A stretch of DNA of 33,229 bases from Acidimicrobiia bacterium (lineage in GTDB: Bacteria; Actinomycetota; Acidimicrobiia; IMCC26256; PALSA-610): the NCBI GenBank assembly GCA_036271555.1, contig DATBAK010000080.1, positions 1 through 33,229 on the forward strand, given 5' to 3'. Position 1 is the stretch's first letter; each line of letters starts with the position of its first letter. Under the pieces are notes generated by a model. It saw nothing but the letters and a program-made list of their open reading frames with translations. It had not been told where the DNA came from and did not search any database. The translations under genes were made by a program, and so were the position numbers. Below, in pieces: positions 1-33,229 of the stretch.

Positions 1-719
1 CTCCCGATCCGTGGGAGGTCCACGCGCAGTGGTGGCAGGACGGCTTCACCGAGGGCGCCGACGCGGAGTACGAGGAGCAGATCCTCCCGATCGTCGAGGG
101 CTACCTGCGCGGCTACGGCCGCGTGCTCGACGTCGGCACCGGTGAAGGCCAGATCGCGCGCCGCCTCGTGCGCGCGGGCGCGGGGTCGGTGATCGGGGTC
201 GACCCGACGGTCGCGCAACTGCGCGTCGCGCAGGCTCGAGGCGGTGGCGTCCACTTGGCGCGGGGCCGGGCCGAGGGGTTGCCGATCGCGACCGGCAGCG
301 TCGACGCGGTCGTCGCCTGCCTCGTGTTCGAGCACCTGCCCGATCACGTGCCGCCCCTGCGCGAGGTCGCCCGGGTGCTGCGACCCGGTGGCCGGTTCGT
401 GTGGTGCCTCAACCACCCTCTGTTGCAGACCCCGAACTCGGGCTGGATCGACGACCAGGTGCTCGACGAGCAGTACTGGCGGGTCGGCCGCTATCTCGAC
501 GACGACGTGAGCCTCGAGGAACTCGAGCCCGGCGTCGTGCTTCCCTTCGTCCATCGCCCGCTCGGCCGATATGTGAACACGATGATCGAATCCGGCCTGG
601 CGCTCACCCGTATGGACGAGCCCGCGCCGCCACCGGGATTCCTGGCGCGCGCGGACGAGTACGCAGAGGCCGCGTCGATCCCGCGCCTGCTCGTGCTCGT
701 CGCCGAGCGCACCGGGTAG
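1..719 (+). CDS. SAM-dependent class I methyltransferase (5' end outside window)
   Basis: The reading frame is open from base 3, so the true start lies left of the window; the GTG at 123 falls inside the conserved core and is not the real start. Motif I of the Rossmann methyltransferase fold is visible as LDVGTGEG, followed by the acidic end of strand 2 (GVDPT), the motif around VDAVVACLVFEHLPD, and the post-motif VLRPGGRFVW. This is the Methyltransf_11 (UbiE/UbiG-like) pattern. The substrate cannot be told from sequence. It ends 4 bases before a glycan-type membrane protein gene, so it may methylate a sugar or lipid in surface-glycan assembly, but that is inference from context only. Confidence 0.85.
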   Translation, partial: PDPWEVHAQWWQDGFTEGADAEYEEQILPIVEGYLRGYGRVLDVGTGEGQIARRLVRAGAGSVIGVDPTVAQLRVAQARGGGVHLARGRAEGLPIATGSVDAVVACLVFEHLPDHVPPLREVARVLRPGGRFVWCLNHPLLQTPNSGWIDDQVLDEQYWRVGRYLDDDVSLEELEPGVVLPFVHRPLGRYVNTMIESGLALTRMDEPAPPPGFLARADEYAEAASIPRLLVLVAERTG

Positions 720-723
720 CGCG

Positions 724-2451
724 ATGAACGCCGCGACCGGCGTCCTGCCGGCGCGCTCCGACGCGCCCGACGACGCTCGCATCCGCGCGCACTCCGCGCC
801 GGTCGCCGCGCGCCTTCGCTCGTGGTTGACGCGGCCGCCGGTCGCGACGGTCGTCCTCTTCCTCGTCTATCTCACGTGCTCCACGTTCGACGACCCGCGC
901 GGCTTCCTCGGCACCGACACCGGCGCCAAGGTCGCGACGCTCGAGGCGATGCAGCGCCGCCACAGCTGGGTGCCCGACGTCGGCTACTGGGCCGCGCGCT
1001 GGGACCCGCACGCCGCGCTGCACCCGCTCTACGACACCATCCCCGTCGGTCATCACTTCGTCGACGTGACGACGCTCCCGATGATCCTCGTCGCGCGCCC
1101 GCTGTGGGCGATCGGCGGGTACCGGCTCGCGCTCGTGCTCCCGATGATCGGGGCGGTCGCGGTCGCGCTCGCCGCGCTGGCGCTCGCGCGCCGGCTCGGT
1201 GCACAACATCCGATGACCGTGTTCTGGATCGTCGGGCTCGCGTCACCCGCGTTCGTCTACGCGCTCGATCTGTGGGAGCACACGCTCGGGCTCGCGCTGA
1301 TGGCGTGGGGCGTCGTGCTCCTCTACGACACCTGGTCGCGCCGCGCCGGGTGGAAGGGCGCGCTCGTGGCCGGTGCGCTGTTCGGTGCGGCCGCGTCGAT
1401 GCGGACCGAAGCGCTGCTGTACGGCGCGGTCGCCACCGCCGTCGTCTGCGTCGCGGTCGCCGTGCGCGAGCGCACGCCGTGGCTCGCGGCGCGAATCGGC
1501 GCGTCCGCGTTCGTCGGTGTCGGCCTGTTGTGGGTCGCGAACGATCGCCTGGAGCGCGCGGTGCTCGGAGGGTCGCTGCGCGAGTCGCGCGCCGCGGGCA
1601 CGGCCGGCGCCGCGGGATCCGACTTCGTGACGCGCGCCGGTGAAGCGCTGCGCACCGCCTTGGGCATGAACTACGCGTCGCTCGCCATCGAGGGGCTCGC
1701 CGGGGGCTGTTTCTTCCTCGCGCTCGTCGGCGCGGCCTGGCTGCTCGCGACCGGAAGGGGTACGACGCGTCAGCGCGCCGAGCTCATCGGCGCCGCGGCG
1801 ATCCTCATGCTCGTCCGGTTGCACGCCGGGCTCGCGTTCATGTCGGGCCTCGTGCCCGCACTGCCCGTCGCCGCGTTCGGCTTCGTGCTCGCGTGGCGGG
1901 ACCGGCCGCGCCGGTTGCTCTGGGTCATCGCGGTCGCCTCGCTGCCACTCGTGTGGCTGTTCCAGTACACGGGGGGCGCGGCACCGCAGTGGGGCGGTCG
2001 CTACATCCTGTTGTCGGGGTTCCTGCTCGCGGTGATCGGGATCGTCGGTACCGAGTCGATTCCGCGCTGGTCGCGGCTGGTCGTGCTCGGCCTCTGTGTC
2101 GTCGTCACCGTCGCGGGCGTGCGGTACGTCGGCATCCGCACCCACCAGGGCGCGGTCGTCGCCGACACGATCGCCCACCTGCCGGACGACCTCGTGATCT
2201 CGCGCTACCCGCACGCGTTCCGCGAGGCGGGTGCCCAGTACACCGAGCAGCGGCACTGGCTCACCGCGGTCTACTCCGCCGACGTCCGCAAGGCCGCGAC
2301 AGTCGCGCGCGAATCGCACGCGCGCAGCGTGGCGGTGATCGTCCTGCCCGGCTGGAAGACCCACCTCGACGGCTACCGAGAGGTGTCGCACCGCCACTTC
2401 ACGTTCTTCAGCGAGCACCTGCTGATCCGCCAGTTCGTGCGGACGTCCTGA
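724..2451 (+). CDS. Polytopic membrane protein, GT-C glycosyltransferase-like
   Basis: This 575-residue protein has roughly ten or more hydrophobic segments between about residues 38 and 460, and a soluble C-terminal tail of about 110 residues. The first segment is followed by an extracytoplasmic-type loop with acidic residues (GTDTG near residue 60 and WDPH further on). That topology resembles GT-C enzymes of the PMT/ArnT (GT39) type, which use lipid-linked sugars and place an Asp/Glu in the first loop. I do not see a diagnostic family motif, so the assignment is tentative. ATG at 724 follows the methyltransferase stop by 4 bases, suggesting co-transcription. It may transfer a sugar outside the membrane; a non-enzymatic membrane protein cannot be excluded. 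Confidence 0.6.
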   Translation: MNAATGVLPARSDAPDDARIRAHSAPVAARLRSWLTRPPVATVVLFLVYLTCSTFDDPRGFLGTDTGAKVATLEAMQRRHSWVPDVGYWAARWDPHAALHPLYDTIPVGHHFVDVTTLPMILVARPLWAIGGYRLALVLPMIGAVAVALAALALARRLGAQHPMTVFWIVGLASPAFVYALDLWEHTLGLALMAWGVVLLYDTWSRRAGWKGALVAGALFGAAASMRTEALLYGAVATAVVCVAVAVRERTPWLAARIGASAFVGVGLLWVANDRLERAVLGGSLRESRAAGTAGAAGSDFVTRAGEALRTALGMNYASLAIEGLAGGCFFLALVGAAWLLATGRGTTRQRAELIGAAAILMLVRLHAGLAFMSGLVPALPVAAFGFVLAWRDRPRRLLWVIAVASLPLVWLFQYTGGAAPQWGGRYILLSGFLLAVIGIVGTESIPRWSRLVVLGLCVVVTVAGVRYVGIRTHQGAVVADTIAHLPDDLVISRYPHAFREAGAQYTEQRHWLTAVYSADVRKAATVARESHARSVAVIVLPGWKTHLDGYREVSHRHFTFFSEHLLIRQFVRTS

Positions 2452-2511
2452 TCCCGGCGATCTCTCGGGCCATCGCGGCGATCTCGGGTGAAGTCGGCGG
2501 CTCGGACCGGC

Positions 2512-2527
2512 TTCGGCCTGTGCCGAA
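2512..2527. other. Small perfect hairpin upstream of the sugar-phosphate transferase gene
   Basis: TTCGGC and GCCGAA form a 6-bp stem with a 4-base loop in the 101-base gap between the membrane protein and the next gene. No T-run follows, so it is not a classical intrinsic terminator. A role in termination or leader folding is only possible. The same gap holds an imperfect direct repeat of CGGCGATCTC. Confidence 0.3.
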
Positions 2528-2552
2528 CGGCCCATCCTGCCGATAGAGAGAC

Positions 2553-3872
2553 GTGCGCCGCGTCGCCCCCGCGCTCCAGTACGCGGGCATCCTCGGAGCG
2601 GTCTTCGGGCTGAGCAAGCTCCACGCGCTCGCGCACCAGTACGACTTCACCGGGTCGAGCCGCTTCTCGTGGGCGATCGCGTACGCGGTGCTGCTCGGCC
2701 TCGCCACGTACGGCGCCGGATTGCCCGACCTCGCGCGCGGCCGCAACACGATCGTGACCGCGGCCACCGCCACCGGGAGCGCGGCGGCTGTCTTCTCGCT
2801 CTGCCAGCTCGTGATCGGCTCCGCGCTGCTGCCCCGCTTCACGGTCTTCGGCGCGGCCGCGGTGCTCGTTCCGTGGTCGGCGCTCGTGAGCCATGTCGAC
2901 CGCGACACCGAAACGCGCGCGGGGGAGCGCGATCGCATTGTCTTCGTCGGCACGCAGTCGGACTCCGCGACGCTGCTCGACGACCTCGCGCTCCGGCCCG
3001 AGCACCCCGCGGCGATGGTCGCGAGCATCGAACCGCACGCGGCCCGACCCGCGCGCGCCGGCGAGGAGCCGCTCGTCGACACCGTGATCGACTGCGACGC
3101 GACCGTGCTCGTGCTCGCGCGCGAGGCGCAGGACGACGCCCTCGTGGTCGCGCAGGCGTCGACGCTGCACGAAGCGGGCGTGCGGGTCCGCTCGCTCACC
3201 GCCTTCTACGACGAGTGGCTCGGCAAGCTGCCGATCTCGGAGCTCGAGCGGCTCTCGCTCATGTTCGACATCGCCGAAGTGCACGAGACCCGTTACGGGC
3301 GGGGCAAGCGCTTGATCGACATGGTGATCGGCGCGGCCGGTGTCGTCGCGCTCGTGCTCGTCGCGCCGTTCGTGCTCGTCGGCAACCGCGTCGCAAACCG
3401 CGGGCCGCTGTTCTACCGGCAGACGCGCGTCGGTCGCCACGGACGCGCGTTCCCCATCACGAAGTTCCGCACGATGCGACCGCACGACGGCACGGTGCCC
3501 GACGAGTGGACGACGGAGAACGACCCGCGCATCACGCGCTTCGGCCGGCTGCTGCGGCGCACCCATCTCGACGAGTTGCCGCAGGCGTGGAACATCGTGC
3601 GCGGTGATCTCGCGGTCGTCGGTCCGCGTCCCGAGCAGCCGCACTACGTGAGCGAGCTCTCATCGAAGTTGCCGTACTACGGGCTGCGCCATCTCGTGCG
3701 GCCGGGGCTCACCGGCTGGGCGCAGGTGAAGTACGGCTACGCGGGCAGCGAGCGCGACGCGCTCGAGAAGTTGCAATACGAGTTCTATTACCTCGGACAC
3801 CAGAGCCTGAGATTCGACGCGCGTGTTCTCGCGCGGACGTTGCGTAGTGTCCTCGGGTCGGAAGGACGTTGA
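2553..3872 (+). CDS. Undecaprenyl-phosphate sugar-1-phosphate transferase (WcaJ/ExoY-type)
   Basis: This 439-residue protein has the polyprenyl glycosylphosphotransferase layout. Residues 1 to about 115 hold hydrophobic N-terminal segments, residues about 125-235 form a nucleotide-binding-like middle domain, and the C-terminal bacterial sugar transferase domain starts near residue 250. That domain shows KRLIDMVIG with a hydrophobic helix, then FPITKFRTM, the DELPQAWNIVRGDLAVVGPRP block, and RPGLTGWAQV. The family transfers a sugar phosphate from a UDP-sugar to undecaprenyl phosphate and so starts glycan repeat-unit assembly at the inner face of the membrane. GTG is the start; a weak AGAG lies just upstream. 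The stop overlaps the ATG of the next glycosyltransferase. The transferred sugar is unknown. Confidence 0.92.
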   Translation: MRRVAPALQYAGILGAVFGLSKLHALAHQYDFTGSSRFSWAIAYAVLLGLATYGAGLPDLARGRNTIVTAATATGSAAAVFSLCQLVIGSALLPRFTVFGAAAVLVPWSALVSHVDRDTETRAGERDRIVFVGTQSDSATLLDDLALRPEHPAAMVASIEPHAARPARAGEEPLVDTVIDCDATVLVLAREAQDDALVVAQASTLHEAGVRVRSLTAFYDEWLGKLPISELERLSLMFDIAEVHETRYGRGKRLIDMVIGAAGVVALVLVAPFVLVGNRVANRGPLFYRQTRVGRHGRAFPITKFRTMRPHDGTVPDEWTTENDPRITRFGRLLRRTHLDELPQAWNIVRGDLAVVGPRPEQPHYVSELSSKLPYYGLRHLVRPGLTGWAQVKYGYAGSERDALEKLQYEFYYLGHQSLRFDARVLARTLRSVLGSEGR

Positions 3873-4855
3873 TGAGCACCTCCGCAGACGAGTTCGTGTC
3901 CGATCTGAATCTGCGCCCGACGGTCACGGTCGCGATCCCCGTGCTCGACGAGGCCGAGCATCTCGCGGCGACGCTCGACTCGATCCGTGCGCAGACCTAT
4001 CGGTTCGTGATGGAAGTGATCGTCGTCGACGGCGGCTCGACCGACCGGACGTGCGAGATCGCGCGCGGATACGAAGGTCTCGCGGTGCGCGTGTTCGACA
4101 ACCCGAACCGCGCGCAGGCGCCGGCGTTGAACATCGCGTTGCGAGAGGCGCGCGGTGAGCTGTTCGTGCGCGTCGACGGGCACTGCGTGCTCGAAGCCGA
4201 CTACGTCGAGCGGTGTGTCGACGCGCTCAACGTGAGCGGCGCCGCGATCGTCGGCGGTGGCATGAGCCCCGAAGCCGACGGCGCCGTGCCGCACGGCATC
4301 GCGCGGGCGATGACGTCGCGACTCGGCGCGGGCCCGGCACGGTTCCATACCGGCGGTCCCGCGGGTTGGGTCGACACCGTGTACCTCGGCGCGTTCCCGA
4401 CCGCGCTGGCGCGCGGGCTCGGCGGCTACGCGGAAGACGTCGGCGTGAACGAGGACGCGGAGCTCGCGATCCGCCTCGGCCGCATGGGTGGGGTCTGGTT
4501 CGATCCCGCGATCCGCTCGCACTACACGCCGCGCCGCAGCGTGCGCGCGCTGGCGCGGCAGTTCTACCGATACGGCCACTCACGCGCGCTCACGGTGCGC
4601 CATTACCCCGAGACCCTGCGACCGCGGCAGATGGTGCCGCCGCTGCTCGTGCTCGCACTGTTGTCGCCGTGGCGGAAGAAGGTGCTCGCGGTGTACGGCG
4701 CCGGCATCCTGGCTCGCACCGCGATGGAGGCGGCTCGCGATCCGCGGGCCGCGCCGGGCTTCGCGGTTTCGCTCCCGACGATGCACGTCGCGTGGGGCGT
4801 CGGCTTCCTCGTGGGCGCGTCGGGAGCACGCGCTCGCGACGGACGTCGGGCATGA
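3872..4855 (+). CDS. Family 2 glycosyltransferase (ExoA-like)
   Basis: The N-terminal GT-A fold is clear: VTVAIPVLDEAEHL at the first strand, VIVVDGGSTDRT for nucleotide-sugar binding, and RVDGH in the position of the DxD metal site, as in succinoglycan ExoA-type enzymes. NEDAEL supplies the acidic ED motif, followed by a basic segment rich in Arg (RSVRALARQFYRYGH). Two hydrophobic stretches near the C-terminus may anchor it. I start it at ATG 3872, which overlaps the upstream TGA, has GGAAGGA about 6 bases upstream, and is better than the in-frame TTG at 3869. It probably extends a lipid-linked oligosaccharide at the cytoplasmic membrane. Donor and acceptor are unknown. Confidence 0.9.
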   Translation: MSTSADEFVSDLNLRPTVTVAIPVLDEAEHLAATLDSIRAQTYRFVMEVIVVDGGSTDRTCEIARGYEGLAVRVFDNPNRAQAPALNIALREARGELFVRVDGHCVLEADYVERCVDALNVSGAAIVGGGMSPEADGAVPHGIARAMTSRLGAGPARFHTGGPAGWVDTVYLGAFPTALARGLGGYAEDVGVNEDAELAIRLGRMGGVWFDPAIRSHYTPRRSVRALARQFYRYGHSRALTVRHYPETLRPRQMVPPLLVLALLSPWRKKVLAVYGAGILARTAMEAARDPRAAPGFAVSLPTMHVAWGVGFLVGASGARARDGRRA

Positions 4856-5676
4856 GCGCGACGGTCACCGTCGTCCTGCCGACGCGCAACGATCGCGCGG
4901 ATCTGACCGACTGCCTCGACTCGCTGGCACTGCAGGATCACGACGGTGCGGTCGAGATCGTCGTCGTCGACCGCGGCTCGTCCGACGGCAGCCGGGAGCT
5001 GGCGAACGCGCGACGCGGTGTGCGGGTCGTCGACAACCGGTCACGCTGGATCGACGCGGCGGTCGGCGCCGGTGTGGCCGTCGCCGACGGCGACATCGTC
5101 TTCGTCGCCGATGCGCGCGAGCGCTACGAGCCCGACTTCGTGCGCCGCGGCATCGCCGCCCTCGACGCGGGCGCGTCGACGGTCGGAGCCGATCGGCGGC
5201 CGGTCGGGTCGACGAGCTTCGGTCGCGCGGTGGCGGCAGTGGTCGACACGGGGTTCGGCACCGCGACGACCGTCACGCAGGCGCGTGTGTGGCGCGTCAG
5301 CTACGGGGCTGTGAGCCCGCGCGTGACCGATCACGCGATCGGTGCGTGGTCATTGGTTCCGTCGACGGTCATGGACCTCGCGCGCGCCGGCGCGGATCGC
5401 GGCCGCGATGATGCGTCGGCGCGGCGCATCTCGACGCGCTCGGCCATGGGAGCCGCGCTGGTCGCCACGACCACCGCGGCCGTGGTCACGGGTCGGCGTC
5501 GGTGGTTCACGGTCCCGGTCGCGCACGCGATCGCGGCTGCGGTCGTCGCCGTTCGTGTGGGCGGGGAGCCCGGCGTCGCGCCCCACCGAGCGTGGCTCGC
5601 GATCGCCGTTGATCACTGGTCGTACGCCGGCGGTCTCGTCGCCGGCTGCGTCGGACGCGCTCGTCAAGCCGGTTGA
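4852..5676 (+). CDS. Degenerate family 2 glycosyltransferase paralogue
   Basis: This 274-residue product begins at ATG 4852, overlapping the stop of the preceding glycosyltransferase by 4 bases. It aligns by eye with that neighbour along its whole length: VTVVLPTRND, IVVVDRGSSDGS and the C-terminal block ending GGLVAGCVGRARQAG versus VGFLVGASGARAR. The catalytic features are eroded. The RVDGH metal site of the neighbour is replaced by FVADARER, and the NEDAEL acidic motif is absent, with TDHAIGAW at the equivalent place. It is shorter by about 50 residues, mostly between the two blocks. It is likely a tandem duplicate that has become non-catalytic or altered in specificity. Its 3' end overlaps the convergent flippase gene by 13 bases. 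Confidence 0.7.
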   Translation: MSATVTVVLPTRNDRADLTDCLDSLALQDHDGAVEIVVVDRGSSDGSRELANARRGVRVVDNRSRWIDAAVGAGVAVADGDIVFVADARERYEPDFVRRGIAALDAGASTVGADRRPVGSTSFGRAVAAVVDTGFGTATTVTQARVWRVSYGAVSPRVTDHAIGAWSLVPSTVMDLARAGADRGRDDASARRISTRSAMGAALVATTTAAVVTGRRRWFTVPVAHAIAAAVVAVRVGGEPGVAPHRAWLAIAVDHWSYAGGLVAGCVGRARQAG

Positions 5677-7184
5677 CGGCGTACGACGCCGACGAGCTCG
5701 CGCGCTTCGCCGTGCCGCAGACCGATGCGCAACGTCGCGAGCGCGTACACGAGCGCGCCGACGACTGCGGTCACCGCGATCGTGACCACGGCCCCACGCA
5801 GGAGCGCGGTCGTCGCGAGCGCGACCGCGAACAGGATCAGGTTCGGGACGAGCGCAGGCACCACCGCTTGGCCGAGGAACTCGCGCACGGTCACGCCGTA
5901 CTCGTCGAGCACCGCGCGCCCGAGGCTGGGCACGAGCACCGCCGTGCCGATGATGGTGCCGACGAACACGCCCACGATGCCGTACCGGTTCACGAGCACG
6001 ATGCTCGCGACCAGGTTCACGGTCGTCGCCGCGACCGCGGGCCACAGGACCCGCGAGATGCGCCCGGTGCCGCGCAGCATGTTCGACCCGACTGCGAAGG
6101 GCGCGGCGACGAGCGGCACCAGCGCGACGGCGACGAGGCCGGCGGCGTCGTGATAACGCCCGCCCACCCAGACGTGGATCAGCGGGCCCGCGAGCACCGC
6201 GATCCCGACCGCGAACGGCCAGGTGACGAGCAGCGAGTAACGGGTGCCGCGTTCGAGCAGCTCCCGCAGGCTCGCGTGGTCGCCGCGGCTGCGGAGCCAC
6301 GCGCTGCTCGAGATCACCGCGTACGACGCGGCCGCCAACACCGCGTTCGCGGCGTTCTGCACCTGGGTCGCGATCTCCACCAGCGCGACCGCCTCCGGCC
6401 CGATTGCCGCGCCGACGATGACGCGGTCCATCGACCGGTGCAGCACACCCTGCGCGTCGACGAGCGCAACGCGCCAGGAGTAGGCGGCCACCGGTCGGAG
6501 CTGGCGGGTCCAGCCGCGCGCCGTCGCGCGGCCGCCGACGCGGTGCGCGAGCGCGGCGCCGAACATCGCGGCGACCGCGGTCGCGACGAGGCTGGCGATC
6601 GCGACTCCCGCGAGGCCGCCGCCCGCGAGCGCGACCACGCTCGTCGTGGCCGCGACCAGCGTGCGGCGCGCGCCGTCGACGACACGCGAGAGATCGACGC
6701 GCTGATGGCCCTCGAGCTCGGACGTCGATCCCTTGAGCAAGAGGTCGGGAACGATCTGTACCGCGAAGAAGGGGATCGCGACGCGCAGATCGTCACGCAG
6801 CGAGTGCGGCACGTGGAACGCACCGGCGAACGCGGTGAGTCCGAAGGCGACCATGGCGATCGCACAGATCACTCCGATCACGAGCAGGACGACCGTGCCC
6901 GCGCGTCCGACCGCCGCCGCCTCGTCGTGCTCGTCGCGCGCCGCTCGCTCGGCGACGAAGGTCGTGATCGAGGTACCGATACCGAGCTCGGCGACCGACA
7001 ACCACCCGTTCGTCGCCGAGAACGCCTGCAGCAGTGCCCACACCCCGAACGCCGATGCGCCGAGGCCGTGCAGCAGCAGCGGCACCCACACGAGCATGAC
7101 GACCATCGACCAGACGGTCGCGGCCGACGTCGACGCGGTGTTGAGAAGGACGCGGCGCCGATACGGCCGTTCGTCTGCGGGCAA
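5664..7184 (-). CDS. Polysaccharide flippase (Wzx/MATE-like, MVF superfamily)
   Basis: This 506-residue protein consists almost wholly of hydrophobic helices, about 12-14 in number. It starts with RRVLLNTASTSAATVWSMVVMLVWVPLLLHGLG, split by the usual Arg/Gly-rich turns, then GVWALLQAF, as in RfbX/Wzx polysaccharide exporters. Later segments such as GSNMLRGTGRI and NRYGIVGVFVGTIIG fit the same family. Wzx proteins flip undecaprenyl-linked oligosaccharides to the outer membrane face. The start is TTG at 7184, supported by GGAGG at 7192-7196 (7 bases away). It is on the strand opposite to its glycosyltransferase neighbours and its end overlaps the upstream gene by 13 bases. The transported glycan is inferred to be the product of this locus. 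Confidence 0.88.
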   Translation of the reverse strand: MPADERPYRRRVLLNTASTSAATVWSMVVMLVWVPLLLHGLGASAFGVWALLQAFSATNGWLSVAELGIGTSITTFVAERAARDEHDEAAAVGRAGTVVLLVIGVICAIAMVAFGLTAFAGAFHVPHSLRDDLRVAIPFFAVQIVPDLLLKGSTSELEGHQRVDLSRVVDGARRTLVAATTSVVALAGGGLAGVAIASLVATAVAAMFGAALAHRVGGRATARGWTRQLRPVAAYSWRVALVDAQGVLHRSMDRVIVGAAIGPEAVALVEIATQVQNAANAVLAAASYAVISSSAWLRSRGDHASLRELLERGTRYSLLVTWPFAVGIAVLAGPLIHVWVGGRYHDAAGLVAVALVPLVAAPFAVGSNMLRGTGRISRVLWPAVAATTVNLVASIVLVNRYGIVGVFVGTIIGTAVLVPSLGRAVLDEYGVTVREFLGQAVVPALVPNLILFAVALATTALLRGAVVTIAVTAVVGALVYALATLRIGLRHGEARELVGVVRRQPA

Positions 7185-7246
7185 CCGGATTCCTCCGTGC
7201 TCGGCGGCGAAGCTACTACCGGCGCGCGCGCCGGAGGTTCACCCTC

Positions 7247-8926
7247 GTGGAAGGGGCGCGCCGGTACATTGAGGCCGGTGACGTCGTCGATCGGCCGCGC
7301 GATGCGCCCGCGCGCGGGAGCCCGCCCGTGAGCCCGCGACCGAGCTCCGATCGGCTCGGCGAGATCGCCACCAAGGGCGTGCACTGGGGTCTGCGCTGGG
7401 TCGCGATGGCGCCGGAGCACGTCGAGGCGCGCCGCCTCGTGTCCGCACTGCGTGATCGCGTCCCGCCCGTGTCGGCGGGCCGCGTGCTGTTCGTGACGCC
7501 GCGCGACTGGGCCGCTCACGTGCAGTGGGAAGCGATGTTCGGGCAGGCGCTGCGCTTGCGCGGCGCCGACGTGCGCTACGTCACCTGCGGCGGCGATCTC
7601 GAGATCTGCGACCGCGCGAACACGTGGGAAGCGCCGCCGATGCCGTGCCGCAGTTGCCGGCACTACGTGCGCACGAGTCTCACCGCGCACGGTCTCCCGC
7701 ACGACGCGTTGTGGGATCAGCCACCCGAGACCGCGTGGCCCGAGCTCGACGCACTCGGTCTCGACGCGCTGCCGGGCGTGGAGCTCGACGGGCTTCCGCT
7801 CGGCCGGCTCGTCGAGATCCCCGTGAAGTGGTTCCTCATGCGGAGCGACATCGAGCACGATCCGATCGCCGCGCTCACGTATCGGCGATTCCTGCGTTCG
7901 GCGCGTGTGATCGCCGACGGGATGCGCGCCGCGTTCGACCGGCACGAACCCGACGTCGTGGTCGCGTGCAACGGACTCTTCCTATTCGAGGCGATCGCGC
8001 TCGCGCTGTGCAAGCAGCGCGGGATCGACTTCGTGACGTACGAGCGCGGGTTCATCAAGGAGACGTTGATCTTCCGCCGCGGTGAGCCCGCATGCCTCCT
8101 CGACTTCTCGGACGTGTGGAGTCGTTGGCGCGACGTGCCGCTCACCGCCGCCGAGGACGCGCAGCTCGACGAGTACCTCGGTGACCGCCGCCATGGTCGC
8201 AAGACGATCGACCGCTTCTGGAAGGACCCGCAGTTCGTCGGCGTGGAACGCCGCGGGTCGGGCCGGCTCGCGACGTTGTTCACGAACCTCACGTGGGATT
8301 CCGCGGTGATCGGTCGGGAGCGCGCGTTCGCGTCGATGCGCGACTGGATCGCGGCCACGGTGGAGCTGTTCGCCGAGCGTCCCGACGACGAGCTCGTGAT
8401 CCGCGTGCATCCGGCCGAGCTGCGACTGCCCGGCAAGACGACGCGCGAGCCCGTCGCGCCGTTCCTCGCGTCGCGCTTCGACCGGCTCCCGCCGAACGTC
8501 ACCATCCTCGGACCGGAGGACGACCGCAGCTCCTACTCGTTGATGGAGCAGAGCGACATCGGTCTCGTCTACACGTCGACGACCGGTCTCGAGCTCGCCG
8601 TCGCGGGCACGCCCGTCGTCGTCGCCGGCGAGACGCACTACCGCGATCAGGGCTTCACGCTCGACGCCGCGTCGCCCGCGGAGTACCGCGACGTCGTCAC
8701 GGCGCTGCTCGACGCGCCCGAGTCGTACCGCCCCGACGTCGAGATGGCGCGCCGCTACGCGTACTTCTTCTTCTTCCGGAACCCGGTGGGCACTCCCGGT
8801 GTCGAGGAGCACGTCCTCGGTCTCGCGCGAATCACCGCGACCGCCGCCGATCTCGCGCCCGGAGCGCACGCCGATCTCGACCGGGTGTGCGACGGCATCC
8901 TTCGCGAAGGCGATTTCGGACCGTGA
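7247..8926 (+). CDS. Capsule polysaccharide biosynthesis-like glycosyltransferase
   Basis: The protein of 559 residues (532 if started at GTG 7328) has a two-domain GT-B-like layout. Near the N-terminus is GRVLFVTPRDWAAHVQWEAMFGQALRLRGADV. A pair CRSC follows a few residues after a further Cys, near residue 130. The C-terminal half carries a block like that of KpsS/KpsC-type capsule synthesis proteins: VIRVHP, LMEQSDIGLVYTSTTGLELAVAGTPVVVAGETHYRDQGF in separate stretches. Such enzymes often transfer acidic sugars from CMP donors, which fits its position directly before pseG-pseH and pseI. GTG 7247 has GGAGG at 7233-7237; GTG 7328 has GGGAG. Both are possible starts. The stop overlaps the next GTG start (GTGA). 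Confidence 0.75.
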   Translation: MEGARRYIEAGDVVDRPRDAPARGSPPVSPRPSSDRLGEIATKGVHWGLRWVAMAPEHVEARRLVSALRDRVPPVSAGRVLFVTPRDWAAHVQWEAMFGQALRLRGADVRYVTCGGDLEICDRANTWEAPPMPCRSCRHYVRTSLTAHGLPHDALWDQPPETAWPELDALGLDALPGVELDGLPLGRLVEIPVKWFLMRSDIEHDPIAALTYRRFLRSARVIADGMRAAFDRHEPDVVVACNGLFLFEAIALALCKQRGIDFVTYERGFIKETLIFRRGEPACLLDFSDVWSRWRDVPLTAAEDAQLDEYLGDRRHGRKTIDRFWKDPQFVGVERRGSGRLATLFTNLTWDSAVIGRERAFASMRDWIAATVELFAERPDDELVIRVHPAELRLPGKTTREPVAPFLASRFDRLPPNVTILGPEDDRSSYSLMEQSDIGLVYTSTTGLELAVAGTPVVVAGETHYRDQGFTLDAASPAEYRDVVTALLDAPESYRPDVEMARRYAYFFFFRNPVGTPGVEEHVLGLARITATAADLAPGAHADLDRVCDGILREGDFGP

Positions 8927-10410
8927 CGACGGGCGTCGCCGGGTCGCGCGACGGCCGCCCGCTGCTCGTCGTCGCGCCGCAGGTGGGCGGGGTCGGTGCC
9001 GGCCACTTCATGCGCGGGCTCGCGCTCGCGCAGGCATGGAACGACCGCTCCGGCCGCGCCGTCTTCGTAACCGGAGCGCTCGCAGCGCCACTCGCGGAGT
9101 TGCTCGAACGGGAATCCATCGCGCACGTCGAAGCCGACGGACGCGCGGCGGTGATCCGCGCCGTCGAGCACGTCGCGCTCGAGGGGCCGATCAGCGGCCT
9201 CGTCGTCGACGGCTACGACTACGGCACGCCCGTCGAACGCGCGCTGCGCCCGCTCGCGGCCGCGACCCTCGCGTTCGACGACGGCAACGAGACCGGTGCG
9301 CACGACGTCGACCTCCTCACAGACCCGACACCCGGTCTCACCGCGACGACGTACGCCGCGCACGCACCGGGTGCCGAGTTGCTCCTCGGTCCGCGGTACG
9401 CGGCGCTCCGCCGCGCGCGCCCGGATGCCGCGTCCACTTCGGCTTCCGGTTCTTCCGGCGCTTCCGGCGCTTCCGGCGCTTCCGGGTCTTCCCGACGCCG
9501 CTTCACGCTCCTCGCGGGGGGCGAGCCGCCGACGCGTGTGCGCGCCTGGTTCGTCGCGGTGGCCGACGGTCTGCGCGCCGCGGGCTTCGTCGTCGGCGCA
9601 CCCGGTCTCACCGACCCGCGCTACGACGACCTCGCCATCGAGACGCGTGCCACCGAGGTCGCGATCACCGCCGGCGGATCGACGACGCTCGACCTCTGCC
9701 GGCTCGGGGTGCCGACCCTCGTCGTCGTGATCGCCGACAACCAGGCCGGCCTCGCTGCGGGGCTCGACGCCGCCGGTGCCGTCCGGCCACTGGGCCGGCT
9801 CGAAGCCGTCGCTCCGGAGGACGCGGTGGCGGCCGCGGTCGCTCTCGCGAACGACCACGACGCCGGTCGCCGGCTCGCGTGCCGCGGTCGCGCGCTCGTC
9901 GACGGGCGCGGTGCGGGACGCCTGGCCGTCGCGCTGCGCGCCGCCGCGTTGCGGCTCGAGCCCGCGCGACCCGATGACGCGCGGCTGGTGTGGGAGTGGG
10001 CGAACGATCCCGAGACGCGCGCGATGTCGTTCGAGACGGATGAGATCGCGTGGGCCGACCACGAGCGCTGGTTCGCCGCACAGCGCGCGAACCCGGACGC
10101 GCGCATGTTCATCGCGGCGACCGCCGAGGGTGCGCCGGTGGGGCAGGTTCGGTTCGCGCGCGACGGCGCCGAGCTCGTGATCGGCGTCAGCGTCGCGGCC
10201 GACCAGCGGAGCCGCGGATTTGCGGCGCCGTTGATCGCCGCCGGTGTCGCGCGGGCGCGGAAGGAACTGCCCCGAGCGCCGATCGTCGCCTACATCCGCG
10301 CCGAGAACGAGCGCTCGCAACGCGCGTTCGTGGATGCCGGCTTCGTTCGGCAGACCGAGCGCGTGGGCCCGCACGAGTCTGCGGTGTTCTTCGCAGAGGA
10401 CGACGCATGA
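8923..10410 (+). CDS. pseG-pseH: Fused PseG-PseH: UDP-sugar hydrolase plus N-acetyltransferase
   Basis: This 495-residue protein joins two enzymes of pseudaminic acid synthesis. Residues about 13-340 are PseG-like (GT-B fold, removes UDP from UDP-2,4-diacetamido-trideoxy-altrose). They show GVGAGHFMRGLALA with the family's catalytic-region His28, VVDGYDYG, LLLGPRYAALR, AGGSTTLDLC (250-259) and NQ (273-274). Residues about 342-480 are a GNAT domain like PseH, which acetylates the 4-amino group; QRSRGF (428-433) is the acetyl-CoA loop and ENERSQRAFVDAGF the C-terminal block. Between the two PseG lobes lies a Ser/Gly/Ala linker (about 171-190). GTG 8923 overlaps the upstream stop, and the ATG of pseI overlaps this stop. 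Exact acceptor is inferred from pathway context. Confidence 0.88.
   Translation: MTTGVAGSRDGRPLLVVAPQVGGVGAGHFMRGLALAQAWNDRSGRAVFVTGALAAPLAELLERESIAHVEADGRAAVIRAVEHVALEGPISGLVVDGYDYGTPVERALRPLAAATLAFDDGNETGAHDVDLLTDPTPGLTATTYAAHAPGAELLLGPRYAALRRARPDAASTSASGSSGASGASGASGSSRRRFTLLAGGEPPTRVRAWFVAVADGLRAAGFVVGAPGLTDPRYDDLAIETRATEVAITAGGSTTLDLCRLGVPTLVVVIADNQAGLAAGLDAAGAVRPLGRLEAVAPEDAVAAAVALANDHDAGRRLACRGRALVDGRGAGRLAVALRAAALRLEPARPDDARLVWEWANDPETRAMSFETDEIAWADHERWFAAQRANPDARMFIAATAEGAPVGQVRFARDGAELVIGVSVAADQRSRGFAAPLIAAGVARARKELPRAPIVAYIRAENERSQRAFVDAGFVRQTERVGPHESAVFFAEDDA
9442..9492 (+). repeat. 9-bp tandem repeat encoding a Ser/Gly/Ala linker in pseG
   Basis: Five to six head-to-tail copies of a 9-mer close to GCTTCCGGC, three of them identical at 9460-9485 apart from the last base. 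Each unit encodes Ala-Ser-Gly or Ser-Ser-Gly. As the unit is a multiple of three, gain or loss of copies by slippage would keep the frame and only change linker length. Confidence 0.9.
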
Positions 10411-11462
10411 CGAGTGCGAGCGTGCGCATCGGCGGGCGCGAGGTCGGCGCCGGTCACCCCGTCTACATCGTGGCCGAGCTGTCGGCGAACCACGGCGGAC
10501 GGCTCGACCGCGCGCTCGAGCTGGTTGCCGCGGTCGCCGACGCGGGCGTCGACGCGGTGAAGATCCAGACCTACCGACCCGAGAGCCTCACCATCGACTC
10601 CGACGCGCCGCCGTTCCGGGTGGGCGCGGGATCGCTGTGGGAAGGCCGGCGTCTGTGGGACCTGTACGCGGAAGCGCAGACGCCGTGGGAATGGCACGAC
10701 GCGATCTTCGCCGCCGCGCGCGACGCGGGGATCGCGTGCTTCTCGACGCCGTTCGACGACGCCGCGATCGAGCTCCTCGAAGGCTTCGACCCGCCGGCGT
10801 ACAAGGTCGCGTCGTTCGAGCTCGTCGACCTCGCGCTCGTCGCCGCGATCGCGCGCCGGGGGCGACCGGTCGTGATGTCGACCGGCATGGCCTCGGTCGA
10901 CGAGATCGACGACGCAGTGCGCACCGCGCGCGACGCCGGCGCGGGCGGGATCGTGCTGCTGCGCTGCAACAGCGGCTATCCCGCGCAGCCGGGCGAGATG
11001 GATCTGCGCACGATCCCCGACATGATCGAGCGCTGGGACGTGCCCGTCGGCTTGAGTGACCACACGCTCGGCATGACCGCCGCGATCGCCTCGGTGGGGC
11101 TGGGCGCGGTGATGCTCGAGAAGCACGTCACCACGGCCCGCGCCGACGGCGGCCCCGATGCCGCGTTCTCGTTGGAGCCGGCCGAGCTGCGAGCGCTCGT
11201 TGCATCGGTGCGCGAAGCCGAGGCCGCGCTCGGCGACGTGCGCTACGGCCCGTCGCCGTCGGAGCACGCGAGTGAGCCGTTCCGGCGGTCCCTGTACGCG
11301 GTGCGCGACATTGCCGCTTCGGAGACGATCGCCGCCGACGCGGTGCGGTCGATCCGTCCCGCGGGCGGGCTCGCGCCGAAAGAGCTGCCGGCGGTGATCG
11401 GTCGCCGGGCGCGCGTCGCGATCGCGCGCGGCACCCCGATCAGCTGGGACTTGCTCGACTGA
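10407..11462 (+). CDS. pseI: Pseudaminic acid synthase (NeuB family)
   Basis: The 351-residue protein condenses phosphoenolpyruvate with a 6-carbon diacetamido sugar to give a nonulosonic acid. The TIM barrel begins YIVAELSANHGG (about 20-31), with VKIQTY (51-56), FSTPFD (112-117), GLSDHT (215-220) and EKH (238-240). The block GGPDAAFSLEP (248-258) is the form seen in pseudaminate synthases rather than sialate synthases, which have a different residue pattern here. Residues about 293-351 are the C-terminal SAF (antifreeze-like) domain. ATG 10407 overlaps the stop of pseG-pseH. The 3' end overlaps the convergent cytidylyltransferase gene by 23 bases. Assignment to pseudaminic rather than legionaminic acid also rests on the inverting-type PseB and PseC across the convergence point. 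Confidence 0.92.
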   Translation: MTSASVRIGGREVGAGHPVYIVAELSANHGGRLDRALELVAAVADAGVDAVKIQTYRPESLTIDSDAPPFRVGAGSLWEGRRLWDLYAEAQTPWEWHDAIFAAARDAGIACFSTPFDDAAIELLEGFDPPAYKVASFELVDLALVAAIARRGRPVVMSTGMASVDEIDDAVRTARDAGAGGIVLLRCNSGYPAQPGEMDLRTIPDMIERWDVPVGLSDHTLGMTAAIASVGLGAVMLEKHVTTARADGGPDAAFSLEPAELRALVASVREAEAALGDVRYGPSPSEHASEPFRRSLYAVRDIAASETIAADAVRSIRPAGGLAPKELPAVIGRRARVAIARGTPISWDLLD

Positions 11463-12402
11463 GCTCGACGATCTGACGGTCGGCGGCGATCACGGCGCGC
11501 ACTTCGTCGAGCAGCCGTTCCCGCTCCGACTCCGGGTGGAGTGTCGCGAGCGCGCGCCCGTCGTGGACCTCGAGCGCGATCCACGCACCCGCGCGGTCGG
11601 TGTAGACGCGTGCGAACGGTTGCCCGCCGCCGCCGAACCATTCGCGGGCGGCGTCGCGCACCGAATCGGGTGCGGCGGGGAGGTCGTCGGTGGCGCGGGC
11701 CGGCACGAGAGTGCCGCCGCCCGGCGCCGGCGAAGGGTCGACGAGGTCGCGCCACGGCACGCGCACCGGATCGGCGGCCCCGCTCACGAGGGTGCGCACG
11801 GCCGCGAGATCGGCGGGCTCGTCGATCGTCCAGCGTCGCGCGCCGTCGTCGGATCCCGAGTCGAGCTGGGCGATCGGATACCGATCGGGCCGGCGTTGGA
11901 GGTAGGGCGTCACGTGCTCCCGCTCGTCGGCGCCGTCCGCATGCGCGGCCGCCTCGCGGAGCGCCGAGGCGGTGATCACCTCGACGTCGAGACCGTCGGG
12001 GAACGTCCGGAGCAGCGTGTTCGACGTGTACGCGGCGCCGGTGCGCGCGTGCAGGGCGAGCGCGTCGCCGACGACGAGCGGATCCGCGAGCGGGCAGTCG
12101 GCGGTGAGGCGGACCACGGTGTCGTGGTCGAACGAATCGAACGCGTCGAGCGCGTCGACGAAGCGACTCAGCACGTCGGACTCGGAGCCGCGCACGACGT
12201 CGACGCCGCAGTCGCGCGCGAGCGCGGCGATCCGGTCGTCGCGAGCATCATCGCTCGTCGCCACGACGACCGGGCCGCCGTCGAACGGCGCGAGGCGCTC
12301 GAGCATGAAGCCGAGCAGCGGCCGTCCCGCGAGCGGCTCCAGCACCTTCCCGGGAAAGCGCGTCGAGCCCATCCGCGCCTGTACGACGACGAGTGCGCTC
12401 AT
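11440..12402 (-). CDS. spsF: SpsF-type cytidylyltransferase with C-terminal extension (probable CMP-nonulosonate synthetase)
   Basis: Residues 1 to about 230 are a nucleotidyltransferase of the CTP_transf_3 type. VVVQARMGSTRFPGKVLEPL near the N-terminus is the SpsF (COG1861) form of the nucleotide loop, and LTADCPLADP (99-108) the metal-binding block. The canonical PseF loop of the PARGGS type is not present, so activation of the nonulosonic acid with CMP is assigned to this gene by context. About 85 C-terminal residues beyond the fold (a Pro/Gly-rich stretch, then WFGGGGQPFARVYTD to the end) match nothing I recognise. ATG 12402 overlaps the stop of the oxidoreductase gene (ATGA). It is the last gene of the minus-strand operon and overlaps pseI tail to tail. 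Confidence 0.82.
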   Translation of the reverse strand: MSALVVVQARMGSTRFPGKVLEPLAGRPLLGFMLERLAPFDGGPVVVATSDDARDDRIAALARDCGVDVVRGSESDVLSRFVDALDAFDSFDHDTVVRLTADCPLADPLVVGDALALHARTGAAYTSNTLLRTFPDGLDVEVITASALREAAAHADGADEREHVTPYLQRRPDRYPIAQLDSGSDDGARRWTIDEPADLAAVRTLVSGAADPVRVPWRDLVDPSPAPGGGTLVPARATDDLPAAPDSVRDAAREWFGGGGQPFARVYTDRAGAWIALEVHDGRALATLHPESERERLLDEVRAVIAADRQIVELSRASPS

Positions 12403-13351
12403 CGCGTGCCGTGGGCGCGGATCGCGTCGGCCAGCCGGAGCGATTCCATCCCGACCGGCGCGGGAACGGGGAGGGTCGGGCCTCCGTCGATCCATCCGAG
12501 GAAGGCGCGGGCCTCGCGCCGGTACGCCTCGTCGACATCGGGCGCGACCGTCTCGTCGAGCCGGTCGCGGTCGAGGGCTTCGAGCTCCAGTCGCTCGGAT
12601 GCCCAGTCGTAGCGGATCGTGCCGCGGGTGCCGACCACCTCGATGCCGCGTCGGTAGTCGCGGCTCAGGTAGTCGAGGGCGACGTGAACGGGAACGCCGC
12701 TCGCGTGCTGCAGCAGCGCGTGCACGGAGTCCTCGACGTCGATGTCGAGATCTCCGAGCCGCTGCACGAGGGCGCCGGCGACGGTGAGCTCGCCGTCGCC
12801 GAACAACCACACCAGCTCGTCGAGCTCGTGGATCGCATCGAGCAGCACGCCGCCGCCGAGTGCGCGCTGCGCGGAGTAGCTGGCGCGGTAGTCGCCGGCG
12901 CGCCAGCCGGGGAGCCAGCTGCCGAACCACACGCGGACGGAAGCGATGTCGCCGATGTCGCCCCGCTGCACGCCGCCGATCAGTCGCTGGAGGGGCGCGA
13001 CGAAGCGGAGGTTGTACCCGACCGCGACCGCGCCGTCGGCCACCGGAACCGGCACGTCGGCGGCTGCGCACGCGAGGGGCTTCTCCACGAGCACCCGCGC
13101 GCCGGTCGCGACCGCGGCGGCCGCCTGCTCGGCGTGCAGCACCGTCGGGCTCGCGATCACCACGCCGTCGTAGCCGCCGGGGATCTGGGCACTGCACTCA
13201 CCACGGATTGCACCAACCGCAGCAACGGTTGCGTCGACGCGCGCCGCGTCCGGGTCGAGCACCGTGACGACGGCGCCTGCCGCGCGCAGGTTCGCGCAGT
13301 GCCGCCGGCCGATCGATCCCGCGCCCGCGACGAGGACGCGCGGCGCGTCGC

Positions 13352-13355
<4 letters not shown>
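12399..13355 (-). CDS. Gfo/Idh/MocA-family sugar oxidoreductase
   Basis: The 318-residue protein has an N-terminal NAD(P)-binding Rossmann fold with VLVAGAGSIGRRH (8-19), and the family's EKP motif at 91-93 within VLVEKPLA, where the Lys is usually catalytic. The C-terminal domain shows LGGGVLLDAIHELDEL, with Asp173 and His176 in the usual active-site places. The family oxidises or reduces hydroxyls of sugars or nucleotide sugars. No step of the standard pseudaminic acid route needs it, so it probably modifies the sugar or makes a related one together with the adjacent class III aminotransferase. GTG 13355 overlaps the upstream stop (GTGA) and its own stop overlaps the next ATG. Confidence 0.88.
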
Positions 13356-14616
<1,261 letters not shown>

Positions 14617-14620
<4 letters not shown>

Positions 14621-15684
14621 AGCAACCCCGCCAGCGTGTCGACGACGCGGTCCTGTTGCGCGTCGGTGAGCCCCGAGTACATCGGCAGCGAGATCAGCTG
14701 CGCGGCGGCCGACTCGGTGCTCGGGTAGCGCGCGGGATCGTCGCAGTACGCGTGGAAGCGATAGATCGGCACGTAGTGGACCTGCACGCCGATGCCTGCC
14801 GCGCGCAGCCCGTCGAACACGCGCCGCCGCTCGGCGACGCGCACCGGAAAGAGGTGGTACGCGTGCCGCGAACCTTCGGGCGCGCCCGGTGGCAGCTCGA
14901 CCGGAAGGTCGCGCAGCTGCGAGCGGTACCGCGCCGCGAGCTCGTTGCGGCGCGCGACGAACGCGCCGAGCTTGCGGAGCTGCGATGTGCCGAGCGCGGC
15001 CTGGATGTCGGTGAGCCGGAAGTTGTAGCCCGGTGTGTCGATGTCGTACGCCCACGCGCCCGCAGTGGGCGTGGGCCGGATGCCGTGATGACGAAACGTC
15101 CGCAGTCGCTCGGCGAGCGCGGCGTCGTTCGTCGTGACCGCGCCCCCTTCGCCCGTGGTGATGGTCTTCACCGGATGGAACGAGAAGCAGCAGAGATCCG
15201 AGCGCGCGCAGTTACCGACCGGCCCGTCGGGTGTCGTCGCACCGAGCGCGTGCGCGGCGTCCTCGATCACGACCCGCGGCCGTTCGGGGAGCGCGGCGAG
15301 GTCCACGGGCAGCCCCGCGTAGTGAACGGCCACGAGCGCGTCGCACGCCGGCACGCGTGTGGGATCGAGGTTCAGCGTGTCGGGATCGATGTCGAGGAAT
15401 CCGACCGACGCGCCGACGTAGCGCGCGCAGTTCGCGCTCGCCGCGAACGTCAGGGGAGACGTCACCACGTGATCACCCGGGCCGATGCCCGCCGCGACGC
15501 ACGCGCCGTGCAGCGCGGCGGTGCCGCTCGAGAACGCGACCGCGTGGCGGGCGCCGACGGTCTCCGCCAGGTGCTCCTCGAACTCGGCGACCTTCGGTCC
15601 CTGGGTGAGCCACTCGCTGCGGAGCACCTCGACGACCGCCGCGACATCGTCGTCGTCGATCGACTGGTGCCCGTACGGGATCAC
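14617..15684 (-). CDS. pseC: UDP-4-amino-4,6-dideoxy-N-acetyl-altrosamine transaminase
   Basis: This 355-residue DegT/DnrJ/EryC1-type aminotransferase starts IPYGHQSID, has SSGTAALHGA (52-61), IEDAAHALGA (140-149, with the PLP-binding Asp) and FSFHPVKTITTGEGG with the PLP Lys at 173. The HPVKxITTGEGG form is typical of PseC. It adds the 4-amino group, from glutamate, to the 4-keto sugar made by PseB. GTG 15684 overlaps the pseB stop by the GTGA arrangement, so the pair is translationally coupled. An upstream in-frame start at 15798 lies deep in pseB and is rejected. Length matches the family. Confidence 0.93.
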
Positions 15685-16652
15685 TGCAGGAGCGCCGCGA
15701 GCTCCTCGACGCCCAGCCACTCGTCGTTCGTGCCGCTCGAGTAGACGAACTCGTCGGCGAGGGGCTTGCCGTCGCGGTAGGCCACGTCGTGGTCCCACCA
15801 GGGGTGCTCGGGCAGGACGACGTAGAGGTCGCCGATGTCGACGGCGTGGCGGCTCTCGTCCGAGGTGAGGAGCAGCTCGTGCAGCTTCTCGCCGGGACGG
15901 ATGCCGATCACGTCGCGCGGGAGACCGGGGGCCATCGCCTCGGCGAGGTCGACGACGCGCATCGACGGGATCTTCGGCACGAAGACCTCACCGCCGCGCG
16001 CGTGGTCGAACGCGTGCATCACGAGGTCGACCGCCTGGTCGAGCGAGATCCAGAAGCGGGTCATGCGCTCGTCGGTGATGGTGAGCCGGCCGTCGCGCTC
16101 GATCTGGCGACGGAACAAGGGCACGACCGAGCCGCGCGAGCCGACGACGTTGCCGTAGCGGACGCAGGCCAGACGGGTCGTGGTGCGGGCGGCGTAGGCG
16201 TTGCCCTGCACGACGATCTTCTCGGCGCACAGCTTCGTCGCGCCGTACAGGTTCACGGGGTTGACGGCCTTGTCGGTGGAGAGCGCGACGACGCGCTTCA
16301 CACCGGCGTCGATCGCCACGTCGACGACGTTCTGCGCGCCGAGCACGTTCGTCTGCACCGCTTCGAACGGGTTGTACTCGCAGGCGGGGACCTGTTTCAT
16401 CGCCGCGGCGTGCACGATGAAGTCGACGCCCTGCGCGGCGCGGTACAAGCGATCACGGTCGCGCACGTCACCGATCAGGTAGCGCACCTGCTCGTCGCCG
16501 ACGCGCTCGCGCATCTCGAGCTGCTTGAGCTCGTCGCGCGAGTAGACGCGCACCACGGCGTCCGGCCATTCGGCCAGCAAGCGGCGGGTGAAGACCTGAC
16601 CGAAAGAGCCGGTTCCGCCGGTGAGCAGGATCGTGGCGCCCGAGAAGTTCAT
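15681..16652 (-). CDS. pseB: UDP-N-acetylglucosamine 4,6-dehydratase (inverting)
   Basis: The 323-residue extended short-chain dehydrogenase carries TGGTGSFG (11-18) for NADP binding, STDKAVNP with the Thr-Asp-Lys set (126-128), and YGATK (Tyr136, Lys140). The Asp-Lys pair before the Tyr is the hallmark of the inverting dehydratases PseB/FlaA1. It converts UDP-GlcNAc to the 4-keto-6-deoxy-altro sugar, the first step of pseudaminic acid synthesis. I place the start at ATG 16652 because AGGA lies 8 bases upstream and the product begins like other PseB proteins (M-x4-ILLTGGTGSFG). An in-frame ATG at 16661 would add three residues but has no spacing for a ribosome site. It follows nadA on the same strand after a 65-base gap. 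Confidence 0.93.
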   Translation of the reverse strand: MNFSGATILLTGGTGSFGQVFTRRLLAEWPDAVVRVYSRDELKQLEMRERVGDEQVRYLIGDVRDRDRLYRAAQGVDFIVHAAAMKQVPACEYNPFEAVQTNVLGAQNVVDVAIDAGVKRVVALSTDKAVNPVNLYGATKLCAEKIVVQGNAYAARTTTRLACVRYGNVVGSRGSVVPLFRRQIERDGRLTITDERMTRFWISLDQAVDLVMHAFDHARGGEVFVPKIPSMRVVDLAEAMAPGLPRDVIGIRPGEKLHELLLTSDESRHAVDIGDLYVVLPEHPWWDHDVAYRDGKPLADEFVYSSGTNDEWLGVEELAALLQ

Positions 16653-16693
16653 GCCGTCCATCCTGCACTCATCGGTCGGCCGAACGGTGTATG

Positions 16694-16709
16694 TAGGCCT
16701 TTCGGCCTA
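16694..16709 (-). terminator. Hairpin with GAAA tetraloop between nadA and pseB
   Basis: Read on the minus strand, TAGGCC-GAAA-GGCCTA forms a perfect 6-bp stem closed by a GNRA loop, 9 bases beyond the nadA stop. No T-run follows, so it may weaken read-through, protect the nadA mRNA 3' end, or be neutral. The loop sequence is correct only on the minus strand, which is the transcribed one here. Confidence 0.45.
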
Positions 16710-16717
16710 TTGCCGCG

Positions 16718-17806
16718 CTACGTGATCGAGAGCATCCGTTCGAGCGCGACGCGTGCCCATTCGGTCGTGTCCGCGTCGACGACGATCTGGTTCACGACCT
16801 CGTCCCGCGCGAGGTGATCGAGCACCCAGAGCAGGTGCGGTTCGTCGATCCGGAACATCGTCGAGCACGGGCACACGAGCGGGTCGAGCGTGAAGATCGT
16901 CTTGTCGGGGTGCTCCTTCGCGAGCCGTTGCACCATGTGCACCTCGGTCGCGATCGCGAGCACGGCACCGGCGGGCGCGGCGCCGACCCACTCGAGGATC
17001 CGCTCGGTCGATCCGACGCGATCGGCGAGCTCGACGACCTCGTGCGAGGTCTCCGGGTGCACGATCACCTCGACGTCGGGATGCTCGGCGCGGGCCGCGA
17101 CGATGTGCTCGGGACGGAACCGCTGGTGCACGGAGCAGTGGCCCTTCCAGAGGAGCAGCGTCGCTTCCTTGACGTCGCGCTCCTCGAGCCCGCCGAGCTC
17201 CTCACGCGGGTTCCACACGCGCATGTCGGTCGCGCGGTATCCCATGGCGAAGCCGGTGTTGCGCCCGAGGTGCTGGTCGGGCACGAAGAGGACCCGGTCG
17301 CCGCGCGCCAGCGCCCATTCGAGCACCGCGCGCGCATTCGACGACGTGCACACCGCGCCACCGTGGCGGCCGACGAACGCCTTCAACGCGGCGGAGGAGT
17401 TCATGTACGTGATCGGGATCACGCGGTCGACGTCGACGACGTGGCCGATCTCGTCCCACGCCTCCTCGACCTGGTCGATGTCGGCCATGTCGGCCATCGA
17501 GCAACCGGCGTTGAGGTCGGGGAGCACCACGCGCTGGTGGTCGCCGGTCAGCACGTCGGCGGACTCCGCCATGAAGTGCACACCGCAGAACACGATGTCG
17601 GTGGCGGCGGAGTCGGCGGCGAAGCGGGCGAGCTTGAACGAGTCGCCCGTCGCGTCGGCCCAGCGGATGACCTCGTCCCGCTGGTAGTGATGGCCGAGGA
17701 TCAGGAGCCGCTCGCCGAGCGATTCCTTCGCGGCGCGGATGCGCGATTCGAGCTCGTCGGGGGCCGCGAGGGTGTAGTCGTCCGGCAGCGGGATCTGCAG
17801 TCGCAT
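16718..17806 (-). CDS. nadA: Quinolinate synthase (4Fe-4S)
   Basis: The 362-residue NadA condenses iminoaspartate with dihydroxyacetone phosphate to quinolinate in NAD synthesis. Visible blocks are LGHHYQRDEVI (38-48), VFCGVHFMAESADVL, LPDLNAGCSMAD with Cys102, TYMNSSAA, CTSSNA, GHCSVHQRF with Cys224, HPETS and CPCSTMFRID with Cys312/314. The three cluster ligands are expected at Cys102, Cys224 and one of the last pair. ATG 17806 is chosen because AGGGAGG precedes it by about 6 bases; an upstream in-frame start at 17836 has no such site. nadB and nadC are not in the window. It is divergent from uvrC and may share a transcript with the pse operon downstream. Confidence 0.96.
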   Translation of the reverse strand: MRLQIPLPDDYTLAAPDELESRIRAAKESLGERLLILGHHYQRDEVIRWADATGDSFKLARFAADSAATDIVFCGVHFMAESADVLTGDHQRVVLPDLNAGCSMADMADIDQVEEAWDEIGHVVDVDRVIPITYMNSSAALKAFVGRHGGAVCTSSNARAVLEWALARGDRVLFVPDQHLGRNTGFAMGYRATDMRVWNPREELGGLEERDVKEATLLLWKGHCSVHQRFRPEHIVAARAEHPDVEVIVHPETSHEVVELADRVGSTERILEWVGAAPAGAVLAIATEVHMVQRLAKEHPDKTIFTLDPLVCPCSTMFRIDEPHLLWVLDHLARDEVVNQIVVDADTTEWARVALERMLSIT

Positions 17807-17813
17807 GATGAGC

Positions 17814-17825
17814 CTCCCTAGGGAG
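17814..17825. promoter_or_regulatory. 12-bp palindrome overlapping the nadA ribosome-binding site
   Basis: CTCCCTAGGGAG is a perfect palindrome that includes the AGGGAG Shine-Dalgarno of nadA on the minus strand. It could be a regulator-binding site or could fold to hide the ribosome site; it may also be chance, since half of it is fixed by the Shine-Dalgarno. Confidence 0.35.
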
Positions 17826-17874
17826 TGACTCTGCATCGGCCGGTGGGTGGCAGCCCGGTCGCCACACCACGGGG

Positions 17875-17903
17875 TTGTCGGCCGCAGAGCCGTGTTCTAT
17901 GCG
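17875..17903 (+). promoter_or_regulatory. Possible uvrC promoter
   Basis: TTGTCG and TATGCG are separated by 17 bases on the plus strand, upstream of uvrC. The -35 keeps four of six consensus bases and the -10 only three, so this is a weak candidate. If used, the mRNA leader would be about 135 bases and would contain the 19-bp hairpin at 17943-17998. Confidence 0.25.
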
Positions 17904-17942
17904 CCGGAAACCGGGACCCGACGTACGAGTGACTCTATCCCT

Positions 17943-17998
17943 CCTCCCGTGGTACTGCGTTCCAAGGCGATATGCCGATAACGCAGTACCACGGGAGG
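17943..17998. repeat. Perfect 19-bp inverted repeat between nadA and uvrC
   Basis: The arms at 17943-17961 (starting CCTCCCGTGG) and 17980-17998 (ending CCACGGGAGG) are exact reverse complements, separated by an 18-base spacer. The match ends sharply on both sides. There is no T-run for a terminator in either direction. It lies 45 bases before the uvrC start and about 135 bases before nadA on the other strand. It could be a binding site for a dimer, a leader RNA stem for uvrC, or a short palindromic repeat of the REP or MITE kind. Confidence 0.85.
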
Positions 17999-18043
17999 GC
18001 CGAGGCGACCGTCGGCGTCCGACCCAGGCGCGAAAATGGGCCC

Positions 18044-19960
18044 ATGTTCACGAGGCCCGAGGCGGGATCGATTCCTGACGCGCCGGGGTCGTACCAGTTC
18101 TTCGACGAGCAGGGCCGCGTCATCTACGTCGGCAAGGCCAAGAGCCTGCGCTCGCGGCTGTCGAACTACTTCGGCCCCCCGGCCTCGCTCCCCGAGCGCA
18201 CGCGCCAGATGGTCCGCGCCGCCGACCACGTCGAGTGGATCGAGGTGCGCAACGAGGTCGAGGCCCTCTTCCTCGAGTTCAACCTCATCAAGCGGCACCG
18301 GCCCCGCTTCAACATCCGGCTGAAGGACGACAAGTCGTATCCGTTCATGGCGGTCACGCTCGACGAGGACTGGCCGCGGGCGATGGTGATGCGCGGTCGC
18401 AAGCGCAAGGGCGTCCGCTACTTCGGTCCGTACGCGCACGCGTACGCGATCCGGGAGACGCTCGACCTGCTGCTCCGCACCTTCCCGATCCGCACGTGCA
18501 CGAACAACAAGTTCGACCGCCACCACAAGCTCGGCCGGCCCTGCCTCTACGCGCACATCGAGAAGTGCTCGGCACCGTGCGTCGGCGACATCAGCGCAGA
18601 CGACTACAAGCAACTCGTGCAGGAGCTGCTCGACTTCCTCGACGGTGAGTCCGACGCCGTGGTCGCGCGGCTCGAGTCGCAGATGCGGACCGCGGCCGAC
18701 GAGCTGGAGTTCGAACGGGCCGCACGAGTTCGCGACCAGCTCACGTCGGTACGCAAGGCGATCGAGCGCCAGCAGATGGTCGGCGCCCGCGAGGAGGACT
18801 ACGACCTGCTCGGGATCGCGGAGGACGAGCTCGAGGCGTCGGTCCAGGTCTTCTACGTCCGGCGGGGGAGGGTCGTCGGCCGCAAGGGGATCATCGTCGA
18901 CAAGGTCGAGGACGTGCAGACGCCGGCCCTCGTCGCGCGGGTCATCGAGCAGCTCTACGCCGACGCGCCGCAGACCGACATCCCGAAGGAGATCCTGGTC
19001 CCCGTCGAACCCGAAGAGCTCGCGTTGTACGAGGAGTTCCTGACGTTCGCGCGCGAGTCGAAGGTCGGCATCCGTGTGCCGCAGCGCGGCGCGAAGCGCG
19101 AGCTCCTTGCGACCGCGACCCTCAATGCGAAGGAAGCGTTCGCGCGCCACAAGCTGCGACGGGCCTCCGACCACAACGCGCGTGCCCGCGCGCTCGTCGC
19201 GCTCCAGGACGCGCTCGAGCTGCCCGAGGCACCCTTGCGCATCGAGTGCTTCGACATCTCACACACGCAAGGAGTGGAGATCGTCGCGTCGATGGTGGTG
19301 ATGGAGGACGGACTGCCCAAGCGATCGGACTACCGCCGCTTCAAGATCAAGACCCTCGACGGACAAGACGACTTCGCGGCGATGGAAGAGGTGCTCACGC
19401 GCCGCTTCCGCAACTACCTGCGCGAGCGCGACGAAGGCGCGCAGGCGGGCAAGCGGTTCTCCTATCCACCGAACCTGTTGCTGATCGACGGCGGCAAGGG
19501 TCAGCTCGGTGTCGCGTCGCGCGTGCTCGAAGAGCTCGGCCTCGAGGACATCTGCGTCGCGAGCCTCGCGAAGAAGTTCGAGGAGGTGTACCAGCCCGGT
19601 CGCCCGGAGCCGTTGCGCATCCCGCGCGACTCGGAGGCGCTCTATCTGCTCCAGCAGGTGCGCGACGAGGCGCACCGCTTCGCCATCACGTACCACCGGC
19701 AGCTACGAGGCAAGCGCATGACCCGCTCCGCGCTCGAGGGCGTGCCCGGGCTCGGCGAGAACCGGCGCAAGCGGCTCCTCAAGGAGTTCGGGTCGATCAA
19801 GAAGCTGCGGGAGCTCGCCGAGGAGCAGCTGGTCGACCTTCCGTGGCTGCCCGACACCGTCGGGCGCGCGACCTACGCCCATCTCCACGGCCTGGTGGCG
19901 CCGCCGCGCCTCAAGGCGCCCGAACCGGCCGTCCCGGCTCAGAACGGGGCGCCGAGCTGA
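18044..19960 (+). CDS. uvrC: Excinuclease ABC subunit C
   Basis: The 638-residue UvrC makes the two incisions in nucleotide excision repair with UvrAB. The GIY-YIG 3'-incision domain is at about 11-95 (PGSYQFF, then VIYVGKAKSLRSRLSNYF). The UVR motif that meets UvrB is near 206-240 (ADELEFERAARVRDQL). The RNase H-like 5'-incision domain is marked by CFDISHTQG and LLIDGGKGQLG. Helix-hairpin-helix repeats close the protein (VPGLGENRRKRLL). ATG 18044 opens on MFTRPEAGSIPDAPG, the usual UvrC position; no clear Shine-Dalgarno precedes it, and the longer frame from 17972 would begin inside the inverted repeat. rapZ starts 13 bases after its stop. Confidence 0.97.
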   Translation: MFTRPEAGSIPDAPGSYQFFDEQGRVIYVGKAKSLRSRLSNYFGPPASLPERTRQMVRAADHVEWIEVRNEVEALFLEFNLIKRHRPRFNIRLKDDKSYPFMAVTLDEDWPRAMVMRGRKRKGVRYFGPYAHAYAIRETLDLLLRTFPIRTCTNNKFDRHHKLGRPCLYAHIEKCSAPCVGDISADDYKQLVQELLDFLDGESDAVVARLESQMRTAADELEFERAARVRDQLTSVRKAIERQQMVGAREEDYDLLGIAEDELEASVQVFYVRRGRVVGRKGIIVDKVEDVQTPALVARVIEQLYADAPQTDIPKEILVPVEPEELALYEEFLTFARESKVGIRVPQRGAKRELLATATLNAKEAFARHKLRRASDHNARARALVALQDALELPEAPLRIECFDISHTQGVEIVASMVVMEDGLPKRSDYRRFKIKTLDGQDDFAAMEEVLTRRFRNYLRERDEGAQAGKRFSYPPNLLLIDGGKGQLGVASRVLEELGLEDICVASLAKKFEEVYQPGRPEPLRIPRDSEALYLLQQVRDEAHRFAITYHRQLRGKRMTRSALEGVPGLGENRRKRLLKEFGSIKKLRELAEEQLVDLPWLPDTVGRATYAHLHGLVAPPRLKAPEPAVPAQNGAPS

Positions 19961-19973
19961 CGATGGGAACCTG

Positions 19974-20846
19974 ATGGACAGCGTCTCCCCGCTCGACGTG
20001 ACGATCATCACCGGCATGTCCGGTGCCGGTCGTTCGGAGGCCGCGCACGTCCTCGAGGACATCGGCTTCTTCGTCATCGACAACATGCCGCCCGCACTCA
20101 TCTCGAAGGTCGCGGAGCTGGCGCGCGATCGCGACCGTCCGACGCGCTACGGGCTCGTCGTCGACGTGCGCTCCGGCGACTTCCTCGCCGAGCTGCTCGA
20201 CGCGCGCGCCGAGCTCGTCGCGATGGGCGCGCGCGTGCGCATCCTCTTCCTCGACGCGTCCGACGAAGTGCTCGTGCGCCGCTACGAGGCGAGCCGCCGT
20301 CGCCATCCGCTCTCGGACTCCGACCGTGTGAGCGACGGCATCGCGCACGAGCGCGCGTTGCTCGAAGAGCTGCGCGGCGAGGCCGACATCCTCGTCGACA
20401 CCACGAACGTGAACGTGCACGAGCTCGCGGAACGCCTGCGTCCCAGCTTCGCCGACGACCCGGAAGCGATCCGCCTGCAGACGAGCATCGTGTCGTTCGG
20501 CTACAAGCACGGGCTGCCGCTCGACGTCGACCTCGTGTTCGACTGCCGCTTCCTGCCGAACCCGCACTGGATCGAGTCGCTGCGCCCGCTGACGGGCCTC
20601 GACGAAGACGTCCGCGACTACGTGCTCGCGCAGCCCGCGACCGGTCGCTTCCTCGAGGAGCTCGACCGCCTGTTCGCGCTGTTGCTCCCCGCGTTCGAGC
20701 AGGAGCGCAAGTCGTACCTGTCGATCGGCGTCGGCTGCACCGGCGGCCGGCACCGCAGCGTCGTCCTCGCCGACCAGCTCGCGCGGCTCCTCGCGGCGCG
20801 TGGCTACCCGGCGAAGGTCCATCACCGCGACGTGGGACGCGGGTGA
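19974..20846 (+). CDS. rapZ: RNase adapter / nucleotide-binding protein RapZ (YvcJ)
   Basis: The 290-residue P-loop protein shows GMSGAGRS (14-21), VIDNMPPALI, VVDVRSGDF and the conserved C-terminal block YLSIGVGCTGGRHRSV. In enterobacteria RapZ guides RNase E to the small RNA that controls GlmS; in Gram-positives the function is less clear, though the gene is nearly always beside yvcK. The P-loop has Arg in place of Lys, which as I recall is also the case in actinobacterial members (for instance the mycobacterial one), so I do not treat it as a loss. ATG 19974 is 13 bases after uvrC and the stop lies 4 bases before yvcK, consistent with one operon. Confidence 0.94.
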   Translation: MDSVSPLDVTIITGMSGAGRSEAAHVLEDIGFFVIDNMPPALISKVAELARDRDRPTRYGLVVDVRSGDFLAELLDARAELVAMGARVRILFLDASDEVLVRRYEASRRRHPLSDSDRVSDGIAHERALLEELRGEADILVDTTNVNVHELAERLRPSFADDPEAIRLQTSIVSFGYKHGLPLDVDLVFDCRFLPNPHWIESLRPLTGLDEDVRDYVLAQPATGRFLEELDRLFALLLPAFEQERKSYLSIGVGCTGGRHRSVVLADQLARLLAARGYPAKVHHRDVGRG

Positions 20847-20850
20847 CGTC

Positions 20851-21816
20851 ATGGTGAGCCAGCCGATCGAGCCGCGGCCCGAGATCGTCATCGACGTGCA
20901 GCACGAGCTCGTCGAGCACGCCGGCCCACCGGCAGGCCCGTCGGTCGTCGCGCTCGGCGGCGGTCACGGGCTCGCGGTCGCGTTGCGCGCCGCGCGCCAG
21001 TACGCGGGTTCGATCACCGCGATCGTGAGCGTTGCCGACGACGGCGGTTCGTCCGGACGGTTGCGGCGCGACTTCGACGTCCCCGCGCCGGGCGATCTCC
21101 GCAAGTCGCTCGTCGCGCTCGCCGGCGACGGCAGCCCGTGGGCCGCGGTGCTCGAGCACCGCTTCCACTCCGGCGAGCTCGACGGTCACGCGCTCGGCAA
21201 CCTGCTGCTCGTCGGTCTCATCGACGCGCTCGGCGACCTGCCCACCGCGCTCCAGGAGGCGGGGCGGCTGGTCGACGCGGTCGGCCGCGTGCTGCCCGCG
21301 ACCGTCGACCCGGTCGTCATCAAGGCCGACGTCGACGGCGAGGTCATCTCGGGTCAGGTCGCGGTCTCCGAGGCCGGGGGGCGGGGCCGAATCCGCGGTC
21401 TCCACCTCGTGCCGCGCGACGTGTCCGCGTGCCCGGCCGCGGTCGACGCGATCGCGCACGCCGACCAGATCCTCGTCGGGCCCGGCTCGCTCTACACGAG
21501 CTTGCTCGCGGTGCTCGTGGTGCCCGAGATCCGCCTCGCGCTCGCGTTGGCGAAGGGCCGAATCGTGCAGGTGGCGAACCTCCGCACCGAGAGCCCCGAG
21601 ACCGAGGGGCTCGACGGCACCGACCACGTGCTCGCCCTGCTCGAGCACCGGATCCGCATCGACACGTTCCTCTACGACCGCTCGGGACCCCTCGCGGTCA
21701 ACGACGCGTATCTCTTCGAGCACGGTGTGATGCCGGTCGGTGCCGACCTCGCGCCCGAGGGCTCTCCGCAGCACGAGCCGTCACAACTGGCGGGTGCGCT
21801 CCGCGACCTGCTGTAG
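20851..21816 (+). CDS. yvcK: Gluconeogenesis factor YvcK/CofD-like
   Basis: The 321-residue protein has VVALGGGHGLAVALRAAR near residue 32, VSVADDGGSSGRLRRDF, PAPGDLRKSLVAL, GNLLLVGL and DQILVGPGSLYTSLLAVL. These are the motifs of the CofD/YvcK superfamily. YvcK binds UDP-GlcNAc and is needed for growth on gluconeogenic carbon and normal cell-wall building in Bacillus and mycobacteria. ATG 20851 is taken as start; the upstream in-frame start at 20800 lies in rapZ. In many Gram-positives whiA comes next, but here gap follows after 60 bases. A link to UDP-GlcNAc is noteworthy beside a locus that consumes it, though both are common. Confidence 0.93.
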   Translation: MVSQPIEPRPEIVIDVQHELVEHAGPPAGPSVVALGGGHGLAVALRAARQYAGSITAIVSVADDGGSSGRLRRDFDVPAPGDLRKSLVALAGDGSPWAAVLEHRFHSGELDGHALGNLLLVGLIDALGDLPTALQEAGRLVDAVGRVLPATVDPVVIKADVDGEVISGQVAVSEAGGRGRIRGLHLVPRDVSACPAAVDAIAHADQILVGPGSLYTSLLAVLVVPEIRLALALAKGRIVQVANLRTESPETEGLDGTDHVLALLEHRIRIDTFLYDRSGPLAVNDAYLFEHGVMPVGADLAPEGSPQHEPSQLAGALRDLL

Positions 21817-21876
21817 TCCTACGCTCGTTGCCGCCACAGTCGTGGTGTGCGCATGAGTCGTGGACCAGGAGGGCCG

Positions 21877-22911
21877 ATGGCCGTCAAGGTGGGCATCAAC
21901 GGATTCGGACGGATCGGTCGGTCCTTCTACCGGGCGATCCTCGCCCGAGGCGCCGACGCCGGCGTCGAGCTCGTCGCCGTGAACGACCCGTTCGGCGACG
22001 CCAACACCATGGCGTTCCTGCTGAAGCACGACTCGGTCGGGCGCACGCTGGCGAACGAGGTGAAGGTCACCGACGGCGGCTTCTCGGTGTCGGGGGTGCC
22101 CGACGTGAAGAAGCTCAACGAGAAGGACCCGGGTGCGATCCCCTGGGGCGACGAAGGGGTCGACGTCGTCATCGAGTCGACCGGGCTCTTCACCGCGCGC
22201 GACGCGGCCGCGGGTCACCTCGAGGGTGGCGCCAAGCGCGTGATCATCTCCGCGCCGAGCGGCGACGCCGACGCGATGATCTGCATGGGCGTGAACGACG
22301 GCGTCTTCGACTCCGCCAATCACCACGTCATCTCGAACGCGTCGTGCACCACGAACTGCCTCGCGCCGATGGTGCGCGTGCTGCACGAGAAGTTCACGAT
22401 CGAACAGGGCCTCATCAACACGGTCCACTCGTACACGAGCGACCAGCAGCTGGTCGATCAGGCGACCGCGACGCGCTCGGGCAAGCCCGATCTTCGTCGC
22501 ATGCGCGCCGCCGCGCTGTCGATCATCCCGAACACCACGGGCGCGGCGCGCGCGATCGGTCAGGTCGTGCCGGAGCTGAAGGGCAAGCTCGACGGCATGT
22601 CGCTGCGGGTGCCCACGCCGACGGGTTCGATCACCGACCTCGTCGCGACGCTCGGGACCGACGTCGACGTCGAAGCGGTGAACGCCGCGTTCGCGGAAGC
22701 GTCGAACGACCGGTCGTACCGCGGCGTGCTCGAGTACAGCGACGAGCCGCTCGTGTCCGCCGACATCGTGCAGAACCCGTCGTCGTGCATCTTCTCGTCC
22801 GTCGACACGATGGTCATGGGCGGTCGGATGGTGAAGGTGCTCGGCTGGTACGACAACGAGTGGGGCTACTCGAACCGCCTCGTCGACCTCGTGAAGTTCG
22901 TCGGCGCCTGA
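21877..22911 (+). CDS. gap: Glyceraldehyde-3-phosphate dehydrogenase, type I
   Basis: The 344-residue enzyme oxidises glyceraldehyde 3-phosphate to 1,3-bisphosphoglycerate. VGINGFGRIGR (5-15) binds NAD, the Asp in AVNDPFGD favours NAD over NADP, SNASCTTNC holds catalytic Cys157, and DNEWGYSNR is the C-terminal signature. ATG 21877 has AGGAGG at 21867-21872 and gives the usual MAVKVGING start; in-frame starts at 21847 and 21853 are less likely. It heads the gap-pgk-tpiA run, with pgk 7 bases on. It is slightly longer than typical (about 335). Confidence 0.97.
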   Translation: MAVKVGINGFGRIGRSFYRAILARGADAGVELVAVNDPFGDANTMAFLLKHDSVGRTLANEVKVTDGGFSVSGVPDVKKLNEKDPGAIPWGDEGVDVVIESTGLFTARDAAAGHLEGGAKRVIISAPSGDADAMICMGVNDGVFDSANHHVISNASCTTNCLAPMVRVLHEKFTIEQGLINTVHSYTSDQQLVDQATATRSGKPDLRRMRAAALSIIPNTTGAARAIGQVVPELKGKLDGMSLRVPTPTGSITDLVATLGTDVDVEAVNAAFAEASNDRSYRGVLEYSDEPLVSADIVQNPSSCIFSSVDTMVMGGRMVKVLGWYDNEWGYSNRLVDLVKFVGA

Positions 22912-22918
22912 TCCGATC

Positions 22919-24094
22919 TTGATCCCCCAACTCGAAGACCTTCCGTCGGTCGCAGGCCGGCGTGTGCTCTTGCGCGCCGACTTCAACGTCCCGCTCGCGA
23001 ACGGTCAGATCGACGACGAGCTCCGCATCGTCGCCGCGCTCCCGACGATCGAGTGGCTGCTCGAGCAGGGCGCCGCGGTGGTCGCGTGCTCACACCTCGG
23101 CCGGCCCAAGGGCGGCTTCGACCCGACGCTCTCGCTCGCGCCGGTCGCACAGCGGCTGCACGAGAAGCTGAACCGCACGGTGACGCTCGCGTCGGGCGTC
23201 GTCGGCGACGCCGTGAACGCGGAAGCGAACGCGTTGCAGCCGGGCGAGATCCTGCTGCTCGAGAACCTGCGGTTCGAGGCGGGGGAGACGAAGAACGATC
23301 CGGACTTCGCGTCCGCGCTCTCGGCACTGGGGGAGCGCTACGTCGACGACGCGTTCGGTGCCGCGCACCGCGCGCACGCGTCGATCGTCGGTCCGCCCGA
23401 GCGCATGCCGAGCGCGGCGGGGCGGTTGCTCGCGCGCGAGGTCGAGGTGCTCGGCGGTCTGTTGCACGAGCCGAAGCGGCCGTTCGTGACGATCCTCGGC
23501 GGCGTGAAGGTCAGCGACAAGATCGGCTTCATCGACGTGCTGCTCGAGAAGTGCGACACGTTGCTCATCGGCGGCGCGATGGCGTTCACGTTCCTCGTCG
23601 CGCAGGGCTACGAAGTCGGCGACTCGCTCGTGGAGACCGAGATGGTCGAGCACTGCAAGAAATTGCTCGAGACCGGGCGCGTGATCGTGCCGACGGATGT
23701 CGTCGTCGCTCAGGAGATGACGCCCGACGCGCAGGCGCGCCACGTGAGCGCGACCCGCATCCCGCCCGGGTGGAAGGGACTCGACATCGGCCCGGAGACC
23801 GCGGGGAACTTCGCCGACGTCGTCGACGGCGCGGCGACGGTGCTGTGGAACGGGCCGATGGGCGTGTTCGAGATGGCACCGTTCGCGGCGGGCACGCGCA
23901 CGGTCGCGGAAGCGGTCGCGGAGTGCAGCGGCTTCACCGTCATCGGTGGCGGCGACAGCGCGTCGGCCGTCCTCCACTTCGGTGTCGCCGATCGCATCGA
24001 TCATGTGAGCACGGGTGGTGGCGCGAGCCTCGAGTTCATCGAAGCCGGCGACCTTCCCGGTCTGCGCGCGTTGCGCGAAGGCGTGAGAGGCTGA
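22919..24094 (+). CDS. pgk: Phosphoglycerate kinase
   Basis: The 391-residue enzyme shows VLLRADFNVPL near the N-terminus (substrate site), SHLGRPKG, LLENLRFEAGE, ILGGVKVSDKI, the hinge region, and LWNGPMGVFE followed by VIGGGDSASAV for ATP binding. It makes ATP from 1,3-bisphosphoglycerate. The start is TTG at 22919, 7 bases after the gap stop, with no good Shine-Dalgarno, so translation is probably coupled to gap. Length is normal. Confidence 0.97.
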   Translation: MIPQLEDLPSVAGRRVLLRADFNVPLANGQIDDELRIVAALPTIEWLLEQGAAVVACSHLGRPKGGFDPTLSLAPVAQRLHEKLNRTVTLASGVVGDAVNAEANALQPGEILLLENLRFEAGETKNDPDFASALSALGERYVDDAFGAAHRAHASIVGPPERMPSAAGRLLAREVEVLGGLLHEPKRPFVTILGGVKVSDKIGFIDVLLEKCDTLLIGGAMAFTFLVAQGYEVGDSLVETEMVEHCKKLLETGRVIVPTDVVVAQEMTPDAQARHVSATRIPPGWKGLDIGPETAGNFADVVDGAATVLWNGPMGVFEMAPFAAGTRTVAEAVAECSGFTVIGGGDSASAVLHFGVADRIDHVSTGGGASLEFIEAGDLPGLRALREGVRG

Positions 24095-24100
24095 CCCTCG

Positions 24101-24898
24101 ATGAGCAGCAACAGCACACCGCACACGCGCAAGCCGATGATGGCCGGTAACTGGAAGATGCATCACACGCACCTCGAGGCGATCCAGGTGGTGCAGAAGC
24201 TGTCGTACCGCTTGGAGCAATCCGACTACGTCGCGTGCGACGTCGTCGTGTGCCCCGCGTTCACCGCGTTGCGTTCCGTGCAGACGACGATCGACAGCGA
24301 TCACATTCCGATCGCGCTCGGCGCGCAGGATTGCTACTGGGAGACGCAGGGCGCGTTCACGGGTGAGGTGAGCGCACCGATGCTCGCGAAGCTCAACGTG
24401 AGCTATGTCATCGTCGGTCATTCCGAGCGGCGGCAGATCTTCGGCGAGACCGACGAGATGGTCGCGAAGAAGCTGCACGCGACCCTCGCGTCGGGAATGC
24501 TGCCGATCCTCTGCGTCGGCGAGACGCTCGAGGAGCGCGAGGCCGGCGGGACCGACGCCAAGGTGCAGGGTCAGGTCGAGGCGGCGCTTCGCGAGGTCGG
24601 CTCCGACGCGATCGGCGACCTCGTGATCGCGTACGAGCCGATCTGGGCGATCGGCACCGGCCACAACGCCACGCCGCAGGACGCGAGCTCGACCATCGGG
24701 ACGATCCGGGCGACGGTCGCGGCCCTGGCCGGCGAGCCGGCGTCGCAGTCGACCCGGATCCTCTACGGGGGAAGCGTCAAGCCCGGCAACATCGCCGCGC
24801 TCATGGCGGAGTCCGAGGTCGACGGTGCGCTGATCGGCGGCGCCTCCCTGGACCCCGACGAGTTCGCCCGCGTCGTCCGGTTCGCACACGCCTCCTAG
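24101..24898 (+). CDS. tpiA: Triosephosphate isomerase
   Basis: The 265-residue TIM barrel has GNWKM with Lys19, GHSERR with His107, AYEPIWAIGTG with the catalytic Glu179, and YGGSVKPGN plus GALIGGASL for the phosphate. It interconverts dihydroxyacetone phosphate and glyceraldehyde 3-phosphate. ATG 24101 is 6 bases after the pgk stop. The N-terminus carries about 10 extra polar residues before the conserved RKPMMAGNW, normal for actinobacteria. Confidence 0.97.
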   Translation: MSSNSTPHTRKPMMAGNWKMHHTHLEAIQVVQKLSYRLEQSDYVACDVVVCPAFTALRSVQTTIDSDHIPIALGAQDCYWETQGAFTGEVSAPMLAKLNVSYVIVGHSERRQIFGETDEMVAKKLHATLASGMLPILCVGETLEEREAGGTDAKVQGQVEAALREVGSDAIGDLVIAYEPIWAIGTGHNATPQDASSTIGTIRATVAALAGEPASQSTRILYGGSVKPGNIAALMAESEVDGALIGGASLDPDEFARVVRFAHAS

Positions 24899-24939
24899 GC
24901 CGGGCCTCCGGAGCATCTGTTCCGATTCTGACCGGCGCA

Positions 24940-24953
24940 GGAAGAATTCTTCC
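24940..24953. promoter_or_regulatory. 14-bp perfect palindrome after tpiA
   Basis: GGAAGAATTCTTCC lies in the 162-base gap between tpiA and secG, about 45 bases before the secG -10. It is AT-richer than its surroundings and could be an operator for the secG promoter or the stem of a 3' hairpin of the glycolytic operon. No T-run follows. Confidence 0.4.
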
Positions 24954-24996
24954 GAGCGAAAGCGCAGGGTGACGCCCGCTTCGCCAGAAGCAGGGA

Positions 24997-25002
24997 TATG
25001 AT
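24997..25002 (+). promoter_or_regulatory. Candidate -10 element for secG
   Basis: TATGAT matches five of six bases of the TATAAT consensus and stands out in this GC-rich gap. No convincing -35 is found 16-18 bases upstream. A start of transcription near 25009 would give a leader of about 50 bases with GGAGGAAGGA at 25041-25050 before the GTG of secG. Confidence 0.45.
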
Positions 25003-25060
25003 CCGCGCACTTGGTCCCTCATGAGGGCCGGGTGCCAGCCGGAGGAAGGATCTCGGTCGC

Positions 25061-25291
25061 GTGATCAACGCGGTGCTCATCGTCATCCATCTCATCGTGT
25101 CCCTCACTCTCGTGGTCTTCGTGCTCCTGCACGCCGGCCGCGGTGGCGGACTCTCTGACATGTTTGGCGGTTCCGCGGGGGGAGCGATGGCCGGCGCCAC
25201 CGTGGTCGAGAAGAACCTCGACCGATTGACGGTCATGGCGTCCATCGTCTTCGCCTTCACGACCATCCTGCTCTCGATCCGACTTACGTGA
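25061..25291 (+). CDS. secG: Preprotein translocase subunit SecG
   Basis: This 76-residue protein has two hydrophobic helices (about 4-24 and 52-74) joined by a loop containing GRGGGLSDMFGGS, the usual SecG loop. SecG assists SecYE in protein export. GTG 25061 follows the strong ribosome site GGAGGAAGGA by about 10 bases. Its place after tpiA is typical for actinobacteria. Confidence 0.95.
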   Translation: MINAVLIVIHLIVSLTLVVFVLLHAGRGGGLSDMFGGSAGGAMAGATVVEKNLDRLTVMASIVFAFTTILLSIRLT

Positions 25292-25325
25292 GGGATTGTT
25301 TTGGCCGATAGGCCTTGAGTGCACC

Positions 25326-25347
25326 GATCGTCCCTGCCCGGACGATC
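25326..25347 (+). terminator. 8-bp hairpin between secG and the ABC binding-protein gene
   Basis: GATCGTCC and GGACGATC form a perfect 8-bp stem with a 6-base loop (CTGCCC), 35 bases after the secG stop and 40 bases before the start of the next gene. Only TTCC follows, so it is a weak terminator candidate; it could instead be a leader structure of the transporter mRNA. A smaller GGCC-GATA-GGCC hairpin lies just before it. Confidence 0.45.
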
Positions 25348-25386
25348 TTCCTGGGGGAAAACATTTTGGAGACGGGGAGGTCTCGA

Positions 25387-27096
25387 TTGAACAGCAACTG
25401 GCGCCACATGCGCCTCGTAGCTGTCGTCGCCACGGTCGCCATCGTTCTGGCCGCGTGCGGAAGCAGCAAGAGCAACGGCTCAGGCAATAGCGGCGGCGCG
25501 ACGACGACGAAGGCGCCGAAGATCGTCGACGGAGGCACGCTCACCGTCGGCGCCGAGCAGGAGCCGGACTGCTTCGACTGGATCGACGCCTGTGGCGGAT
25601 CCAGCTGGGGCAGCTGGATGGGTCAGTACCAGACCGTTCCCCGTGCGTTCGACCCGATCCCGCAGGGCGGCGGCGTGCTCAAGAACGAGCCCGGCGTGCT
25701 GCTGACCGGGATGCCGACCTTCTCGGCGACGCCCGTCGAGACGATCACGTATCACATCAACCCGAAGGCCGTCTGGTCCGACGGGGTGCCGATCACGTGT
25801 GACGACTTCAAGTACACGGCCGACCAGATCGCGAACGGTGCGAACATCTACGACCGCACCGGTTACACCGACATCGCGAAGGTCGACTGCACCGACGAGT
25901 CGTCGCCGGTCGTCACCTACAAGCCCGGCACCGCATTCTCGGGTTGGCAGGCGCTGTTCGCCGGTGGAACCGGCGTGTTGCCGAGCCACATTCTGCAGGG
26001 CAAGGACCGCGACGCCCTCATGAAGAACGGCTACGACTGGTCCGGTGGTCCGTGGATCGCCAAGTGGACCAAGGGCGACAACATCACCCTGACGCCGAAC
26101 ACGAAGTACTGGGGTGACCAGCCGCACCTGGCCAAGGTCGTCTTCAAGTTCGAAGCCGACACCGCGGCCGAGTTCCAGGCGTTCAAGTCGAACCAGGTCC
26201 AGGCCATCTACCCGCAGCCGCAGATCGACGTCGTCGACGCGATCGGTTCCGGTATCGCGAACGCGAACACCGCGACGAACGCCAACACGGCGTACGTCGA
26301 GGCGCTGTGGTTGAACAACGGCAAGGCTCCGTTCGACGACGAGAAGGTGCGTGAGGCGCTCGGCTACGCGATCGACCGCGACGCGGTCGTGAAGCAGCTG
26401 TTCGGCAAGCTCGGCGTCGACCATGCCGTGAACTCGATCAACCCGTTCGCGATCGAGGACTACTCGGACCAGGACGCGTTCGCCGGATACCACCTCGATC
26501 TGTCGAAGGTCAACGACCTCATGACGGGCGACGGTTGGGCGAAGCAGGGCGGCATCTGGACGAAGAACGGCCAGAAGGCCGAGTTCACGCTGAGCACCAC
26601 GTCCGGCAACAAGCGTCGGCAGCTCACGGCCCAGGTCGTGCAGTCCGAGTTGCAGACTGCCGGATTCACCATGCACATCAACCTGCGCGACGCCGGCGAC
26701 CTGTTCGGTGAGGACCTGCCGAAGGGCAACTACCAGGCATCCCTCTACGCGAGTGGTCTGACGGCGTTGACTCCGGGCCTGTGCTCACAGTTCTGCAGCA
26801 AGAACATCCCGGGTCCGGCGAACCAGAACTCGGGTCAGAACTGGACGCGTACGAACGTGAAGGAGCTCGACACTCAGCTCGAGATCGTCGACACGAACCC
26901 GGACGCGGCGGCCGAGAAGGCGGCAGGCAAGAAGGGCGACGAGATCATGGCGACGAACGCCGTGACCTTCCCGCTCGACCCGCTGCCCGACATCCTCATC
27001 TGGAGCAAGAAGGTTGTCGGTCCGGTCCAGGACAACTCCATCCTCGGGATGTTCTGGAACATCAACGAGTGGGGCTGCGCCGGCGGCGTCTGCTGA
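25387..27096 (+). CDS. ABC transporter substrate-binding lipoprotein, family 5 (Opp/Dpp-type)
   Basis: The 569-residue protein begins with a lipoprotein signal: MRLVAVVATVAIVLAAC with lipobox LAAC, lipidated at Cys24, then a Ser/Gly/Asn-rich tether. The mature part follows the peptide/opine/nickel-binding fold, with WSDGVPITCDDFKYT and LWLNNGKAPFDDEKVREALGYAIDRDAVVKQLF in separate blocks. Cysteine pairs are unusual: two in the first 50 residues of the mature part, two in LCSQFCSKN, and two in WGCAGGVC at the very end. They may form disulphides outside the cell. TTG 25387 is the start, with GGGGAGG about 6 bases upstream; the longer frame from 25315 lacks this. Substrate cannot be inferred. 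Confidence 0.92.
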   Translation: MNSNWRHMRLVAVVATVAIVLAACGSSKSNGSGNSGGATTTKAPKIVDGGTLTVGAEQEPDCFDWIDACGGSSWGSWMGQYQTVPRAFDPIPQGGGVLKNEPGVLLTGMPTFSATPVETITYHINPKAVWSDGVPITCDDFKYTADQIANGANIYDRTGYTDIAKVDCTDESSPVVTYKPGTAFSGWQALFAGGTGVLPSHILQGKDRDALMKNGYDWSGGPWIAKWTKGDNITLTPNTKYWGDQPHLAKVVFKFEADTAAEFQAFKSNQVQAIYPQPQIDVVDAIGSGIANANTATNANTAYVEALWLNNGKAPFDDEKVREALGYAIDRDAVVKQLFGKLGVDHAVNSINPFAIEDYSDQDAFAGYHLDLSKVNDLMTGDGWAKQGGIWTKNGQKAEFTLSTTSGNKRRQLTAQVVQSELQTAGFTMHINLRDAGDLFGEDLPKGNYQASLYASGLTALTPGLCSQFCSKNIPGPANQNSGQNWTRTNVKELDTQLEIVDTNPDAAAEKAAGKKGDEIMATNAVTFPLDPLPDILIWSKKVVGPVQDNSILGMFWNINEWGCAGGVC

Positions 27097-27105
27097 CGTA
27101 GCTGC

Positions 27106-27158
27106 GATGAGTGTGACGGTGGGCCCGGTCGCCACGGTGGCCGGGCCCACCTCTCATC
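27106..27158 (+). terminator. Large stem-loop between binding-protein and permease genes
   Basis: An 11-bp stem (27118-27128 with 27141-27151, GGTGGGCCCGG and its complement) has a 12-base loop, and an outer GATGAG/CTCATC pair (27106-27111 with 27153-27158) extends it. It starts 10 bases after the lipoprotein stop and ends 30 bases before the permease ATG. No T-run follows. Such intercistronic stem-loops commonly stabilise binding-protein mRNA or stop part of the transcripts, giving more binding protein than permease. Confidence 0.7.
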
Positions 27159-27187
27159 GGACTCGCGGGGCGGGCTGGGGGTAGGCC

Positions 27188-28162
27188 ATGCTCACCTACA
27201 TCGTTCGTCGGATCGTCTATTCGATCCCCGTTCTCATCGTCGCATCCTTCCTGACGTTCTGGGGCCTGCGGATCGCGTTCGACCCGCTCGCGAAGTACCG
27301 GAACACCAAGGGCGCGGTGCGAACTCTGGCGGAGCAGCGGAAGCGGCTCGGTCTGAACCATCCGCTCTTCATCCAGTGGTGGAACTGGTTCGCCAAGGCG
27401 ATCCGCGGCAATCTCGGCGTCAGCGACCGGACGAACAACCCGGTGATGGGCGAGATCATCCACCGCCTCGGCACGACGATCCATCTCATCATCTGGAGCA
27501 CGATCCTCTCGGCCGTGCTCGCGATCGGTGTCGGCGTCTACTCCGCGGTCAAGCAGTACTCGATCGGCGACTACGTGTTCACCGGGGTCTCGTACATCGG
27601 TCTCGCGATGCCGCCGTTCTGGTTCGGCCTGATGGCGATCCTGATCTTCACGACGTTCCCGGTGACGCACTGGCACCTGAAGTCGCCGATCTTCTATTCG
27701 ATCGGGTTGCACTCCACCGGCGAGTCGGGGATCTTCAATCTCGACTACTACCGACATCTGGCGTTACCGGTGCTCACGCTGACGGTGCAGAGCATCGCGT
27801 CGTGGAGCCGGTTCGAACGCGCGTCGATGCTCGACGTGCTGTCGGCCGACTACGTCCGCACCGCGCGCGCGAAGGGTGTGCCGCGGCGGAAGGTGATCTT
27901 CAAGCACGCCTTCCGCAACGCGCTGATCCCGTTGCTCACAGTGATGGCACTCGACACCGCGTTCCTCTTCGGCGGCCTCATCATCACCGAGCAGATCTTC
28001 GCGATCTCGGGTATGGGCCGCTACTTCCTGGAGTCGCTCACCGCGGGTGACGCGCCCGCCCTCACGGGTTGGGTCGTCATCACCGCGCTGTTCGTCATCA
28101 CCTTCAACCTGCTCGCCGACATCATGTACAGCGTGCTCGATCCCCGGATCCGGCTGTCGTGA
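27188..28162 (+). CDS. ABC transporter permease (OppB/DppB-like)
   Basis: The 324-residue membrane protein starts MLTYIVRRIVYSIPVLIVASFLTF, the usual first helix of OppB-type permeases, then has an extracytoplasmic region (about 35-95) and five further helices. The cytoplasmic EAA-type loop that meets the ATPase is DYVRTARAKGVPRRKVIFKHAFRNALIP. ATG 27188 follows a G-rich stretch with GGGGG about 7 bases upstream. Its stop overlaps the GTG of the second permease. It would form half of the channel for the solute bound by the upstream lipoprotein. Confidence 0.95.
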   Translation: MLTYIVRRIVYSIPVLIVASFLTFWGLRIAFDPLAKYRNTKGAVRTLAEQRKRLGLNHPLFIQWWNWFAKAIRGNLGVSDRTNNPVMGEIIHRLGTTIHLIIWSTILSAVLAIGVGVYSAVKQYSIGDYVFTGVSYIGLAMPPFWFGLMAILIFTTFPVTHWHLKSPIFYSIGLHSTGESGIFNLDYYRHLALPVLTLTVQSIASWSRFERASMLDVLSADYVRTARAKGVPRRKVIFKHAFRNALIPLLTVMALDTAFLFGGLIITEQIFAISGMGRYFLESLTAGDAPALTGWVVITALFVITFNLLADIMYSVLDPRIRLS

Positions 28163-29112
28163 CGACCGTCGGGCCGGCGATGCCGCAACCGTCACCCTTT
28201 CCGACGCTCACACCGAGCGACGCGGAGCTCGACCTCGCGGTCGGCGCCGAGGCGGTGCCGCGCACGCAGTGGCAACTGTTCTGGCGCCGCTTCTTCCGGC
28301 ACAAGCTCGCGCTCGGATCACTCATCCTGCTCGGCGGGTTGTGCTTCTGCTGCTTCGGCGCGCGGTGGGTTGCGCCGTACTCCATCAAGACGATCGACAT
28401 CTCGCTCATCGGCGAGGCCCACGGCCCGTCGTGGAAGCACTGGATGGGGACCGACGAGCTCGGGCACGACCAGCTCAGCGTGCTGCTGTATGCGGGTCAG
28501 ATCTCGTTGCGCATCGGGCTCGCGGTGGCGGTGTTCTCGACCGTGCTCGGCGTGCTCGTCGGTGCGGCGGCGGGCTACTTCGGCAGCGTGATCGACCGTT
28601 GCCTGAGTGCCGTCACCGACCTCTTCCTCGTCGTGCCGCAGCTCGCGTTGCTCGCGGTCGCGCTCTCGTACTTCGGTCGCAGCCCGACGACGATCATCAT
28701 GGTGCTCGCGTTGCTCGGCTGGACCTACATCGCGCGTGTCGTACGCGGCCAGGTGCTCGCGCTCAAGGAGAAAGAGTTCGTCGAGGCCGCGCGCGCGTCG
28801 GGTGCGTCGAGCTGGCGCATCATCATCCGCCACATCCTGCCGAACCTCGTCGGGGCGATCATGGTGAACCTCACGCTGAGCGTGGCGGTCGCGATCGTCG
28901 CCGAGTCGACGCTGTCGTTCCTCGGCTTCGGGATCAATCCACCGGCGAACTCGTGGGGGCTCATGCTGTCGAACAACGAGACGGCGGTGAACGACTTCTC
29001 GAAGATGCACCTGCTGCTGTTCCCGGGTCTGTTCCTGCTCGTGACCGTCATCTGCGTCAACTTTCTCGGCGACGGGTTGCGCGACGCGTTCGACCCGCAG
29101 GCGAAGCACTGA
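28159..29112 (+). CDS. ABC transporter permease (OppC/DppC-like)
   Basis: This 317-residue protein has an N-terminal cytoplasmic tail of about 45 residues, then WQLFWRRFFRHKLALGSLILLGG as the first helix, typical of the OppC_N region. The periplasmic block HWMGTDELGHDQLSVLLYAGQISL matches the conserved GTDxxGRD-type segment, with His in place of Arg. The EAA loop is EFVEAARASGASSWRIIIRHILPNL. GTG 28159 overlaps the upstream stop (GTGA); ATG 28180 is a possible alternative. It pairs with the preceding permease. Confidence 0.94.
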   Translation: MTTVGPAMPQPSPFPTLTPSDAELDLAVGAEAVPRTQWQLFWRRFFRHKLALGSLILLGGLCFCCFGARWVAPYSIKTIDISLIGEAHGPSWKHWMGTDELGHDQLSVLLYAGQISLRIGLAVAVFSTVLGVLVGAAAGYFGSVIDRCLSAVTDLFLVVPQLALLAVALSYFGRSPTTIIMVLALLGWTYIARVVRGQVLALKEKEFVEAARASGASSWRIIIRHILPNLVGAIMVNLTLSVAVAIVAESTLSFLGFGINPPANSWGLMLSNNETAVNDFSKMHLLLFPGLFLLVTVICVNFLGDGLRDAFDPQAKH

Positions 29113-29120
29113 CCGCCGAC

Positions 29121-30194
29121 ATGGACGCCACGCCGGATCTCATCCCGATCGACCTCTTGGCCGACGACGCAGCCGCGGCGCCGTCGCCGCGTGGCGGCGC
29201 GATCGAGCCCGTGCTGTCGATCAAGGACCTGACGGTCGACTTCCCGACCGACGACGGTGTCGTGCACGCGGTCAATCACGTGACGTTCGACCTGTACCCG
29301 AACGAGACGCTCGGCATCGTGGGTGAGTCCGGGTCCGGGAAGAGCGTGACGTCGATGGCGGTGCTCGGACTGCTCCCGCACACCGCGCACATCAGCGGCA
29401 GCGTGCGGTTCCGCGGTGAAGAGCTGATCGGGAAGTCGGAGAAGGGGCTGCAACCGATCCGCGGCCAGAAGATCGCGATGATCTTCCAGGACGCGCTCGC
29501 CGCGCTGAACCCGGTGTTCACGGTCGGTGCGCAGATCGCGGAGGCGATCACGGTGCACCACGACGTGCACAAGGCGGAGCTGCGCGCGCGCGTCATGGAG
29601 TTGCTCGACCTCGTCGGCATCCCGAACCCGTCGCAGCGCATCGATCAGTTCCCGCACGAGTTTTCGGGCGGTATGCGGCAACGGGCGATGATCGCGATGT
29701 CGATCGCGAACGAGCCCGACGTGCTCATCGCCGACGAGCCGACGACCGCGCTCGACGTGACGATCCAGGCGCAGGTGCTCGACGTGCTCGAGCGCATCAA
29801 GGATCGCACGAACTCGAGCATCATCCTCATCACGCACGACCTCGGCGTCGTCGCCGGCACCGTCGACCGCGTGATGGTGATGTACGCGGGACGGCAGGTC
29901 GAGATGGCGAACGTCGACGAGACGTTCTACCGGCCGCGCCATCCGTACACGCAGGGACTGCTCGCATCGCTGCCGCGTCTCGACCGGCGCGCCGGCAACG
30001 AACGGCTGCACCGCATCCAAGGGCAGCCGCCGTCGCTGATCTTCCTGCCGCCGGGTTGTTCGTTCAACCCGCGCTGCCCGTTCGCGCGCGCGGGTGTGTG
30101 CGACTCGGTCGTGCCGCCGCTCGAATCGGTGGGACCGGACCATGTCGCGGCTTGTCTGCGCGTCGACGAGATCCCCGCGGAGCTGCCGTCGTGA
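29121..30194 (+). CDS. ABC transporter ATPase (OppD/DppD-like)
   Basis: The 357-residue ATPase has a short acidic N-terminal extension, Walker A GESGSGKS, Q-loop IFQDALAALNP, signature FSGGMRQR, Walker B VLIADEP and switch His in LITHDLGVV. The C-terminal oligopeptide-transporter extension has the Cys set CSFNPRCPFARAGVC followed by a later Cys in AACL; in related ATPases such Cys residues can hold an iron-sulphur cluster. ATG 29121 is 8 bases after the permease stop, and the stop overlaps the next GTG. Confidence 0.95.
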   Translation: MDATPDLIPIDLLADDAAAAPSPRGGAIEPVLSIKDLTVDFPTDDGVVHAVNHVTFDLYPNETLGIVGESGSGKSVTSMAVLGLLPHTAHISGSVRFRGEELIGKSEKGLQPIRGQKIAMIFQDALAALNPVFTVGAQIAEAITVHHDVHKAELRARVMELLDLVGIPNPSQRIDQFPHEFSGGMRQRAMIAMSIANEPDVLIADEPTTALDVTIQAQVLDVLERIKDRTNSSIILITHDLGVVAGTVDRVMVMYAGRQVEMANVDETFYRPRHPYTQGLLASLPRLDRRAGNERLHRIQGQPPSLIFLPPGCSFNPRCPFARAGVCDSVVPPLESVGPDHVAACLRVDEIPAELPS

Positions 30195-31246
30195 CCGCCA
30201 TCGAAGAGCTCGCCGCCGAGCCCGCGCCGCGTGGCGCGGTCGTCGTCGAGGCCGAGCACCTCGTCAAGAACTTCCCGATCCGCGCCGGCTTCTTCCGGCA
30301 CACGATCGGCATGGTGCAGGCGGTCTCCGACGTGAGCTTCTCGGTGCGCGCCGGTGAGACGCTCGGCGTGGTGGGGGAGTCGGGTTGCGGCAAGTCGACG
30401 ACGGGTCGGCTGCTGCTGCGGCTCATCCCTGCGTCGTCGGGCTCGGTGAAATACCGCGGTCGCGAAGTGCTCACGATGAAGGCGCACGAGCTCCGAACGT
30501 TGCGCGGCAAGATTCAGTTCGTCTTCCAGGATCCGTACGCGTCGCTGAACCCGCGCATGACGGTGCACTCCATCGTCAGCGAGCCGATGCGCATCCACGG
30601 CACCTTCAAGCAGGGTGGAAGCGCGCGGGTCAAGGAGCTCATGCGCCTGGTCGGGCTCAACCCCGAGCACTCCAATCGCTTCCCGCACGAGTTCTCCGGC
30701 GGCCAGCGTCAGCGCATCGGCATTGCGCGCGCGTTGGCGTTGAACCCTGACCTGCTCGTGTTGGACGAGCCGGTCTCGGCGCTCGACGTGTCGATCCAGG
30801 CCGGCGTCGTCAACCTGCTCGAGGAGCTGCAGGAGGAGCTCGGGCTCGCGTACATGTTCATCGCGCACGATCTTTCGGTCGTGCGGCACACCGCCGACCA
30901 GGTCGCGGTGATGTATCTCGGCAAGATCGTCGAGATCGGCGACGCGAACGACATCTACGAGAAGCCCGGGCACCCGTACACGGTCGCGCTGTTGTCGGCG
31001 GTGCCGGTTCCCGATCCGGTGAAGGAGCGCGCGCGCAAGCAGACCCGGATCGTGCTCGCCGGTGATGTTCCGTCGCCCGCGAACCCGCCGAGCGGTTGCC
31101 GCTTCCGGACGCGTTGTTGGAAGGCGCAGGACATCTGCGCATCGGAGGAGCCCGCGCTGATCGATCGCGGTGGGGGTCACCCGGTTGCGTGTCACTTCCC
31201 GGAGTCGAAGGTCGACGTCGTCATGACCGAGACCACCCCGGCTTGA
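30191..31246 (+). CDS. ABC transporter ATPase (OppF/DppF-like)
   Basis: The 351-residue partner ATPase has Walker A GESGCGKS, Q-loop VFQDPYASLNPRMTV, signature FSGGQRQR, Walker B LLVLDEP and switch His in IAHDLSVV. The C-terminal extension again has four Cys (GCRFRTRCWKAQDIC and later VACHF). Together with the preceding ATPase it should drive import by the two permeases. GTG 30191 overlaps the upstream stop, and its own TGA overlaps the TTG of the zinc-finger gene, so all five genes from the permease onward look coupled. Confidence 0.95.
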   Translation: MTAIEELAAEPAPRGAVVVEAEHLVKNFPIRAGFFRHTIGMVQAVSDVSFSVRAGETLGVVGESGCGKSTTGRLLLRLIPASSGSVKYRGREVLTMKAHELRTLRGKIQFVFQDPYASLNPRMTVHSIVSEPMRIHGTFKQGGSARVKELMRLVGLNPEHSNRFPHEFSGGQRQRIGIARALALNPDLLVLDEPVSALDVSIQAGVVNLLEELQEELGLAYMFIAHDLSVVRHTADQVAVMYLGKIVEIGDANDIYEKPGHPYTVALLSAVPVPDPVKERARKQTRIVLAGDVPSPANPPSGCRFRTRCWKAQDICASEEPALIDRGGGHPVACHFPESKVDVVMTETTPA

Positions 31247-31587
31247 GCTCGGCTTCGTCCGACATCGCTTCACTGCTCGAGGCCAAGGCCGCCGAAGTCG
31301 ACGCCGAGATCGCTGCGTTGACCGTTCCTCTGGAATCGGGTGGCGCGATCCAGTTCGGGAAGCGCGCGGGCGACTCGACCGCAGTCGCCGCGGAACAACT
31401 CTCTCGAGTGTCGGCGCACGAGCAGTTGCTCGTGTTGGCTTCGGAGATCGCCCGGGCGCGCGAGAAGGTCGCGGCGGGTTCGTACGGGATCTGCGACGTG
31501 TGCGGCGCGCCGGTCGGCGACGAGCGGTTGGAGGCGTTGCCGTGGGCGGTGCGCTGCGTCCGCTGCGCGTCGTCGAAGCGGCGCTGA
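31243..31587 (+). CDS. DksA/TraR-type zinc-finger protein
   Basis: This 114-residue protein has a helical N-terminal part (about 1-75) and a C-terminal C4 zinc finger with Cys84, Cys87, Cys105 and Cys108 (CDVC and CVRC), in the GICDVCGAPVGDERLEALPWAVRC form of the DksA/TraR family. Such proteins bind the RNA polymerase secondary channel in proteobacteria; the short actinobacterial members are less well known. The acidic coiled-coil tip motif of DksA is not evident. TTG 31243 overlaps the stop of the upstream ATPase (TTGA); a weaker reading from 31096 would lie inside that gene. The coupling to a solute importer is unusual and may be chance. Confidence 0.85.
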   Translation: MSSASSDIASLLEAKAAEVDAEIAALTVPLESGGAIQFGKRAGDSTAVAAEQLSRVSAHEQLLVLASEIARAREKVAAGSYGICDVCGAPVGDERLEALPWAVRCVRCASSKRR

Positions 31588-31611
31588 TCACGGGGCGGTA
31601 CGTTGCGGCGC

Positions 31612-32070
31612 ATGGCCGAGCTGAAGGTGAGCCGAGAGATCGCGGCGCCGGCGGACGACGTGTACGCGATGGTCGCCGACGTGACGCGCATGGGCGAGTG
31701 GTCGCCGGAGAACGAGGGCGGCTCGTGGTTGGATGGCGCGTCGAGCGCGGCTCCGGGTGCGCGTTTCCGGGCCGCGAACCGCGCCGGCAGCAAATCGTGG
31801 AAGACGGTCGCGAAGGTCGTCGACGCGGAGCCGGGACGGCGCTTCGCGTTCTGCGTCACGTTCGGCGGGCTGAAGGTCGCGGTGTGGAGCTACGACCTCG
31901 AGCCGACGGCGAATGGCTGTCTTGTGACCGAGGCGTGGACCGACCTGCGACCCGGCTGGTTCAAGCCGATCTCCAAGCTCGGCACAGGCGTCAGTGATCG
32001 CGAGACGCACAATCGCGCGGGGATGGAACAGACGCTGGCGCGCTTGGCCGCGGCGGCCGAGTCGAGCTGA
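31612..32070 (+). CDS. SRPBCC-fold protein (polyketide cyclase/START-like)
   Basis: The 152-residue protein opens with VSREIAAPADDVYAMVADVTRMGEWSPE, the classic start of the SRPBCC (Bet v1-like) fold, followed by GARFRAANR, a beta-rich middle and a long C-terminal helix (METs in the GMEQTLARLAAAAE stretch). The fold binds hydrophobic ligands in a deep cavity; the ligand here is unknown. ATG 31612 is preferred over TTG 31603 as it fits the start of the fold, though neither has a strong ribosome site. The stop is 58 bases before the tRNA gene. Confidence 0.85.
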   Translation: MAELKVSREIAAPADDVYAMVADVTRMGEWSPENEGGSWLDGASSAAPGARFRAANRAGSKSWKTVAKVVDAEPGRRFAFCVTFGGLKVAVWSYDLEPTANGCLVTEAWTDLRPGWFKPISKLGTGVSDRETHNRAGMEQTLARLAAAAESS

Positions 32071-32089
32071 CGTCGGCGGGACCGAAGCC

Positions 32090-32117
32090 CTGAGAACGCA
32101 CCGCTCTTCGCTATGCT
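32090..32117 (+). promoter_or_regulatory. Promoter of the tRNA-Leu gene
   Basis: CTGAGA (32090-32095, four of six consensus bases) and TATGCT (32112-32117, four of six) are 16 bases apart. Transcription would begin near 32124, just before the mature tRNA 5' end at 32129. Confidence 0.55.
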
Positions 32118-32128
32118 CGTTCGTCCAC

Positions 32129-32212
32129 GTCGGAGTGGCGGAACAGGCAGACGCGCTAGGTTGAGGGCCTAGTCCCCGCAAGGGGGTGGGGGTTCAAGTC
32201 CCCCCTCCGACA
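32129..32212 (+). tRNA. tRNA-Leu (anticodon GAG)
   Basis: The acceptor stem pairs GTCGGAG (32129-32135) with CTCCGAC (32205-32211), followed by discriminator A. The anticodon stem pairs CTAGG with CCTAG around the loop TTGAGGG, giving anticodon GAG at 32163-32165. A long variable arm (TCCCCGCAAGGGGG region) marks a class II tRNA, and the T-loop TTCAAGT is normal. CCA is not encoded. The 3' half is also read antisense as the end of a recombinase fragment, which marks the tRNA as an integration site. Confidence 0.97.
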
Positions 32213-32983
32213 CGACCAATCTTCACCGCGCCGTCCGAGCCCTACCTCCGCCAGCGTCACGTTCAACTTCGGTGCACCTCGTACGGTCACTTCGAGATGA
32301 TCGTGGTGCATTTCGATGCCTTCGACGAGCTCGTCGACCAGGACTCGACGCTCGGTCTCCGTCGCGGCGTCCCAGATGGCCTCAACATCGAGGTCGGCCA
32401 GGTAGGCGGCGATCTCTTCGAAACGGTCGACAACCTCAGCTGATCGCGCGTCCGCTGTGGCTGCTTCCTGCTCCTCGGAGCGGAGCGCGTCGATCTGGCC
32501 GGTGAGGCGGCGCTGATCCTCGTCGAACAGCTCCTCGCTGATCCGACCGTCGTAGAGCAGCCGCAGCAGGTTGCGCCGTTCGTCCAGCAGCGCTGCGAGT
32601 CGCGTCGCTGAGGATGGCGCCGCCGGTCGCCGCCCCTGGCGGGGCGTCTCTCCGGCAGCCGCCAACTCCTCGCGGCTCGCGTCCCGTAAGCGCTCGTCGC
32701 TGCCGATCAGTTGCAGGCCAAGGAGCGTTGCCTTCATCAGTCCAGTCGCCGCACGACGGGGGAGTGGGCAGCCCTGACCTCGATGCCGACACCGGTAGTG
32801 AATTCGGCCCGATCCATTGTCATCGACCGTCATGAGTCGTCGGCACAGTGCACACCGGACGCGCCCCGACAAGACGTCTCGTCCTCGCCGCCGACCATGG
32901 ACTCGTCCTTGATGCGCCGCTGCGAACTCGTCCGCGCTCACGATCGGTTCGTGCTGGCCCGCGAACCACTCACCGTTCAGCCG
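32156..32983 (-). pseudogene. Large serine recombinase, C-terminal fragment lacking the catalytic domain
   Basis: The frame can be read from the join at about 32983 (RLNGEWFAGQHEPIVSADEF, end of the Recombinase domain). It continues through a zinc ribbon (CALCRRLM, then YRCRHRGQGC) and a coiled coil (LLYDGRISEELFDEDQ, LTGQIDALRSEEQEA) to the C-terminal block RRVLVDELVEGIEM. These are the DNA-binding parts of large serine integrases. The N-terminal resolvase domain with the catalytic Ser is missing, so it cannot recombine. The last 19 or so codons lie antisense in the tRNA-Leu (RRGDLNPHPLAGTRPST), with the TAG stop provided by its anticodon stem. The first in-frame start, GTG 32941, would give 261 residues. 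It is the relic of an element inserted at this tRNA. Confidence 0.85.
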
Positions 32984-33229
32984 TGCGTCATGACCAACGG
33001 CAACGCGTTCTCGTGCTTCGACACCACGTGGATGCAGTGGATGTCGAGCCGGTCGATCGTCGTCGTGAACTGCGGCCGCGCGTTCAGGCGCGTCTCGCAG
33101 CGGCGCCAGTCGTATTCCGACGTCCAGTAGCGCGCGAGCTCGCGGATCGCCGCGAGTTGCACGCCCTGCGAACGGTCGGCGACGAGCTCGCGGGTCGGCC
33201 AGCGCGTTGCCTCGACGCGGCGGCGCAGC
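32977..33229 (-). pseudogene. Epoxide hydrolase N-terminal fragment (5' end outside window)
   Basis: The minus-strand frame is open from the right edge: RRRVEATRWPTRELVADRSQG, then ARYWTSEYDWRRCETRLNA, PQFTTTIDRLDIHCIHV and NALPLVMTHG. This is the EHN domain of microsomal-type epoxide hydrolases, leading into the oxyanion-loop motif HGWPGS. The frame stops with TGA at 32977-32979 exactly where Trp-Pro-Gly should come, so the alpha/beta-hydrolase core with its Asp nucleophile and His is absent. Beyond that point the sequence is recombinase. The start codon is beyond the window. Confidence 0.88.

Follow-up and report, generated by a model that had tools for sequence, protein, structure and literature searches.

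A truncated serine integrase gene ending inside tRNA-Leu(GAG): probable left-end scar of a small integrative element in an Acidimicrobiia genome

Near the right-hand end of a contig of an Acidimicrobiia bacterium (GenBank assembly GCA_036271555.1), the front part of an epoxide hydrolase gene runs directly into the rear part of a serine integrase gene, which raises the question of what event joined them. The window, i.e., the whole stretch of DNA analysed here, is contig C80 (DATBAK010000080.1; 33,229 nucleotides), one of 104 contigs of a 4.68 Mb genome that is 95.8% complete with 4.45% contamination. The locus is probably what remains of the left end (attL) of a small integrative element after a recent deletion, which ran from inside the integrase gene across attR and ended in a hydrolase gene flanking the element; we assign this reading a probability of about 75%.

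On the minus strand, the hydrolase fragment (32975..33229) has its start codon on a second contig, C10, which supplies an in-frame start and yields 110 amino acids before the stop. The fragment contains the EHN domain (Pfam, E=2e-27), and its frame terminates as ...ENALPLVMTHG followed by a TGA ending in 32977. In four close hydrolase homologues, WPGS follows THG without a break, whereas the window frame stops after HG and includes neither the HGWPGS motif nor the catalytic alpha/beta-hydrolase domain. From 32983, another minus-strand frame encodes the C-terminal 275 residues of a large serine integrase (32156..32983, including the stop codon), comprising the end of the recombinase region, the zinc ribbon, and the C-terminal part. 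Its 275 codons (32159-32983) contain no stop or frameshift, Zn_ribbon_recom is recognized by Pfam (E=9e-7), and alignment indicates that the four zinc-ribbon cysteines are retained and that the fragment is collinear with intact integrases from about residue 226 onward, with 66% identity over 275 residues to the intact homologue of genome G001. The N-terminal resolvase catalytic domain, which is present in relatives, was not found in the window, nor was a homologous integrase N-half found in the genome. These results uphold the earlier note in three respects: the hydrolase frame breaks where HGWPGS should continue, at the coordinates it gave; the second frame is the end of a serine recombinase, as the zinc-ribbon match and the collinear alignment indicate; and both genes have lost essential parts, namely the catalytic resolvase domain of the integrase and everything from WPGS onward in the hydrolase. 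Among viral contigs, no relatives of the integrase relic were found; its matches in phage and plasmid records were all below 60% identity, and comparison with solved structures gave no match.

The hexamer CGGCTG occupies the join (32978..32983; read 32983-32978 on the minus strand), and all six bases had been thought to fit both genes. At this point, the sequence is CTC CTG AAC in the closest intact integrase and CAC GGC TGG in the closest hydrolases. The position of the hexamer stands, as does CTG (32978-32980), the only part supported by homologues of both genes; CGG comes from the hydrolase, and counting it as shared requires that CGG also stood at the codon the integrase has lost; six shared bases is thus an overstatement. 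The microhomology may therefore comprise 3 supported bp and at most 6 bp. By our own calculation with equal base frequencies, at least 3 shared bp are expected in approximately 5% of random joins, and the microhomology is therefore suggestive only.

The opposite end of the integrase frame offers a further clue. Its stop codon (32156-32158) lies inside a tRNA-Leu(GAG) gene on the plus strand (32129..32213; ARAGORN), an overlap that was absent from the earlier reading of this frame. An integrase frame that stops inside a tRNA gene resembles the attL boundary of an integrated element, and a putative attL at the tRNA 3' end, as in a tRNA-integrated genomic island, was thus found. The presumed att core, GTGTCGGAGGG (32203..32213, minus strand), covers the end of the tRNA acceptor arm, and the same core occurs at both element ends in relatives. 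To the left of the tRNA gene, genes including an oligopeptide-type ABC transporter are common to the window and G001, G003, G004, G008, G023, and G048. Other C-terminal integrase remnants at tRNA-Leu were identified in G026 and G031, along with an older one in G009. In G040 (contig C52; L063, about 880-1010), the tRNA-Leu gene beside a decayed integrase remnant itself seems broken, as its 3' part alone is recognizable and ARAGORN calls no tRNA.

An intact element, which the earlier note had suggested seeking in relatives, was found at the same tRNA gene, for example in G001 (PLBO01000055.1; L049/L079). This genome shares the left-hand gene order, which is followed by an integrase gene and then a REP_ORF2-G2P gene. 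In contrast to the window copy, the G001 integrase is complete (507 aa; Resolvase, Recombinase, and zinc-ribbon domains), and its attR is present at 4.1 kb. When GTDB species genomes were scanned with the integrase alignment, 24 loci emerged, the closest being mostly from actinobacterial and Acidimicrobiia MAGs. A tRNA-Leu gene lies at the integrase 3' end in 12 of the 24 (anticodon gag in eleven, aag in one), and G058 is a thirteenth relative with the integrase at tRNA-Leu. All eight loci with enough sequence carry a second, same-strand copy of the core 9-mer GTGTCGGAG upstream. Overall, 10 same-strand copies were counted against 0.72 expected, and none on the opposite strand, a count that is somewhat favourable because the 9-mer was picked after inspection of these loci. 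The core pairs enclose 4145, 4545, 6770, 6339, 6227, 7110, 4579, and 4816 bp, containing the integrase gene, mostly a replication gene, and cargo. The replication genes are of the REP_ORF2-G2P or RepSA type or have no Pfam match, the last being so called by position only, and the cargo includes, for example, DUF4399, GmrSD and RAMA, or DUF4917/SIR2-like genes.

Taken together with the window, these elements suggest a course of events. Insertion by a serine integrase would have placed the element at the tRNA-Leu(GAG) 3' end, restoring the tRNA and leaving the integrase gene ending inside it. A later deletion would have removed the integrase N-terminus, the remaining element with its attR, and the C-terminal part of the hydrolase gene beyond, and the ends would have been joined where they share 3-6 bases. 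Neither of the gene fragments left behind is expected to be active. Here we infer a single deletion, end joining at microhomology, and a hydrolase gene situated outside the element.

The expected direct repeat was sought as well. No copy of the core occurs in 8.8 kb beyond the join; a genome-wide search for the tRNA 3' end with up to 3 mismatches recovered nothing but this tRNA and a second tRNA-Leu, and a search for GTGTCGGAGGGCCG gave four scattered one-mismatch hits, so that neither C10 nor the rest of the genome offers a convincing attR. This bears on whether the hydrolase was instead cargo of the element, with a deletion internal to it. The varied cargo of the relatives' elements would allow for such a gene, and the older element in G009 has its truncated integrase beside a luciferase-like monooxygenase gene. 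However, such an element should have its attR on C10, a few kb at most past the start of the hydrolase gene; 8 kb there contain no core, and no core lies near the hydrolase homologues in relatives; we consider this explanation quite improbable. The relatives also contain the intact epoxide hydrolase gene that the earlier note had proposed looking for. EHN-family enzymes of G008, G007, and G031 are 73-81% identical over the 83 residues remaining in the window and are full length, unlike the window copy, which is missing the catalytic part. They stand in other surroundings, and none of the relatives shows the gene to the right of the tRNA in an intact pre-deletion arrangement. The closest intact homologue (G008, contig C306; L054, 1-301) is likewise close to a contig end, about 300 bp away or less. 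Synteny on the C10 side was considered as a guide to the original right flank of the tRNA, but relatives do not conserve the helicase context found there, so that this side gives no indication of what the flank was.

The position of the join in the assembly calls for caution. It lies 246 bp inside C80 from the contig end, at an assembly-graph boundary, and the contig's final 141 bases (33089..33229) are repeated exactly at the start of C10, as would be expected if the two contigs were adjacent nodes of a k=141 graph that branches there. Chimeric reads or misassembly could thus have falsely joined an integrase locus to a hydrolase locus: the exact overlap with C10 means that the assembler met a branch close to the join, and a search of viral contigs with a junction 26-mer found no independent copy. 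Yet 3-6 shared bases alone presumably cannot mislead a k-mer assembler, so that a false join would take chimeric reads at a useful depth, and the hydrolase frame runs correctly from C80 into C10. Furthermore, neither true continuation was found in the 95.8% complete assembly, which contains neither the integrase N-half nor an orthologous hydrolase C-half; a 44% identical paralogue is carried by C59. A missing half may have gone unassembled because the genome is incomplete. On balance, we regard a chimeric contig as unlikely. An inversion or translocation that parted the gene halves would leave the same kind of trace, as one join by itself cannot separate deletion from rearrangement, but the displaced halves should then lie elsewhere in the genome, and their absence makes this account scarcely credible. 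The same absence supports the deletion. The earlier proposal of a deletion through short homology, removing most of an inserted element and part of a host gene, therefore stands as regards the truncations and the missing halves, whereas its six-base homology is reduced to three supported bases.

The truncation appears to be recent, because the relic contains no stop or frameshift, its relative-rate counts are balanced, and the unique changes in the hydrolase fragment fall within the range of intact homologues. Relative-rate counts against G001 with four outgroups were 32:23, 24:19, 21:19, and 20:24, and the hydrolase fragment has 5 unique changes compared with 2-7 in intact homologues; neither measure revealed faster decay of either fragment. 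Between the relic and G001, pN is 0.196 and pS 0.539, a ratio similar to that of the intact pair G001/G009 (pN 0.282, pS 0.604). Of 69 otherwise invariant columns, 10 are changed in the relic and 6 in G001.

The scar itself is a relic of a known kind left by an ordinary event, and the more interesting part is the little-described family of tRNA-targeting elements behind it. In G009 (contig C72; L080, 2182-11493), three core copies lie in a row at tRNA-Leu, and an older truncated integrase (the C-terminal 133 residues) separates an older element from a newer intact one; elements thus appear to stack in tandem at this site. Candidate phage-defence genes occur in two family elements, being GmrSD/RAMA-like in L089 (5182-11409) and DUF4917/SIR2-like (PADLOC PDC-S21) in L051 (8465-13281). 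In L084, L088, and L091, family integrase genes are followed by an attP-like core and no tRNA; these may sit inside tandem arrays, be excised forms, or have inserted at other target sites. Free circular forms were also considered, and the ends of the contigs that carry an attP-like core do not overlap. It is possible, and we propose tentatively, that the relic represents a group of small integrative elements not described before, whose hosts are Acidimicrobiia-type bacteria. Members of this group would have a serine integrase that targets tRNA-Leu(GAG) and no recognized transfer genes, would swap replication initiators and cargo (candidate phage-defence genes among it), and could form tandem stacks at the tRNA. 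The locus is an example of how the 3' end of an integrase gene can survive next to its tRNA gene after the remainder of an element has gone. It also points to tRNA-associated serine integrases with inferred att pairs; tRNA genes are described as a rare target for serine recombinases (PMC3218068).

The nearest known systems are the actinomycete integrative and conjugative elements (AICEs) with serine recombinases, which include a Mycobacterium group at a tRNA-Leu gene (PMC3218068). Of the AICE gene set (integrase, replication, and transfer genes), the window retains an integrase fragment only, and most of the relatives' elements add a replication gene; no FtsK/SpoIIIE-type transfer gene was recognized among the open reading frames read in them, and they span only 4-7 kb. 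In addition, their hosts are mostly Acidimicrobiia-type MAGs, and the window copy is a remnant. The likeness to the Mycobacterium elements, drawn from their description, nevertheless extends to the serine integrase, the tRNA-Leu target, and a small integrated element with a replication gene, which in one relative is a RepSA of the pSAM2 type.
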